From Actinoallomurus sp. (lineage in GTDB: Bacteria > Actinomycetota > Actinomycetes > Streptosporangiales > Streptosporangiaceae): a stretch of DNA of 60,231 nucleotides. Position 1 is the first letter of the stretch; each line of letters starts with the position of its first letter. Shown piece by piece: positions 1-60,231 of this stretch. A program made the position numbers and the translations under genes. The stretch covers positions 1 to 60,231 of the forward strand of contig JAOPYG010000131.1 in assembly GCA_025964685.1 (NCBI GenBank), in the 5' to 3' direction. The notes beneath the pieces are model-generated. The model did no database searches and was not told where the DNA came from. It saw nothing but the letters and a program-made list of their open reading frames with translations.

Positions 1-713
1 TCCTGGAGCGGTGCGCGAAGCTCTCGGAGGAGCTGGGCGCCGGCTCGATGACCGGTCTGCCGATCATCGAGACCAAGGGCAACGACGTCTCGGCGTACAT
101 CCCGACCAACGTCATCTCGATCACCGATGGGCAGGTCTTCCTCGAGACCGACCTGTTCAACCAGGGCGTCCGCCCGGCCATCAATGTCGGTATCTCGGTG
201 TCCCGCGTCGGCGGCGCCGCGATGACCAAGGCGATGAAGAAGGCCACGAGCAACCTCAAGCTCTTCCTGTCGCAGTACCGCGACTTGGAGGCGTTCGCGG
301 CGTTCGCGTCCGACCTCGACGCCGCCTCGCGCGCCCAGCTGGACCGCGGCGCTCGCCTGGTCGAGCTGCTCAAGCAGCGGCAGAACGACCCGTTCCCGAT
401 GGAGGAGCAGGTCGTCTCGATCTGGTCCGGCACCAGCGGTGAGCTGGACGACGTGCCGATCGAGGACATCCGCCGGTTCGAGGCCGAGTTCCTGGACTAC
501 ATCAAGCGCACCGAGCCTGGTGTGCTGGAGGCGATCCGGGAGACCGGCAAGTTCGAGGACGACACCGGCACGAAGCTCAAGGACCTCGCCAAGGAGTTCA
601 AGAAGACCTTCGAGACGACCAACCACGGCCTCCTGGTGGAGGACGAGACGGTTGAGGCGATCGACGAGGGTGACGTGGAGCAGGAGAAGATCACCCGCGT
701 GAGGAAGAAGTAG
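1..713 (+). CDS. atpA: ATP synthase F1 subunit alpha, 3' part (5' end outside window)
   Basis: The open frame runs in from the window edge, so only about the last 237 codons are present. AtpA is the non-catalytic nucleotide-binding subunit of the F1 hexamer on the inner face of the membrane. The visible part contains the conserved stretch from [20 protein letters not shown] through [14 protein letters not shown], the [14 protein letters not shown] segment and the helical C-terminal domain that packs against beta. It ends at TAG 711-713, three bases before atpG, so it is the upstream part of the atpA-atpG-atpD-atpC transcript. The family assignment is certain; the start cannot be seen. Confidence 0.97.
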
Positions 714-716
714 CCG

Positions 717-3085
<2,369 letters not shown>

Positions 3086-3114
3086 TCGCGGCCGGCGTTC
3101 GGAGGAAGAACGAA

Positions 3115-3504
3115 GTGGCAAAGCTGCACGTTGAGCTCGTCTCACCGGAGCGTGAGATCTGGGCTGGCGAAGCCGATATGGTCGTGGCCAAGACCATCGA
3201 AGGTGAGATGGGCATCCTGCCTGGCCACGCGCCGGTCCTCGGCGTGATGGTGGACGGCAGTGTCGTCCGCGTTCACCCGGCCGACGGCGGCGAGGTCGTC
3301 GCGGCGATGGTCTCCGGTGGATTCTTCTCGGTCGCCTCCAATGAGGTGTCGGTGCTCGCTGAGTACGCCGAGCTGGGTGGTGAGGTCGATGTCCACGCCG
3401 CCCGCGAGGAGTACGAACGCGTCTCGGCGCAAGACGGCGATGAGGCCGCCGCGGCCCAGCGTCGCGCGCGGGCACGGCTGAGAGCCGCCGGCCAAGAAGT
3501 CTGA
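3115..3504 (+). CDS. atpC: ATP synthase F1 subunit epsilon
   Basis: A protein of 129 residues that belongs to the central stalk of F1 and in bacteria can restrain ATP hydrolysis. The N-terminal beta-sandwich is recognisable from LHVELVSPEREIWAGEAD and GEMGILPGHAPVLG. It is followed by a short Ala/Arg-rich C-terminal helical part ending RRARARLRAAGQEV. GTG start 3115 is preceded by GGAGGAA at 3101-3107 with good spacing, and the gene lies 29 nt after atpD. It is the last atp gene. Confidence 0.95.
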   Translation: MAKLHVELVSPEREIWAGEADMVVAKTIEGEMGILPGHAPVLGVMVDGSVVRVHPADGGEVVAAMVSGGFFSVASNEVSVLAEYAELGGEVDVHAAREEYERVSAQDGDEAAAAQRRARARLRAAGQEV

Positions 3505-3537
3505 TCTTCACCGGTCTCCGGGGGGAAGCAGGGGGGA

Positions 3538-3975
3538 GTGGGCGGGTACCTGGCACTGAACGTCGGCGAGGTACTCGCCGCTGTCCTGCTGGCGGTCGTC
3601 GCCGTGTTCGCCATGCTCTCCCTGAGACGCTGGCTGCTCGAACGCCGTGGCGGCACGGTGGAGTGCAGCCTGCGCGAGCCGGACGGCCGCGGCGTATGGC
3701 GGCTCGGCATCGGCCGCTACAACGGTGACGAGCTTCTCTGGTTCGCGATCTTCGGTTTTCGTTTCAGGCCCCGGCGGGTCGTCCACCGCCGGGGCCTTGT
3801 CGTCGCCGGACGCCGCGAGCCGGCGGGCGAAGAGGTGGCCACGTTGCAACCGGACACCGGCATCGTGGAGGTACGCGACGACGGGCACACCGTCGAGCTG
3901 GCGATGAGCGGCGCCGCGCTGACCGGGTTTCTCGCCTGGCTGGAGTCCTCGCCGCCCGGGTCGTCCCTCAGCTGA
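3538..3975 (+). CDS. DUF2550 family membrane-anchored protein
   Basis: A small protein of 145 residues with one N-terminal membrane helix at about residues 8-28, rich in Ala, Leu and Val, then a soluble domain with the DUF2550 pattern (WRLGIGRYNGDELLWF, then FRFRPRR). The family is usually found directly downstream of atpC in actinobacteria, as here, but its function is not known to me. The GTG at 3538 follows a G/A-rich ribosome-binding stretch. The stop lies 3 nt from the stop of the convergent adenosyltransferase gene, and the palindrome GCTGAGGCTCAGC (3971-3983) contains both stop codons. Confidence 0.85.
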   Translation: MGGYLALNVGEVLAAVLLAVVAVFAMLSLRRWLLERRGGTVECSLREPDGRGVWRLGIGRYNGDELLWFAIFGFRFRPRRVVHRRGLVVAGRREPAGEEVATLQPDTGIVEVRDDGHTVELAMSGAALTGFLAWLESSPPGSSLS

Positions 3976-3978
3976 GGC

Positions 3979-4572
3979 TCAGCGTTCGCCCCCGGGCTTC
4001 CACAGGACGTCACCGTGCTCGGCGTTGGCCACCCGGCCGAGGATGAACAGCAGGTCGGACAGGCGGTTGAGGTAGCGGGCGGTCAGCGGATTCATGTCCT
4101 CGTGCGCCTCCAAGGCCGCCCAGGTGACGCGCTCGGCTCGGCGTACGACGGTGCGGGCCACGTGCAGCAGCGCGGCGCCGGCGCTGCCGCCGGGGAGGAT
4201 GAAGCTGCGCAGCGTCGGCAGGTCCGCGTTGTGCGTGTCGCAGGCATCCTCCAGCCGGGTGACGTACTCCTCGGTGATCCGCAGCGGGGGGAACTCCGGG
4301 TTCTCCACGACGGGCGTGCACAGGTCCGCGCCGACGTCGAACAGGTCGTTCTGCGTCCGGCGCAGGAGCGTGACGATGTCGTCCGGAAGGTGCCCGAGGG
4401 CGATGGCCGCGCCGATCGCGCTGTTCGCCTCGTCGACGTCCGCGTACGCCACGAGCCGGGGGTCGGTCTTGCCGGTGCGGCTCATGTCGCCGAGGTTGGT
4501 CGTGCCGTCGTCGCCGGTGCGGGTGTAGATCTTCGAGAGCACGACCGGCTGGTCATCGCGGTTCTTGGCCAT
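3979..4572 (-). CDS. pduO: Cob(I)yrinic acid a,c-diamide adenosyltransferase, PduO type
   Basis: A protein of 197 residues that transfers the adenosyl group of ATP to cob(I)alamin, giving the coenzyme B12 that acyl-CoA mutases such as the IcmA encoded near 30.4 kb need. The ATP-binding N-terminal motif KIYTRTGDDGTTNL (residues 14-27), the helix with DEANSAIG and the Arg-rich helix in FILPGGSAGAALLHVARTV identify the PduO type rather than CobA or EutT. A TAGGGT box on the minus strand ends 7 nt before the ATG, so it is probably transcribed without a leader. I see no cobalamin riboswitch in front of it. Confidence 0.93.
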   Translation of the reverse strand: MAKNRDDQPVVLSKIYTRTGDDGTTNLGDMSRTGKTDPRLVAYADVDEANSAIGAAIALGHLPDDIVTLLRRTQNDLFDVGADLCTPVVENPEFPPLRITEEYVTRLEDACDTHNADLPTLRSFILPGGSAGAALLHVARTVVRRAERVTWAALEAHEDMNPLTARYLNRLSDLLFILGRVANAEHGDVLWKPGGER

Positions 4573-4579
4573 GGCCCCA

Positions 4580-4585
4580 ACCCTA
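4580..4585 (-). promoter_or_regulatory. -10 box (TAGGGT) of a leaderless adenosyltransferase transcript
   Basis: TAGGGT read on the minus strand, 7 nt before the ATG at 4572. There is no Shine-Dalgarno sequence in between, so transcription would begin at or next to the start codon. Confidence 0.5.
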
Positions 4586-4706
4586 ACGAGGCGGGCCGGC
4601 GGGCCGCGGCACGAAATTCGGCGGGGGACGCAACGCCACCCACCCTCTGGTGCGTCTTCCCAGGTGACAGCCGTTCCGTTGCCGTTCGCGCGGATCGGCC
4701 TGACAA

Positions 4707-4793
4707 GTGGCGCCCGGCGGACCTCGGGGGCGTGCCGGGCGCCACGATATGCGGCGCGTCCCCGGCCCTCGCTTGCGGAGCGGCCGGGGACGC
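4707..4793. terminator. Two consecutive perfect 12-bp hairpins behind the M28 aminopeptidase gene
   Basis: Arms GCGTCCCCGGCC (4756-4767) and its exact complement (4782-4793) form one hairpin 8 nt beyond the aminopeptidase stop on the minus strand. A second, arms GTGGCGCCCGGC (4707-4718) and complement (4734-4745), follows directly. Neither has a long U-tract, as is common for terminators of high-GC actinomycetes. Confidence 0.6.
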
Positions 4794-4801
4794 GTCCCTT
4801 C

Positions 4802-6304
4802 TCAGCGGACGTCGACCCCCGCGGGAGCGCGCTTCACCGCGGGTGCGACGAGGGCCTTGCGGGCCGCGACGCTGGCGCCGTTGACCGGCAGGGTGCTCTT
4901 GGCGAACACCTGCACGGCATTGGCCGCGCCGTCGGCGAGCTGGTCGAGGATCGTGTTGTTGTTGTTCGCGAAGGTGTCACAGGCCTGGTGGTAGCAGCCG
5001 TCGTACGCCTTGCCGGCCTCGCCGCCGTAGATCTCCGCTTCCTCGGTCGTCTTCAGCTTCTCGGCGCCGGAGTCCAGGCCGCCGGCCGGGATGCCGTTGT
5101 CGATGAAGGGTCCGTAGTCCGAGCGGCCGTCGAACTCACTCTGTGAGGTCTGCAGTCCGCGCCCGCCGTAGTAGTCGAGGAAGACCTTCTCGATCGCACC
5201 GGAGCCGGCGGGCGGGTTGGTGCCCGCGCCCTGGGAGTCGTCGCCGTCATAGACACCGCGGCGGCCGTTGGGCGAGCCGAGCATGTCGAAGTTGAGGTTC
5301 AGCGCGATCGTGGCCTTCTGAGCGGCGCTCAGGTGCGTCACGTAGTACGTCGAGCCGAGCAGTCCCTCTTCCTCGGCTCCCCAGAAGGCGAACCGGACCT
5401 TGTTCTTCAGGTCGCCGCCGAGCTCGTCGATGTGCTGGGCGATGGTGAGGATCGTGGCGGTGCCGCTGCCGTTGTCATTGATGCCGGGGCCCGTGGTGAC
5501 GCTGTCGAGGTGGGCGCCCATGACCACGACGTTGTCGGCGCGGCCGCGCTTGGTGTCGGCGATCACGTTGTGCGTGGTACGCCGCTCGTTGATCGTGCTG
5601 GTCTTGATGTGCAGCGTGAGCGAGCCGGAGGCCGCGGCCTTCACCAGGTCGGTGCCGAGCTGGTGGCTCGGTCCGATGACCGGGATCTGGAAGGGCTGGC
5701 TGGCGGTGCCGGCGACCGGTCCGGTGCGGTCGGGCGTGGTGCCGTCGTTGTAGATGGCGATGGCGGCGGCACCGGCGGTCTGCGCGGCACCGGCCTTGTC
5801 GGCGAAGGTGCAGCCGCCGCGCTTGACGAGCGCGATGCCGCCCTTGGTGAAGCCGGCGAAGTCGCTGGCCTCACAGCCGCTGCCGACTCCCGCGCCGTCC
5901 GGGTCGATGGCGGTCGCCACCGCGGTGACGTCGCCCGAGCCGGAGTAGTCGAGGGTGTCGAAGTCGGTGCCGTAGGTGTAGACGGGACCGCCCGGCCGTT
6001 CGAAGACCGCGGGTGTCTTCTGCTTGTAGTAGTCGAACGTGAAGTCCTGCACCGTCGGCTTGTAGCCCGCCTTGGTGAGCTGTTTGACGATGTACTGGGT
6101 CGATACCTCAGAACCGGGCTCGCCCGCGGCACGGGTGCCGCCGTTGTAGGTCGCGATCGTCTGGAGATCCTGCTGGTGTGCGCGGATGTCCTTGAGCTTG
6201 ACCAGCCTGTCCAGGTGCGGATGTTGTGCCGCGTCCGCTGGGGCCGCCAGCCCGATAGAGGCGGCGGCGAGGCCGATGAGGGTACCGATGGCGATTGTGC
6301 GCAC
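4802..6304 (-). CDS. Secreted M28 family zinc aminopeptidase with PA domain
   Basis: A 500-residue exported peptidase from GTG 6304. Residues 1-26 form a signal peptide (RTIAIGTLIGLAAASIGLA core, then PADAAQ). A protease-associated domain lies at about 120-235 and includes GIALVKRGGCTFADKA. The M28 catalytic domain follows, with zinc ligands H265 in AHLDS, D277 in NDNGSG, catalytic and ligand Glu at 311-312 in WGAEEEG, D340 in NFDML and H439 in CYHQAC. This resembles the Streptomyces secreted leucine aminopeptidases plus an inserted PA domain. The open frame continues far upstream into the GMC gene, but the signal peptide and GAAAGGG at 6 nt upstream set the start. Probable substrate: N-termini of extracellular peptides. 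Confidence 0.9.
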   Translation of the reverse strand: MRTIAIGTLIGLAAASIGLAAPADAAQHPHLDRLVKLKDIRAHQQDLQTIATYNGGTRAAGEPGSEVSTQYIVKQLTKAGYKPTVQDFTFDYYKQKTPAVFERPGGPVYTYGTDFDTLDYSGSGDVTAVATAIDPDGAGVGSGCEASDFAGFTKGGIALVKRGGCTFADKAGAAQTAGAAAIAIYNDGTTPDRTGPVAGTASQPFQIPVIGPSHQLGTDLVKAAASGSLTLHIKTSTINERRTTHNVIADTKRGRADNVVVMGAHLDSVTTGPGINDNGSGTATILTIAQHIDELGGDLKNKVRFAFWGAEEEGLLGSTYYVTHLSAAQKATIALNLNFDMLGSPNGRRGVYDGDDSQGAGTNPPAGSGAIEKVFLDYYGGRGLQTSQSEFDGRSDYGPFIDNGIPAGGLDSGAEKLKTTEEAEIYGGEAGKAYDGCYHQACDTFANNNNTILDQLADGAANAVQVFAKSTLPVNGASVAARKALVAPAVKRAPAGVDVR

Positions 6305-6437
6305 GAGCGCCCTTTCCAGAAAAGTGAAGCGCCAGAATAGTAAAGCGGAGGTAATGCCCCAGAGGGTGACACTCCGGCCATGACGCCGCCAGTCGTTCAG
6401 ACCGAGTCGTTGCCGAGTTCGGCGGTGTTGGCTAGAA

Positions 6438-6449
6438 CACCGTTCGGTG
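6438..6449. promoter_or_regulatory. 12-bp dyad in the divergent region before the GMC gene
   Basis: CACCG-TT-CGGTG forms a short perfect dyad, followed 19 bp later by the 10-bp palindrome CTATCGATAG at 6469-6478. Both lie between the divergent aminopeptidase and GMC genes and could be operator or promoter elements; no regulator is assigned. Confidence 0.25.
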
Positions 6450-6514
6450 GACTGCCCCAGAACGCCCGCTATCGATAGTGTTTCGGCGAGGTTCCCCAAG
6501 CTCCGGAGGCGGCC

Positions 6515-8131
6515 GTGTACGACTACGTCATCGTCGGTGCCGGTAGCGCGGGCTGTGTGCTCGCCAACCGGCTGAGCGCGGACTCCAGCGCACGCGTGCT
6601 GCTCCTGGAGGCCGGTCCGCCGGACGACGCGCCCGAGATCCACATCCCGGCCGGACTCCAGGCACTGTTCAAGGGCCCGTACGACTGGGACTACACCACG
6701 ACGCCCCAGGAGGACGCGCACGGACGCGGCGTCTACTGGCCGCGCGGCCGCACCCTGGGCGGCAGCTCGTCCACCAACGCCATGATCTACATCCGTGGTC
6801 ATCGGCACGACTATGACACCTGGCGGGACGAGTACGGCTGCAAGGGCTGGGGTTATGCGGACGTGTTGCCGTACTTCCGGCGAGCCGAGGACCAGCAGCG
6901 CGGCGAGTCGGACCACCACGGGGTCGGCGGCCCGCTCCGGGTGGAGGACCTGCGGTTCAAGCATCCGCTGACGCGTTCGTGGATCGAGTCGGCGAAGGAG
7001 TTCGGCCTTCCGGCCAACAACGACTTCAACGGTGCCGAGCAGGACGGCGTCGGCTACTACCAGGTGACGCAGCGGCGCGGCCGGCGCTGGTCGACCGCCG
7101 ACGCGTACCTGCGGCCGGCCCTCGACCGCCCGAATCTCACCGTGCGGACCGACGCCCTCGCCACCAAGGTGCTGGTCGAGAAGGGCCGTGTCGTCGGCGT
7201 CCGCTTCCTGACCGGCGGTCGTGAGGAGGAGGAGCTCGCCCAGCGTGAGGTCATCCTGTGCGGCGGCACGGTCAACTCGCCGCAGCTGCTCATGCTGTCC
7301 GGTCTCGGCCCCGCCGACCACCTGCGGTCCCACGGCATCGACGTCGTGGCGGACCTGCCTGCGGTCGGCACCGGTCTGCAGGATCACCCCGTCGTGCCGG
7401 TCACGTGGCACACGCCCGGGACGAAGGCGATCTGGGAGAGCGTGAACCTGCGCAACTTCATGCTCTGGCAGTCGCTGGGACGCGGGCCGTACGCCTCCAA
7501 CGTGGCCGAGGCCGGTGGGTTCGTCCGGACGTCATCGGGGCTGCCGGCGCCGGACCTGCAGTACCACGTGCTCGGCACCCCGTACGTGAATCAGGGCCTG
7601 ACCGAGGCGTCGGAGCGAATGATCTCGGTGCTGGTCACGGCGGTCGGGATCGCCAGCCGCGGTACCGTCACGCTGCGGTCGGCCGATCCGCGCTGGAAGC
7701 CGCTGATCGATCCCGCCTACCTGCGCGAACGCGCCGACCTGGACATCCTGCTCGCGGGCGTCCGGCAGGCGCGGGAGATCGCGGCGTGCCGTCCGTTCGC
7801 GCGGTTGAGCGGTGGCGAGTCGGCGCCCGGCGAGGACATCGACGTGACCGACTGGATTCGCCACGAGGTCGTGACGCTCTACCACCCGACCAGCACGTGT
7901 GCGATGGGCGGGTCCGACGAGTCCGTCTGCGACCCCGAGCTGCGGGTCCGCGGCGTGGACGGGCTGCGCGTGGTGGACGCGTCGGTGATGCCGGCCGTGC
8001 CGCGGGGGAACACCAATGCCCCGACCATCGCGATCGCCGAGCGCGCCGCCGATCTGATCGCCGGCGGTCCGCTGCTGCCGCCCACCGACCTGCTCGCCGA
8101 CCCGGCACCGGTGCTGCCGTCGGCGGACTAG
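6515..8131 (+). CDS. GMC family FAD oxidoreductase, choline/alcohol dehydrogenase-like
   Basis: A protein of 538 residues that uses FAD to oxidise an alcohol. The N-terminal dinucleotide fold carries GAGSAGCVLANRLS (residues 8-21). The GMC signature GRTLGGSSSTNAMIYIRG is near residue 80-97, and the C-terminal catalytic pair appears as His in HPTSTCAMG and Asn in RGNTNAPTIAIAERAA. The family includes choline, alcohol and glucose-type dehydrogenases, and the substrate cannot be told from sequence; there is no betaine pathway gene nearby. GTG start 6515 follows GGAGG at 6503-6507. The gene is monocistronic, ending before a strong hairpin. Confidence 0.88.
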   Translation: MYDYVIVGAGSAGCVLANRLSADSSARVLLLEAGPPDDAPEIHIPAGLQALFKGPYDWDYTTTPQEDAHGRGVYWPRGRTLGGSSSTNAMIYIRGHRHDYDTWRDEYGCKGWGYADVLPYFRRAEDQQRGESDHHGVGGPLRVEDLRFKHPLTRSWIESAKEFGLPANNDFNGAEQDGVGYYQVTQRRGRRWSTADAYLRPALDRPNLTVRTDALATKVLVEKGRVVGVRFLTGGREEEELAQREVILCGGTVNSPQLLMLSGLGPADHLRSHGIDVVADLPAVGTGLQDHPVVPVTWHTPGTKAIWESVNLRNFMLWQSLGRGPYASNVAEAGGFVRTSSGLPAPDLQYHVLGTPYVNQGLTEASERMISVLVTAVGIASRGTVTLRSADPRWKPLIDPAYLRERADLDILLAGVRQAREIAACRPFARLSGGESAPGEDIDVTDWIRHEVVTLYHPTSTCAMGGSDESVCDPELRVRGVDGLRVVDASVMPAVPRGNTNAPTIAIAERAADLIAGGPLLPPTDLLADPAPVLPSAD

Positions 8132-8153
8132 AGCTGAGCCGGGCCCGTACGAA

Positions 8154-8195
8154 GAATCCCGCCCGGCCGGAGTGCTTCCGGACTGGGCGGGATTC
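8154..8195. terminator. Strong hairpin between the GMC gene and a convergent small gene
   Basis: Perfect 11-bp outer arms GAATCCCGCCC (8154-8164) and GGGCGGGATTC (8185-8195) enclose a second stem CCGGA/TCCGG. It lies 22 nt after the GMC stop and 21 nt after the stop of the convergent 33-residue gene, so it can terminate both. Confidence 0.6.
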
Positions 8196-8216
8196 GGTGA
8201 GCGGATGGCGGCGCGT

Positions 8217-8318
8217 TCACCGCGCGCGGCCCTTCCTGAGCCCCCGGGCGTCGCGCACGTCGGCGCTCAGCTCGCGGACGTGTTCGTTGATGATCGCCCT
8301 GATGATGTCGGGATGCAT
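8217..8318 (-). CDS. Small 33-residue protein, MHPDI type
   Basis: A short gene on the minus strand encoding a charged, probably helical 33-residue peptide that begins MHPDIIRAIINEHVRELSAD and ends in a basic tail (RKGRAR). Small actinobacterial proteins starting MHP(D/E)I are common, but I know no function. GAAGAGGAG stands about 7 nt before the ATG, which is a good ribosome-binding site, and a bidirectional hairpin lies downstream. The upstream region holds one of two related regulatory blocks, and a second downstream-hairpin-like and upstream-block copy at 8528-8658 seems to be a decayed duplicate without the ORF. Not recognisable by homology from sequence alone. Confidence 0.6.
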   Translation of the reverse strand: MHPDIIRAIINEHVRELSADVRDARGLRKGRAR

Positions 8319-8628
8319 GTCCGGCTCCTCTTCGCGTGAACCGGTCGGTCCGGCCTCGCACTACCAAGGTTCGTGCTAAGCCGGGTGCCGCGGCATCGGG
8401 ACGATGCACTATCTCCGCGGTAGGCGGCGCCTTAGGCGGCCTCAGAGGACCTTAGGGGGACAGCGGAGAGGCGCCGAACACCACCCGGGGGCTCCTACGG
8501 TGGCCCGCGAGGCCGCGCGCCGGCGACGAATCCCGTCCGGCCGGAGGGCGTCCCAGCCGGAGCGGGACCCGACGGCGGCGCGCGGGTTCTCGCATCGATC
8601 AGCTTCGGGCTAAGCCCCGGGCTCGCCC

Positions 8629-8646
8629 ATAGGGAATTTGCCCTAT
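8629..8646. promoter_or_regulatory. Dyad ATAGGG-N6-CCCTAT
   Basis: Perfect 6-bp inverted repeat with a 6-bp AT-rich centre, unusual in this GC-rich context. It is the core of repeat copy B and a candidate regulator-binding site. Confidence 0.35.
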
Positions 8647-8665
8647 CTCTGGCCGCGGGGGAGCA

Positions 8666-8692
8666 GCGCGGGCGGGCCTTGCCCGCCCGCGC
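8666..8692. terminator. Perfect 12-bp hairpin behind the aldehyde dehydrogenase gene
   Basis: Arms GCGCGGGCGGGC and exact complement with a 3-nt loop, 12 nt beyond the aldehyde dehydrogenase stop on the minus strand. Confidence 0.6.
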
Positions 8693-8704
8693 ACTGTGTG
8701 TCGC

Positions 8705-10204
8705 CTACTTGTAGCGCTTGCTGTGCAGCATGTTGACCAGCTGCAGGACCTTCGCCATGTCCTTGTCGGTCCGCTTGAACGACGTGAGGTTGGCCGTGGC
8801 GAAACGCTGGCGCGTGATGGCCTTCGCGCGGGCGAACTCCCGCAGGCCGTCGGCGCCGTGGATGCGGCCGAAGCCGGAGTCGCCGACCCCGCCGAAGGGC
8901 AGTGCCGGCACGGCCGCGAAGGCGACGACGGCGTTGATCGAGGTCATGCCGCTGCGCAGCCGCCGCGCGGCGTTCAGCGCCGTGGAGCGGCTGCCTGAGA
9001 ACACCGCTCCGGCCAGGCCGTACGCCGTCGCGTTGGCGCGGGTGACGGCCTCGTCCACGCTCTTGACCTTGTGCACGGTGATGGTCGGGCCGAAGGTCTC
9101 CTCGCGTACCGCCGAGGAGTCGTCGGGGACGTCGAGGAGGATGACCGGTTCGACGTAGGCGCCCTTCACCGACTCGGCACCGCCGACGACCGCCTTGCCG
9201 CCGCGGGCCACGGCGTCGTCGATGTGGCGTTTGATGACGTCGAGCTGGCCCGGCATGGTGATCGGGCCGTACGACGCGGTGCGGTCATCGCCGGGCCGCA
9301 GCGCGCGCGCCTGCTCGGTGAGCCGGTCCACGAACGTCTCGTACACGCTGTCGACGACGTAGACGCGCTCGACCCCGACGCAGGTCTGGCCGGCGTTGGA
9401 CATCGCGCCCCACAGCGCGGCGTCGGCGGCACCGTCGAGGTCGGCGTCGGCGTCGACGATGAAGGCGTCCTTGCCGCCGCATTCGGCGACGATCGGGGTG
9501 AGGCGCTCGGCGCAGGCGGCCATCACCTTGCGCGCGGTCGGTGCCGATCCGGTGAAGGCGACCTTGTCCACGGCGCCCCGTGTGAGAGCCGCGCCGGTCT
9601 CTCCCAGACCGGTCACGACCTGCAGCAGCGGCTGCTCGGGCACCACGCCGCCGACGATCTCGGCCATCAACAGCGCCACTCCGGGGGTGTACTCCGAGGG
9701 CTTGAACACCACGGCGTTGCCCGCGGCCAGGGCGTACGCGATCGAGCCCATCGGTGTGAACAGCGGGTAGTTCCACGGTCCGATGACGCCGACGACGCCG
9801 AGCGGCTGGTACTCCAGCACGCACTTCTGATTGATCGCCAAGAGGCCGGGGAAGACGCTTCGCGGGCCGAGGACCTTCTCGGCCTTGCGTGCGGCCCAGT
9901 CGATATGCGTGATCGCCATGATCACTTCGAGCTGGGCGTCCTCGATCGTCTTGCCTGTTTCCTCGTGAATGAGGGCGGCGACCCGGTTGAGCGAGCGTGT
10001 GAGCGCGCCCTTGACGTTGAGCAGCCGGATCCGGCGTTCTTTCCACCCCAGGCCGGCCCACCACACCGACGCGTCACGGGCGCGTTCGATCGCGGCGTTC
10101 ACCGCCTCCTCGCCGTGGACCGGATGCTCGCCGACGAGCTCCCCGGTCGCCGGGTTCAGGGATCGGAAGGTCTCTGTGGTCTCGGCATCCATGGTCGCTG
10201 TCAT
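8705..10204 (-). CDS. NAD(P)-dependent aldehyde dehydrogenase
   Basis: A protein of 499 residues that oxidises an aldehyde to the acid. Conserved catalytic elements are N145 in GPWNYP, K168 in FKPSE, E241 in ECGGKDAF and the nucleophile C275 in NAGQTCVGVERV. The cofactor motif GxxxxG is visible in FTGSAPTARKV. The C-terminal part with a basic tail (residues 470-499, rich in Lys/Arg) resembles the succinic-semialdehyde/long-chain type of Mycobacterium and Streptomyces. The ATG at 10204 is used; a second ATG at 10192 is possible. A dyad at 10218-10233 just upstream suggests repression by a dimeric regulator. The frame stays open upstream into a dead ABC ATPase, which is not part of this protein. 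Confidence 0.9.
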   Translation of the reverse strand: MTATMDAETTETFRSLNPATGELVGEHPVHGEEAVNAAIERARDASVWWAGLGWKERRIRLLNVKGALTRSLNRVAALIHEETGKTIEDAQLEVIMAITHIDWAARKAEKVLGPRSVFPGLLAINQKCVLEYQPLGVVGVIGPWNYPLFTPMGSIAYALAAGNAVVFKPSEYTPGVALLMAEIVGGVVPEQPLLQVVTGLGETGAALTRGAVDKVAFTGSAPTARKVMAACAERLTPIVAECGGKDAFIVDADADLDGAADAALWGAMSNAGQTCVGVERVYVVDSVYETFVDRLTEQARALRPGDDRTASYGPITMPGQLDVIKRHIDDAVARGGKAVVGGAESVKGAYVEPVILLDVPDDSSAVREETFGPTITVHKVKSVDEAVTRANATAYGLAGAVFSGSRSTALNAARRLRSGMTSINAVVAFAAVPALPFGGVGDSGFGRIHGADGLREFARAKAITRQRFATANLTSFKRTDKDMAKVLQLVNMLHSKRYK

Positions 10205-10479
10205 CGCCCACCACCCACTAGAAGGACGTTCTGTTACCCGTAAATTACCGCAACTGAACCCTAGCTGGCCTGGACGTTCCTGCCCGTTTCGGTGTGATCC
10301 GGTGTGGTCGGGTCTGTCCAGGCCAGTCGACGTTTTCGGGGTCTGCCCGGGCGGTGGTGTGGGGGGCGGCTTCCGGCCCGATCTGGTGCGGTCGTGTCCG
10401 TTCGGATGACGTGGTGATGACCTGGGACGGGTCCCGTCATCGCGTGTCACTCGCAACGACTCGTGAGACAAGCCTCGCC
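10205..10479. other. Intergenic stretch of 275 bp behind a dead ABC gene
   Basis: Contains the dyad before the aldehyde dehydrogenase gene and then a G/T-biased stretch with no credible ORF; possibly further decayed sequence from the neighbouring ABC transporter remnant. I see no other feature. Confidence 0.4.
10218..10233. promoter_or_regulatory. Imperfect dyad CTAGAAGGACGTTCTG before the aldehyde dehydrogenase gene
   Basis: AGAA and TTCT half-sites around GGACG lie 14-29 nt before the start codon. The arrangement resembles TetR-type operators of lipid-degradation genes but its spacing differs from the KstR site I remember. Regulator unknown. Confidence 0.35.
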
Positions 10480-10952
10480 TTGGACAGGGGTTGCTGGGCG
10501 GCTGGCGCTGTCGCAGCTCGGTCACGACCTGCGTGGGGGAGTGGGTCTCGATCACCCGCGTGCCTTCGTGATCGGTCCAGCCGACCCGCGCACGTGCGGT
10601 CGCCCGGCCACCGAGCTCGGCCGGTGTGCCCACGATCAGCCGCCCACCGGCGATGACGCCGACCCGGTCGGCGAGGGTCTCCGCCTCGTCGAGATAGTGC
10701 GTGGTCAGCAGGATCGTCGTTCCACCACCGGCCAGATCCTCGATCAGCCGCCAGAACCGCCGGCGCGCGTCCGGGTCGAAGCCGGTCGTCGGCTCGTCGA
10801 GGAAGAGCAGCCCCGGGCCGCCGATGACGCCGAGCGCGACGTCCACCCGGCGTCGCTGCCCGCCGGACAGTGTCCAGGTCGACGCCGTCCACCGCGTCGA
10901 CGTCGCCGTACCGTTCGCGCAGACCGCGGACCCGCACCGCCATTTCGTCCAT
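10480..10952 (-). pseudogene. Remnant of an ABC transporter ATP-binding gene (internal deletion and frameshift)
   Basis: The N-terminal part MDEMAVRVRGLRERYGDVDA followed by VDGVDLD is in one frame; then, at about 10870-10878, the sequence jumps to TLSGGQRRRVDVALGV in another frame and continues through LLFLDEPTTGFDPDARRRFW and a normal D-loop/H-loop region (LLTTHYLDEAETLADRV). The Walker A region and the helical domain, roughly 100 codons in intact DrrA/CcmA-like relatives, are missing between them. The end also lacks a proper stop and runs into the next gene. No permease gene follows. This is a dead drug/lipid exporter ATPase, with well preserved codons outside the lesion, suggesting recent loss. 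Confidence 0.8.
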
Positions 10953-11030
10953 ACGGCAAGCGTCGGGGCGATCACGGCCTCACGCGATCGGCGGTCCGGT
11001 CATTTCCGTGTCCACCGAACGACGGACATC

Positions 11031-11846
11031 TCAGCCGAGGTTCACGCTCTGCCAGAACTGGAACAGTGCGTGCCCGATGGTAGTGAGGTCGGTGTTGATG
11101 CCGAACAGGTCGGTCAGGTGGTAGATCACCGAGAAGAACCAGTGGTTGACCACCGGGATCCAGAGCAGTGCGAGCAGCGCCATGAACGCATAGCCGCCGA
11201 CCCGGTTGGCCTGGGTCACCCAGTACCGGGGCAGGTACGGCTCCACCATGCCGAAGCCGTCCAGGCCGGGCACCGGAAGGAGGTTTAGCACCGCCGCGGT
11301 GACCTGCAGAAACGCTAGGAAGGCCAGGCCGCTCCAGAACAGCATGTGGCCCACACCTCCTGTGGAGAGATTCGTCAAGATCACGCCGAGCACGATTGCG
11401 AAGACGAGGTTGGCGAGGGGGCCCGCAGCCGAGATCAGGCTGTGCTTCAGCCGGCCGCGGATCGCGCCCCGGTCGATGTAGACCGCGCCGCCCGGCAGCC
11501 CGATCCCCCCGAGCAGCAGGAAGAGGACGGGCAGCACGAAACTCAGCGCCATATCGGTGTACTTCAACGGGTTGAGCGTGAGGTATCCCTTGGCCGCCAC
11601 GCTGCGGTCGCCCGAGCGGTAGGCGAAGAACGCGTGCCCGAACTCATGCAGGCACAGTGAGACGATCCAGCCGCTGACCACGAACACGAACAGCAGTATC
11701 CGGGCGGACTGCTCCACGTGACCGTCCGGCGTTACCCCCATTCCGTACCGCCAGACGGCCAGGCCGGACAGGGCGAACAGGCCGAGAATGAACAGGAAGA
11801 TCGGGCTGGGCCGTACGGAGGACCGCAGGGCGGTGACGTTGCTCAT
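11031..11846 (-). CDS. Site-2-protease-like M50 membrane metallopeptidase
   Basis: A 271-residue polytopic membrane protein with the zinc site HEFGH at residues 67-71 inside a transmembrane segment and the third ligand D196 in NLLPVPGLDGFG. A conserved AAGPLANL turn is at about residues 140-147. Five to six hydrophobic segments surround these. M50 proteases cleave membrane-bound regulators such as anti-sigma factors; the substrate is not predictable here. It starts 12 nt behind the stop region of the TetR gene on the same strand, so the two may be co-transcribed. An alternative is a non-regulatory housekeeping rhomboid-like role, less likely. Confidence 0.88.
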   Translation of the reverse strand: MSNVTALRSSVRPSPIFLFILGLFALSGLAVWRYGMGVTPDGHVEQSARILLFVFVVSGWIVSLCLHEFGHAFFAYRSGDRSVAAKGYLTLNPLKYTDMALSFVLPVLFLLLGGIGLPGGAVYIDRGAIRGRLKHSLISAAGPLANLVFAIVLGVILTNLSTGGVGHMLFWSGLAFLAFLQVTAAVLNLLPVPGLDGFGMVEPYLPRYWVTQANRVGGYAFMALLALLWIPVVNHWFFSVIYHLTDLFGINTDLTTIGHALFQFWQSVNLG

Positions 11847-11857
11847 CGGTTTGCTCT

Positions 11858-12430
11858 TCAGCTGCTCTCTGCGAGGGCGGGGACGACGTAGGTGCGGAGG
11901 AACTCGCGAGGCTCACCGTCGCGAGGCATGACGATCATCGAGGAGATGATCCGGAAAAGGAACTCAACGGAACCTTCAACGGTGATGTCCGCCCGGAGAC
12001 TTCCCTCCCGCTGGGCGGCGCCGAAATGCGGGCGTACGTAGTCGGCGCAGAGGTCAAGCAGGCTACGGGCACCGCCGGCGACGGCAGCCTGCATGGGCCC
12101 GGCCGCGTCTGGGGCCAGGAGCGCGCCCATCTGGGGATCGCCGCGTACGAATGCGACCGCGTCGACGACGCCCTCGACGATGGCGTCCGGCACCGACCGC
12201 TCCCGGCGCAGCCGCGCGGCCAGGCGGTCGAGGAAACGCCGCAGGTCGCGCAGGACGACGGCCAGCACCACTTCGTCCCGTCCGCCCCCGAAACTGCGGT
12301 AGACGGTGGCGCGGGAGAGGCCGGCGGCCGCCGCGATGTCCTCGACCGTGGTCTTGCCGACGCCGTAGCGCGCGAAGCACTCCCCGGCGGCGTTCACGAT
12401 CCGTTCCCGGACCTCGGTGACCTGCGGCAT
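11858..12430 (-). CDS. TetR family transcriptional regulator
   Basis: A 190-residue repressor-type protein. The N-terminal helix-turn-helix is clear: ERIVNAAGECFARYGVGKTT, then EDIAAAAGLSRATVYRSFGG (residues 9-50); the rest is a variable ligand-binding helical domain ending in YVVPALAESS. I start it at ATG 12430 and not at ATG 12466 because a minus-strand TAACCT box lies 7 nt before 12430, the leaderless pattern seen all over this window. It is divergent to the SDR gene at 12574 with about 140 bp between, so that gene, or the M50 gene behind it, is a plausible target. Confidence 0.9.
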   Translation of the reverse strand: MPQVTEVRERIVNAAGECFARYGVGKTTVEDIAAAAGLSRATVYRSFGGGRDEVVLAVVLRDLRRFLDRLAARLRRERSVPDAIVEGVVDAVAFVRGDPQMGALLAPDAAGPMQAAVAGGARSLLDLCADYVRPHFGAAQREGSLRADITVEGSVEFLFRIISSMIVMPRDGEPREFLRTYVVPALAESS

Positions 12431-12437
12431 GCTCCGC

Positions 12438-12443
12438 AGGTTA
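12438..12443 (-). promoter_or_regulatory. -10 box (TAACCT) that fixes the TetR start
   Basis: TAACCT on the minus strand, 7 nt before ATG 12430, inside the longer reading frame. It argues for a leaderless mRNA and against the upstream ATG at 12466. Confidence 0.5.
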
Positions 12444-12573
12444 TCGGTACGAGCCGGTCGGCACATGAGACAGAGGTTGCCTATTGTCGCGCGTCACGTG
12501 AACGCCGGGCGGCTGCGGAGATCACTGCGCCGAAGCGTGTCCGTACGAGCGCTCGACGTGACAGGATGCCGCA

Positions 12574-13365
12574 ATGAAGATCACTCGGATGACCGCCCTG
12601 GTGACGGGGGCGACGGGTGGAATCGGCCAGGCGATAGCGCGTGACCTGGCCGGACGTGGAGCCTCCGTGGTGCTGTCCGGCAGGCGCGCGGACGTGCTCG
12701 AGCCCCTCGCCGTCGAGCTCGGCGGGCGGGCCATCGTCGCCGACCTGGCCGACCGTGACGCCGTCGCCGCGCTGATGGAGGAGTGCGGTCCGGTCGACAT
12801 CCTCGTCGCCAACGCCGGGCTGCCGGGCAGCGGGACGCTCAACGACTTCGCCCCCGACCAGGTCGACCGCGTCCTGGACGTGAACCTCCGGGCCCCGGTG
12901 ATGATGTCCCGGCTGGCCACCGGCGAGATGATCTCCCGCCGCCGTGGGCACCTGGTGTTCGTGTCCTCCGTCGCCGGCAAGATCGCGTCCGGCGGGGCGT
13001 CGCTGTACAACGCGACGAAGTTCGGGCTGCGGGGGTTCTCCCTGGCACTCCGCGAGGACCTGCGGCCGCACGGCGTGGGCGTCTCGGCGATCTATCCGGG
13101 GTTCATCCGCGACGCGGGGATGTTCGCCGAGGCGGACGTCACCCTGCCGTGGGGCATCGGTACCCACACGCCCGGCGACGTGGCCCGCGCCGTCAGCCGG
13201 GCCATCGAGCGAGACCTGGCCGAGGTCGACGTGGCGCCGCTGCCACTGCGCCTCGGTGCCAGGGTCGCCGGGGTCGCCCCGGGCCTGAGCGCCCGCATCC
13301 AGCGCCTGGGTGGCAGCGATCGGATCACCCGTGACCTCGCGGAGGGCCAGCGCGACAAGCGCTAG
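12574..13365 (+). CDS. Short-chain dehydrogenase/reductase
   Basis: A classical SDR of 263 residues. The cofactor motif TGATGGIG is at residues 11-18, NAG at 80-82, and the catalytic Ser at 131-132, Tyr145 and Lys149 in SLYNATK. R37-R38 after the second beta strand suggest NADP(H). The substrate is unknown. CAGGAT stands 6 nt before the ATG and could be a -10 element of a leaderless transcript. The stop overlaps the stop of the convergent DUF3224 gene: the palindrome CTAG at 13362-13365 provides both TAG codons. Confidence 0.88.
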   Translation: MKITRMTALVTGATGGIGQAIARDLAGRGASVVLSGRRADVLEPLAVELGGRAIVADLADRDAVAALMEECGPVDILVANAGLPGSGTLNDFAPDQVDRVLDVNLRAPVMMSRLATGEMISRRRGHLVFVSSVAGKIASGGASLYNATKFGLRGFSLALREDLRPHGVGVSAIYPGFIRDAGMFAEADVTLPWGIGTHTPGDVARAVSRAIERDLAEVDVAPLPLRLGARVAGVAPGLSARIQRLGGSDRITRDLAEGQRDKR

Positions 13366-13769
13366 GTGTACTGACCGATGGAGTAGTCGAGGGTGTAGGA
13401 ATGGCCGCCGTCGGGGCCGATGACGATCTGCCCCTCGCCGGTGATGCCCGCCAGGTCACCGGTGCCCGTCCCCTCGGCGATCTTCCAGCTGAGCCAGGGC
13501 CTGCCGTTGTCGCCGCCCGCGTTGTGCTGGAGGACGAACCCGCCCGTACGGCCGCCGAGGGTGCCCTCGAAACGCTCGATCGCGACGTACGCCCGCGGGG
13601 TGTCGCCCGTGGCCACCGTGATCAGTTCGGCCGTGCTGGTGCCGGCGAGCCCGCCGCTGAAGGTCTTCTCGACGTGCACCCGAGCGATCGTGGTGTCGAG
13701 ATGCTCGTGGTAGGGCTTGCCCGCCTCGAACACGTCAAGCTCGAAGGTTCCCGCCGCATGCTGTGTCAT
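13362..13769 (-). CDS. DUF3224 domain protein
   Basis: A 135-residue protein matching the DUF3224 pattern: TFELDVFEAGKPYHE, then KTFSGGLAGTSTAELIT, the central YVAIERFEGTLGGRTGGFVLQHN and the end ITGEGQIVIGPDGGHSYTLD. The fold is probably a small beta barrel related to lipocalin/allene-oxide-cyclase-like proteins; no reaction is known to me. It has no signal peptide. CAGGAT lies 7 nt before the ATG. The gene ends in the CTAG shared with the SDR gene. Confidence 0.85.
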   Translation of the reverse strand: MTQHAAGTFELDVFEAGKPYHEHLDTTIARVHVEKTFSGGLAGTSTAELITVATGDTPRAYVAIERFEGTLGGRTGGFVLQHNAGGDNGRPWLSWKIAEGTGTGDLAGITGEGQIVIGPDGGHSYTLDYSIGQYT

Positions 13770-13829
13770 GGCGTCGATCCTGTCGGTAGAAGCTGACAGT
13801 TCACGGCAGGATTTCTAGAACGAGGGTTT

Positions 13830-14489
13830 CTAGAACAGGGTGCCGTCGCGCTCGATGCCGCGGAGTCTGTCGTAGTCGAGCGTCACGCAGCCGATGCCGC
13901 GGTCCTCGGCCAGCACCCGCGCCTGAGGCTTGATCTCCTGCGCGGCGAAGAGGCCCTTCACCGGGGCGAGCAGCGGATCACGGTTGAGCAGCTCCAGATA
14001 CCGGGTGAGCTGCTCGACGCCGTCGATCTCACCGCGCCGCTTGATCTCGATGGCGACCGTCGCGCTCGTCTCGTCGCGGCAGAGGATGTCGACCGGGCCG
14101 ATCGCGGTGGGGTACTCCCGGCGGATCAGCTTCCAGCCGGCGCCGAGGGTGGTGATGTGCTCGGCGAGGAGTTCCTGAAGGTGGGCCTCCACGCCGTCCT
14201 TCTGCAGGCCGGGGTCGATCCCCAGCTCATGGCTGGAGTCGTGCAGGATCTCCTCGATCGTGAGGATGAGCTGCTCACCGGACTTGCCGTGGGTCACCGT
14301 CCACTTGCCCTCGTCCTCTTTCAGGGTGCAGGGAGGGTTCATCCAGTTGAGCGGCTTGAACGCCCGATCGTCGGCATGGATCGAGACCGACTTGTCGGCT
14401 TTGAGGAGGATGAGCCGTGGGGCCATGGGCAGGTGGGCGGTGAGCTTGCCGACGTAGTCGACGCTGCAACGCGCGATGACGAGACGCAC
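13830..14489 (-). CDS. nucS: Mismatch-specific endonuclease NucS/EndoMS
   Basis: A 219-residue nuclease that cuts both strands at G-T, G-G and T-T mismatches and replaces MutS/MutL repair in many actinobacteria. The N-terminal DNA-binding/dimerisation half is followed by a RecB-like catalytic core with D134 (GPVDILCRD), E148 and K150 (AIEIKRRG) and Q160. The C-terminus [15 protein letters not shown] ends in the hydrophobic tail that binds the sliding clamp. All key residues are present. GTG start 14489 is preceded by a minus-strand TAAGGT box at 8 nt. The gene stands alone between DUF3224 and a divergent dehydrogenase. Confidence 0.95.
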
Positions 14490-14497
14490 GATCGCCC

Positions 14498-14503
14498 ACC
14501 TTA
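14498..14503 (-). promoter_or_regulatory. -10 box (TAAGGT) of a leaderless nucS transcript
   Basis: TAAGGT on the minus strand, 8 nt before the GTG at 14489, with no ribosome-binding sequence between. Confidence 0.45.
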
Positions 14504-14605
14504 GCCGCAGACCGGCGGCGGCTCAGGTGACGTGGTGAATCCAGTCGCCGGATCGTCGCGGCACCGCCGGGGGCCGGCCTGCGTCGCTCTGGGAGACTGC
14601 GAAGC

Positions 14606-16246
14606 ATGGGTGCTGCGTTGAACAAGGTCGGGGTCGTGGGGCTCGGCACGATGGGGGCCGGCATCGCGGAGGTGCTGGCCAGAGGCGGATACGCCGTCGT
14701 CGGTGTGGAGGTGAACGACGACGCGCTCCAACGTGGTCGCGGGCACCTGGAGCGGTCCACCGGCCGGGCGGTGCGGCGGGGACGGCTGTCCGAGCCGGAG
14801 CAGCGGGCCATTCTCGACCGGGTCGCCCTCGGCACCTCCTTCGCGGAGCTCGCCGAATGCGACCTGGTGATCGAGGCGGTGCCCGAGCGTCTCGACCTCA
14901 AGCGCCGGGTGTTCGAACAGCTCGACAAGGTGTGCCGCCCCGACGCCGTGCTCGCCACCAACACCTCATCGCTGTCGGTCACCGAGATCGCGGTGGCCAC
15001 AGAGCGGCCCGAGCAGATCGTCGGCGTGCACTTCTTCAACCCTGCCCCGGTCATGAAGCTGGTCGAGGTGATCTACACCGTGCTGACCCGGACGGAGGCG
15101 GTCCAGGTCGTCGAGGACCTGGTCGCGGACCTCGGCAAGGTGGCGGTCACGGTGGGGGACCGGGCAGGGTTCATCGCCAACCGGCTGCTGTTCGGCTACC
15201 TCAACCAGGCCGCCGCGATGTACGACTCCGGCCACGCCACGCGTGATGACATCGACACCGCGATGACGGCGACCGGACTGCCCATGGGGCCGCTGACGCT
15301 CATGGACCTCATCGGTCTCGACGTCTCGCTGGAGGTCTGTGAGGCGATCTACCGGGAGACGCGGGACCGCCGGCACGCCCCCGCCCCGATCCTGCGGCGC
15401 CTCGTCACAGCGGGACGGCTCGGGCGCAAGACCGGGCGCGGCTTCCACGCGTACGGCGAGACCGAGGCAGGCCCGGAGACCAGGCCAGAGACCGGGCCGA
15501 CACCCACCGTCGGTGTCGCCGGATCGGGCCCTCTCGCGATCGCCGTCATCGAGGCGTCCGTGCGCGCCGGGGCCGACGTCCGGTTCGTCGCGGGTGACGA
15601 GGACAAGGCACGCGCCGTACGGCAGGCCGTGGGGGAGCAGGTGACCGGCGGTACGGACCTTTCGCTGCTCGCCGACCGCGACCTGATCGTCGAGGCGGTG
15701 GCCGAGGACGTATCCGTCAAGCGGTCCCTGCTCGCGGCCGTCGACGACGTCGCCAAGGAGGGCGCGGTGCTGGCCACCACCGGCGCCGCCGTGCCGGTCA
15801 TCGAGCTGGCCATGGCCACCGACCGGCCGCAGGACGTCGTCGGCCTGCACCTGCCCGATCCCGAGGGTGAGCTCGCCGAACTGGTCCCGACCGTCAGGAC
15901 CGACCCGCGGGTGGTGCGGCGGGCCGAGGAGTACCTGGCGCGGCTCGGGAAGCGTCCCGTACGGTCCGCGGATCGGGCCGGCTTCATCGTGGACGCGCTC
16001 CGCGTTCCGTACCTCAACGACGCGGTCCGCATGCTGGAGGCCGGGTACGCCGACGCGGGCGCGATCGACGCCGCGATGACGTACGGCTGCGGTTACCCGA
16101 TCGGCCCCATCGCCGACCTCGACCGGATCGGGCTCGACCGCGCGGTGGAGGTGCTGCGAGCGCTCTACACGGACTACCGCGAACCGGCCTTCGCGCCCGC
16201 TCCGCTGCTGGACCGGCTGCACATGGCGGGCGCGAGCTTCCGCTGA
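14606..16246 (+). CDS. 3-hydroxyacyl-CoA dehydrogenase with two tandem modules
   Basis: A protein of 546 residues. Module 1 (about 1-290) is a complete 3-hydroxyacyl-CoA dehydrogenase: GLGTMGAGIAEVL NAD loop, catalytic His in VGVHFFNPAPVMKLVEV, and GDRAGFIANRLLFGYLNQA. Module 2 (about 305-546) repeats the order with TVGVAGSGPLAIAVIEAS, VEAVAEDVSVKRSLLAAVDD, GLHLPDPEGELAELVPTV and SADRAGFIVDALRVPYLNDA, but the HFFNP motif is changed to HLPDP and the usual C-terminal GRK-GRGF tail is missing. So the first half is likely catalytic for beta-hydroxybutyryl-CoA-type substrates and the second structural or altered. A large ORF on the opposite strand is a shadow. Confidence 0.92.
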   Translation: MGAALNKVGVVGLGTMGAGIAEVLARGGYAVVGVEVNDDALQRGRGHLERSTGRAVRRGRLSEPEQRAILDRVALGTSFAELAECDLVIEAVPERLDLKRRVFEQLDKVCRPDAVLATNTSSLSVTEIAVATERPEQIVGVHFFNPAPVMKLVEVIYTVLTRTEAVQVVEDLVADLGKVAVTVGDRAGFIANRLLFGYLNQAAAMYDSGHATRDDIDTAMTATGLPMGPLTLMDLIGLDVSLEVCEAIYRETRDRRHAPAPILRRLVTAGRLGRKTGRGFHAYGETEAGPETRPETGPTPTVGVAGSGPLAIAVIEASVRAGADVRFVAGDEDKARAVRQAVGEQVTGGTDLSLLADRDLIVEAVAEDVSVKRSLLAAVDDVAKEGAVLATTGAAVPVIELAMATDRPQDVVGLHLPDPEGELAELVPTVRTDPRVVRRAEEYLARLGKRPVRSADRAGFIVDALRVPYLNDAVRMLEAGYADAGAIDAAMTYGCGYPIGPIADLDRIGLDRAVEVLRALYTDYREPAFAPAPLLDRLHMAGASFR

Positions 16247-16258
16247 CGGCACAGCCTT

Positions 16259-16264
16259 TACCCT
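16259..16264 (+). promoter_or_regulatory. -10 box (TACCCT) of a leaderless transcript
   Basis: TACCCT, 7 nt before ATG 16272, only 12 nt behind the stop of the dehydrogenase gene; it suggests that the next two genes form their own transcript. Confidence 0.5.
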
Positions 16265-16271
16265 GATCGGC

Positions 16272-16583
16272 ATGAGTCCGCGGAAAAATCGCCGTACGCA
16301 CGACATGCCCCGGGAAACCGGGCGTGGCGCGTTCGGCGGTCCGCAGCGGACCGAGGAAGGCCCCGACGGGGACTGGATCGTACGGCCGGTGGCCGGTGCC
16401 GCGAAGGCGTACCGCTGCCCCGGATGCGACCAGGAGATCCCGGCGGGAGTCGGGCACGTCGTCGCCTGGCCTGCGGAGGGCGGCGGTCCGGAGGACCGGC
16501 GGCACTGGCACCGTCCGTGCTGGGACCACCGGCTGAACCGCACGCCCAACATTCAGCGGTCCCGCCGTGGCCCGCGCTACTGA
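16272..16583 (+). CDS. Small protein with a Cys/His metal-ribbon pattern
   Basis: A basic protein of 103 residues. The N-terminal 30 residues are polar and likely disordered; then RCPGCDQEIPAG (C49, C52) and HWHRPCWDHRL (H78, H80, C83) form a plausible zinc ribbon. Proteins of this kind occur next to alpha/beta hydrolases in Streptomyces and are often loosely named ATP/GTP-binding, without a visible nucleotide motif here. Function unknown. Its stop lies 11 nt before the hydrolase ATG, so the pair is co-transcribed. Confidence 0.75.
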   Translation: MSPRKNRRTHDMPRETGRGAFGGPQRTEEGPDGDWIVRPVAGAAKAYRCPGCDQEIPAGVGHVVAWPAEGGGPEDRRHWHRPCWDHRLNRTPNIQRSRRGPRY

Positions 16584-16593
16584 AAGGACCAGG

Positions 16594-17304
16594 ATGGCGG
16601 AGATCCGGGCCAGTACGGTGCTGCCCGCGCGCCGTACCGACATCGAGCTGCAGACGGCCGACGGACTCACCCTGGTCGGTGAGCTGGCGCTGCCGGAGGA
16701 CCGGCCGCCGGTGGCGACCCTCGTGTGCCTGCACCCGCTGCCCACCGCCGAGGGCATGATGGACAGCCACGTGCTGCGCAAGGCGTCGTACCGCCTGCCT
16801 GCCCTCGCGGGCCTGGCCGTGCTCCGGTTCAACACCCGCGGCACGAGCAGCGACCGCGGGACGAGCGAGGGTGAGTTCGGCGGCGGTGACTCCGAGCGGT
16901 ACGACGTGGCCGCGGCGCTGGAGTACGCGGAATACCACGATCTGCCGCGCACCTGGCTGCTCGGCTGGTCGTTCGGCACCGAGCTGGCACTCAAGTGGGG
17001 CCGTGACCCGCTCGTCGAGGGCGCTGTCCTGCTGTCGCCGCCGCTGCACCGCGCGACCGACGACGATCTCGACGCGTGGGCGGAGTTCGGCCGGCCGCTG
17101 GTCGCACTGGTGCCCGAGCGCGACGACTACCTGCGGCCGCCGGAGGCGCGCGAGCGGTTCAAGCGGGTGCCGCAGGCGGAGGTGATCGACGTCGAGGGCG
17201 CCAAGCACCTGTGGGTCGGTGAGCCGTATGTTCGGATCGTGCTGAACGAGATCGTGAAGCGTGTGGCGCCCGAGGCGTATCCACTGCCCACCGAGGTCCC
17301 GTAG
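16594..17304 (+). CDS. Alpha/beta hydrolase (dienelactone-hydrolase-like)
   Basis: A protein of 236 residues with a likely catalytic triad S126 (GWSFGTE), D177 or D178 (PERDDY) and H205 (GAKHLWVG). The preceding segment CLHPLPTAEG carries the oxyanion HP motif. It belongs with the small OsmC/alpha-beta hydrolases of unknown substrate. The frame is open further upstream, but AAAGGA sits about 8 nt before ATG 16594, and this start follows the end of the ribbon gene without a long overlap. Cytosolic; no signal peptide. Confidence 0.85.
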   Translation: MAEIRASTVLPARRTDIELQTADGLTLVGELALPEDRPPVATLVCLHPLPTAEGMMDSHVLRKASYRLPALAGLAVLRFNTRGTSSDRGTSEGEFGGGDSERYDVAAALEYAEYHDLPRTWLLGWSFGTELALKWGRDPLVEGAVLLSPPLHRATDDDLDAWAEFGRPLVALVPERDDYLRPPEARERFKRVPQAEVIDVEGAKHLWVGEPYVRIVLNEIVKRVAPEAYPLPTEVP

Positions 17305-17467
17305 GCTCCGCCCCTAGGGGACACTCCTCCCAGAACTCACTCCACCTAAACGTCGGCGACCGATCGCGGCCACGGTATCGGCAGGATCGATCTCACGGGT
17401 GACGATGAGCGGGGTCCGGCCTGCGCCGGACTGGGGGGTTCGTGCCGGAAGGACGGGGAGGGGCGTC

Positions 17468-18253
17468 GTGCAGCTGTACACCCGCGACATCGGTGATGGG
17501 ACGCCGTTAGTGCTCTTGCACGCGTTCCCGCTCTCGTCGGCCATGTGGCTGGCGCAGCGGGAGGGCCTGGCCACGCGGTTTCGCGTGCTCACTCCCGACC
17601 TGCGCGGATTCGGCGGCTCTCCGCTCGGGACGGATGAGCCCTCCATCGATGCCATGGCGGACGACGTCGCCGCCCTGCTCGACGACAAGAACATCGATCG
17701 CGCCATCATCGGCGGGCTGTCCATGGGCGGGTACGTCGCGCTCGCCTTCTGCCGGCGTCATCCCGACCGCCTCCTGGGCGTCGTCCTCGCCGACACCAAG
17801 GCGACCGAGGACGCGAAGGAGGCGCGGGAGGCGCGGATCCGCGTCGCCGAGCGGCTCGAGTCCGAGGAGAACGTCGGCGTCCTCGTCGACGACGTGCTGC
17901 CGAGACTGGTCGGGCCGACCACGATGCGAAACCGTGCGCTCGTGTACGGGCGGGTGCGCGGCCTGGTGCAGTCCACGCCGCCGCTCGCGGCGGCCTGGGC
18001 CCAGCGTGCGATGGCCGCACGCCCCGACTCGACCGGCGCGCTCGCCGGCTTCCGTACGCCGACGCTCGTGCTCCACGGCGCGGAGGACGCCATCGTGACC
18101 GAGGACGACGCCCGTGCCATGGCCGAGGCCCTGCCCAAGGCCGAGCTGATCATGATCCCCGGATCCGGCCATCTCACCGCCGTGGAGCAGCCGCAGCTGT
18201 TCAACGACGCGGTGACGGAGTTCGGCGCGGCCCTGACCCGTACGCTCCGCTGA
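17468..18253 (+). CDS. Alpha/beta fold hydrolase
   Basis: A 261-residue hydrolase from GTG 17468. The oxyanion region LLHAFPLSSAMW, nucleophile S85 in GLSMGGY, acid in HGAEDAIV and His in GSGHLTAVEQP are in the order of the 3-oxoadipate enol-lactonase/haloperoxidase-like group. The GC-rich frame extends to 17399, but GGGGAGGGG (17455-17463) directly before GTG 17468 and the normal N-terminus QLYTRDIGDGTPLVLLH support this start. Substrate unknown. Its end is 21 nt from the stop of the convergent AI-2E-family gene. Confidence 0.86.
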   Translation: MQLYTRDIGDGTPLVLLHAFPLSSAMWLAQREGLATRFRVLTPDLRGFGGSPLGTDEPSIDAMADDVAALLDDKNIDRAIIGGLSMGGYVALAFCRRHPDRLLGVVLADTKATEDAKEAREARIRVAERLESEENVGVLVDDVLPRLVGPTTMRNRALVYGRVRGLVQSTPPLAAAWAQRAMAARPDSTGALAGFRTPTLVLHGAEDAIVTEDDARAMAEALPKAELIMIPGSGHLTAVEQPQLFNDAVTEFGAALTRTLR

Positions 18254-18274
18254 GCGGGCGGGCCAGGGAATGCG

Positions 18275-19675
18275 TCACTCCTGTTCCTGCCGCGGCATCA
18301 CGACCTCACGCAGGATCAGGGCGATCGCCGCTGCGGCCGGGATCGCCAGGAGGGCGCCGATCACCCCGAGGAGCGCGCCGCCGATCAGCGCGGCGATGAT
18401 CGTCACTGCGGGCTGCACGTCGACCGACCTCTTCATCACCCTCGGCTGGACGATGTAGTTCTCCACCTGCTGGTAGATGAGGAAGAAGATGCCGGTGGCG
18501 ATGCCCGTCCACAGTCCGGTGAAGAACGACAGAGCGGTGACGAACACCGCACCGATCGAGGCACCGACCAGAGGGATCAGGTCGGTGATGGCCACGAGCA
18601 GGGCGAGCGCGAGGGCGTACGGCACCCCGGCGATCAGCAGGAAGATGTACGACGTCACCCCGGCGATGAGCGAGATGAGCAGGTTGCCGGCGACGTACCC
18701 GCCGATCCGGACGAGGATCTCGTCGCCGAGCAGGGCCACCCGCGCCCGCCGTGAGCGCGGCGCCAGCCGGTACATGAAGCCGGTGATGCTGGGCAGCGAG
18801 TTCAAGAAGTAGAGCGTGAGGATGAGCACGGTGAGCGTGCTGAAGAGTCCGCTCAGTACGACCTGGCCGACGCCGACCGCCCCGTTGGCCGCCCGCGTGC
18901 CCAGGTCCTTGCTCTGCAGCGCGGTCCTGGCCTTCTGCAGCAGGTGGTACCGATGGTCCAGATCCTGCAGGCGAGGGTTGTTCTGCAGCTGTTCGAGGTA
19001 GCCGTTTCCGCTGGTCAGATTATGGATGATCGCACTGGTCTGCTGGGAGAGCGGCGGGACGATGGCAAACCCGAACCCGACGAAGAACCCCACCAGGGCA
19101 AGGAACACCAGAAGCACGGCCCACCGGCGTGAGATGCCAAGCCGCTCCAGCGCCTCGACTCCTGGGTTGAGGCCGACCGCCAGGAACAGCGCGACGATGA
19201 TCAGGATGATCACCTGGAGGGCGTTGGTCAGCGCCTGGACCAGCATGTAGGCGACGAGAACTCCGAGTGCGCCGTAGAACCCGAAGACGAACGGATGACT
19301 CCTCGTCAGCGGGCGACCAGGACGGCCGAAGGGGAACAGCTCGTCCACCCCGGCCTCGCGTTCACGCGCCGCCATGTCGGTGATGGGATCCGGCGTGGCC
19401 TTGGATCGGTCCCGGCGCGATATCGCCCTGGCCGGCTTGGCGGCTGTGGCGTCGTCGTCCGCGCCACTCCCCTCCGGCTTCTCCGTGTCGGCCGCGCCGG
19501 AATCCGTGCCGGACGCGGTGGTGCCCGTGCCCTCCGTATCCGCATCGGACGTCTCGGCGTCAGCCGTATCTGGATCTGTCTCAGTCGCGTCCGACGAGCG
19601 ACGGTCGCGAGCGAGGATGCCCCGATCCGCGCGCCGGTCGTCGTCGCTCTGGGAATCAGGCACTAGGCTCCCCAT
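18275..19675 (-). CDS. AI-2E/PerM family membrane protein with an acidic N-terminal extension
   Basis: A 466-residue membrane protein. Residues 1 to about 95 are a hydrophilic, Asp/Thr/Ser/Ala-rich low-complexity region. About seven to eight membrane helices follow, grouped as in the PerM/YdiK/AI-2E exporter family, with the family region SLIAGVTSYIFLLIAGVPYA and ITDLIPLVGASIGAV near the end. Members act as transporters or secondary ion exporters; the AI-2 role of E. coli TqsA cannot be assumed. ATG 19675 is used because upstream sequence contains the terminator of filP. Possible alternatives upstream are not supported. Confidence 0.85.
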   Translation of the reverse strand: MGSLVPDSQSDDDRRADRGILARDRRSSDATETDPDTADAETSDADTEGTGTTASGTDSGAADTEKPEGSGADDDATAAKPARAISRRDRSKATPDPITDMAAREREAGVDELFPFGRPGRPLTRSHPFVFGFYGALGVLVAYMLVQALTNALQVIILIIVALFLAVGLNPGVEALERLGISRRWAVLLVFLALVGFFVGFGFAIVPPLSQQTSAIIHNLTSGNGYLEQLQNNPRLQDLDHRYHLLQKARTALQSKDLGTRAANGAVGVGQVVLSGLFSTLTVLILTLYFLNSLPSITGFMYRLAPRSRRARVALLGDEILVRIGGYVAGNLLISLIAGVTSYIFLLIAGVPYALALALLVAITDLIPLVGASIGAVFVTALSFFTGLWTGIATGIFFLIYQQVENYIVQPRVMKRSVDVQPAVTIIAALIGGALLGVIGALLAIPAAAAIALILREVVMPRQEQE

Positions 19676-19704
19676 CTTTTGTGAAGTGCCCCGAATTATG
19701 GCAA

Positions 19705-19737
19705 AAAGCCTAGAGGCAAGGTTTGCCTCTAGGCTTT
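19705..19737. terminator. Rho-independent terminator behind filP
   Basis: Perfect 15-bp stem (AAAGCCTAGAGGCAA with its complement) and 3-nt loop. On the minus strand it is followed by a run of T, so it is a textbook terminator for the filP transcript; A/T flanks on both sides make it symmetric. It is the clearest U-tract terminator in the window. Confidence 0.85.
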
Positions 19738-19795
19738 CCGCCGTCACGCGTTTTATTGCAGGATCGCCCGCATTATTCGGGGAGTGGGCTGATGG

Positions 19796-21091
19796 TTACT
19801 CCTGCCACCAGTCGTCGTCCTCGTCCTTCTTGCGCGGTTGGCCCTGCTGCTGTGCCTTCTGCTGCGGTGCCGGCTTGGGCTCGGCGGCCGCGAGCGCGGG
19901 CTTCTCCGGAGGTGCGGCGAGCGCCTCCTCGGGGACGCCCCCGCCGAGCGGCGACTGCATGCCGCCGATCAGCTGACGCAGCTGGTTGAGGTGGCTGGTG
20001 ATGCTGTCGCGCTGGCGCGTCAGCTCGTCCACCTGGCGCTGCGCGGTCGTGCGCATCCGCTCGGCCTCGGACTTGGTGTCCGACAGAAGCTGCTCGGCCT
20101 GGGCCTTCGCCTCGGCGATGACCGAGTCGGAGTTCTTCCGAGCGTTCGCCACCAGCTGCTTGGCGTGGTTGTCGGCCTCGCGACGGGTCTGCTCTGCCTG
20201 CTGCGTCGCCTTGGTGGCGCGCTGCTCGGCGGAGGCCGCCCGCTGCTCGGCTTCGGCGACGAGCTTCTGGGTGGCGGTCTGCGCAGCGCCGTGACGCTCG
20301 GCATCCTGCCGCTCGGCCTCTTCGCGCCGTGCGGCCAGCTGGATCTCGAACTCGCCCTCGGCCTGGGCCCGCTGAGCTTCGCTCTCCTCGAGGATGCGCT
20401 GGGCCTGGGCCCGCATCTCGTCGGCCTGGCGCTTGGCCGTGGTGAGGATCTCGTCGCGCTCCCGCTTGGTGGACGCCCGCAGCTGGGCGACCTCCCGCTC
20501 GGTGGTGGTGCGGAGCTTGGCGATCTCCCGCTCGGCGCCGGCGCGCTTTTCGGCGACCTCGTGGTCGGCGGTGGCGCGCAGCTTGGCAACCTCACGCTCG
20601 GTCGTCGAGGTCAGCTCGTCGGCCTCACGGCGGGCTCCGGTGCGCACCTCCTCGGCCTCACGCTCGGCCATGTTGCGCATGTCCTCGCCCTCGCGCTGGG
20701 CGGTGGCGCGGAGCTCGGCCGCTTCGCTCTCGGCCGTGGCGCGGTGCTCGGCCGCGTCGACCTTGGCCGCGGCCTTGATCTCGTTGGCCTCGGACCGTGC
20801 GGCCTGCACAAGCTCGGTGGCCTGTTCTTCGGCGAGGCGCAGGAGTTGCTCGATGCGCGCGCCGAGGCCGGAGTAGGTGGGGCGTTCCTGCTCCTGCAAC
20901 TGGCGATGAGCGTCGGAAAGCTCACGCTGCATCGCCGAGGTCTGCTCGCGGCTCTGGCGGACCTCGTTATCGAGCTGCTTGATGTGCTCTTCGACCTGGT
21001 GCCGGTCGTAGCCGCGAAGCACCACGTCGAACTCGCGTGGGGCGGGTTCTTCGAAGAAGTTACTGAGCTGGGCGTCGATGTCGGACTGCAT
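19796..21091 (-). CDS. filP: FilP-like coiled-coil filament protein with DivIVA-type N-terminus
   Basis: A protein of 431 residues. Residues 13-40 (FDVVLRGYDRHQVEEHIKQL) match the N-terminal motif of DivIVA/FilP proteins; TYSGLGARIEQLLRLAEEQA (about 69-89) is characteristic of FilP. From about residue 85 to 240 the sequence is built from contiguous 11-residue repeats of the type AEREVAKLRAT. The C-terminal part ends with DELTRQRDSITSHLNQLRQL, then a Pro/Gln-rich tail and KKDEDDDWWQE. FilP forms intermediate-filament-like networks near the hyphal tip in Streptomyces. ATG 21091 is chosen. The neighbour mce is conserved, but no scy-like giant coiled-coil gene lies between them. Confidence 0.82.
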   Translation of the reverse strand: MQSDIDAQLSNFFEEPAPREFDVVLRGYDRHQVEEHIKQLDNEVRQSREQTSAMQRELSDAHRQLQEQERPTYSGLGARIEQLLRLAEEQATELVQAARSEANEIKAAAKVDAAEHRATAESEAAELRATAQREGEDMRNMAEREAEEVRTGARREADELTSTTEREVAKLRATADHEVAEKRAGAEREIAKLRTTTEREVAQLRASTKRERDEILTTAKRQADEMRAQAQRILEESEAQRAQAEGEFEIQLAARREEAERQDAERHGAAQTATQKLVAEAEQRAASAEQRATKATQQAEQTRREADNHAKQLVANARKNSDSVIAEAKAQAEQLLSDTKSEAERMRTTAQRQVDELTRQRDSITSHLNQLRQLIGGMQSPLGGGVPEEALAAPPEKPALAAAEPKPAPQQKAQQQGQPRKKDEDDDWWQE

Positions 21092-21282
21092 GAGGCTCAA
21101 TCCTGCTGTGACGAGACGGCTACGAGTAGTGGAGGTGCCAGAACATGGCCGCACGAGTACTGGTGTTACGGGGTGCTCGCACGCGCTGGACCACTTCCGG
21201 CGACAGCAGCGTACTCCGGACACTGCCATGTTGGGGGCTCAACTAGACGCCCTGGGTGCATTGTCTTATTTGTTACGATTTT

Positions 21283-21297
21283 TCGGCCATTGGCCGA
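21283..21297. terminator. Small hairpin behind mce
   Basis: TCGGCC-ATT-GGCCGA lies 3 nt beyond the mce stop on the minus strand. It lacks a T-tract on that strand, so it is a weak candidate. Confidence 0.3.
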
Positions 21298-21300
21298 CCC

Positions 21301-21729
21301 TCACGCCGAGGCCTTCGCTGCCTGCACCAACTCGGTCAGCACGCCTCCGACATCCTTCGGGTGGAGGAACGCGATGGACGCTCCCATGGACCCGTGGCGT
21401 GGGCGCTTGTCGAGCAGGCGCACGTCTTTGGCGCCGATCGCGTCGAGCGCGGCCGTGACGTCGTCCACACCGTAACCGACATGGTGCACGCCTTCGCCCC
21501 GCTTGGCGAGGAACCTGCCCACCGGCGTGTCCGGGCCCAGCGGCTCCAGCAGCTGGACGTACGACGCGCCCGACGGCCCGTCGGCGACGTGCAGCATGGC
21601 CTCTTTCACGCCCTGCGCGTCGTTGACCTCACGAGACGCCACGACCAGGCCGAACGTCGTCTCGTAGAAGGCGATCTTCTCCTCGAGGTCGTGGCAGGCG
21701 ATGCCGATGTGGTCGATGCGTGTGAGCAT
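21301..21729 (-). CDS. mce: Methylmalonyl-CoA epimerase
   Basis: A 142-residue vicinal-oxygen-chelate enzyme that interconverts (R)- and (S)-methylmalonyl-CoA. The two VOC halves are visible, with metal ligands H7 in RIDHIGIAC and the His of HHVGYGVDD, and later Glu candidates near the end of [20 protein letters not shown] 21729 follows GGAGG at 5 nt; the 7 further residues in the open frame upstream are not used. It is divergent to the thiolase gene and part of the acyl-CoA/B12 cluster with meaB and icmA. A mutB-type methylmalonyl-CoA mutase is not in the window. Confidence 0.93.
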
Positions 21730-21809
21730 GGCGTCCTCCAGGAAGTGCACTGTCCCCGTGTGGGTATGTTGGCAAACGTCGTGCCGCCCGGTTACTGGAG
21801 GTCTGGTTC

Positions 21810-22988
21810 ATGGCCGCATCCGTCATCGTCGCCGGGGCGCGAACGCCCATCGGGCGCCTTCTGGGCTCTCTGAAGGGCTTCGCCGCCGTGGACCTCGGTG
21901 CGTTCGCCATCAAGGCCGCGCTGGAGCGCGCGGGCGTCACCGGCGACCAGGTCGAGTACGTGATCATGGGGCACGTGCTCCAGGCGGGCGCCGGGCAGAT
22001 CCCCTCGCGCCAGGCCGCCGTCAAGGCGGGCATCCCGATGAACGTCCCGTCGCTGACGATCAACAAGGTGTGCCTGTCGGGGCTCGACGCGATCGCCCTC
22101 GCCGACCAGCTCATCCGGGCGGGCGAGTTCGACATCGTCGTCGCCGGCGGCATGGAGTCGATGACCAACGCGCCGCACCTGCTGCCCAAGTCGCGGCACG
22201 GCTACAAGTACGGCTCGATCGAGGTGCTCGACGCGACCGCGCACGACGGCCTCACCGACGCCTTCGACGGCGTCTCGATGGGAGAGTCGACCGAGGGCCA
22301 CAACGCGAAGCTGGGCATCTCGCGCGAGGAGCAGGACGAGTTCTCCGCCCGCTCGCACCAGCGCGCCGCGGCGGCCGCCAAGAACGGCCTGTTCGACGAT
22401 GAGATCGTTCCCGTGGAGATCCCGCAGCGCAAAGGTGATCCGATCGTCTTCAAGACGGACGAGGGCGTGCGTGCCGACACGACCGCCGAGTCGCTGGGCC
22501 GGCTGCGGCCCGCGTTCAGCAAGGACGGCACGATCACCGCCGGGTCCTCCTCCCAGATCTCCGACGGCGCCTGCGCGGTCGTGGTGATGTCCAAGGCCAA
22601 GGCGGAGGAACTCGGGCTCACCTGGCTCGCCGAGATCGGCGCGCACGGCAACGTCGCGGGTCCGGACAACTCCCTGCAGTCCCAGCCGTCCAACGCCATC
22701 AAGCACGCGCTCGGCAAGCAGGGGCTCGGCGTCGACGACCTGGACCTCATCGAGATCAACGAGGCGTTCGCCTCGGTCGGCGTCCAGTCGATGCGCGACC
22801 TCGGCGTGGACGAGAGCAAGGTCAACGTCAACGGCGGCGCGATCGCGCTCGGCCACCCCATCGGCATGTCCGGCGCCCGCATCGCCCTGCACCTGGCGTA
22901 CGAGCTGCGCCGTCGCGGCGGCGGCGTCGGCGCGGCCGGGCTGTGCGGCGGCGGTGGCCAGGGCGACGCCCTCATCCTGAAGGTCTGA
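21810..22988 (+). CDS. Acetyl-CoA C-acetyltransferase (thiolase)
   Basis: A biosynthetic-type thiolase of 392 residues. The nucleophile C88 is in [10 protein letters not shown], the His pair in EINEAF and [11 protein letters not shown], and the second Cys in [11 protein letters not shown]. It makes or cleaves acetoacetyl-CoA. Good length, no lesion. It is preceded by the divergent mce and followed after 10 nt by meaB, so the two genes are an operon. In Streptomyces the same gene order occurs, consistent with a core role. Confidence 0.94.
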
Positions 22989-22998
22989 GGGCTCCGGA

Positions 22999-23979
22999 GT
23001 GGCGCGGAAGGCCGACGTCGATGACCTGATCGCGCGGGCGCGCAAGAGCGAGCCGCGCGCGGTCGCGCGGCTCATCACCCTGATCGAGAACGCCTCGCCG
23101 CAGCTCCGCCAGGTCATGGCGGCGCTCAACCCTCTCGCGGGCAAGGCGCGGATCATCGGTCTCACCGGTGCGCCGGGCGTCGGGAAGTCGACGTCCACCA
23201 ACGCGCTGGTCCGTGCCTTCCGCGAGCAGGATCTCCGCGTCGGCGTGCTGGCCGTCGACCCGTCCTCGCCGTTCACCGGTGGCGCGCTGCTCGGCGACCG
23301 CGTGCGCATGCAGGACCACGCCTCCGACCCGGGCGTCTTCATCCGGTCGATGGCCAGCCGCGGTCATCTCGGCGGCCTGTCATGGGCGGCGCCCCAGGCC
23401 ATCCGCGTGCTCGACGCGGCCGGCTGTGACGTGATCCTGGTGGAGACCGTCGGCGTCGGCCAGGCAGAGGTGGAGATCGCCTCGCTCGCCGACTCCACGA
23501 TCGTGCTGGTCTCGCCCGGCATGGGCGACTCCATCCAGGCGGCCAAGGCCGGCATCCTGGAGATCGCGGACGTGTTCGTGGTCAACAAGGCCGACCGGGA
23601 CGGCGCCCAGCAGACCGTGCGCGATCTGCGCAACATGATCGCGCTGGCCGCGCCCGAAGGGTGGAAGCCCCCGATCGTGCCGACCGTGGCCGTGCGCGAC
23701 GAGGGCGTGGCCGACGTCGTCGAGCAGCTCGGCCGCCACCATGCCTGGATGGAGGAGTCGGGCGAGCTGGGACGACGGCGGCGGACCCGCGCCCGTGACG
23801 AGATCGAGGCGATCGCCGTCACCGCCCTGCGCGAACGCATGGGCGACCTGCACGGGCATCAGCGTCTCGACGTGCTCGCCGAGAAGGTGCTGGACGGTGC
23901 CTGCGACCCGTACGCCGCCGCCGACGAGCTCGTCGACGGTCTCACCGACGCCGCCTCCGCGGCCGATCGGCCGCGTTGA
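22999..23979 (+). CDS. meaB: Acyl-CoA-mutase chaperone GTPase MeaB (ArgK family)
   Basis: A 326-residue G3E GTPase that protects adenosylcobalamin-dependent acyl-CoA mutases and gates cofactor loading. Walker A GAPGVGKS is at 57-64, the switch region around VDPSSPFTGGALLGDRVRM, DxxG-type ETVGVGQAE and NKAD follow, with a C-terminal helical dimerisation arm. GTG 22999 overlaps no gene but is only 10 nt behind the thiolase stop. The client in this window is likely IcmA (30.4 kb). The gene was named ArgK in older annotation; a kinase role is not supported. Confidence 0.93.
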   Translation: MARKADVDDLIARARKSEPRAVARLITLIENASPQLRQVMAALNPLAGKARIIGLTGAPGVGKSTSTNALVRAFREQDLRVGVLAVDPSSPFTGGALLGDRVRMQDHASDPGVFIRSMASRGHLGGLSWAAPQAIRVLDAAGCDVILVETVGVGQAEVEIASLADSTIVLVSPGMGDSIQAAKAGILEIADVFVVNKADRDGAQQTVRDLRNMIALAAPEGWKPPIVPTVAVRDEGVADVVEQLGRHHAWMEESGELGRRRRTRARDEIEAIAVTALRERMGDLHGHQRLDVLAEKVLDGACDPYAAADELVDGLTDAASAADRPR

Positions 23980-23980
23980 C

Positions 23981-25729
23981 TCACCAGCTCGGCGAGGTCG
24001 GCAGTGTCGTGTAGGCGTCCTCGGTGACCGACTCCTCGCGCCGGACGGGCGCGGCGGTGGAGTGCCAGTGCCCGAACTCCAGCGTGAGCAGCGCCGCCGC
24101 GATCGGCACCAGGCTCGCCCACGACGGGAACATCACGCTGCGCGCGACGTAGCGGGGCTTGAACTTGCGGTTGAACAGGTACAGCGATTCGACCTTCACG
24201 AAGCGGTCGAGCAGATGGATCACGTGATAGCCGCCCTGTTCGAGGGGGCCACGGTCCTCGGTCTCGAACAGCTCGCGGAACGCCGCGAAGTTGAGCGACA
24301 CCTCGTCGACGTGGTGCTCGGTTGCGTGCGCCATGATGTCGGCGATCATGCGTTCGTTGAGGCCGTTGGGGGAGCCCGGGGCGCGGCGCATGGCGTCCAG
24401 CGAAAGGCGCCGTCCGGACGCGCTCGGCAGGTAGCGCTGGAAGCCCTTCGGTGCGCCGTCGGCGTCGCGGGCCACCACGACGATCGGGAAGGCGTGCCGT
24501 CCGGTCAGCAGCCCGTCCATGTTCATGGAGAAGCCGCGCTCCTCGGCGCCGCCCATCGCGTCGGTGGCGAGCGCCCGCAGCCGTGCGCGGTCCGGCTCGT
24601 CCAGGTCGCCCTCGCGCACGACCTCGGTGGTGATGCCCGCGTTGTGGGTGCGCCGGACCGCCTGGCGTACGTTGCGCATGCTGCGGCCGTCCAGGCCGAA
24701 CTCCCCGGGGGACAGCAGCACCTCGTCGCCGATGCCGATCGCGCGCATGCCGTGCGGAGACCACAGGCAGAGGAGGTCGGCGCGTGCGCCGAGCACGGCC
24801 ATCCGCCAGCCGGAACGACGGGCGAGCGCGGCGAACTCGGCCACCGCGGCGGGGTAGGAGCGTGGGTCGCCGGCGGGGTCGGCGCCCGCGGCGGCGACCC
24901 CGAACAGGACGCGATAGCCGATGACGGCGCGTCGGTCGGGGCTGAAGACGTAGGACTTGTCGCCGCGCAGCATGAACGGGGTGAGCGTGTCGGAGCCGTC
25001 GGCGTCGACCAGGCGGGCGACCTCGGCGCGCTCGTCCTCGGTGCCGGCCGGCGGTGAGGGAGCGGGGGAGAGCAGCGTCATCAGCATCGCCAGCAGCCCA
25101 CCGCCGCCGAGGATGCCGAGGCTGGCCTCGAACCAGTGGTCGGCCGAGCCGTCGAAGTGCAGCGGGCCGGGGCCGGAGGCGCTAAGCCCGGCGAGGATCT
25201 CCCGCCCGGCGTCGCTCGCCGTGGGACCCGGCGTCACGTGGTTGCGCTCGGCGATCATGACGATGAGGCCGTACCCGAGCGCCACTCCGTACGTGATCAG
25301 GCCGGCGCGTACGGCGGTGCGGACCCGGCTCGGGGCGATACCGAACTCCCGGCGGTAACGGACGAGGGCGACCGCCGCCGGGACGAGGATGAGCAGCCGG
25401 CCGGGATCGCGGGCGTCCAGCGCGTCGAGCGTGGACAAGATCATGAGCGTCAGGACGACGTAGTACGCCATGCGACGGCGGAACATGAGGCCACGAGCGG
25501 CGGCGAGCAGGATGAGGGCGAGCAGAAGCTCCTGCCCGCCCGGGAAGAGCTCGCCGACGAGCAGCTGGGCCGGACGCGCGTAGAAGGAACCGGCGAGGGA
25601 GGGGACGAGCGCGGGAAGCCCGATCGCGACCGCGGCAGCGCCGACGGGTAGCGCGAACGGCCACGTCGGCCTCTCCGCCGACACGTCCGCAGTACCTCGT
25701 GCCTCTGCTGCGAGCGACACAGCCACCAC
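23981..25729 (-). CDS. MprF/LysX-like membrane protein with C-terminal DUF2156 domain
   Basis: A 582-residue protein. About six to seven membrane helices fill residues 25-245, followed by a cytosolic DUF2156 (GNAT-like) domain with SFMLRGDKSYVFSPDRRAVI-like start, GDEVLLSPGEFGLDGRSMRN, RAVRRTHNAGI and SLNFAAFRELFE, and the end LYLFNRKFKPRYVARSVMF. This architecture is that of phosphatidylglycerol lysyltransferases, which add an amino acid from tRNA to membrane lipid and lower sensitivity to cationic peptides. The tRNA synthetase module of mycobacterial LysX is absent, so the aminoacyl donor is unknown. Stop is 1 nt from the meaB stop, convergent. Confidence 0.82.
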   Translation of the reverse strand: MVAVSLAAEARGTADVSAERPTWPFALPVGAAAVAIGLPALVPSLAGSFYARPAQLLVGELFPGGQELLLALILLAAARGLMFRRRMAYYVVLTLMILSTLDALDARDPGRLLILVPAAVALVRYRREFGIAPSRVRTAVRAGLITYGVALGYGLIVMIAERNHVTPGPTASDAGREILAGLSASGPGPLHFDGSADHWFEASLGILGGGGLLAMLMTLLSPAPSPPAGTEDERAEVARLVDADGSDTLTPFMLRGDKSYVFSPDRRAVIGYRVLFGVAAAGADPAGDPRSYPAAVAEFAALARRSGWRMAVLGARADLLCLWSPHGMRAIGIGDEVLLSPGEFGLDGRSMRNVRQAVRRTHNAGITTEVVREGDLDEPDRARLRALATDAMGGAEERGFSMNMDGLLTGRHAFPIVVVARDADGAPKGFQRYLPSASGRRLSLDAMRRAPGSPNGLNERMIADIMAHATEHHVDEVSLNFAAFRELFETEDRGPLEQGGYHVIHLLDRFVKVESLYLFNRKFKPRYVARSVMFPSWASLVPIAAALLTLEFGHWHSTAAPVRREESVTEDAYTTLPTSPSW

Positions 25730-25791
25730 CCCGACTCGTCCCCAACCACGCCTATTGGTGTGGTATTCCCCCGGTGATCCCCCGCCCGCGT

Positions 25792-26478
25792 TCAGGGAGA
25801 TGTGGCAAAGGTCACGGTAACTGTTTTGAAGCCCAAAGCGCGCAACATGTTCATGAGCATCGACTTGGTGTTCGCGTCGGCGCGCTGCGTGAGGCCACTG
25901 GCGTTCGCCGCGTCCTGGATCTTCTGTGAGGCCAGCACGTAGAGCTGCTGTTGCTGGTTGGGGTTGGAGCTGAAGAAGTCGCCGAAGCGGTTGAACAGCC
26001 CACGCTGACGGGCGAAGACGTAGCTGTGCTTGGGGTCGAGGTTGGCCTTCTCGAGCTGAGCGTGGGGCATGCGAATCGTCACGGTGTTGTGCGCCTTGTC
26101 GACCGTGAGGGCGCCGTTGGCGATATGGGAGAAGTCGACGTAGGCGTCCACGTTGCCGTTGCCGACGAACAACGTGCGCTCGCCGCGCAGGGCACCCGGC
26201 AGGAACTTCGCGTCCTTCTCCAGGTCGACGACCACCTGGTAGTTGCCGGTCGCCGCCTCATAGCGGGAGAGGTTCTGGATGGAGTTCAGCACGACGGGCG
26301 CGCTGCGGTCCTTGGTCGTCTCCCCGAACGGGTTGAGCCAGTGCGGCAGCTTGTGTATCGCCTGCAGGCCCGCGAAGACCAGCGCGACGAGCACGATGAC
26401 GACCGCGATCGCACGCAGGACGGGCCTGCGGGGACGCCCTGATATCTGTGTGTCCTCGGATGCTTCCGAGTGCGCCAT
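25792..26478 (-). CDS. DUF4230 domain membrane-anchored protein
   Basis: A 228-residue protein with a polar N-terminal tail, one membrane helix at about residues 22-41 and an extracytoplasmic DUF4230 domain containing SIQNLSRYEAATGNYQVVVD, a motif of the family, and KTVTVTFATSP at the end. Function is unknown; relatives are found across bacteria as single-pass membrane proteins. It lies in the same direction as the DUF2127 gene, with an inverted repeat (TCTGGGG and CCCCAGA) in the 56-nt gap, so the two may be transcribed separately. Confidence 0.8.
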   Translation of the reverse strand: MAHSEASEDTQISGRPRRPVLRAIAVVIVLVALVFAGLQAIHKLPHWLNPFGETTKDRSAPVVLNSIQNLSRYEAATGNYQVVVDLEKDAKFLPGALRGERTLFVGNGNVDAYVDFSHIANGALTVDKAHNTVTIRMPHAQLEKANLDPKHSYVFARQRGLFNRFGDFFSSNPNQQQQLYVLASQKIQDAANASGLTQRADANTKSMLMNMLRALGFKTVTVTFATSP

Positions 26479-26534
26479 TTCGCCTCACCTCTGGGGTTTG
26501 TTCCATCCCGGCTATTCCCCAGAAAGCCGAGAAG

Positions 26535-27308
26535 TCACCCTGCGGGCTCGGCATGCGGGGACACGGCCGCCTGTTCGACCTCGATCAGCGACTCACCGCG
26601 CCGCCGTGCCTCGTAGGCCTCCTTGCCACCGCGGATGCCGAACAGTCGCTTGGACACCAGAAGATAGACGACCAGACCGACATTGATCACCAACGCGCCG
26701 ACGCGGAAGACGGTGATCCGCTCGGTCAGCTCGTACACCTCGAACGGCAGCCCGAACGAGGTGGCGACCACGGCGAAGTATTCGCCCCAGCGCTTGAGCA
26801 TCCACAGGCCGACCGCCTCGATCAGCTCGATGAGGGCGTAGGCGAGCAGCCCGACCGCGAACCAGGTCAGCGTGCTGGACTTGAGCACGAAGACGTGTCG
26901 GATGCTCTCCACGACGTGGGAGTTGTCGAGGTCCCAGCCGACCTGGCGGGCCAGTGGCTTCAGGAGTGGGATGTCCTTTTCGAACACCTTCTGGATGGAG
27001 CCACGGTGGGCGGAGAACCGCCACACGCCGTACGCCGCCGCCACGATCACCAGGCCGCGGATCACCCGCTCGAGCGCGAAGAAACGCATCAGGAACGCGT
27101 CGCGCAGCTCAGGGCCGCGCATGACGAGCGGCGCCTGCTCGGCCGGCCCGTGGCCGTGCGGCTCCCCGTGCACGTACGTGCCGCAGCGCAGGCATCGCCA
27201 GGCGTCACCGGCCGGGGTGTCGACGTGCAGCCGCTCGCGGAGGGCGTCTTCGTCCGGCGCGTAGGTGATGTGGCCCTTGCGGGCGCATGTGAGCATGCTC
27301 CAGTCCAC
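26535..27308 (-). CDS. DUF2127 domain membrane protein with N-terminal metal ribbon
   Basis: A 257-residue protein. The N-terminal 60 residues contain C8, and CLRCGTYVHGEPHGH, likely a metal-binding knuckle. Three to four membrane helices follow in the DUF2127 region (VIRGLVIVAAAYGVWRFS, LTWFAVGLLAYALIELIEAV, VFRVGALVINVGLVVYLLV), with LKRWGEYFAVVATSFGLPFE between. The function of DUF2127 is unknown. GTG 27308 is used; ATG 27296 is also possible. Downstream neighbour DUF4230 is also a membrane protein of unknown function. Confidence 0.78.
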   Translation of the reverse strand: MDWSMLTCARKGHITYAPDEDALRERLHVDTPAGDAWRCLRCGTYVHGEPHGHGPAEQAPLVMRGPELRDAFLMRFFALERVIRGLVIVAAAYGVWRFSAHRGSIQKVFEKDIPLLKPLARQVGWDLDNSHVVESIRHVFVLKSSTLTWFAVGLLAYALIELIEAVGLWMLKRWGEYFAVVATSFGLPFEVYELTERITVFRVGALVINVGLVVYLLVSKRLFGIRGGKEAYEARRRGESLIEVEQAAVSPHAEPAG

Positions 27309-27353
27309 GGCCTGACCCTAGTCAACAATGCCGACGAGCGTCATGCTCTCGGG

Positions 27354-27597
27354 ATGACGGGGCATCGGGAACGGGCCGTCACGGGCCTTTACGCGGCGTT
27401 CGAGCGCGTGCCGCGTCCGGCGAGGCGGAGCCGCGCCTCGCCGACGCGTTCTGGGACCGGCGGGGTCCGGCGCACCGGCAGGTCTCGCGTGGCTGACCGA
27501 CGGCCGTGCGGCGGCGGCCGTCGAAGCGGCCTTCGCCACCGAGACGCGCGAGGAGATCCTCCAGCTGCTCGATGAGATCCGTCCGGCGCTGCGCTGA
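27354..27597 (+). pseudogene. Remnant of a DUF6714-like gene
   Basis: ATG 27354 opens a frame coding for MTGHRERAVTGLYAAFERVP, which resembles the beginning of a DUF6714-type protein, and another frame just downstream, AEPRLADAFWDRRGPAHRQV, then with a shift AWLTDGRAAAAVEAAFATET and QLLDEIRPALR with stop TGA 27595-27597, matches its end. The central roughly 150 codons of such a protein are gone and there is at least one frameshift. So it is a small decayed gene, about 244 bp. The family assignment is from memory of the conserved ends and moderately certain. Confidence 0.55.
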
Positions 27598-27619
27598 TCC
27601 GCGAGGGGCGCCGCGGGGG

Positions 27620-28867
27620 TCACACCACGCGGAAGTCCTGGCCGCGGAGCGTGCAGGAGTGGTAGCGGACGTAGTGGGTGCGCAGCCAGTGCCGCCGTCG
27701 TATCTCCGCCCAGCGGGCGAAGGCGCGGGCGGCGGCGACGTCGGTCAGCCGTGGCGGCGTCTCGTCGAGCAGCCAGGCCGAGACCAGCGCGGTGTAGCGC
27801 ACGCCCGCCGCGTGCGCGGGGTTGCCGCAGGTGCGCGCGTCGAGCAGGCTGATCTGGATCTCCTGCTCGGCGCGGTGTTCGTACCCGGGAGACAGGTCGC
27901 GGAGGTGGATGTACACCACGCCGCGCATGGGACGGGGAAAGTCGCTGTCGGGCCGGTGCTCGACCCGCGTGAAGCTGCCCGGCGTGCCGCTCAGGCGTGT
28001 GGCCAGCGGGGTCAGCGCCGCCTCCAGTGACGGCAGTGCCGTGCGCAGCGCCGGGTGCACGCACACGGTCAGCGGCCACTGGCGGCAGGTGTACTCGAAG
28101 GCGCGCGGCGCGAGGGGGACGCGCTGCTGCGCGTGGATCCACAGGGTGGTGATGGTGACGACGGCCGCGGCCGCGACGATGGGCACGGCGAGCCGCGTGC
28201 GGCGGGTGACCGACCACAGGTAGCACGTGACCAGCAGCGTGCCGAGGCCGAGCGACCACAGTGCCTGCGCGACGAGCAGCTCGGTGCGCAGCCCGGCGAA
28301 CGGATGGATGTGCTCGACACCTGGGGGCGGCAGCAGGTACGTCCACGTGCCGGGGCGGGCGATGCCCCACAGGCAGGTGACCGCCGCGGCCGCGGCGACC
28401 GTCGGCAGCCGGGGCACGGCCCGGCCGGAGAGGTAGCCGATCACGGTGTAGACGAGCAGGGTGAGCGCGCCGGCGAGCAACCCGATGACCTGGGGATGGC
28501 CGGCCTGGACGTGCAGGAGCGTCTTGACCACGACGAACGTGGCCACCACGACGTACGCGGTCAGCGCCACGACGCCGAGAAGCATCAGGTCGAGCAGTGG
28601 GCCGAGCGCGGGCGAGCGGACGCTCAGGCCGCGGAGGTATCCGAGCCGGTGTTCGCGCAGCGCCACCCAGGCGCCGAGCGCGGCCGAGGCGGGGCCCAGG
28701 ACGCGCACCGAGGCGAACAGCGCGGCGACGGCGTCGTCCCAGTACGCGACGCCGGGCAGCAGCGCGCGCCAGGCCGCCACGGCACCGAGCAGAGCCAGCA
28801 CCGGAACGGCCAGGAACGGGGCGGTGCGGCGGGCATCGATCCGCAGCACCCGCCCCAGGTCAGACAC
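27620..28867 (-). CDS. ABC transporter permease-like membrane protein
   Basis: A 415-residue protein with about six hydrophobic segments in the first 235 residues, typical of an ABC-2 type permease, and a C-terminal soluble region of about 170 residues containing several Cys (YTCRQWPLTVCVHPA, DARTCGN) and Arg-rich ends. Its start overlaps the end of the upstream ATPase-like gene by 8 nt, so it is translated with it. The Cys-rich extracellular tail is not part of a standard permease and its function is unknown. Similar ABC pairs are seen in Streptomyces, but I cannot name the substrate. Confidence 0.7.
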   Translation of the reverse strand: MSDLGRVLRIDARRTAPFLAVPVLALLGAVAAWRALLPGVAYWDDAVAALFASVRVLGPASAALGAWVALREHRLGYLRGLSVRSPALGPLLDLMLLGVVALTAYVVVATFVVVKTLLHVQAGHPQVIGLLAGALTLLVYTVIGYLSGRAVPRLPTVAAAAAVTCLWGIARPGTWTYLLPPPGVEHIHPFAGLRTELLVAQALWSLGLGTLLVTCYLWSVTRRTRLAVPIVAAAAVVTITTLWIHAQQRVPLAPRAFEYTCRQWPLTVCVHPALRTALPSLEAALTPLATRLSGTPGSFTRVEHRPDSDFPRPMRGVVYIHLRDLSPGYEHRAEQEIQISLLDARTCGNPAHAAGVRYTALVSAWLLDETPPRLTDVAAARAFARWAEIRRRHWLRTHYVRYHSCTLRGQDFRVV

Positions 28868-29543
28868 CGGCCGGCACCCGGGACCACGATCGCGGGACCT
28901 CCAGTGACTCGATGAGACGGGCCCGTACGATGCTGAAGACCCGGTCGCACCAGCCCGTCAGCTGCGCGGCGTCCGTCGCGGTCACGACCACGGCCGGGGC
29001 CAGCTCGCGGATCAGGCCGATCAGCTCGTCGCGGTCCGGCTCGGCGATGGACGCCAGCGGCTCGTCGAGGAACACCAGATCCGGCCGGTGGACACACGTG
29101 GCCGCGAGGCCGGCCCGCAGCCGCAGATCGGCGGGCAGCATGTCCATCTCCAATTCCGCGGCATCGGACAATTCAAATCGCTGCAAAATCGCATCGACCG
29201 CGTGCTTCGGCGTGGCTTTGAAATAGGCGGCATAGCTCACGTACTCGCGAGCGGTGACCCCCGCCGCCCAGCCGAATCGATCAGGCAACAGGCCCAGCCG
29301 CGCGCACACCGCGCGCTGCCCGGCCGGCCCGGTCACGTCGTGCCCCAGCAGCTCGAGCGTGCCCACACTGGGCCGACGGAGCGTCGCCAGGGTCTCTAGC
29401 AGGGCAGACCTGCCCGAACAGGGCGGACCTGCCAGTCCGATCACCCCCGAGGTGATGCCGAACGTGGTGGGACGCAGGATCCACCGCCCCCCGCGGCGGA
29501 TCCCCATGTCCCGTGCCACGATCGTGGAGAAATCCGCGATCAT
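28860..29543 (-). CDS. ABC-type ATPase-like protein with altered Walker A and signature
   Basis: A 227-residue ABC-domain protein. It has the overall order of an ABC ATPase, but the P-loop reads AGPPCSGRSALLETL (Lys of GKS/T replaced by Arg), the LSGGQ signature is replaced by LPADLRLRAGLA and the H-loop His is replaced (VVTATDAAQLTG). Walker B LVFLDEP is intact. Such changes usually abolish ATP hydrolysis, so it may be a structural partner or a gene in decay, though the reading frame is intact. It overlaps the permease-like gene at 28860-28867. Confidence 0.72.
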   Translation of the reverse strand: MIADFSTIVARDMGIRRGGRWILRPTTFGITSGVIGLAGPPCSGRSALLETLATLRRPSVGTLELLGHDVTGPAGQRAVCARLGLLPDRFGWAAGVTAREYVSYAAYFKATPKHAVDAILQRFELSDAAELEMDMLPADLRLRAGLAATCVHRPDLVFLDEPLASIAEPDRDELIGLIRELAPAVVVTATDAAQLTGWCDRVFSIVRARLIESLEVPRSWSRVPAGV

Positions 29544-29796
29544 TTACTACCCCCCGAAATCTCGGTGCGCGCTCGAGGCTAGAGGCGGATCAGCCCGATG
29601 AACGGCTGCGTCGACGCCCCCCTTTGCCGTCGCCGCACGCACCGACAACGGAACTATAACTTGCCTTGGTGAGGACTGTCAGCGTTGTTGTGGCCGCCGG
29701 TGTCGTTAGCAATGATTCGCGGAGTAAGCAGGAAACAATTGTAGATATAGGTCGGTAAATGTCGGATGCCTGCGGGGCAGGCGCTAACGTGTCGGG
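29544..29796. promoter_or_regulatory. Divergent promoter region, relatively AT-rich
   Basis: 253 bp between the divergent ABC pair and the MarR gene. The 29690-29770 part is the most AT-rich stretch of the window (for example AACAATTGTAGATATAGG), typical of a promoter zone. I see no ORF or strong hairpin. Confidence 0.4.
29785..29790 (+). promoter_or_regulatory. -10 box (TAACGT) of a leaderless marR transcript
   Basis: TAACGT, 6 nt before GTG 29797, with no ribosome-binding site between. Confidence 0.5.
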
Positions 29797-30303
29797 GTGG
29801 CCAAGCCGCTCAACCTCCCCTTCGATCCGATCGCCCGTGCCGGCGATCTCTGGGAACGCCGCTGGGGACGCTCGCCCGCCATGCTCGCGGTGACGTCGAT
29901 CATGCGTGCCCAGGCCATCCTCATCGCCGAGCTCGACGCCCTGCTGAGACCGTACGAGCTGACCTTCGCCCGCTATGAGGCGCTGGTGCTCCTGACGTTC
30001 AGCGGATCGGGCGCGCTGCCCCTCTCCAAGATCGGTGAGCGGCTGATGGTCCACCCCACCAGCGTGACCAACACGATCGACCGGCTGGAGCGGCAGGGGT
30101 ACGTCCGCCGCCGCCCGAACCCCCGCGACGGCCGAGGCGTGCTCGCGGAGATCACCGAGAGCGGCCGTGCCGCCGTCGAACAGGCCACCCGTGACCTCAC
30201 GGCCGCCGACTTCGGCCTGGGCGGGTACGGCCCGGGCGAGCTCGGCAAGATCTTCGACGTGCTGCGATCACTGCGCGTGGACGCGGGCGACTTCCAGGAC
30301 TGA
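29797..30303 (+). CDS. MarR family transcriptional regulator
   Basis: A 168-residue winged-helix regulator: first helices around AMLAVTSIMRAQAILIAEL, the recognition part SKIGERLMVHPTSVTNTIDR and the wing RLERQGYVRRRPNPRDGRG (about residues 73-115). It precedes icmA, as I recall from Streptomyces. Its stop is 37 nt before a 32-bp palindrome in front of icmA, which makes it a natural candidate for the protein that binds there, although MarR sites are generally shorter. The ligand is unknown; an acyl-CoA or branched-chain intermediate would fit. Confidence 0.9.
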   Translation: MAKPLNLPFDPIARAGDLWERRWGRSPAMLAVTSIMRAQAILIAELDALLRPYELTFARYEALVLLTFSGSGALPLSKIGERLMVHPTSVTNTIDRLERQGYVRRRPNPRDGRGVLAEITESGRAAVEQATRDLTAADFGLGGYGPGELGKIFDVLRSLRVDAGDFQD

Positions 30304-30339
30304 CCGGGCCTTCCGTGATCCGTGACCTGCTTACGCTGG

Positions 30340-30371
30340 CCACAGATACTAGGACGTCCTAGTATCTGTGG
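30340..30371. promoter_or_regulatory. Perfect 32-bp palindrome in front of icmA
   Basis: The half-site CCACAGATACTAGGAC is followed at once by its exact complement. It begins 37 nt after the MarR stop and ends 25 nt before the icmA start, immediately before the ribosome-binding site. It lacks a T-tract, so an operator for a dimeric regulator is more likely than a terminator, although a hairpin in the 5' UTR is possible. Confidence 0.75.
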
Positions 30372-30396
30372 GAGGAGACACCGGAGGAGCGCGCTC

Positions 30397-32064
30397 ATGG
30401 ACATGAAGGACATCGAGGAGGGCCGGCGCCGCTGGCAGGAGCGTTTCGACGCTTCGCGCAGGCGGGACGCCGACTTCACGACGCTCTCCGGCACCGAGGT
30501 CGAGCCGGTGTACGGGCCGCCGGCGGACGACCCGAGGTTCGAGCGCATCGGCTGGCCGGGGGAGTTCCCTTACACGCGCGGCCTCTACGCCACCGGCTAC
30601 CGCGGGCGCTCCTGGACCATCCGGCAGTTCGCCGGGTTCGGCAACGCCCGGCAGACCAACGAGCGCTACAAGATGATCCTCGCCGCCGGCGGCGGCGGGC
30701 TCTCGGTCGCCTTCGACATGCCCACGCTGATGGGCCGCGACTCCGACGAGCCCAAGGCCCTGGGCGAGGTCGGCCACTGCGGCGTCGCGATCGACTCGGC
30801 CGCCGACATGGACCTGCTGTTCGACGGCATCCCCCTCGGCGACACCACGACGTCGATGACGATCTCCGGTCCGGCCGTGCCGATCTTCTGCATGTACCTG
30901 GTCGCGGCCGAGCGGCAGGGCACCGACATCCGCGGCCTGGACGGCACGCTGCAGACCGACATCTTCAAGGAGTACATCGCGCAGAAGGAGTGGCTGTTCG
31001 CGCCCCAGCCGCACCTGCGCCTCATCGGCGACCTCATGGAGTACTGCGCGGCAGAGATCCCCGCGTACAAGCCGCTCAGTGTCTCCGGCTACCACATCCG
31101 CGAGGCCGGCTCGACGGCCGCGCAGGAGCTCGCCTTCACGCTGGCAGACGGCTTCGGCTACGTCGAGCTGGGCCTGTCCCGCGGCCTGGACGTCAACACG
31201 TTCACGCCGGGGCTGTCGTTCTTCTTCGACTCCCACATCGACTTCTTCGAGGAGATCGCCAAGTTCCGCGCGGCCCGGCGCATCTGGGCGCGGTGGCTGC
31301 GCGACGTCTACGGCGCGACGTCGGAGAGGGCGCAGTGGCTGCGGTTCCACACCCAGACCGCCGGGGTGTCCCTGACCGCACAGCAGCCCGACAACAACGT
31401 CGTGCGCACCGCCGTCGAGGCGCTCGCCGCGGTCCTCGGGGGCACGAACTCCCTGCACACCAACGCCCTGGACGAGGTGCTGGCCCTGCCGAGCGAGAAG
31501 GCCGCGGAGATCGCCCTGCGTACCCAGCAGGTGATCATGGAGGAGACCGGCGTCGCGAACGTCGTCGACCCCCTGGGCGGCTCCTGGTACATCGAGGAGC
31601 TCACCGACCGCATCGAGGCCGAGGCCGAGAAGATCTTCACGCGGATCAAGGACATGAGCCCGGACGGCTCGATGACCGGCGGCATCCTGCGTGGCATCGA
31701 GGACGGCTGGTTCATGGCCGAGATCGCCGACGCCGCCTTCACCTACCAGCGGCAGCTCGAGAAGGGCGAGAAGAAGATCGTCGGCGTCAACTGCCACACG
31801 CAGAGCATCGAGGAGCCGCTGGAGATCCTGCGCGTCAGCCACGAGGTCGAGCGCGAGCAGAACCGCGCCCTCGCGAGCCGCCGCGCCGACCGTGACCAGG
31901 CCGCCGTGGACGCGGCCCTGGCCCGGATGACGGAGGTCGCCCGCACCGAGGAGAACCTTATTCCGGCCATGCTCGACGCGGCCCGCGTGGAGGCCACCCT
32001 GGGCGAGATCTGCGGTGCTCTCCGCGACGAGTGGGGCAGCTACAGCGAGCCCGCCCGCTTCTGA
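30397..32064 (+). CDS. icmA: Isobutyryl-CoA mutase large subunit
   Basis: A 555-residue substrate-binding subunit of an adenosylcobalamin-dependent acyl-CoA mutase; the B12-binding small subunit (IcmB) is separate and not in the window. F78 in WTIRQFAGFG and Q196 in KEYIAQKEW are the residues that in isobutyryl-CoA mutase replace Tyr89 and Arg207 of methylmalonyl-CoA mutase, so the likely reaction is isobutyryl-CoA to n-butyryl-CoA, used in valine catabolism and polyketide precursor supply. Start ATG 30397 follows GGAGGA at 30383-30388; upstream in-frame codons overlap the palindrome and are not used. MeaB and the adenosyltransferase in this window would support it. Confidence 0.93.
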   Translation: MDMKDIEEGRRRWQERFDASRRRDADFTTLSGTEVEPVYGPPADDPRFERIGWPGEFPYTRGLYATGYRGRSWTIRQFAGFGNARQTNERYKMILAAGGGGLSVAFDMPTLMGRDSDEPKALGEVGHCGVAIDSAADMDLLFDGIPLGDTTTSMTISGPAVPIFCMYLVAAERQGTDIRGLDGTLQTDIFKEYIAQKEWLFAPQPHLRLIGDLMEYCAAEIPAYKPLSVSGYHIREAGSTAAQELAFTLADGFGYVELGLSRGLDVNTFTPGLSFFFDSHIDFFEEIAKFRAARRIWARWLRDVYGATSERAQWLRFHTQTAGVSLTAQQPDNNVVRTAVEALAAVLGGTNSLHTNALDEVLALPSEKAAEIALRTQQVIMEETGVANVVDPLGGSWYIEELTDRIEAEAEKIFTRIKDMSPDGSMTGGILRGIEDGWFMAEIADAAFTYQRQLEKGEKKIVGVNCHTQSIEEPLEILRVSHEVEREQNRALASRRADRDQAAVDAALARMTEVARTEENLIPAMLDAARVEATLGEICGALRDEWGSYSEPARF

Positions 32065-32084
32065 CCGGACCACTCTGACCGCGG

Positions 32085-32112
32085 CGCCCGGTGTCCCTGC
32101 GCGTACCGGGCG
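32085..32112. terminator. Hairpin behind icmA
   Basis: CGCCCGGT and ACCGGGCG form an 8-bp stem with a 12-nt loop, about 20 nt after the icmA stop. Confidence 0.4.
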
Positions 32113-32155
32113 ACCGGCCGTACGCAATCGGCGTCGTATGCGGCAGGATGGATCC

Positions 32156-33085
32156 ATGACGTCATCGGACTTCTCGTTGCACGGCGCCGTCGACCTGGGC
32201 GCCCGGCAGGCCGCGGCGAAGCGGGCGCAGCAGCGTCCGGCCGCCGCGAGCGGTACCTCTTCCGTCATCGACGTGACCGATGCGACGTTCAACGCCGAGG
32301 TCATCGACAGGTCGCGCGACGTGCCGGTGCTAGTCGACTTCTGGGCCGACTGGTGCCAGCCGTGCAAGCAGCTGGGGCCGATCCTGGAAAAGCTCGCGAA
32401 CGAGGCCGCGGGCCGCTGGTTGCTCGCCAAGGTCGACATCGACGCCAACCCCGCGCTGGCTCAGCAGCTCAGCCGGATGGGCGTGCAGGGCATCCCGTTC
32501 GTCGCCGCCGTGGTCGCGGGTCAGATGCTGCCCGTCCTCAACGGCGCCGCCCCTGAGCCGCAGGTGCGCCAGGTGCTGGACCAGCTCTTCGACGCGCTGC
32601 GCGAGCAGGGTCTCATACCCGAGGGCGCGGGCGACGGCGGCGACGCCGAGGAGGCAGAGCAGCAGCCGGCGGGTGACCCCGTACAGCTCGAGGCGGAGGC
32701 CGCCCTGCAGCGCGGTGATCTCGATGCCGCCGCGAGCGCCTTCGGCAAGATCCTGGAGTCGCAGCCGAACGACCCGTACGCCACGAGCGGGCTGGCCCTC
32801 GTCGAGCTGCAGCGCCGGGTCCAGGCCTACGACCCGGAGCAGGCGCGCAAGGACGCCACCGACCGGCCCGCGGACGCGGAGGTACAGACCCGCGTCGCCG
32901 ATCTCGACCTGGTCGAGGGGCGGGTCGACGAAGCGTTCGACCGGCTGATCGGCACCGTACGCCGCACCTCCGGCGACGACCGTGAGACGGCCCGCAAACA
33001 CCTTCTCTCGCTCTTCGAGCTGCTGCCGCCCGATGACCCGCGAGTGGCGAAGGCGCGGAGGAGACTCGCGTCCGCGCTGTTCTGA
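32156..33085 (+). CDS. ybbN: Thioredoxin-domain/TPR protein, YbbN (CnoX) family
   Basis: A protein of 309 residues. A thioredoxin domain spans about 37-145 with the active-site motif WADWCQPCKQLGP (C67, C70), and a TPR-like helical region of YbbN type follows from about 180 (LEAEAALQRGDLDAAASAFG). E. coli YbbN lacks the CXXC pair, so this one could also be redox-active. The first 35 residues are Ala/Gln-rich. Possible role: chaperone or holdase under oxidative stress. CAGGAT stands 6 nt before the ATG. It lies 92 nt behind icmA, as in Streptomyces, but behind a hairpin. Confidence 0.9.
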   Translation: MTSSDFSLHGAVDLGARQAAAKRAQQRPAAASGTSSVIDVTDATFNAEVIDRSRDVPVLVDFWADWCQPCKQLGPILEKLANEAAGRWLLAKVDIDANPALAQQLSRMGVQGIPFVAAVVAGQMLPVLNGAAPEPQVRQVLDQLFDALREQGLIPEGAGDGGDAEEAEQQPAGDPVQLEAEAALQRGDLDAAASAFGKILESQPNDPYATSGLALVELQRRVQAYDPEQARKDATDRPADAEVQTRVADLDLVEGRVDEAFDRLIGTVRRTSGDDRETARKHLLSLFELLPPDDPRVAKARRRLASALF

Positions 33086-33112
33086 CCGGCGTTTGAGGGG
33101 CATCATCCTGGT

Positions 33113-33745
33113 ATGGCCGGAGTCGTCACGGTCTCCGCGACGTTCGGTGCTGGGGGCAGTGTCATCGGCCCCGCGGTCGCCGAACGCCTTGGCAAGCCCT
33201 TCGTCGACCGCGCGATCCCCTACACGGTCGCCGCCGACATCGGCTGCACGCTGGAGGAGGCGCTCGACCACGATGACCGGACCGAGCACGGTCTCGGCCG
33301 CATCCTGTCCAGCGCCGCACGGCTGCCCAACATCAGCTTCGGCGGTATGGACGCCTACCTGCCGGAACGCCACTTCGTGCCGGAGGAGGAGTTCCTCGCC
33401 CGCACCGAGAAGGTGATCAAAGAGATCGCCGAGCACGGCGGCGGCGTCATCCTCGGCCGGGCCTCACAGCTGGTGCTCGCGGGCCATCCCGCCGCGCTGC
33501 ACGTACGCCTGGACGGCCCAAAGAAGCGGCGGCTGGCGAACGTACGCGAGTCGATGGACCTGTCGGTCGAGGAGGCCGAGCGGCTCCTGGAGGACAACGA
33601 CCGGGCGCGGACGGCGTACGTCCGGCATTTCTACCGGGCGGATCCGGCCGATCCGGCGCTCTATGATCTGGTCATCGACAGTACGCGGCTGGCGGCGACG
33701 GCCTGTGCCGACATCATCGTGACGGCCGCGCTCGCCATACCCTAG
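33113..33745 (+). CDS. Cytidylate kinase-like family protein
   Basis: A 210-residue protein of the AAA_33/cytidylate-kinase-like family: P-loop-like segment VSATFGAGGSVIGPAVAERL (residues 7-26; the canonical GKS/T is not there), then GRASQLVLAGHPAALHVRLDGPKKRR and the end YDLVIDST. The family is widespread in actinobacteria and its substrate is uncertain. The gene is close behind ybbN (27 nt). Confidence 0.75.
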   Translation: MAGVVTVSATFGAGGSVIGPAVAERLGKPFVDRAIPYTVAADIGCTLEEALDHDDRTEHGLGRILSSAARLPNISFGGMDAYLPERHFVPEEEFLARTEKVIKEIAEHGGGVILGRASQLVLAGHPAALHVRLDGPKKRRLANVRESMDLSVEEAERLLEDNDRARTAYVRHFYRADPADPALYDLVIDSTRLAATACADIIVTAALAIP

Positions 33746-33814
33746 GCCCACGGACCGGAACGGTGGATGACACCATCGTGGCCCGGGTCCTATTTGGCAA
33801 AAGGAGCAGTTGAC

Positions 33815-35206
33815 GTGGCGACCGTCCCCAGCGTTTCCTACTCGATCACCGTGCGCCTCGAGGTCGCGGCGGGCGGCAAGGCGGTGAGTCAGCTCACCGG
33901 CGAGGTGGAGCAGGCCGGTGGCATCGTCACCGCCCTCGACCTCACGCCGGCCGCACACGACAGGCTCCGCATCGACGTGACCTGTGCCACCCGTGACACC
34001 GAGCACGCCCAGGAGATCGTCGACGCGCTGGAGCGTGTCGACGGCGTCACGATCCACAAGGTCAGCGACCGTACGTTCCTGATGCACCTCGGCGGAAAGA
34101 TCGAGATGCAGTCGAAGGTGCCGCTGCGCAACCGGGACGAGCTGTCCATGGCCTACACGCCGGGCGTCGCACGCGTCTCACTGGCGATCGCCCGCAACCC
34201 CGAGGACGTGCGCCGGCTGACCGTCAAGCGCAACAGCGTCGCCGTGGTCACCGACGGCTCGGCCGTCCTCGGGCTGGGCAACATCGGGCCGGAGGCCGCC
34301 CTGCCGGTGATGGAGGGCAAGGCCGCGCTGTTCAAGCGGTTCGCGGGCATCGACGCGTGGCCGATCTGCCTGGACACCCAGGACACCGACGAGCTGGTGC
34401 GCACCGTGCAGATCATCGCGCCCGCCTTCGGCGGCATCAACCTGGAGGACATCTCCGCGCCGCGCTGCTTCGAGGTCGAGCGGCGGCTGCGCGACCTGCT
34501 GGACATCCCGGTCTTCCACGACGACCAGCACGGCACCGCGATCGTCGTGCTGTCCGCGCTGACGAACGCCCTGCGCGTGGTCGGCAAGGACCTCGCCGAC
34601 GTGCGCATCGCCATGGCCGGCGCGGGCGCTGCCGGCACCGCCGTGCTGAAGCTTCTGCTGCACGCGGGCGCCAAGCACGTCGTCGTCTGCGACTTCCGCG
34701 GCGCGGTGCACGGCGAGCGCGACGACCTCGACGAGTCGCTGCGCTGGATCGCCGACAACACCAACCACGATGGGTACGCCGGCGACCTGCGCGGCGCCGT
34801 GAGCGGCGCGGACGTCTTCATCGGCGTCTCGGCGCCCGGCATCCTCACCGGCGAGGACATCGCCACCATGAACGACGGCGCGGTGGTCTTCGCCCTGGCC
34901 AACCCTGACCCCGAGGTCGACCCGGCGGCCGCCCGCGAGAGCGCGGCGGTCGTGGCCACCGGACGCAGCGACTACCCCAATCAGATCAACAACGTGCTGG
35001 CCTTCCCCGGCGTCTTCCGGGGGCTGCTGGACGCGCAGAGCCGTACGGTCAACCTCGACATGCTGCTCGCGGCGGCGCAGGCCCTCGCCGGCGTGGTCAC
35101 CGACGAGGAGCTCGGCCCCAACTACATCGTGCCGAGTGTGTTCCACGCGGACGTGTCCCACGCGGTCGCGGCGGCCGTGCAGAAGGCGGCCACCGCGGCG
35201 CGGTGA
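33815..35206 (+). CDS. Malic enzyme with N-terminal ACT domain
   Basis: A 463-residue NAD(P)-malic enzyme that makes pyruvate from malate. The ACT-like domain occupies residues 1-85 (SITVRLEVAAGGKAVSQLTG), the catalytic part contains MAYTPGVARVSLAI, IDAWPICLDTQD and HDDQHGTA, and the cofactor fold has AGAGAAGTAV. The ACT domain could bind an amino acid. GTG 33815 is preceded by AAAGGAG (33801-33807, roughly) at good spacing; the GTG/ATG frame upstream is not needed. Monocistronic by spacing. Confidence 0.9.
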   Translation: MATVPSVSYSITVRLEVAAGGKAVSQLTGEVEQAGGIVTALDLTPAAHDRLRIDVTCATRDTEHAQEIVDALERVDGVTIHKVSDRTFLMHLGGKIEMQSKVPLRNRDELSMAYTPGVARVSLAIARNPEDVRRLTVKRNSVAVVTDGSAVLGLGNIGPEAALPVMEGKAALFKRFAGIDAWPICLDTQDTDELVRTVQIIAPAFGGINLEDISAPRCFEVERRLRDLLDIPVFHDDQHGTAIVVLSALTNALRVVGKDLADVRIAMAGAGAAGTAVLKLLLHAGAKHVVVCDFRGAVHGERDDLDESLRWIADNTNHDGYAGDLRGAVSGADVFIGVSAPGILTGEDIATMNDGAVVFALANPDPEVDPAAARESAAVVATGRSDYPNQINNVLAFPGVFRGLLDAQSRTVNLDMLLAAAQALAGVVTDEELGPNYIVPSVFHADVSHAVAAAVQKAATAAR

Positions 35207-35213
35207 CCGGCTC

Positions 35214-35900
35214 CTACTTGCGGTCGTCGAACATCTTGTCGCGGCGTCCCGGCCACTGGCGGCCGTACCAGAAGATGATCAGGCCGGTGAGCATGGCGGC
35301 GACGCCCGTGGCGATCCTGGCGATGATCATCCCGCTGTCCGGGCCGGTGTGCGGCAGCGCGTGGCCCGGGGCGTCGCGGACGCAGTGCGCCGTACGGTCC
35401 AGGCTCTTCACCGGGACGTTGTGCCAGGTCACGGCGATGGTGGTCGCGTGGTCCTCCTTGATGGTCAAGGTGGACTTGCGGGTCACGCCCGGCGGGATGC
35501 GGTCCGCCACGGAGATCGAGCCGTCGGTGGTGATGGCGTAGTCCTCCGTGCCGTCGCCGGTGTTGGCGACCGACACGAGCACGCTGCGGCCGGGGCACCG
35601 CACGGCGCCGATGGAGACCTTCAGCGGCGTGGCCGGCGCGGTCGGCGTGACCGACTGCGGGGGGACGACCGGCGTCTTGGTGGACCGCGTCGGCGAGGGC
35701 CGGTGCGTGGGCGTCGCGGACGGCTCGGCGGTGCTGGTGCGTGAGGCCGACGGTGAACCTGATGGCGAGGCCGACACGTGCGGCGACGGAGTGGCGCTCG
35801 TCAGCTGTGTGGGCGACGAGTCGCTCATCAGCATCGGGATCACGATGAGCGCTCCGACGACGAAGAACACGGCCGCGATCGCGACCCGGGAAATCTGCAT
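35214..35900 (-). CDS. LPXTG-type cell-wall-anchored surface protein
   Basis: A 228-residue secreted protein. The N-terminus has a hydrophobic signal segment (residues 5-24), then a Ser/Thr/Pro-rich stalk (about 28-90), a compact domain of about 85 residues with Cys102 and Cys173 that could pair, then LPHTG at 182-186 followed by a hydrophobic segment 191-212 and a charged tail RRDKMFDDRK. This is a sortase class sorting signal; the stalk presumably spans the wall. No sortase gene is in the window. A 9-bp direct repeat (35933-35953) is upstream. The domain is not recognised by me. Confidence 0.82.
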   Translation of the reverse strand: MQISRVAIAAVFFVVGALIVIPMLMSDSSPTQLTSATPSPHVSASPSGSPSASRTSTAEPSATPTHRPSPTRSTKTPVVPPQSVTPTAPATPLKVSIGAVRCPGRSVLVSVANTGDGTEDYAITTDGSISVADRIPPGVTRKSTLTIKEDHATTIAVTWHNVPVKSLDRTAHCVRDAPGHALPHTGPDSGMIIARIATGVAAMLTGLIIFWYGRQWPGRRDKMFDDRK

Positions 35901-35932
35901 CGGGGTCCTCCGTAGGTGGGGGGCACACCTTC

Positions 35933-35953
35933 GTGATCTAGTTAGTGATCTAG
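35933..35953. promoter_or_regulatory. Direct repeat of GTGATCTAG upstream of the surface protein gene
   Basis: GTGATCTAG occurs at 35933-35941 and 35945-35953, a 12-bp period (a little more than one helical turn). It lies 33-53 bp before the start of the LPXTG gene and about 100 bp before the divergent algH, so it could bind a regulator of either. Confidence 0.45.
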
Positions 35954-36052
35954 GCCCGTATTCTGCCGATTACCCAGGCGCCAGGGGCGCGTAACCGACG
36001 TACTCGGCCGTGCACCGTTCGCATGCGCCGCCCGGCACAGGATGATTGGGGC

Positions 36053-36628
36053 ATGGACGACGGGATAATCGCGGGCCGGCTGCTCGTCGCGACACCTCGC
36101 CTGGACGATCCGAACTTCCGGCGAAGCGTGGTCCTCCTCGTGGAGCACGAGGAGGACGGCGGCACGCTCGGCGTCGTGCTGAATCGTCCGACCGAAGTGC
36201 CCGTGGACCGGGTGCTCCCACCCTGGTCGGAGCTGGTGACCGGACCCTCGGTGGTGTTCCAGGGCGGCCCGGTGGCACTCGACAGCGCACTCGCGCTCGC
36301 CCACGTGCCCGGCACCGACGAACCCCTCGGCTGGCGCGCGCTGAACGGCAGTCCCGCGGTCGCCCGCGTCGGGCTCGTCGACCTCGACGCGCCCCCGGAG
36401 CTGCTGGCCACCGAGGTCACGAAGCTGCGGGTGTTCGCCGGATATGCCGGCTGGGGGGTTGGCCAACTCCGGTCAGAGGTCGAGGACGGGGCCTGGTACG
36501 TCCTGCAGGCCGACTCCGGAGATGCCTTCATGGACGATCCGGAGCGCCTGTGGCACGACGTCCTGCGACGTCAGGGCGGCGATCTGGCGTTCGTCGCCAC
36601 GTTTCCCGAGGATCCGTCACTAAACTGA
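36053..36628 (+). CDS. YqgE/AlgH family protein
   Basis: A 191-residue protein of the AlgH family, recognised by GRLLVATPRLDDPNFRRSVV, LNRPTEVPVDRVLP and the terminal FAGYAGWGVGQLRSEVEDGAWYVLQAD. The family's biochemical role is not established. CAGGAT lies 9 nt before the ATG. The TGA is followed by DUF3039 after 4 nt, and the -10 box of that gene overlaps the end of this one. Confidence 0.9.
   Translation: MDDGIIAGRLLVATPRLDDPNFRRSVVLLVEHEEDGGTLGVVLNRPTEVPVDRVLPPWSELVTGPSVVFQGGPVALDSALALAHVPGTDEPLGWRALNGSPAVARVGLVDLDAPPELLATEVTKLRVFAGYAGWGVGQLRSEVEDGAWYVLQADSGDAFMDDPERLWHDVLRRQGGDLAFVATFPEDPSLN
36621..36626 (+). promoter_or_regulatory. -10 box (TAAACT) of a leaderless DUF3039 transcript
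   Basis: TAAACT overlaps the final codons and the stop of algH and ends 6 nt before GTG 36633. It suggests that DUF3039 has its own promoter inside the algH end. Confidence 0.5.
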
Positions 36629-36632
36629 GGCC

Positions 36633-36878
36633 GTGAGTACGAAGATCCTTCCTGAAAGTGACACCCGGCCAGATCTCTCCCATGGCGATGGTGGTCATGA
36701 GCGCTTCGCGCACTATGTCCAGAAGGACAAGATCATGGAGAGTGCCGTCAGCGGCACGCCCGTGATCGCGCTCTGCGGCAAGGTGTGGGTGCCCAACCGT
36801 GACCCCAAGAAGTACCACGTCTGCCCGGAGTGCACAGAGATCTACGAGTCCATGTCCGGCGGCGGCGACAGCGAGTGA
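36633..36878 (+). CDS. DUF3039 domain protein
   Basis: A short protein of 81 residues in the actinobacterial DUF3039 family: GHERFAHYVQKDKIMESAVS, then ALCGKVWVPNRDPKKYHVCP and CTEIYESM. A conserved Cys cluster (C48, and CPEC at 69-72) may bind metal. The family is widespread and of unknown function; it is often near a DEAD/DEAH helicase, as here with one gene between. Confidence 0.85.
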   Translation: MSTKILPESDTRPDLSHGDGGHERFAHYVQKDKIMESAVSGTPVIALCGKVWVPNRDPKKYHVCPECTEIYESMSGGGDSE

Positions 36879-36960
36879 CCGTCAAATCGGGGTGATGGGC
36901 CCGCGCGTCGGGCGATCCGCGCGGCCCTGAGGGCTAGCCTCTCCGTCTCGGGGGGATCCA

Positions 36961-37917
36961 ATGAGGCGGAGAGTCCTGTCCGGGCTGTTCGGAGTCGTGC
37001 TGGCGTCGTGCGCGACGGTGCCGGCGAGCACCTGCGCGCCACCGGCGCGTGGAGTGGCATGCCTGCGTCACGTGTCCGCCGGCGTCGCCCGGCCGCGCGA
37101 TCCGGATGCTCTGTCGCCGGCGCAGGTGAAGGCGATGCTGCGCGACTTCACCGACACCCTGCGCCGCAGATACTCCGTCAGCGATGAGCGGCAGCTGGAG
37201 GCGAGCCGGCGGCTCGCCGGACGGATCGACATCCCCGTTCGCTTCCACGTCATCACCGACGGGCGGAACGGCCGGCTCTCCACCGCGGTCATCAACGAGC
37301 AACTGCGCAGCCTCAACGCCGCGTACGGGGGCACCACCGGTGGCGCCGACACGGGCGTGTCGTTCCGGCTCGTCACCGCAGACGTCGTACGCAACGCCCA
37401 GTGGTTCGAGCGGCCGCACGACTACCAGCCGCAGATGCTGGGGACCCTCGCGAGGGGCGGTCCCGGCACCCTCAACCTCTTCACCGCCGCCGTCGGCTCA
37501 GAAGTGCTCGGTTTCTCCTCCTTTCCGCAGTGGTACCGCCTGCGGCCCTCGACCGACGCCGTGGTCGTCGACTACCGCAGCGTGCCCGGCGGGCCGTTCG
37601 CCCATTTCAACCGCGGGTACACGGCCGTACACGAGATCGGTCACTGGCTCGGGCTGTTCCACCCGTTCGAGAACGGCTGCGCGCCGCCGGGCGACGGCGT
37701 GGACGACACGCCGTACGAGGCTCTGCCCACCCAGAACTGCCCGGAGATCAAGGACACCTGCCCGGCGCCGGGTACGGACCCGGTGCACAACTTCATGGAC
37801 TACGCGTGGGACCCGTGCATGACGTCGTTCACACCCGGCCAGGGACTGCGGATCCGCGCCATGTGGGCGGCGTACCGCGCAGGTCAGGCCAGTGCCGCTC
37901 GCCGGCGGTCCCGATAA
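36961..37917 (+). CDS. M43 family zinc metalloprotease, probable lipoprotein
   Basis: A 318-residue exported protease. MRRRVLSGLFGVVLASC has a lipobox-like LASC with C17, so it is probably anchored to the membrane. The catalytic motif HEIGHWLGLFH (H224, E225, H228, H234) and the downstream NFMDYAWDPC with the Met-turn are as in the pappalysin-like M43B group. Six other Cys residues around GCAPPGDG and CPEIKDTCPAPG may form disulfides. The N-terminal ~80 residues form a pro-region. Function likely digestion or processing of extracellular proteins. Confidence 0.85.
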   Translation: MRRRVLSGLFGVVLASCATVPASTCAPPARGVACLRHVSAGVARPRDPDALSPAQVKAMLRDFTDTLRRRYSVSDERQLEASRRLAGRIDIPVRFHVITDGRNGRLSTAVINEQLRSLNAAYGGTTGGADTGVSFRLVTADVVRNAQWFERPHDYQPQMLGTLARGGPGTLNLFTAAVGSEVLGFSSFPQWYRLRPSTDAVVVDYRSVPGGPFAHFNRGYTAVHEIGHWLGLFHPFENGCAPPGDGVDDTPYEALPTQNCPEIKDTCPAPGTDPVHNFMDYAWDPCMTSFTPGQGLRIRAMWAAYRAGQASAARRRSR

Positions 37918-37979
37918 CACGTGCCCCGTTCGTTTCGCCGAACCCCTGAGGCTCGGCATGTCCTGTCGGTGCGTCCGGG

Positions 37980-37985
37980 TAGCCT
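37980..37985 (+). promoter_or_regulatory. Possible -10 box (TAGCCT) before the helicase gene
   Basis: TAGCCT ends 9 nt before GTG 37995, a little farther than the others; leaderless transcription is possible but less certain. Confidence 0.3.
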
Positions 37986-37994
37986 CTTTTCACC

Positions 37995-39764
37995 GTGAGC
38001 ACGTTCGCCGCATCCGACACCCCGCCCGCGCTTCCAGGCCGTGCGCCCTGGGGCACCGCCCCCGCCCTGCGCGCCTGGCAGCAGGGCGCCCTCGAGGAAT
38101 ACTTCCGTAGCGAGCCCCGCGACTACCTCGCCGTCGCGACGCCCGGCGCGGGCAAGACGACCTTCGCGCTGCGGGTCGCGGCCGAGCTCATGGGACGGCG
38201 GATCATCGACCGCATCACCGTGGTCTGCCCGACCGAGCACCTCAAGCGTCAGTGGGCCGAGTCCGCCGGCCGCGTCGGCATCAAGATCGACCCAGAGTTC
38301 AAGAACGCCCACGGCCGCACCGCCAAGGACTTCACCGGCGTCGCGGTCACCTACGCGCAGGTCGCCGCGCACCCGGCCCTGCACCGCGGCCGCACGGAGA
38401 ACCGCAGGACCCTCGTGATCCTGGACGAGGTGCACCACGCGGGCGACGGCCGGTCGTGGGGCGACGCCATCCGTGAGGCGTTCGAGCCCGCCGCCCGGCG
38501 CCTGGCCCTCAGCGGCACACCGTTCCGCACCGACATCAACCCGATCCCCTTCGTCACCTACGAAGAGGGCCCCGACGGCGTACGCCGCAGCCACGCCGAC
38601 TACACCTACGGCTATGGCCCAGCGCTCGCCGACGGCGTCGTCCGCCCGGTGATCTTCCTGGCGTACGCGGGGGAGATGCGCTGGCGTACGCGCGCCGGCG
38701 ACGAGATCACCGCGTCGCTGGGCGAGCCGCTGACCCAGGACCAGATGTCCCAGGCGTGGCGGGCCGCACTCGACCCCAAGGGCGAGTGGATGCAGCAGGT
38801 GATCGCCGCCGCGGACCGGCGCCTGACCGAGGTACGCCGCGGCGTCCCGGACGCCGGCGGCATGGTCATCGCCACCGACCACGAGACCGCGCGGGCGTAC
38901 GCCAAGATGATCCGCAACGTGACCGGGGCGGGCGCGACCGTCGTGCTCTCCGACGATCCGGGGGCGAGCCGCAAGATCAAGCAGTTCAGCGAGTCGGAGG
39001 ACCGCTGGATGGTCGCGGTCCGCATGGTCTCCGAGGGCGTCGACATTCCCCGCCTCTCCGTGGGCGTCTACGCCACGTCGACCTCGACCCCGCTGTTCTT
39101 CGCCCAGGCGGTCGGCCGTTTCGTCCGGGCGCGGCGGCGCGGCGAGACCGCCTCGGTGTTCCTGCCGTCGGTGCCCACCCTCATGGGGCACGCCTCGGAG
39201 ATGGAGACCGAGCGCGACCACGTCCTCGACCGTCCCGTCCGCGAGGACGGCCTGGACGACGACCTCATCGCCGAGGCCAACCGCAAACGCGACAACCCCG
39301 ACGTCGGTGAAGAGCTGCCCTTCGAGACCGTCGAGGCGTCCGCGCACTTCGACCGCGTCGTGTTCGACGGCGGCGAGTTCGGCATGGGCGCGGCACCGGG
39401 TTCGGCGGAGGAGGAGGACTTCCTCGGCATCCCGGGCCTGCTGGAGCCCGATCAGGTCACGAGCCTGCTCAAACAGCGGCAGGCCGAGCAACTGGCCGCC
39501 CAGCGCAAGGGCGCCGCGGGCAAACCGTCCAAACGCGACGACCGCACGGCCGCCGAAGACCTGCACACGCTCCGTAAGGAGCTCAACGGCCTGGTCGGTG
39601 CCTGGCACCACCGCACCGGCCAGCCGCACGGCGTGATCCACGCCGAGCTACGCCGCGTCTGCGGTGGCCCCCCGTCGGCCCAGGCGAGCGCGGAGGACGT
39701 ACGCAACCGCATCGCCAAGGTCCGCGAATGGGCCGCCCGGCCCCAGCCCCGCACGAAGGATTAG
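37995..39764 (+). CDS. DEAD/DEAH-box SF2 helicase
   Basis: A 589-residue SF2 helicase. Motif I TPGAGKT (49-55), motif II ILDEVHHAG, motif III SGTP and, in the second RecA domain, RMVSEGVDIPRLSVGVYA and QAVGRFVRAR are all present. It resembles XPB/Rad25-like and type III restriction helicases, but no nuclease partner is nearby, and close relatives are chromosomal genes of actinobacteria. The C-terminal 150 residues are charged. Role possibly in DNA repair; not defined. Confidence 0.88.
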   Translation: MSTFAASDTPPALPGRAPWGTAPALRAWQQGALEEYFRSEPRDYLAVATPGAGKTTFALRVAAELMGRRIIDRITVVCPTEHLKRQWAESAGRVGIKIDPEFKNAHGRTAKDFTGVAVTYAQVAAHPALHRGRTENRRTLVILDEVHHAGDGRSWGDAIREAFEPAARRLALSGTPFRTDINPIPFVTYEEGPDGVRRSHADYTYGYGPALADGVVRPVIFLAYAGEMRWRTRAGDEITASLGEPLTQDQMSQAWRAALDPKGEWMQQVIAAADRRLTEVRRGVPDAGGMVIATDHETARAYAKMIRNVTGAGATVVLSDDPGASRKIKQFSESEDRWMVAVRMVSEGVDIPRLSVGVYATSTSTPLFFAQAVGRFVRARRRGETASVFLPSVPTLMGHASEMETERDHVLDRPVREDGLDDDLIAEANRKRDNPDVGEELPFETVEASAHFDRVVFDGGEFGMGAAPGSAEEEDFLGIPGLLEPDQVTSLLKQRQAEQLAAQRKGAAGKPSKRDDRTAAEDLHTLRKELNGLVGAWHHRTGQPHGVIHAELRRVCGGPPSAQASAEDVRNRIAKVREWAARPQPRTKD

Positions 39765-39980
39765 GGGCGCCCCGCCGAGGCGGTGCACGCGCCGACTGTG
39801 GTGGGTCGTCGTGGGCCCTGTGAGCGCCGACGAACGGCGTAGGCGCACAACGCAGGTGCGTGGTCGGATCGCACGCCTGGAGCCTGCACGCGGGCTTCAG
39901 GCGTCTCGGTCCTGCCAGGGGTTGGGGGGCGGCAAGTGCGCGGGCGGTGGGGGTGTGGTCGCTGAGGTGCGGCGAATCCG

Positions 39981-40490
39981 TCAGGCGCCGCGGGGGGTCA
40001 GGCCCGTGCGATCGATGATCTCTTGGACGACCCGTTCCGGTGGGCCGTCGATGGAGACGATCAGCGGGTTCTCGTCCGGCTCCGGGGGTTCGAGGTCGCC
40101 GAACTGACTGTCCAGGAGCTGCTTGGGGAAGAAGTGCCCGTGCCGGGCGGCCATGCGTTTGCCGATCACTTCCTGGCTGCCGTCCAGGTACACGAGCCGC
40201 AGGTCCGGCCGGCCTTGGCGCAAGATATCGCGATACCTCCGCTTCAGCGCCGAAGACGTCACGACCCCCGGCCCCTGCTGGTCCTTCATCCAGTTCGCGG
40301 TCGCCTCCAGCCAAGGGCGGCGGTCGTCGTCGTTCAGTGGGATGCCGGAGTGCATCTTCTCCACGTTGGCGGGCGGGTGAAAGTCGTCCGCCTCGGCGTA
40401 CGTCCAGCCGAGCCGCCCGGCCAGCATCGCGCCGATGGTGGTCTTCCCGCTCCCGGAAACGCCCATCACCAGCAATATCGGGTTACGCAT
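39981..40490 (-). CDS. gntK: Gluconokinase
   Basis: A 169-residue gluconate kinase: P-loop GVSGSGKT at 10-17, DDFHPPANVEKMHSGIPLND substrate loop, RPWLEA, SSALKRRYRD, and HFFPKQLLDSQFGDLEPP near the end. It feeds gluconate to the pentose-phosphate pathway as 6-phosphogluconate. No transporter or gntR is near. TACCTT on the minus strand stands 8 nt before the ATG, so it may be leaderless. Confidence 0.93.
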   Translation of the reverse strand: MRNPILLVMGVSGSGKTTIGAMLAGRLGWTYAEADDFHPPANVEKMHSGIPLNDDDRRPWLEATANWMKDQQGPGVVTSSALKRRYRDILRQGRPDLRLVYLDGSQEVIGKRMAARHGHFFPKQLLDSQFGDLEPPEPDENPLIVSIDGPPERVVQEIIDRTGLTPRGA

Positions 40491-40498
40491 GGATCGAA

Positions 40499-40504
40499 AA
40501 GGTA
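40499..40504 (-). promoter_or_regulatory. -10 box (TACCTT) of a leaderless gntK transcript
   Basis: TACCTT on the minus strand, 8 nt before the ATG at 40490, between gntK and pncA. Confidence 0.4.
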
Positions 40505-40515
40505 CCGGCCGGGCC

Positions 40516-41094
40516 CTAGGGGGCGACGACCGGTTCCCCGGTGAGCTCGATCCCGGCGTCGCGCATCTCTTCGATGGCGCGCTCGGTGGTGGGTATCGCG
40601 ACGCCGGCGGTCATTCCGAGCAGTACGCGGGTGGCCACCCCGGTGCCGCGGGCGTCCAGAGCGGTCGCCCGTACGCAGTGGTCGGTGGCGATGCCCACGA
40701 CGTGGATACCGTCCACCTCGTGCTTGCGCAGCCATTCGCCCAGCGATGTGCCGTCGTCGGCCGCGCCCTCGAACCCGCTGTACGCCGCCGCGCGTTCGCC
40801 CTTGCTGAACACCGCCTCGATCGGCGCGAGGTCGAGGTTCGGGTGGAAGTCGGCGCCTGGCGTGCCGATCACACAGTGCGGCGGCCAGGAGTCGGTGTAG
40901 TCGGGCTGTTCGGAGAAGTGGTCGCCGGGCTTGAGGTGAAAGTCCCGTGTGGCCACGATGTGCCCGTAGTCGTCGCGGTGCGCGGCGACGTACGAGGAGA
41001 TCGCCGCGGCGGTCTCCGCCCCGCCGGAGACCCCGAGCGAGCCTCCCTCGCAGAAGTCGTTCTGCACATCGACGATGATCAGTGTTCTGCTCAT
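40516..41094 (-). CDS. pncA: Nicotinamidase (isochorismatase family)
   Basis: A 192-residue enzyme converting nicotinamide to nicotinate. The catalytic triad D9 (IIVDVQNDF), K98 (FSKGERAAAYSGF) and C140 (GIATDHCVRAT) and the metal site D51-H53-H59 (TRDFHLKPGDHF) are present. Together with pncB, which lies just upstream on the same strand, it forms the NAD salvage branch (nicotinamide to nicotinate to NaMN). GGGAGGG stands 5 nt before the ATG. Confidence 0.95.
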   Translation of the reverse strand: MSRTLIIVDVQNDFCEGGSLGVSGGAETAAAISSYVAAHRDDYGHIVATRDFHLKPGDHFSEQPDYTDSWPPHCVIGTPGADFHPNLDLAPIEAVFSKGERAAAYSGFEGAADDGTSLGEWLRKHEVDGIHVVGIATDHCVRATALDARGTGVATRVLLGMTAGVAIPTTERAIEEMRDAGIELTGEPVVAP

Positions 41095-41171
41095 GCAGCC
41101 CTCCCCAGACTGAGTCCGTCCCCCCAGGGAAGCTACCCGCGCAGGTACGGAAACATCAGTGGGCGAGCCGA

Positions 41172-42464
41172 TCAGAGGAATTCGGTGGGCACGGCCGGGT
41201 CGCCGCGGGACAGCTGGAAGGCACGCGGCGGGAGTTCGGCGAGGGCGCGTTCGTGGCGGGCGCGGGCCTCGGCCAGCGGTTCGCGGCCGATGATCTCGCC
41301 GTTCCGTACGAGCGGTGTCAGCAGTGACCGGTCGTACGGGCCGGGCTCGGGTTCGCCCGTGAAGATCTTCTCGACGATGGCCTTGCCGTCGTCGGCCATG
41401 TGCCGTACCGCCCACTTGCGGCCGCCGCGGCTCGGCTTGCCGACCGAGCGCTTGGCCACCGGGCGCAGCGGCCCGTCGTCGGACTCCGCGCGTGCCACCA
41501 GCTTGTAGACCAGGGCCGCGGTCGGCGCGCCGGACCCGGTGACCAGCGACGTCCCGACCCCGTACCCGTCGACCGGCGCGGAGGCCAGGCCCGCGATGGA
41601 GTACTCGTCCAGGTCGCCGGTCACGATGATCCGTGTCTTGCCGGCGCCGAGGGTGTCGAGCTGCGCGCGTACCTCGTGGGCCGTCTCGGCCAGGTCCCCG
41701 CTGTCCAGCCGTACGGCTCCGAGCTCCGGACCGGCCAGGTCGACCGCCACGGCGACCGCGCGCGCCACGTCGTAGGTGTCGACCAGCAGGGTGGTGTCCC
41801 GGCCGAGGGCGTCGAGCTGGGCCCGGAAAGCGTGCCGTTCGCTGTCGTGCAGCAGCGTGAACGCGTGGGCGCTGGTGCCGGCGGTCGGCACGCCGTACGA
41901 CCGGCCGGCTTCCAGGTTGGAGCTGGAGGTGAAGCCGGCGAGGTACGCCGCGCGGGCGGAGGAGACCCCGGACATCTCGTGCGTACGGCGGGAGCCCATC
42001 TCGATGATCGGGCGGCCCGCCGCGGCGTGGACCATGCGGGACGCGGCGGAGGCGATCGCGGTGTCGTGGTTCAGGATCGACAGCGCGAGCGTCTCGAGGA
42101 TCACCGCTTCGGCGAAGCTCGCCTCCACGACGAGGATCGGTGAGCCGGGGAAGTACAGATCACCTTCGCCGTATCCCCAGATGTCACCGGAGAACCGGTA
42201 CGACGACAGCCACGCGGCCGTAGGCTCATCGACGATGCCCTGGGACGTCAGGTACTCCAGCGCGGGATCGTCGAACCGGAACGCCTCCAGGGCGTCCAGC
42301 AGGCGACCGGTCCCGGCCACGACGCCGTACCGCCGGCCGGCGGGCAGATGCCGGGCGAATACCTCGAAGACCGCCCGGCGTGCCGCGGTGCCACTGGCGA
42401 GGGCGCCTCGCACCATGGTGAGCTCGTAGCGGTCGGTCAGCAGAGCCGTCGTCGCATGATCCAC
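41172..42464 (-). CDS. pncB: Nicotinate phosphoribosyltransferase
   Basis: A 430-residue enzyme making nicotinate mononucleotide. Conserved segments are LLTDRYELTMV, RFSGDIWGYGEGDLYFPG, GSRRTHEMSGVSSARAAYLA, TSAHAFTLLHDSERHAF, and RLDSGDLAE with GVGTSLVTGSGAPT. The start is set at GTG 42464: a minus-strand TAATCT lies 8 nt before it, and longer in-frame sequence belongs to the divergent clpS gene. It is transcribed together with or next to pncA (77 nt downstream). Confidence 0.94.
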   Translation of the reverse strand: MDHATTALLTDRYELTMVRGALASGTAARRAVFEVFARHLPAGRRYGVVAGTGRLLDALEAFRFDDPALEYLTSQGIVDEPTAAWLSSYRFSGDIWGYGEGDLYFPGSPILVVEASFAEAVILETLALSILNHDTAIASAASRMVHAAAGRPIIEMGSRRTHEMSGVSSARAAYLAGFTSSSNLEAGRSYGVPTAGTSAHAFTLLHDSERHAFRAQLDALGRDTTLLVDTYDVARAVAVAVDLAGPELGAVRLDSGDLAETAHEVRAQLDTLGAGKTRIIVTGDLDEYSIAGLASAPVDGYGVGTSLVTGSGAPTAALVYKLVARAESDDGPLRPVAKRSVGKPSRGGRKWAVRHMADDGKAIVEKIFTGEPEPGPYDRSLLTPLVRNGEIIGREPLAEARARHERALAELPPRAFQLSRGDPAVPTEFL

Positions 42465-42472
42465 GAGTGGCA

Positions 42473-42478
42473 GATTAC
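42473..42478 (-). promoter_or_regulatory. -10 box (TAATCT) of a leaderless pncB transcript
   Basis: TAATCT on the minus strand, 8 nt before GTG 42464, in the divergent region in front of clpS. It supports the start chosen for pncB. Confidence 0.45.
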
Positions 42479-42530
42479 GGTGAATGTGTGCACGATGATT
42501 GAGGGGAGCTCCCCTTAAGGAGGCACCATA

Positions 42531-42821
42531 GTGAGCACGGCTCCCGTCGAGCTCGATCGACCGGACGCCGCTGAGGACCTGAGAGCGGACCGTCCGTGGG
42601 TGTCGATCGTGTGGAACGATCCGATCAACCTCATGACCTACGTCACGTACGTGCTCCAGGCCGTTTTCGGCTACTCCAAGAAGAAGGCCGAGAAGTTGAT
42701 GCTGGACGTGCACCACAAGGGACGCGCGGTGGTCTCGAGCGGCAGCCGCGAGGAGATGGAACGCGACTGCGAGATCCTGCACTCCTACGGCCTGTGGGCG
42801 ACCGTCAAGCAGGACGTGTGA
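42531..42821 (+). CDS. clpS: ATP-dependent Clp protease adaptor
   Basis: A 96-residue adaptor that delivers N-degron substrates to ClpA/ClpC-Clp[21 protein letters not shown] contains the NDP binding region and [19 protein letters not shown] the ClpA contact helix. The GTG follows AAGGAGG (42517-42523). The stop overlaps the DUF2017 ATG by one base, so the two genes are coupled. Confidence 0.94.
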
Positions 42822-43366
42822 TGAACGGCGGCTTCTCGACCGCCTCCGGAGGCCGGATCTGCCTGCGCATCGGGTCCGAAGAGGCGGCCGTCGTACGCCT
42901 GCTGATCGGCCAGCTCATCGACCTGATCGGCGAGGTCGGGGAGGCCGGCGAGTCCGAGAGCTATGAGGGGATGCCGGACCTGAAGTTCTCCGAGAACACC
43001 TCGGCGCCCGAGGACCCCGTACTGGCCCGGCTGTTCCCGGACGCCTACCGGGAGGACCAGGGCGCCTCCGCCGAGTTCCGGCGCTACACCGAGACGGGGC
43101 TGCGCGACAGCAAGCGCGCCGCCGCCGAGACGGTGCTCGCGACGCTCGACGAGGGCGAAAAGGTCTACCTCGACGCCGAACAGGCCCAGTCGTGGCTGCG
43201 GGCGCTCAATGACCTGCGTCTCGCGCTCGGCACCCGGCTGGACATCACCGAGGAGACCCTCGAGCAGATGCGGACGTTCGACTGGGACGATCCGCGCAAC
43301 GCCGGGTACGCCGCGTACGACTGGCTCACCTACCTGCAGGAGAGTCTCGTACGCGCCCTGTGGTGA
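42821..43366 (+). CDS. DUF2017 domain protein
   Basis: A 181-residue actinobacterial protein of unknown function that commonly follows clpS, matching DUF2017 around RICLRIGSEEAAVVRLLIGQ, DPVLARLFPDAYRED and YAAYDWLTYLQESLVRALW. Soluble and helical. The start overlaps the end of clpS. The conserved pairing with clpS hints at a role in proteolysis. Confidence 0.88.
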   Translation: MNGGFSTASGGRICLRIGSEEAAVVRLLIGQLIDLIGEVGEAGESESYEGMPDLKFSENTSAPEDPVLARLFPDAYREDQGASAEFRRYTETGLRDSKRAAAETVLATLDEGEKVYLDAEQAQSWLRALNDLRLALGTRLDITEETLEQMRTFDWDDPRNAGYAAYDWLTYLQESLVRALW

Positions 43367-43389
43367 TCCGCCCCGCACGGGCGCGTCGA

Positions 43390-43395
43390 TACCCT
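43390..43395 (+). promoter_or_regulatory. -10 box (TACCCT) of a leaderless mec transcript
   Basis: TACCCT, 6 nt before ATG 43402, in the short gap behind the DUF2017 gene. Confidence 0.5.
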
Positions 43396-43401
43396 TTGCG
43401 C

Positions 43402-43812
43402 ATGCTGACGATCGACCGTGCCATCGTTGACCAGATCGTGGCGCACGCCCGCGCCGACCACCCCGACGAGGCCTGCGGCGTCGTCGCGGGCGCGATCGGC
43501 TCGGACCGGCCGGCGCGGTTCGTCAAGATGGCGAACGCCGAGCGCTCGCCCACCTTCTACCGCTTCGACTCGATGGAGCAGTTCCAGGTGTGGAAGGAGA
43601 TGGACGACCACGACGAGGAGCCGGTCGTGATCTACCACTCCCACACGGCGACCGAGGCGTACCCGTCCCGTACCGACATCTCCTACGCCTCCGAGCCGAA
43701 CGCGCACTACGTGCTCGTCTCGACCCGTGACGACGACGAGACCGAGTTCCGCTCGTACCGGATCGCCGACGGCGAGGTGACCGAAGAAGAGGTCTCCGTC
43801 GTCGAGGCCTGA
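43402..43812 (+). CDS. mec: JAMM metalloprotease of the sulfur-carrier cysteine pathway (Mec)
   Basis: A 136-residue Mov34/JAB1 zinc peptidase. The zinc set E23 (DEACGVV), H79 and H81 (YHSH), S89 and D92 (PSRTDISY) forms the JAMM motif. In mycobacteria Mec removes the newly made cysteine from the end of CysO. Its neighbours here, cysO and cysM, complete the pathway, so the assignment rests on context and motif. ATG 43402 and the TACCCT box fit a leaderless mRNA. Confidence 0.92.
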   Translation: MLTIDRAIVDQIVAHARADHPDEACGVVAGAIGSDRPARFVKMANAERSPTFYRFDSMEQFQVWKEMDDHDEEPVVIYHSHTATEAYPSRTDISYASEPNAHYVLVSTRDDDETEFRSYRIADGEVTEEEVSVVEA

Positions 43813-43836
43813 ACGACCGCACATTGCCCGACTCGG

Positions 43837-43842
43837 TAAACT
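43837..43842 (+). promoter_or_regulatory. -10 box (TAAACT) of a leaderless short ORF before cysO
   Basis: TAAACT, exactly 6 nt before GTG 43849, in the mec-cysO gap. No ribosome-binding site lies between. Confidence 0.55.
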
Positions 43843-43848
43843 GATCGC

Positions 43849-43956
43849 GTGACGACGACGATGACGAGGCGCCGCGGGCGCGGGCGTGTCGTCGCACCTG
43901 TGCAGAACTTCCTGTTCGGCCACTCCCGGGCCGAGATCGTCTACGACTGTCACTAG
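43849..43956 (+). CDS. 35-residue putative leader peptide before cysO
   Basis: A short frame on the plus strand between mec and cysO coding for 35 residues, with a basic N-terminal part (TRRRGRGRVV) and the end EIVYDCH, so a single Cys codon is the second to last sense codon. GTG 43849 is placed 6 nt behind a TAAACT -10 box, and the stop TAG is 85 nt before the cysO ATG. In mycobacteria leaderless Cys-rich short ORFs attenuate sulfur genes in response to cysteine; this ORF has only one Cys and is not of that sequence family, so the role is an inference. An internal ATG at 43861 is an alternative start. Confidence 0.5.
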   Translation: MTTTMTRRRGRGRVVAPVQNFLFGHSRAEIVYDCH

Positions 43957-44041
43957 GCCTTTCCCCCAGGCTGGAATCCCTGAGCCGCGCGCCGCGTTGC
44001 CGTGCGTTGCCGGGGTCCGTACGACGAAGGAGCACATCGCC

Positions 44042-45299
<1,258 letters not shown>

Positions 45300-45306
45300 T
45301 GCTCCG

Positions 45307-45647
45307 CTAGCGGAAGGAGATCGTCCCCGTGCCGGCGGTGACGATGGACTGCCTGAGGAAGGCGCTGGACGCGGTGCAGCCCTCCTTCGCGACGACCTCG
45401 GCGAGTGTGATGGTGAGGTGGAAGCCGCCGCTGATCCGCCGGTACGAGCCGGTGCCCGAGCCCGCCACGATCGGTGCCGCCCCTGCCGCCGCGACGGTGC
45501 CCGAACACGTGCTGGTGCTGGAGGGGAAGTCGCGCATCGCGCGGGCGAACCGCTGGTGAAGGTCGGTTTGGTCGCGGTAGAGGCGCATCCACCGATCGCC
45601 ACAGCGCCGGCGATCGGGAGCACGGACCAACGTCGCGAGCTGCGCAT
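45307..45647 (-). pseudogene. Small lipoprotein gene with a frameshift
   Basis: A start ATG 45647 opens a lipoprotein N-terminus, RRWSVLPIAGAVAIGGC with a good lipobox (AIGGC). The downstream part with proper codon use, including AGAAPIVAGSGTGSYRRISG, KEGCTASSAF and ending TGTISFR, is in another frame, stop at 45307. The interval is 341 bp, not a multiple of three, so a one-base indel must lie at about 45560-45610. The C-terminal domain has two Cys. It could be a true pseudogene or a sequencing error. An alternative is an internal ATG in the second frame, but it would lose the signal peptide. Confidence 0.45.
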
Positions 45648-45811
45648 GCGGACCCCCGACTGGCCGGCCTGGAAGTAGGTACGCGGAGTATACGCCGGGC
45701 GTACACCCTCTGGGCTTCCGTGCCGGCGAGCTAGGGGGTCTCTCGCTGTTCAGGCGATCCCAGGTATGGTTTTGCCCCGAATCTGGTTCTAATTTCGGGG
45801 TGGGTACGAGC

Positions 45812-46600
45812 ATGGGCAGCTTTGACGAGGCCACGGCGGTCCGGCGAGTCGACGACGGCCGCTACTCCGTCGAGTTGGACGCCGACTACGGCTTCGACCA
45901 GGCGCTCAACGGCGGCTACCTGATGGCGGTCCTCGCCCGTGCCGCCCTCGACGCGTCCGGCCGCCCGCATCCGATCTCCACCGCCGCGAACTTCCTGCGG
46001 GTCGCCCGCCCCGGCCCCGCCGAGGTACGGGTCGAATCGCGAAAGTCCGGGCGCACGATCGATGTCGCGCGGGTGTCGCTCGTACAGGACGGCACGCCGC
46101 TCGTCGACGCCCTCATCACCGCGGGCACGCTCGACGGCGAGGCCGAGCCCGTCTTCTCCGCGGACCCCGGTGAGCTTCCGCCGCTCGCCGACTGCGTCAC
46201 CTCCGACGGCCCTCCTGGCTCCGGCTTCGCCGCCCAGGTCGACATGCGGTACGACCGGGCCACCATGGGCTGGCTCGACGGCCAGCCGAGCGGCCGGCCG
46301 GAGATGCGGTCCTACTTCCGGCTGCGTCAGGCCTACGATCCCGACGCGATCCTGCTCGCGCTCGCCGTCGACTCGCTGCCACCGGTCGTGCTGAACACCG
46401 GAGCGCACGGCTGGTCGCCCACCGTCGAGCTGACCTGGCACATGCGGGCAGTCCCCGCGCCCGGCTGGCTGGCCCTCCACGGGAGCGGCCGGCTCGTCAG
46501 CGACGGGTGGTTCGACGAGGAGGTCGAGGTCTGGGACTCCGCGGGCAGGCTCGTCGCGCAGAGCCGTCAGATCGCCCGCGCGGGGCGTAACCGCGGCTGA
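45812..46600 (+). CDS. Acyl-CoA thioesterase (TesB-like hot-dog) family protein
   Basis: A protein of 262 residues with two hot-dog halves: [20 protein letters not shown] opens the first (like TesB/thioesterase-like DUF), and [15 protein letters not shown]-like segment [20 protein letters not shown] and [20 protein letters not shown] end the second. It likely cleaves an acyl-CoA. ATG 45812 is taken; GTG 45800 in frame would add four residues. A lone gene between the lipoprotein remnant and murI. Confidence 0.82.
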
Positions 46601-46681
46601 GACGTGCCGCGAGACGGCAACACGGGGGAAATACCGATGTGACATGCAGCGCATTGGGGCCGCGTTCGCCATCGCGTTCTC

Positions 46682-46687
46682 TAGCCT
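46682..46687 (+). promoter_or_regulatory. -10 box (TAGCCT) of a leaderless murI transcript
   Basis: TAGCCT, 8 nt before ATG 46696. No ribosome-binding sequence is visible; the longer frame up to 46639 is therefore not used. Confidence 0.5.
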
Positions 46688-46695
46688 GTGTGGTC

Positions 46696-47511
46696 ATGTC
46701 TGACGCTTCGATCGGTATCTTCGACAGTGGGGTCGGCGGGCTCACGGTCGCCCGTGCCATCCTCGACCAGCTGCCCAATGAGCCGCTGCTGTACGCCGCT
46801 GACACGGCGCGCTTCCCGTACGGGCCCAAGCCGATCGCCGAGGTGCGCGCCAACGCTCTCGAGGTGCTGGACCACCTTGTCGAACAAGGCGTGAAAATGC
46901 TCGTCATCGCCTGCAACAGCGCGAGTTCCGCGGTGCTGCGGGATGCACGCGAGCGTTATCGGATCCCCGTGGTCGAAGTCATCCAGCCCGCGGTGCGTGC
47001 GGCGGTCAGCGCGACCAGTACGGGAAAGGTGGGGTTGATAGCGACGCGTGCGACGGTGACGAGCCGCGCATATGACGACGCTTTCGCCGCTGCGCCTCAT
47101 GTGACACTGACAAGTGCCGCTTGTCCGCGTTTTGTGGAGTTCGTGGAGCGGGGCATCACCATGAGCGACGAACTTCTCGACGTCGCGCGAGACTATGTGG
47201 AACCGATTCTCGAGGCGGGCTGTGACACGCTCATCCTCGGGTGCACCCATTACCCATTGCTCACCGGAGCCATCTCTTATGTCGTCGGTGACGGGGTAAC
47301 GCTTGTATCGAGTGCCGACGAGACGGCCAAGGACGTGTATCGGGTGCTGCACGACCGCCGCCTGGCCCGTACTGAGGGCTCCCCTGAAGTCCGGCATCGT
47401 TTCCTGGCCACAGGGGATCCCGCGCCGTTCGGCGCACTCGGCCGCCGCTTCCTGGGCCCGGAGATCGGGCTCGTCGAATCCGCACCTGTGGGCATCTCGT
47501 CCTCGGCATGA
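46696..47511 (+). CDS. murI: Glutamate racemase
   Basis: A 271-residue racemase supplying D-glutamate for peptidoglycan. The N-terminal [18 protein letters not shown] and both catalytic Cys (C73 in IACNSAS, C183 in LGCTHYP) are present. Codon use in the middle of the gene is less extreme in GC3 than neighbours (for instance GCATATGACG), a mild local difference. It lies on its own with a leaderless-type promoter. Confidence 0.95.
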
Positions 47512-47687
47512 GAGAACGCCCGCGGGACAATGGAGAGGGGAGCGTCGATCCAGGTGGATGACGCACTAAGGCGACGGCCGAACCACACCGCCCGCCATCG
47601 GCGACGGCCATTGACGACCGTGCCCGGAGGAGCCGCCGATTCGGCGATCGCCTCGTCCTGCCATCGGGCGACGTGAGGGGCCGGCGC

Positions 47688-48437
47688 GTGCGGATAACGG
47701 TGATCGGCTGTTCGGGGAGCTTTCCGGGACCGGACAGCCCGGCGTCCTGCTATCTGGTCCAGGCCGGCGATTTCGCGCTGCTGCTGGACCTCGGCAGCGG
47801 GGCCCTCGGTGCACTGCAACGCCACATCGGGCTCTATGACATCGACGCCATCCTGTTCACCCATCTGCACGCCGACCACTGCCTCGACCTCTGCGGTTAC
47901 TGGGTGGCGCGGCGGTACGCCCCCGACGGCCTGAAACCGCGCATTCCCGTCTACGGGCCGTGCGGTGTCGCCGCGCGGATGGCACGCGCGTACGACCTGG
48001 ATCCCGAGCCGGGCATGTCGGAGGCGTTCGACTTCCGCACGCTTTCACCTGGCTCGTTCCAGATCGGCCCGTTCACCGTGACGGCGGCGCGGATGCGGCA
48101 TCCCGTCGAGGCGTACGGCTTCCGCGTCGATCATGGTGATGCGTCCATCGCGTACTCCGGCGACACCGGCAAATGCGACGAGCTCGTCGACCTGGCCCAG
48201 GGCGTCGACCTCCTCCTGGCCGAGGCGTCGTTCGTCGAACGGCCGGGCCTGCCGGACGACCTGCACCTCACCGCGCGGCAGGCCGGTGAACACGCCGCGC
48301 GCGCCGACGCCAAGCGGCTCGTCCTGACCCATCTCGTGCCGTGGAACGACAACGACAACAGCCTCGCCGAGGCGAAGGCCAGCGGATACCGCGGTCACAT
48401 CGAGCTGGCCTCGCAGGGCGCGGTGTACGACGTGTAG
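47688..48437 (+). CDS. MBL-fold metallohydrolase
   Basis: A 249-residue metallo-beta-lactamase-fold hydrolase: THLHADHCLDL holds the HxHxDH zinc site, the Asp in YSGDTGKCDE and the His in LVLTHLVPWND complete it. It resembles RNase Z-like/cyclic-nucleotide phosphodiesterase-type single-domain hydrolases of actinobacteria that sit by murI and rph, as here. GTG 47688 follows GAGGGGC; GTG 47673 is an alternative. Reaction not certain. Confidence 0.85.
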   Translation: MRITVIGCSGSFPGPDSPASCYLVQAGDFALLLDLGSGALGALQRHIGLYDIDAILFTHLHADHCLDLCGYWVARRYAPDGLKPRIPVYGPCGVAARMARAYDLDPEPGMSEAFDFRTLSPGSFQIGPFTVTAARMRHPVEAYGFRVDHGDASIAYSGDTGKCDELVDLAQGVDLLLAEASFVERPGLPDDLHLTARQAGEHAARADAKRLVLTHLVPWNDNDNSLAEAKASGYRGHIELASQGAVYDV

Positions 48438-48478
48438 CGATCGCGGCCGGGCCGCCACGACCCGCGGTCCGGTCTCGA

Positions 48479-48484
48479 TAGGGT
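48479..48484 (+). promoter_or_regulatory. -10 box (TAGGGT) of a leaderless rph transcript
   Basis: TAGGGT, 7 nt before ATG 48492, so rph-rdgB are probably transcribed from their own leaderless promoter. Confidence 0.5.
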
Positions 48485-48491
48485 TGACGGC

Positions 48492-49211
48492 ATGGCTCGT
48501 CCCGACGATCGTTCAGCCGACCAGCTTCGCCCCGTCACCATCCGCCGCGGATGGCTCACCCACGCGGAGGGCTCGGTCCTCGTGGAGTTCGGCGGCACGC
48601 GTGTACTCTGTGCCGCCACCGTGCAGGGCTCGGTGCCCCGGTGGCGCCGTGACTCCGGCCTCGGCTGGGTCACCGCCGAGTACGCGATGCTGCCGCGCGC
48701 GACCACGACCCGCAACGACCGCGAGTCGGTCCGAGGCAAGATCGGCGGCCGTACGCACGAGATCTCGCGTCTCGTCGGCCGCTCGCTGCGGGCCTGCGTC
48801 GACTACAAGGCCCTCGGCGAGAACACCATCCTGCTCGACTGCGACGTGCTGGAGGCCGACGGCGGCACCCGCACGGCCGCGATCACCGGAGCGTACGTCG
48901 CACTGGCCGACGCGATCGGCTGGATGCGCGAGCGCAAGATGATCAAGACCAGCCCGCTGGTCGGCTCCGTCGCGGCGGTGAGCGTGGGCATCGTGGACGG
49001 CGAGCCCCGCCTCGACCTGTGTTACGAGGAGGACGTCGCGGCCGAGACCGACATGAACGTCGTGTGCACCGGCGACGGCCGCTTCGTCGAGGTGCAGGGC
49101 ACCGCCGAGGGACAGCCGTTCGACCGCGCCGAACTCGACGCGCTGCTCGACCTCGCCGCCGGCGGCTGCGCCGACCTCACCCGGATCCAGCAGGAGGCCC
49201 TGGGCTCGTGA
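48492..49211 (+). CDS. rph: Ribonuclease PH
   Basis: A 239-residue phosphorolytic 3'-exonuclease that trims tRNA 3' ends. [72 protein letters not shown] and [18 protein letters not shown] are the conserved blocks. It overlaps rdgB by 4 bases (GTGA). Confidence 0.95.
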
Positions 49212-49786
49212 AGGTCGTACTCGCCACCCGCAACCAAGGCAAGATCGTGGAGCTGCGGCGGATCCTGGACGACATCGACGTCGTCGGCCTCGATGAGTAC
49301 CCCGGCGCCCCGGACGTCCCCGAGACCGAGCTGACCTTCCAGGGCAACGCCCTGCTGAAGGCGCGCGCGATCGCGGCACACACCGGCCTTCCCGCCGTGG
49401 CCGACGACTCGGGCCTGTGCGTCGACGCGCTGAACGGCATGCCGGGCGTGTTCTCGGCCCGGTGGGCGGGCGGGCACGGCGACGACGAGGCCCACCTCGA
49501 CCTGCTGCTCGGCCAGCTGTCCGACGTGGCGCCCGAACACCGGGCCGCCCGCTTCGTCTGCGTGGCCGCGATCGCGTGGCCGTCGGGCGAAGAACATTCG
49601 GTCGAGGGCCACCTGACCGGGCACGTCATCGGCGAACGCCGCGGGACCAACGGCTTCGGCTACGACCCGATCTTCGTCCCCCACGACGAGAGCCGTACGA
49701 CGGCGGAGCTCTCCCCGGAGGAGAAGGACGCCATCAGCCACCGCGGAAAGGCCTTCCGCGCCCTCGCCGAACGCCTCAACGCCTGA
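49208..49786 (+). CDS. rdgB: XTP/dITP pyrophosphatase (RdgB/HAM1)
   Basis: A 192-residue house-cleaning pyrophosphatase that removes ITP/XTP. N-terminal [49 protein letters not shown] and [10 protein letters not shown] are typical. GTG 49208 overlaps the rph stop, so translation is coupled. A MITE-like element begins 14 nt after its stop. Confidence 0.95.
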
Positions 49787-49800
49787 CTCCTCCCAGGGCG

Positions 49801-49952
49801 CTAGGGCTGTCTGGTAAATCCTGTCCGGCTGCGCGGCGCCCAGACGACGTCTCGCCGCGTTGTCGTCAGTCGCCAGGCTGACTCCCTCCTCTGCCTTGTG
49901 ACGCGCCGCCTGGACGCCGCTCGCTACGAACGCGATTCGTCAGTACACCTAG
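49801..49952. mobile_element. MITE-like non-autonomous element, about 150 bp
   Basis: The stretch between two CTAG tetramers (49801-49804 and 49949-49952) has imperfect inverted halves: the left end GGGCTGTCTGGTAAATCCTG pairs with the reverse of the right end (CTGACGAATCGCG), and the match goes on through GCGCGGCGCCCAGACGACG against GAGCGGCGTCCAGGCGGCG. TA or CTAG would be the target duplication, as for IS630- or IS5-type elements. There is no ORF inside, so it would need a transposase in trans. Its right TA/CTAG overlaps the stop codon of the anti-sigma-like gene on the minus strand. Confidence 0.6.
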
Positions 49953-50872
49953 TGCGTGCGGACGCGCAGGCGGATGTCGGTGCCGTTCGGGCCCGTGCGG
50001 AGTTGTACCAGCGGGCACAGCATGCGGACGCCCCAGAGGCCGAAGCCGGTCCGGACGAGCGGGTCGGGGGGCAGGAAGCCCGGCAGGCCCTGCGGCTGCC
50101 AGTGGCCGCCGTCCGTCACGTCGACCACGAGGTCGCCCTCGTCGGCCCACGTGCGGCAGGTGACCGGAGGCAGGCCGTGCCGGATGGCGTTGGTGGCGAC
50201 CTCCGTCGTGGCGACGAGCAGGTCGTGGAGGCGGGCGGAGGAGATGCCGTGGTCCTCGGCGTGGTCGCCGACGAAGGCGCGCAGCGCGCACAGGTCGATG
50301 CCGTCGACCGGCATCTCGCGGGCGTCCGGCGGGACGGGCGGCAGCGGCTGCCGGTCCATCTCGGCGTACACCGCGCGGGGGTCGAGGTAGGCGTCGTTGG
50401 CTCGGGGACCGGACTCGCCGAGCAGCTCAGGGTGGGAGCGCAGTGCGCCGTCGAGGATCTCCGCCGCGGTGGTGCGCTCGTCATAGAGGCACAGCACGGC
50501 GCCGTCGACGTCGGCGAACGCCTGGTTGACCATTGATTCGTACCGGGTCCACTCGGCGACCTCGGCGGCGGTGCCGTGCTCCCAGCCGGGCTCGGCGATG
50601 GCCCGGAGGTGGACGCCCGGATGGTCGTCGATGAAGGAGCTGTAGGCGGCGATGGTGCGGGTGGGCTGGGAGTACCAGTGCGCGGCGTCGCGGAACTCCA
50701 CCTTACCGGCGGCGGCGCCGAGCGCCCGGTGAAGGGTCTCGGCGGAGGCGGCGGGGACGACGGCCAGCACGGCCTCGCCCGCCTCCAGACCCTGTCTTAA
50801 GAAGGGCAGCGCGGCGTCGAGGAACGCCTCCTCGCTGGAGTAGAGCCTCGCCCGGTGGATGAGCTTGGTCAC
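49949..50872 (-). CDS. MEDS domain plus HATPase anti-sigma-like regulator
   Basis: A 307-residue protein. The N-terminal half is a MEDS sensory domain (YSSEEAFLDAALPFLRQGLE, then RTIAAYSSFIDDHPGVH); the C-terminal half is a serine-kinase-like ATPase with N box TTEVATNAIRHG, DLVVDVTDGG and GFGLWGVRML. It resembles RsbA-type regulators that act in sigma-factor partner switching. The start overlaps the end of the next gene by 4 nt. The stop TAG lies in the end of the MITE-like element. No sigma factor or STAS antagonist alone is next to it, other than the STAS-containing partner. Confidence 0.85.
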   Translation of the reverse strand: MTKLIHRARLYSSEEAFLDAALPFLRQGLEAGEAVLAVVPAASAETLHRALGAAAGKVEFRDAAHWYSQPTRTIAAYSSFIDDHPGVHLRAIAEPGWEHGTAAEVAEWTRYESMVNQAFADVDGAVLCLYDERTTAAEILDGALRSHPELLGESGPRANDAYLDPRAVYAEMDRQPLPPVPPDAREMPVDGIDLCALRAFVGDHAEDHGISSARLHDLLVATTEVATNAIRHGLPPVTCRTWADEGDLVVDVTDGGHWQPQGLPGFLPPDPLVRTGFGLWGVRMLCPLVQLRTGPNGTDIRLRVRTH

Positions 50873-51771
50873 GGCGCCTCACCGTTGCCGATCTTCAGCC
50901 AGGGGAACATCGGACCGCCCACCAGCTGTACGACCTCGGTCAGGTCGGGGGAAGGGTCGTCAAGGATCAGGCAGCCGCGGGCCGCCATCTGCATGGCCGC
51001 GCCGGCCATCATGCTCAGTGCGCCCAGGTCGATGAACCGCAGATCGCGCACATTGAGGTGGACGTCGCCGCCGTGCACCGTGACGGCGTGCAGGGCCTCG
51101 GCGAACACGGTGTGCCGTGCGCCGTCGAGCTCGCCCTTGAGGCGCAGGCCGCGAGGGGTGTAGGTGCGGGTGATGGTCAGCACTCCATCGTCGAAGTCAG
51201 GGTCGGCGCCCACGAGAACCTCGTGTGTCTGTTTGAGTGCGGTGAGCTCGTCGCGCGTGCAGGAGCGCCGGTCGACCTGGCAGATGGCCATCGCATTGGT
51301 GCTGGGGGCGATGGCCGCGTCGACACCGGCCTCGCAGTGCAGCACCCGGTCCTGGCCGCTGTGCTGCCGCACCGCCCACGTCATGTCCGCCGTGATGCGG
51401 ACGCCGCGGAACCGTTCGCGCTCCGCTCGTGCCAGCACGTCCTCTAAGGACGCGACCATACGGCCGGGGTCGAAGACCCCGGCCGTCAGGCAGGCCTCGG
51501 CCCGCGGAAGGACCGCGAGCTGGCCGGAACTGAGATAGGTGTCGGCATCCAGGTCGCCGCGCGCTCGCAGACCGGGGAGGTCACGCGGATCGGCGTCGGT
51601 GATGTAGATGACCTTGTCCGAGGTGAGCAGCCCGTCGCGAAGGAACGCGCCGACGACCTGCTCCTGCTCTTCCCTGCTGGAGTAGGAGAACCAGGCGTGG
51701 TCTCCGGGCAGCATCTGGCCGACGGACCGCTCGGCGAACCAACTGTCCATGGGCTCCACCCCGCGTGGCAT
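50869..51771 (-). CDS. MEDS and STAS domain protein
   Basis: A 300-residue protein with an N-terminal MEDS domain (GDHAWFSYSSREEQEQVVGA, then AFLRDGLLTSDKVIYITD) and a C-terminal STAS-like domain (TPRGLRLKGELDGARHTVFA, VHLNVRDLRFIDLGALSMM). This is the antagonist half of a partner-switching pair; the neighbouring gene is the HATPase half. The Ser of a phosphorylation site in such STAS domains is not certain here: the corresponding region reads RFIDLGALSM. ATG 51771 (behind GGAGG at 11 nt) or ATG 51750 (GGTGGAG close) can be the start. Overlaps the partner by 4 bases. Confidence 0.83.
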   Translation of the reverse strand: MPRGVEPMDSWFAERSVGQMLPGDHAWFSYSSREEQEQVVGAFLRDGLLTSDKVIYITDADPRDLPGLRARGDLDADTYLSSGQLAVLPRAEACLTAGVFDPGRMVASLEDVLARAERERFRGVRITADMTWAVRQHSGQDRVLHCEAGVDAAIAPSTNAMAICQVDRRSCTRDELTALKQTHEVLVGADPDFDDGVLTITRTYTPRGLRLKGELDGARHTVFAEALHAVTVHGGDVHLNVRDLRFIDLGALSMMAGAAMQMAARGCLILDDPSPDLTEVVQLVGGPMFPWLKIGNGEAP

Positions 51772-51824
51772 CAGCAGGTGTCCTCCAGCTTAAGGCCATC
51801 GACTCTGCGTGACGACTCTTTCAC

Positions 51825-52322
51825 TCATATCAATTCCGTATGCGGATTGAACCCACCGTACCGGCCACGGTGGTACAGGAGAGGCTCGCCCGACGAACCC
51901 ACTTCCGTTCCGACGACGAGCCCGACGACGAGCCAGTGGTCGCCCAGCGCGATGGTGTCGTAGGGCTCGCAGAGCAGATGGACCGTGACCCCGCTGAGGA
52001 GCGGCACGTCGTACGGTCCGGGGCGCCATCGCGTGGGCGCGCCGAAGCGGTCGACACCGCGTCCCGCGAAACGCGCCGCGATCGCGGCCTGGTCGCCGGC
52101 GAGCACGTTGACCGCGAAGTAGTCCGCCTGCCGCAGGTCCGGCCAGGTCGTGGACTCGCGGCTCACGCAGAACGACACCAGCGGCGGGTCGAGGCTGACC
52201 GAGGTCAGCGACGTCGCGGTCAGCCCCACCGGGCCCGGCCCGGTGACCACGACCACGCCGGCGGCGTGCCGGCGGAGCGCGTGACGGAACCGGTTCGCGT
52301 CCACGATCGGGGTCTGCCTCAC
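51825..52322 (-). CDS. Flavin reductase (HpaC-like) of the sulfonate operon
   Basis: A 165-residue flavin reductase-like FMN-binding protein, recognised by ALRRHAAGVVVVTG, LTATSLTSVSLDPPLVSFCV, and ADYFAVNVLAGDQAAIA. It would supply reduced flavin to the monooxygenase, next to the SsuE-type reductase. Start GTG 52322 overlaps the ssuE stop by 4 bases (GTGA) and is preferred to the GTG at 52304. Last gene of the ssu set. Confidence 0.84.
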   Translation of the reverse strand: MRQTPIVDANRFRHALRRHAAGVVVVTGPGPVGLTATSLTSVSLDPPLVSFCVSRESTTWPDLRQADYFAVNVLAGDQAAIAARFAGRGVDRFGAPTRWRPGPYDVPLLSGVTVHLLCEPYDTIALGDHWLVVGLVVGTEVGSSGEPLLYHRGRYGGFNPHTELI

Positions 52323-52858
52323 TCGTGTGCCCACCGGCCGCCTGCCCTCCGGGTCGCCTCCGGCAGCCGTACGGCCGCCGCCCACTCGGCGAGGATCTCC
52401 TCGATCCGGCCCAGGTCCGACTCGACCACGGCCAGGCCCGGGGTGGGGACGGTCGCGCCGAGTTCGACCAGGAGCGGGCGCAGGTGCACCTCGACGGCGA
52501 GCGCGTGCCGGGGCGAACCCATCACGAGCAACGGCAGGGCGATGACCCCGTCGAGCGAGGGCACCCGGTCCAGGAACGCCTTCAGCAGGCCGGTGTACGT
52601 GCCCTTGTACGTGGGGCTCGCGACCAGCAGGACACCGGCCGAGGTGACCCGTTCCACCGCGTCCTCCACCAGGGCGGAGGGGTGCGGGCCGAGCAGGACG
52701 GGCGCGAGCGCCGTCAGGTCGATGATCTCGGCGGTCGCCTCCGGCGCGAGCGCCCGTGCCGCCTGCGCCGCGACCGCGTGCGTCCGCGACGCCGGACGTG
52801 GGTTGCCGACCAGCACGACGACGTCCGCGCCGTACTCCGTGGAAGGTGGGGCGCTCAC
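52319..52858 (-). CDS. ssuE: NADPH-dependent FMN reductase, SsuE-like
   Basis: A 179-residue flavodoxin-like reductase: VVVLVGNPRPASRTHAVAAQ binds the FMN phosphate and VASPTYKGTYTGLLKAFLDR is the FMN-binding loop. In the ssu pathway it reduces FMN for SsuD. It overlaps ssuD by 4 nt and the second flavin reductase by 4 nt. The second reductase in the same operon suggests redundancy. Confidence 0.88.
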   Translation of the reverse strand: MSAPPSTEYGADVVVLVGNPRPASRTHAVAAQAARALAPEATAEIIDLTALAPVLLGPHPSALVEDAVERVTSAGVLLVASPTYKGTYTGLLKAFLDRVPSLDGVIALPLLVMGSPRHALAVEVHLRPLLVELGATVPTPGLAVVESDLGRIEEILAEWAAAVRLPEATRRAGGRWAHE

Positions 52859-53961
52859 GCGGCCTCCTTCAGCAGGCCGAGGCGGTTCAGCTCCGGGAGT
52901 ACGCCTTCGCCGAACCAGTACGCCTCCTCCAGATGCGGGTAGCCCGACAGGACGAACTCATCGATGCCGAGCGAGGCGTACTCCGCGATGCGTTCGGCGA
53001 CCTGGGTGTGGCTGCCGACGAGTGCGGTGCCGGCACCGCCGCGAATGAGGCCGACGCCCGCCCACAGGTTCGGGTAGATCTCCAGGTCATGGGTGGAGCC
53101 GCCGGTGCGGAAATCCTCGTGCAGCGCCCGCATCCGCGCCTGGCCGACCGACTCGCTGCGGGCCAGGCCCTCCTGGGCGGCGGCGATCTCCGCCGGGTCC
53201 AGGTCGTCGAGCAGCCGTTCGGCGGCGCTCCACGCCTCCTTGGCCGAATCGCGGGTGACGACGTGCAGCCGGATGCCGAAGCGAAGTGTCCGGCCTTCAC
53301 GCTCGGCGAGCTCGCGCATCCAGTCGATCTTCTGCTGGACCTGGATGGGTGGTTCGCCCCAGGTCAGGTACGCGTCCACGTGCTTGGCCGCCACCGGTCC
53401 CGCCGCCGGGGACGAACCTCCGAAGTAGATCTGGGGAAGCGGATCGGGTACCGCCGACACCGTCGCGCCCTCGACCTCGTAGTAGTTGCCGTTGAAGTCG
53501 TAGGGCTGCCCGCTCCACGCGCCGCGAACGATGGACAGGAACTCATCCGTACGTGCGTAGCGCTCGTCGTGGGAGAGATGGTCGCCGAAGCGCGCCTGCT
53601 CGGTGCGCTCCCCGCCGGTGACGATGTTGAGCAGGAGCCGGCCGCGGGAGAGCCGCTGGTAGGTCGCGGCCATCTGGGCCGCGAGCGTCGGGGACAGGAA
53701 GCCCGGCCGGAAGGCCACCAGGAACTTCAGCCGCTCGGTCTCGCGGGTCAGGGCGGCCGTGGTCAGCCAGGCGTCTTCGCACTGCGTCCCGGTCGGCGTG
53801 AGCACGCCCTCGAAGCCGAGCTGCTCGGCCGCGCGCGCGATCTGCGTGAGGTACTCGATGTCCGGCGGACGCTGCACCCCGCGCCGGGCGGCGCCGTGGC
53901 CACCGCCGACGAGGTTGCGGCCGTCGCCGCTCGTGGGCAGGAACCTGTGGAACTTCGTCAT
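52855..53961 (-). CDS. ssuD: FMNH2-dependent alkanesulfonate monooxygenase
   Basis: A 368-residue LLM-class TIM-barrel monooxygenase that releases sulfite and an aldehyde from alkanesulfonates. RFLPTSGDGRN at the N-terminus, ARAAEQLGFEGVLTPTGTQC, FLVAFRPGFLSPTLAAQMAA, NIVTGGERTEQARFGDHL and YFGGSSPAAGPVAA are as in SsuD, including H-x and Cys near residue 60. Between ssuA and ssuE with 4-nt overlaps. Confidence 0.92.
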   Translation of the reverse strand: MTKFHRFLPTSGDGRNLVGGGHGAARRGVQRPPDIEYLTQIARAAEQLGFEGVLTPTGTQCEDAWLTTAALTRETERLKFLVAFRPGFLSPTLAAQMAATYQRLSRGRLLLNIVTGGERTEQARFGDHLSHDERYARTDEFLSIVRGAWSGQPYDFNGNYYEVEGATVSAVPDPLPQIYFGGSSPAAGPVAAKHVDAYLTWGEPPIQVQQKIDWMRELAEREGRTLRFGIRLHVVTRDSAKEAWSAAERLLDDLDPAEIAAAQEGLARSESVGQARMRALHEDFRTGGSTHDLEIYPNLWAGVGLIRGGAGTALVGSHTQVAERIAEYASLGIDEFVLSGYPHLEEAYWFGEGVLPELNRLGLLKEAA

Positions 53962-54953
53962 GAGGACCCTCCTGGGACGGTGTCGTGGAAGCGCCGGTCG
54001 ACGAAGTCGCCGATCTTCAACCGGCCGGGAATGAGCTTCGCGTCGGAGAAGGCGTCGGCGAGCTGCTGCTCACCCGCGATCACCGTGTCGTCGACCTGGA
54101 CCGGCTTGGTGACGCGCCGGTGCGCGGCGACCTGGGCGACCGCCAAGGGCAGGCCGATCTGCGCCGACCAGGTCTTCGCCCACTGCGTTTGGTGGGTGGC
54201 GGCCCAGACCGTGGCACGGTCCAGCCGGGTCAGGTAGTCGCGGATCGCCGCGACCTTGGCCTTGTCCTTCAGCGCCTTGGCGGCGGCGACGTTGAACTGG
54301 TAGTTGGTGCCGAAGCCGTTGCCGTACACCAGGGCGCGGGCGCCGGTCTGCGCCTGGGCCTGTGCGGTGTAGGGGTCCCAGATCGACCAGGCGTCGACCC
54401 GGCCCGCGCTGAACGCCGAGAGCGCGTCGGCGGGCTGGAGGTACTGCGGCTGGATGTCGCCGAACGTGAGCCCGGCCTTCCTCAGCACGCCGAGGAGGAG
54501 CGCGTGCGCGGAGCTCCCCTTGGCCAGCGCGATCTTCTTGCCCTTGAGGTCCTGGATCGTCCGGATCGCTGACGTCTTCGGCACGAGGACGGCCTGTGCC
54601 GCCAGGTTCTGGTCGCCCGCCGCGACGATCTTGATCTTCGATCCGGCGGCGGCGGCGAAGATCGGCGGGGTGTTGCCGACCGCGCCGATGTCGATCGCGC
54701 CCGCGTTGGCGGCCTCGAGCAGCGGCGGCCCGGAGGTGAACTGCGACCAGGTGATCTTGTATTTGACGCCGGTCAGCTCGCCGGCCGCCTGGAGCAGGGC
54801 CTGTGATCCCGCCTTCTGGTCACCGACGTGGAGCGACACCTTCGTGAGGTCGACCGTGCCGTCCTTGCGGATCGCCGCCGCGCCGCCGCCGGCCGAGCCG
54901 CCGCAACTCGTGAGCAGGACGAGCGCGCCGAACAACGGGAGGAGCTTCTTCAT
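53958..54953 (-). CDS. ssuA: Aliphatic sulfonate ABC transporter substrate-binding lipoprotein
   Basis: A 331-residue lipoprotein. The signal MKKLLPLFGALVLLTSC has a lipobox with C17, followed by a type 2 solute-binding fold: KVSLHVGDQKAGSQALLQAA, ANAGAIDIGAVGNTPPIFAA and DLKGKKIALAKGSSAH are typical of SsuA/TauA. It captures sulfonates for SsuBC. Start overlaps the ssuB stop by 4 nt. Confidence 0.92.
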   Translation of the reverse strand: MKKLLPLFGALVLLTSCGGSAGGGAAAIRKDGTVDLTKVSLHVGDQKAGSQALLQAAGELTGVKYKITWSQFTSGPPLLEAANAGAIDIGAVGNTPPIFAAAAGSKIKIVAAGDQNLAAQAVLVPKTSAIRTIQDLKGKKIALAKGSSAHALLLGVLRKAGLTFGDIQPQYLQPADALSAFSAGRVDAWSIWDPYTAQAQAQTGARALVYGNGFGTNYQFNVAAAKALKDKAKVAAIRDYLTRLDRATVWAATHQTQWAKTWSAQIGLPLAVAQVAAHRRVTKPVQVDDTVIAGEQQLADAFSDAKLIPGRLKIGDFVDRRFHDTVPGGSS

Positions 54954-55684
54954 CGGTTCCCTTCCTCGACACCGAGCTGTTCGAGCAGTTCGGCGCGCAG
55001 GTGGATCAGGTCGGCGATCTGCCGGGGACGTCCGGTCTCGACGCGTGACTCGTACGCGATGCGGCCCTGGCCGAGCACGAGCACTCGGTCCGCCAGGATC
55101 AGGGCCTCGTCCACGTCGTGGGTGACGAGCAGCACGCTGGTGTGCTCGGAATGGCGTTTCCACAGGTCCAGGACAAGCCGGTGCATGGTGATCCGGGTGA
55201 GCGCGTCCAGCGCGCTGAACGGCTCGTCCAGCAACAGCAGCCCGGGCTCACGTACGAGAGCGCGGGCCAGGGAGGCGCGCTGGGCCTCGCCGCCGGACAG
55301 GGTGAGCGGCCAGGCCGTGGCGAGCGCGCTGAGCCCGACCTCCTCCAGAGCGCCGACCGCCTTCGCCCTGGGGTCAGGTCCGGTCAGGCCGAGCGCGATG
55401 TTGTCGATGACGCGCTTCCAGGGCAGCAGCCGGGGCTCCTGGAACGCGACCCCGACCGTGCCCTCGACGGTCAGCTCGCCGGTGGTGTCCCGGTCCAGTC
55501 CGGCCAGCGCGCGCAGCAGGGTGGACTTGCCCGAGCCGCTGCGGCCGAGCAGTGCGACGAACTCCCCGCGTTCGATGTCCAGGTCCAGGCCGTCGAGGAT
55601 GCGCCGCTCACCGAACGCCCTGCTCAGGCCACGGGTCCTCGCGGTGTGCGCGGCGGCTACGCGGGTTGGAAGGCTCGTCGCCAT
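54950..55684 (-). CDS. ssuB: Aliphatic sulfonate ABC transporter ATPase
   Basis: A 244-residue ATPase. Walker A GRSGSGKST, Q-loop FQEPRLLPW, signature LSGGEAQRASLARAL, Walker B LLLLDEPFSALDALTR and switch His THDVDEAL are intact. ATG 55684 would overlap the end of ssuC by 28 nt, longer than the 4-nt overlaps elsewhere, so a later start is not excluded, although none is clear. Confidence 0.92.
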   Translation of the reverse strand: MATSLPTRVAAAHTARTRGLSRAFGERRILDGLDLDIERGEFVALLGRSGSGKSTLLRALAGLDRDTTGELTVEGTVGVAFQEPRLLPWKRVIDNIALGLTGPDPRAKAVGALEEVGLSALATAWPLTLSGGEAQRASLARALVREPGLLLLDEPFSALDALTRITMHRLVLDLWKRHSEHTSVLLVTHDVDEALILADRVLVLGQGRIAYESRVETGRPRQIADLIHLRAELLEQLGVEEGNR

Positions 55685-56481
55685 GCCAGTGCCCTTCTCT
55701 CGATGAGGCGTACGAGGGCGTCGGTGATCAGCCCGAGCGCGCTGTAGACGACCAGGCCGACCACGATCACGTCGGTCCGCATGAACTCCCGCGCGTCGTT
55801 GATCATCCAGCCGAGTCCGGAGTCGGCGTTGACCTGCTCGGCGACGATGAGCGCGAGCCAGGCGACGCCGAGACTCTGCCGCAGTCCGACCAGCGTCTGC
55901 GAGAGCGCGCCGGGCAGGATGACGTGCCGGATGAGCGCGGTGCGGCTGAGCCGCAGCGCCCGGCCGGCCTCGACGAGCTTGCCGTCCACTCCGCGAATGC
56001 CGGCGAACGTGTTGAGGTACAGGGGGAACGCGACCCCGAGGGCGACCAGCGCCACCTTGGGCGTCTCGCCGATCCCGAACCACAGGATGAACAGCGGGAT
56101 CAGCCCGTAGAACGGCAGCGCCCGCAGCATCTGCATGGGCGGGTCGATGGCGTTCTCGCCGAAGCGGCTGAGCCCGGCGGCGAGTGCGAGGGCGATCGCG
56201 GCGACGGCGCCGATCGCGAAGCCTTCGACGACCCGCTGGAGCGACACCACTATCGCGTCCGGCAGGGTGCCGGCCGTGGTCAGGTCGACCGCCGTCTGAG
56301 CGATCTTGACGGGCGCGGCGATGAGCCGCGCCGACAGCAGGCCGGATGAGCTGGCGGCCTGCCAGAGGAGGAGAAGGACGATCGGGCTGATGAGCCGGAG
56401 CAGCCCGGACGCCCGTGGAACGCGGATGCGTTCGAGGGCGGTCCGGCGAGCCGGCCGCAGATCGAGGGCAGGTGAGGACAT
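55657..56481 (-). CDS. ssuC: Aliphatic sulfonate ABC transporter permease
   Basis: A 274-residue permease with six membrane helices and the EAA loop near EAGRALRLSRTALIRHVILPGA. LLRLISPIVLLLLWQAASSS is the first helix and VIVVGLVVYSALGLITDALVR the last. First gene of ssuCBADE. ATG 56481 is chosen with AAAGGG upstream; the leader in front holds a short leaderless ORF (56574-56657). Confidence 0.92.
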   Translation of the reverse strand: MSSPALDLRPARRTALERIRVPRASGLLRLISPIVLLLLWQAASSSGLLSARLIAAPVKIAQTAVDLTTAGTLPDAIVVSLQRVVEGFAIGAVAAIALALAAGLSRFGENAIDPPMQMLRALPFYGLIPLFILWFGIGETPKVALVALGVAFPLYLNTFAGIRGVDGKLVEAGRALRLSRTALIRHVILPGALSQTLVGLRQSLGVAWLALIVAEQVNADSGLGWMINDAREFMRTDVIVVGLVVYSALGLITDALVRLIERRALAWRRAFQPA

Positions 56482-56573
56482 GAGAGGAGGACCCTTTGAG
56501 TACGCGAGCGGGAGGAGAGGTGCGGAGCGGTTGGCCACTCCGGGGAAGCCGATGTCGGATCGCGGCTGGGGAC

Positions 56574-56657
56574 TCAGGCGGTCGGCGCACAGAGTGCGCT
56601 GGCCTGCCGCCGAAGGTCGACGTGCAGGCGCGTCACGAGGGGCTGACCTGTACTCAC
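56574..56657 (-). CDS. 27-residue leader peptide of the ssu operon
   Basis: A short minus-strand frame with GTG 56657 and TGA 56574-56576, ending TRLHVDLRRQASALCAPTA. This (R-x-HVDL-x-R-x-ASALC) is the pattern of actinobacterial putative leader peptides before sulfur genes. GTG 56657 sits 6 nt after the -10 GACGAT (56664-56669), so it is probably leaderless; a second GTG seven codons later gives a 20-residue version. The Cys codon TGT lies in the hairpin 56585-56599. The natural reading is cysteine-dependent control of ssu: a ribosome stalled at the Cys codon when cysteine is scarce would alter the RNA fold. The mechanism is inferred. Confidence 0.75.
   Translation of the reverse strand: MSTGQPLVTRLHVDLRRQASALCAPTA
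56585..56599. promoter_or_regulatory. Hairpin around the Cys codon of the ssu leader
   Basis: GCGCAC-TCT-GTGCGC as read on the minus strand, with the TGT Cys codon at the loop/right-arm border. It would be melted by a ribosome translating or stalled at the Cys codon. Confidence 0.5.
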
Positions 56658-56663
56658 GGGCCC

Positions 56664-56692
56664 ATCGTCCGCAACGAATCAGACAAAGTCAA
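56664..56692 (-). promoter_or_regulatory. Promoter of the ssu leader and operon
   Basis: Minus-strand -35 TTGACT (56692-56687), a 17-nt spacer and -10 GACGAT (56669-56664), the start of the leader peptide following after 6 nt. The -10 is weak (positions 2, 5 and 6 match), the -35 strong. Confidence 0.5.
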
Positions 56693-56733
56693 CCTGTTAA
56701 ATAGGGAATATGTCCGTATCGTGCGCGGACTCC

Positions 56734-56739
56734 TAGGAT
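56734..56739 (+). promoter_or_regulatory. -10 box (TAGGAT) of a leaderless SDR transcript
   Basis: TAGGAT, 6 nt before GTG 56746, divergent to the ssu promoter. Confidence 0.5.
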
Positions 56740-56745
56740 TGGCGG

Positions 56746-57579
56746 GTGACTGTCGTAGCGGTCGTCACCGGGGCGGCCAGCGGGATCGGGCGGGCGACCG
56801 CCATGGCTCTGGGCGAGCGCGGGCTGACCGTGATCTGTGCAGACGTCGACGAGGAGCGGGCGGCCGAGGCCGGCATACCGTACGGCGTCGATGTGGGCGA
56901 TCCGGCCGCGATGCAGAGGTTCGCCACATGGGTGCGTGAGGAGCACGGACCACCGGCCGTGCTCGTCAACAACGCCGGGATCGGCATCGGCGGATCGTTC
57001 TTCGACCACGACCTCGCGGACTGGCGGCGGACCATCGACGTCAACCTGATGGGCGTCGTGCACGGGTGCCTGTTCTTCGGCCCGCAGATGATCGAACGCG
57101 GGCGCGGGCACATCGTCAACGTCGCCTCGGCCGCCGCGTACACGCCCAGCATGCTGCTGCCCGCCTACGGAGCGACCAAGGCGGGCGTGCTGATGCTGAG
57201 TGAGAGCCTGCGAGCCGAACTCTCCGGCACGGGCGTCGGCGTCAGCGCGGTCTGCCCGGGCTTCATCGCCACCGGCATCTACCGCGCCGCACGGTACGCC
57301 GGCACGGACGCGGCGGAGGCGACCAGGCGCGGCGAACTCGCCGAGCGCATCGCACGCCGCTGGGCACCCGGCCCGGAGGCCGCCGCGAACGCCATCATCC
57401 GCGCCATCGAACGCGACCGCCCGCTCGTCCCGGTCACCGCCGGCGCTTGGGGGGCGTACGCGCTGTCGCGCATCTCACCGGCGGTGATGCGGAAACTGGC
57501 CCGCGCGGGCGGCGCGGACCCGTACGCACTCGCGGAACGCTTCGCCGGCATGTTCACCCACTCACGCCGCCCGCGCTAG
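56746..57579 (+). CDS. SDR family oxidoreductase
   Basis: A 277-residue SDR. TGAASGIG (residues 8-15), NNAG, catalytic Ser (VASAAAY), Tyr and Lys (YGATKAG) are present; D31-V-D after beta2 suggests NAD. The C-terminal extension with IERDRPLVPVTAGAWGAYAL is of the cyclopentanol/epimerase-like subgroup seen in mycobacteria. GTG 56746 follows the TAGGAT box. Substrate unknown. Confidence 0.88.
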   Translation: MTVVAVVTGAASGIGRATAMALGERGLTVICADVDEERAAEAGIPYGVDVGDPAAMQRFATWVREEHGPPAVLVNNAGIGIGGSFFDHDLADWRRTIDVNLMGVVHGCLFFGPQMIERGRGHIVNVASAAAYTPSMLLPAYGATKAGVLMLSESLRAELSGTGVGVSAVCPGFIATGIYRAARYAGTDAAEATRRGELAERIARRWAPGPEAAANAIIRAIERDRPLVPVTAGAWGAYALSRISPAVMRKLARAGGADPYALAERFAGMFTHSRRPR

Positions 57580-57949
57580 CTCACGGCATCCACTCGCGCC
57601 GCCCGAACCAGCCCATGTGGCCGGCGGATCGCGCGGCGGCGCTGTTCACCCGTCAGGGCGGCCCTGACCGGCCGGCTGTGCGCAGGAGCGGTCCACTTCG
57701 CGGCTTCATGGTGTGGTCCCAAAGTTCTCGCCCCCCGGGGGATGCCTCACGGAGGTTTCGCTGAGGCGAAAGATTTTCCGCCCCAGCGAAACACCCCCGG
57801 CGTCACTGCCCCGCTCCACGAGGACGGCGCACGCCCTGTCGCGCGGTTTACCGGTTCCGGCCAGACGGTTGACGCCCGGATTCCATGGGTTACTTTCGCG
57901 TTGCGCGTTATCGGGGTGATTGATGGCGATGCCCGCACAGGAGGTCGGA
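57580..57949. other. 370-bp intergenic region with a long hairpin before the S53 protease gene
   Basis: Holds the nested hairpin at 57735-57800 and then a less GC-rich stretch up to the protease start (around TTACTTTCGCG). No convincing ORF: the frames seen here are shadows. Confidence 0.5.
57735..57800. promoter_or_regulatory. Nested hairpin in the S53 upstream region
   Basis: Outer arms CCGGGGG/CCCCCGG (57735-57741, 57794-57800), then GTTTCGCTG/CAGCGAAAC (57755-57763, 57784-57792), then GGCG/CGCC and AAA/TTT towards the loop. The core forms a 16-bp stem with two small bulges. It lies 155 nt behind the SDR stop and 150 nt before the protease start. It can be a terminator of the SDR or a structured 5' UTR. 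Confidence 0.55.
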
Positions 57950-59200
57950 TTGAACCCCCGCCAAAGATCCGTGACCGTCATTACCGCTCTCATGACAATG
58001 ATCTTCTCCCTGGCCTTCATCCCGTCCGCCGGTGCGGCCGCCGGTGCTCCGCCGCTCAGCGTCGGCTTCGGCTGTGCGTCGGGTGCGCATGCCGGGCGAC
58101 TGCACTGCTTCGGCCGGATCCGCGCCCACCGCGCGAGCAACGGGAAGGTCGCCCCGCTCACCGTCACCAGCCCCACCGGCCTGCTGCCGGCCGACCTGCG
58201 GTCGGCGTACAAGGTGGCGGGGCTGAGCGGCGCCGGGCGTACGGTCGCCATCGTCGACGCGCAGGACAACCCCAAGGCAGAGTCCGACCTGGCCGCCTAC
58301 CGGTCCAGCCTCGGACTGCCCGCGTGTACGACCGCGAACGGCTGCTTCAAGAAGGTCAACCAGAACGGCCAGGCCTCGCCGCTGCCCGCCGCGGACTACG
58401 GCTGGGCCGAGGAGATCAGCCTCGACCTGGACATGGTCTCGGCGATCTGCCCCGACTGCCACATCCTGCTCGTCGAGGCGAACACCCCCGACAGCGACTC
58501 ACTCGGCACCGCCGTGGACACCGCCGCGGCCACCAGTGGCGTCGTCGCCATCTCCAACAGCTACGGAGGCGCTGAGGACTCCACCATCCTCGCCGCCGAC
58601 GCCCACTTCAACCACCCCGGCATCGCGGTGACGGCGAGTTCGGGTGACTCCGGCTACGGCGTCAGCTGGCCGGCGTCCTCGCAGTACGTCACCGCGGTGG
58701 GCGGCACCACGCTGACGAAGGCGGGCAACGCGCGCGGCTGGACCGAGACCGCCTGGTCGGGTGCGGGTTCGGGCTGCTCGGCGTACGAGCCGAAGCCGTC
58801 GTGGCAGCACGACACCGCTTGTGCCAAGCGCACGGTCGCCGACGTCTCCGCGGTCGCCGACCCGGCCACCGGCGTGGGCGTCTATGACACCTACAACAGC
58901 TGCGGGACCAGTTCGTTCTGCGACCTGCTGATCTCGCTCGGCCTCGCGCAGGGGCTGGACGGCTGGGCGGCGGTCGGCGGGACCAGCGCGTCCTCCCCGA
59001 TCATCGCGAGCGTGTACGCACTGGCGGGCAACACCGGCGCCACGACGTACGGCTCTTACCCGTACGCGCACGCGTCCGCGCTGTTCGACGTCACGTCCGG
59101 TTCGAACGGAAGCTGTGGCGGCACGTACCTGTGCACGGCGGTGACCGGGTATGACGGGCCCACCGGCCTGGGCACGCCCAACGGGACCGGCGGCTTCTGA
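57950..59200 (+). CDS. S53 family (sedolisin) serine peptidase, secreted
   Basis: A 416-residue secreted peptidase from TTG 57950, which follows a perfect AGGAGG at 57939-57944. The first 29 residues are a signal peptide (RQRSVTVITALMTMIFSLAF, then PSAGAA). The catalytic residues E155 and D159 (EEISLDLD), D233 (ASSGDSGYG) and S346 (GGTSASSP) of sedolisins are all present, as is the calcium-site-like end GYDGPTGLGTPNGTGGF. The long pro-domain of kumamolisins is absent; only about 50 residues lie before the catalytic domain. Alternative ATG starts upstream (57923, 57929) would extend it. Confidence 0.9.
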   Translation: MNPRQRSVTVITALMTMIFSLAFIPSAGAAAGAPPLSVGFGCASGAHAGRLHCFGRIRAHRASNGKVAPLTVTSPTGLLPADLRSAYKVAGLSGAGRTVAIVDAQDNPKAESDLAAYRSSLGLPACTTANGCFKKVNQNGQASPLPAADYGWAEEISLDLDMVSAICPDCHILLVEANTPDSDSLGTAVDTAAATSGVVAISNSYGGAEDSTILAADAHFNHPGIAVTASSGDSGYGVSWPASSQYVTAVGGTTLTKAGNARGWTETAWSGAGSGCSAYEPKPSWQHDTACAKRTVADVSAVADPATGVGVYDTYNSCGTSSFCDLLISLGLAQGLDGWAAVGGTSASSPIIASVYALAGNTGATTYGSYPYAHASALFDVTSGSNGSCGGTYLCTAVTGYDGPTGLGTPNGTGGF

Positions 59201-59206
59201 GCGCGG

Positions 59207-59233
59207 CGGGCCCGGCGCCGGGCGCCGGGCCCG
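59207..59233. terminator. Perfect 12-bp hairpin behind the S53 gene
   Basis: CGGGCCCGGCGC and its complement with a 3-nt loop, 6 nt after the stop. Confidence 0.6.
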
Positions 59234-59237
59234 TGGC

Positions 59238-59391
59238 TCAGTGCAACTGGCGGCGCGCCTCCTCCGGCGGGAGCTCTTCGAAGCGCAGCGGGCGGCCGAT
59301 CGCCTCGCCGATGAGGCGCACCTGCTCCACCTGCGTGAGCGTCTCCGCGCCGGTGAGCGTGCACCGTACGGGCGGGGTCGGACATTCCCGC
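59238..59391 (-). pseudogene. C-terminal remnant of an NmrA-type NAD(P)-binding protein
   Basis: On the minus strand, a frame without start codon encodes [40 protein letters not shown] and LH with stop at 59238-59240. This is the end of an NmrA-like SDR (NAD(P)H-binding) as found near sigma factor genes. About 50 codons are left, and the sigma factor stop is directly adjacent, so the rest was probably deleted. Confidence 0.5.

Positions 59392-60231
<840 letters not shown>

What the first reader, a model, noticed from the sequence alone, without database searches (positions are those of the whole stretch)
56574..56692. Leaderless Cys-codon leader peptide with a hairpin around its Cys codon before the ssu operon
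Between a -35/-10 pair (TTGACT, 17 nt, GACGAT) and ssuC lies a 27-codon ORF starting 6 nt after the -10, ending in the (H)VDL-x-R-x-ASALC pattern of actinobacterial putative leader peptides. Its Cys codon is at the loop edge of a perfect GCGCAC/GTGCGC stem. The ssuC start is about 90 nt farther on, with CGGAG/CTCCG able to pair. The arrangement looks like cysteine-dependent attenuation or translational control of sulfonate use. Family and coordinates are seen; the control mechanism is inferred.
Basis: partly seen in the sequence, partly recalled or inferred. Interest (0 to 1): 0.72.

Follow-up and report, generated by a model that had tools for sequence, protein, structure and literature searches.

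The report
Cysteine-codon leader peptide before ssu operon
A tiny gene ahead of a sulfonate-use operon in a soil actinomycete belongs to a widespread family of probable cysteine-sensing leader peptides, and the family members examined use almost only one of the two cysteine codons, the rare one, at the sensing position, which offers a simple laboratory test of how such sensors work.

Summary
In detail: on the minus strand, TTGACT-17-GACGAT is followed after 6 nt by GTG 56657 of a 27-codon ORF with one Cys codon, 92 nt before ssuC (ATG 56481). The peptide passes NCBIfam NF042934, 'putative leader peptide' (31.8 bits, cut-off 27), so the locus is a new member of a known kind. In ssu orthologues its core is under amino-acid-level selection (pN 0.07, pS 0.38). 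New here: the sensing Cys codon is UGU in 140 of 143 family members examined and in 58 of 58 further ones found with a model lacking that column; coding background is 11% and 14% UGU, and the Cys seven codons earlier is UGC in 84 of 91. Only one tRNA-Cys (GCA) was found, so selective charging of isoacceptors cannot explain it. In 94 non-ssu leaders, and in 48 new ones, the downstream ribosome-binding site is predicted occluded and a ribosome at the Cys codon relieves it, beyond chimeric controls. The 12 ssu leaders, this one included, show no such effect. Best reading: a cysteine-responsive leader of ssu whose output step is unresolved. Everything is computational.

The parts
56687..56692 (-). 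-35 element TTGACT
   Evidence: TTGACTTTGTC invariant in the window and four close relatives
56664..56669 (-). probable -10 element GACGAT (3 of 6 to consensus)
   Evidence: -35 to start-codon spacing shared by 35 of 143 family members; no sigma-70 consensus hit
56574..56657 (-). leader peptide ORF, 27 codons, GTG start, MSTGQPLVTRLHVDLRRQASALCAPTA
   Evidence: NF042934 31.8 bits, cut-off 27; pN 0.074, pS 0.380 in the core
56589..56591 (-). sensing Cys codon TGT (UGU)
   Evidence: TGT in 140 of 143 family members, 58 of 58 in a second set, 12 of 12 ssu leaders
56585..56599 (-). stem GCGCAC/GTGCGC around the Cys codon; probably incidental to coding
   Evidence: not enriched; in the window and four close relatives only one pair varies (A-U to G-U)
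56582..56586 (-). left arm GCCGA of a possible stem with TCGGC 56552-56548
   Evidence: invariant in 5 leaders, so no covariation evidence
56548..56552 (-). right arm TCGGC of that stem, in the intergenic part
56523..56542 (-). hairpin CGGAGTG/CGCTCCG between the leader and the ssuC Shine-Dalgarno
   Evidence: five of the seven pairs kept in all 5 leaders (two of them with a one-sided change), the two outermost broken in 1 or 2
56493..56497 (-). ssuC Shine-Dalgarno AAAGG
   Evidence: AAGG present in all 10 aligned ssu leaders
55657..56481 (-). ssuC, sulfonate ABC permease, first gene of the operon
   Evidence: best NCBIfam model SsuC, under its strict cut-off; start
54950..55636 (-). ssuB, ATP-binding subunit (start not resolved)
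53958..54950 (-). ssuA, substrate-binding protein (start not resolved)
   Evidence: TIGR01728 221.9 bits, cut-off 163.5
52855..53961 (-). ssuD-like FMNH2-dependent alkanesulfonate monooxygenase
   Evidence: best models under their cut-offs

Best explanation
The ORF is a leaderless leader peptide that makes expression of the ssu operon depend on the supply of cysteine. Steps: (1) transcription starts at or next to GTG 56657, so a 70S ribosome can start on the 5' end [inferred from spacing shared with other members]; (2) the ribosome makes the conserved stretch L-V-x-R-L-H-V-D-L-R-R-Q-A-S-A-L and reaches the UGU Cys codon [peptide-level selection shown by computation]; (3) when Cys-tRNA is scarce it pauses with UGU in the A site; UGU, read by wobble with tRNA-Cys(GCA), and the conserved nascent chain would both favour pausing [inferred; the near-invariance of UGU is shown]; (4) the paused ribosome raises expression of the operon [inferred]. 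In non-ssu members step 4 fits release of the downstream ribosome-binding site from pairing that involves the Cys-codon region [shown by computation]. In the ssu branch that release is not predicted, so step 4 is open here: another RNA arrangement, or Rho-dependent readthrough of the C-rich 92-nt gap, are both possible.
For: NF042934 match above cut-off. Peptide directly before ssuC in 13 of 80 SsuC loci, in 17 of 80 within about 2.5 kb when distal ones are counted. pN/pS 0.074/0.380 in the core against 0.507/0.680 in the N-terminal part. UGU 140 of 143 and 58 of 58. Leaderless-type spacing 35 of 143 against 1.0. Downstream of 142 leaders, families with a sulfur role make 83 matches: sulfite/nitrite reductase 22, DUF4395 14, rhodanese 14, cysteine-synthase type 9, cysteine dioxygenase 8, luciferase type 6, TauD 5, SsuC type 5 (that DUF4395 and the luciferase type belong to sulfur metabolism is my judgement). 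RBS relief at the Cys codon 1.26 against 0.11 kcal/mol in chimeras, p=1.9e-5, n=94; again 1.31 against 0.18, p=0.005, n=48. One tRNA-Cys gene found, anticodon GCA. Cysteine-responsive leaderless short ORFs with contiguous Cys codons are reported for M. smegmatis, as described in PMC9031893 and alluded to in PMC9094748 (passages read; the original, PMC8764745, is not held).
Against: For the ssu leaders no RBS release is predicted (relief 0.22 against -0.18, p=0.25, n=12; window -0.81), and the Cys segment is not complementary to the ssuC start beyond permutation (p=0.56). Only one Cys codon. -10 box poor. 63 of the 80 SsuC loci show no such peptide upstream in these scans, counting L094 (distal, E 0.006) as without. 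In 14 and 18 of 142 the downstream gene is a 2-oxoacid:ferredoxin oxidoreductase or an SDF symporter, not obviously sulfur genes; 8 precede cysteine dioxygenase type genes, which would use up cysteine. No expression data.
Confidence: 0.68

Rival explanations
1. Nascent-chain sensor: the ribosome is arrested by contacts of the conserved peptide with the exit tunnel when it meets UGU, as in arrest peptides such as TnaC or SecM (recalled), and tRNA-Cys shortage or a sulfur metabolite only tips the balance. This refines step 3 of the main reading rather than excluding it.
For: R-13, D-9 and R-6 in 143 of 143 with varied codons (partly ascertained by the profile); pN far below pS in ssu orthologues found through SsuC; conservation ends at the Cys, and 7 of the 143 and 2 of the 58 peptides end right there.
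Against: No stalling data; collecting by profile inflates amino-acid conservation; polycysteine relatives suggest that plain codon hunger suffices.
Confidence: 0.4
2. In the ssu branch the output step is transcriptional: Rho terminates in the C-rich gap when the leader is translated normally, and a ribosome paused near the end of the ORF prevents it.
For: Window gap 47% C, 22% G; in 104 family loci the gap averages 43% C, 28% G, C above G in 99; no intrinsic terminator found; Rho was proposed for mycobacterial cys leaders by Seliverstov et al. 2005 (PMC1262725, passages read).
Against: No control for the C excess of ordinary 5' regions; no rut test made.
Confidence: 0.25
3. The 5' end of the mRNA pairs with the stretch just before the ssuC Shine-Dalgarno, and ribosomes queued behind the paused one keep the 5' end covered.
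For: GUGAGU with ACUCAC or nearly so in L050-L053, GAGUAC/GUACUC in the window, GUGAAUCG/CGAUUCAC in L065 (sequences; alignment fold).
Against: Permutation test in 12 ssu leaders p=0.06-0.33 over nine settings; weak in L077 and L117; in 76 other leaders significant in 2 of 9 settings only (p 0.014, 0.015).
Confidence: 0.12
4. The ORF is not regulatory; ssu is controlled only at transcription start.
For: Operator-like sequence near the -35 (ATTCCC, either strand, in 24 of 143 upstream regions, 2.9 expected from shuffles).
Against: Codon and amino-acid selection on the ORF.
Confidence: 0.07

Closest known systems
NCBIfam NF042934 'putative leader peptide' (cis_reg_atten)
   Same: Above the curated cut-off over positions 3-19 of 19; short ORF before a sulfur operon.
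   Different: Nothing separates it from the family; RLHVDLRRQASALC is a subtype it shares with two other leaders of this genome.
Polycysteine leaderless short ORF attenuators of mycobacteria (Canestrari et al. 2020: abstract recalled, original not held; described in PMC9031893, passage read; proposed in Shell et al. 2015, PMC4633059, passages read)
   Same: Leaderless-type start, Cys codon(s) near the end of a short ORF, sulfur operon downstream; in non-ssu members of this family RBS occlusion is relieved at the Cys codon in silico.
   Different: One Cys codon instead of a run; a long conserved peptide before it; no predicted RBS release in the ssu branch.
Candidate Cys leader peptides of cys operons in Mycobacterium and P. 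acnes and of cbs in B. longum (Seliverstov et al. 2005, PMC1262725, passages read)
   Same: Actinobacterial Cys leader without a terminator.
   Different: Those have runs of Cys codons near the stop.
uORFC-8-2 motif before cysS in Rhodobacterales (PMC8632094, passage read)
   Same: Short ORF with conserved Cys codons before a cysteine gene.
   Different: Tandem codons, UGC dominant, intrinsic terminator, other phylum.
Classical attenuators (trp, his, leu)
   Same: Control codon in a short leader ORF.
   Different: No terminator found; codon bias there is explained by selective charging of isoacceptors (PMC1183508, passages read), which needs more than one isoacceptor.

Membership tests
NF042934 putative leader peptide | whole-protein score at or above the curated cut-off of 27 bits | tested here: met
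   31.8 bits, E 7.6e-8
NF042934 putative leader peptide | short ORF directly before a metabolic gene, in more than one genome | tested here: met
   13 of 80 SsuC loci with the peptide directly before ssuC
NF042936 Ms4527A family Cys-rich leader peptide | score at or above 45 bits | tested here: not met
   20.7 bits
Polycysteine leaderless attenuators | run of contiguous Cys codons | tested here: not met
   one Cys codon
Polycysteine leaderless attenuators | translation starts at the 5' end of the mRNA | tested here: inconclusive
   spacing fits and is shared by 35 of 143; no transcript map
Polycysteine leaderless attenuators | ribosome at the Cys codon frees a sequestered downstream RBS | tested here: not met
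   in silico only: window relief -0.81 kcal/mol; 12 ssu leaders p=0.25. As group averages met for 94 and 48 other members
Polycysteine leaderless attenuators | response to cysteine | not testable with these tools
   needs expression data
Classical transcription attenuator | intrinsic terminator before the first gene | tested here: not met
   0 found in 56380-56800
Nascent-chain arrest peptide | amino-acid sequence before the pause site conserved beyond its codons | tested here: met
   pN 0.050, pS 0.431 over HVDL..L in 12 ssu leaders
Nascent-chain arrest peptide | ribosome stalling shown | not testable with these tools
   needs toeprinting or profiling
Known riboswitch or RNA leader family (Rfam 15) | match at the gathering score | tested here: not met
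   0 matches in the window

The most novel reading that the evidence does not exclude
The NF042934 family is a codon-specific cysteine sensor spread through the class: the ribosome, primed by a conserved nascent chain (R-13, D-9, R-6), pauses on a nearly invariant UGU. The third base itself is the sensing element, so that the synonymous change UGU to UGC would blunt or abolish control of many sulfur operons at once. Selective charging cannot produce this, because only one tRNA-Cys was found.
Probability: 0.42. Interest if true: 0.78.

Novelty: new member of a known kind. Interest (0 to 1): 0.52.

Why it matters
The locus itself puts a sulfonate-uptake operon under such a leader. The wider point is the near-invariance of UGU (198 of 201 over two sets) beside a UGC-preferring Cys in the same peptides. 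Of my paper searches only one search had UGU as a term (12 papers listed, passages of three opened); it gave one comparable statement, the Rhodobacterales motif in which UGC dominates (PMC8632094). The key paper on the mycobacterial leaders (PMC8764745) is not held, so prior notice of the UGU bias is not excluded. If true, the question how a single Cys codon can be a sensor becomes a one-base experiment, in a family matched in 151 of 197 genomes sampled from the class.

Tried and rejected
Hairpin at the Cys codon as the switch: not enriched; native slightly less stable than synonymous randomisations, mean z +0.44, n=140. RNA structure as the cause of UGU: changing it to UGC in silico moves RBS opening by a median of -0.03 and a mean of -0.31 kcal/mol (p=0.053, n=96), and its third base pairs with the RBS window with mean probability 0.09; locally UGU is the less stable choice in 98 and the more stable in 35 of 140. 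5'-end pairing: p 0.06-0.33 in ssu. GTG 56538 as ssuC start: absent from the four aligned relatives. HVDL hairpin (columns 27-60 of A1): most pairs kept, but 32-53, 33-52 and 34-51 are each broken in one or two of five, no two-sided change; left open rather than refuted. Stability of a local hairpin as the reason for Ser AGC at -3: AGC is less stable than the best TCN in 50 and more stable in 26 of 78. Rfam: nothing. Other leader segments are also complementary to the RBS in the 76 general leaders: -54 to -38 p=0.001, -18 to -2 and +6 to +22 p=0.036 each; in ssu only -54 to -38, p=0.029, one of seven segments; not explained. In one search masking at +40 also gave relief (0.69 against 0.00, p=0.006), not repeated (p=0.78), where +6 and +12 were not significant either (p=0.09, 0.17).

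Cautions: the genome search scores only part of its first-look candidates and lists only the best matches, so counts per genome are lower bounds. Loci are not phylogenetically independent, so the p values are overstated; the spread over downstream genes and families and the second set answer part of this. Rows left out: of the 19 own-genome matches the 11 weakest (E 0.018 and above); L147 (match ends before the Cys column); of 146 rows one duplicate (L022) and two others (L028, wrongly placed on a short locus; L237, match ends before the Cys column). Searches used only leaders with a recognisable downstream start and Shine-Dalgarno 25-220 nt away. One search had one duplicate ssu row (L216 = L053) and a wrong start (L109); one search repeats it cleaned. 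L114 and the second site of L126 were found after and are not among its 12. For one search I fetched 60 of the listed matches, chosen mostly from genomes not used before; two were already seen; the loci L238-L267 that came were not used. Shuffles keep base composition only.

Full report
What is there. The minus strand holds TTGACT, a 17-nt spacer, GACGAT, six bases, GTG 56657, and a 27-codon ORF ending at 56574. The ORF scores 31.8 bits against NF042934, 'putative leader peptide' (cut-off 27), and 20.7 against the Cys-rich Ms4527A leader (cut-off 45). The next gene is an SsuC-type permease followed by ATPase, binding protein and alkanesulfonate monooxygenase. The closest SsuC relatives outside the genome are from Actinomadura sp. 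DC4 and Actinoallomurus (86-90% identity), so the window is probably from an Actinoallomurus-like organism [inference]. The ssuC start is ATG 56481: MSSPALDL and an AAGG box are conserved.

How widespread. With NF042934, 117 of 120 genomes of the family group have a match at E 0.01 (113 over the cut-off) and 19 of 296 over the phylum at E 0.001; with my own 16-column profile 151 of 197 over the class. This genome has 5 over the cut-off and weaker ones: before ssuC, and, by reading the ORFs, before a family-5 binding protein, a cysteine dioxygenase type gene, a DUF4395 gene and a HEAT-like protein. Downstream of 142 members Pfam finds sulfite/nitrite reductase 22, SDF symporter 18, DUF4395 14, rhodanese 14, 2-oxoacid:ferredoxin oxidoreductase 14, PLP enzymes of the cysteine synthase type 9, cysteine dioxygenase 8, luciferase type 6, TauD 5, SsuC-type permease 5.

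The ssu branch. Of the best 80 SsuC loci (of 357 confirmed, the scan being capped), 16 carry the peptide upstream on the same strand by pattern and one more, L114, by a local HMM. In 13 of the 17 it lies directly before ssuC. The 17 records are Actinomadura, Actinoallomurus, Thermomonospora, Spirillospora and two Streptosporangiaceae MAGs. The other 63, mostly Microbispora, Planotetraspora, Herbidospora, Nocardia, Nonomuraea and Streptosporangium, but also three Actinomadura (L085, L100, L129), do not, apart from a distal one in L094 at E 0.006. In four loci (L071, L075, L088, L127) the only peptide lies farther upstream, and L083 and L126 have a second, distal one. In L071 and L075 the gene between reads as cysteine dioxygenase type, in L083 as rhodanese type; in L088 and L127 the frame shown does not settle it (by eye).

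Selection on the peptide. In 12 ssu leaders (window and 11 loci) the core (-16 to -1 from the Cys) has pS 0.380 and pN 0.074, HVDL to L 0.431 and 0.050, while the six codons before it have 0.680 and 0.507. The orthologues were found through SsuC, though the pattern then required V, D/E, a hydrophobic residue, R/K and C. The peptide sequence, not only its RNA, is therefore maintained.

The UGU codon. In 143 distinct members the Cys codon at model position 19 is TGT in 140 and TGC in 3; long ORFs of the same loci have TGT 88, TGC 730. The Cys at -7 of the same peptides is TGC 60, TGT 6. To exclude bias I built a 16-column model without the Cys column (49 peptides), searched 197 genomes and read the next codon in 58 leaders not seen before: TGT in 58 of 58; background TGT 45, TGC 266; -7 Cys TGC 24, TGT 1. 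The three TGC cases are L144 and L146 (short Cys runs) and L230. Codon bias in E. coli attenuators is explained by selective charging of isoacceptors (PMC1183508, passages). Among 41 tRNA matches here ARAGORN names one tRNA-Cys place, anticodon GCA (genome 88% complete, one weak match not named), so that cannot apply unless a second tRNA-Cys was missed. I infer slow wobble decoding, with or without help from the nascent chain.

Leaderless start. TTGAC or TTGATT lies 34-37 nt before an in-frame ATG or GTG in 35 of 143 members, mean 1.0, maximum 5 in 200 shuffles. The window has 35. In the other 108 this strict string is absent, which proves nothing either way.

RNA. The window's 191-nt leader folds with z -2.9. 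In 94 non-ssu leaders with a clear downstream start the RBS costs 10.23 kcal/mol to open against 8.96 in chimeras (p=5.6e-5), and a ribosome at the Cys codon lowers that by 1.26 against 0.11 (p=1.9e-5); at -48 and -30 the effect is not significant (p=0.05, 0.16), at +40 it is smaller but significant (0.69 against 0.00, p=0.006). In 48 new leaders: 10.37 against 9.38 (p=0.02), relief at the Cys codon 1.31 against 0.18 (p=0.005), no significant effect elsewhere. Direct complementarity of the Cys segment to the RBS exceeds permutation in 76 leaders (0 of 1000; other segments weaker, -54 to -38 p=0.001). So a mechanism like the one reported for mycobacteria fits these members. The 12 ssu leaders do not show it (0.22 against -0.18, p=0.25; window -0.81). 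In the window and four close relatives a GGAG-type hairpin and GCCGA/TCGGC are kept, but only 1 of 45 consensus pairs has a two-sided change and the covariation term is unfavourable (+0.76), so structure there is suggested, not shown.

Verdict. A new member of a known kind of cysteine leader, here before ssu. The near-invariance of UGU is the part worth pursuing.

Noticed in passing
family loci, e.g. L025, L027, L041, L160: 14 of 142 leaders precede a 2-oxoacid:ferredoxin oxidoreductase alpha subunit gene, not obviously part of sulfur assimilation; another 18 precede SDF-family symporters.
   Followed up: partly
L003 (own genome), L151, L141, L071, L075: Leaders stand before cysteine dioxygenase type genes (8 of 142), and next to ssu in L071 and L075 (by eye); a cysteine-consuming enzyme does not fit simple induction by cysteine shortage.
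   Followed up: partly
position -3 of the leaders (window 56600-56598): Ser at -3 is encoded by AGC in 79 of 90 (23 expected) and 28 of 36; not explained by local hairpin stability.
   Followed up: partly
window 56710-56687 and upstream of other leaders: Operator-like motifs upstream of the start (either strand): ATTCCC in 24 of 143 (2.9 expected), GTGACA 30 (3.9), ACTATAG 11 (0.5); may mark a regulator acting on top of the leader.
   Followed up: no
L194 (G037:C15 94934-94990 minus and 95133-95183 plus): Two divergent leaders about 140 nt apart; by reading their first residues, one precedes a TauD-type gene and one a substrate-binding protein gene.
   Followed up: no
L005, L044, L161 (by reading): HEAT-repeat proteins (4 of 142) behind such leaders; their link to cysteine is unknown.
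   Followed up: no
window 56746-57579 plus strand: SDR-family gene divergent from the ssu leader, 88 nt between the two start codons.
   Followed up: no
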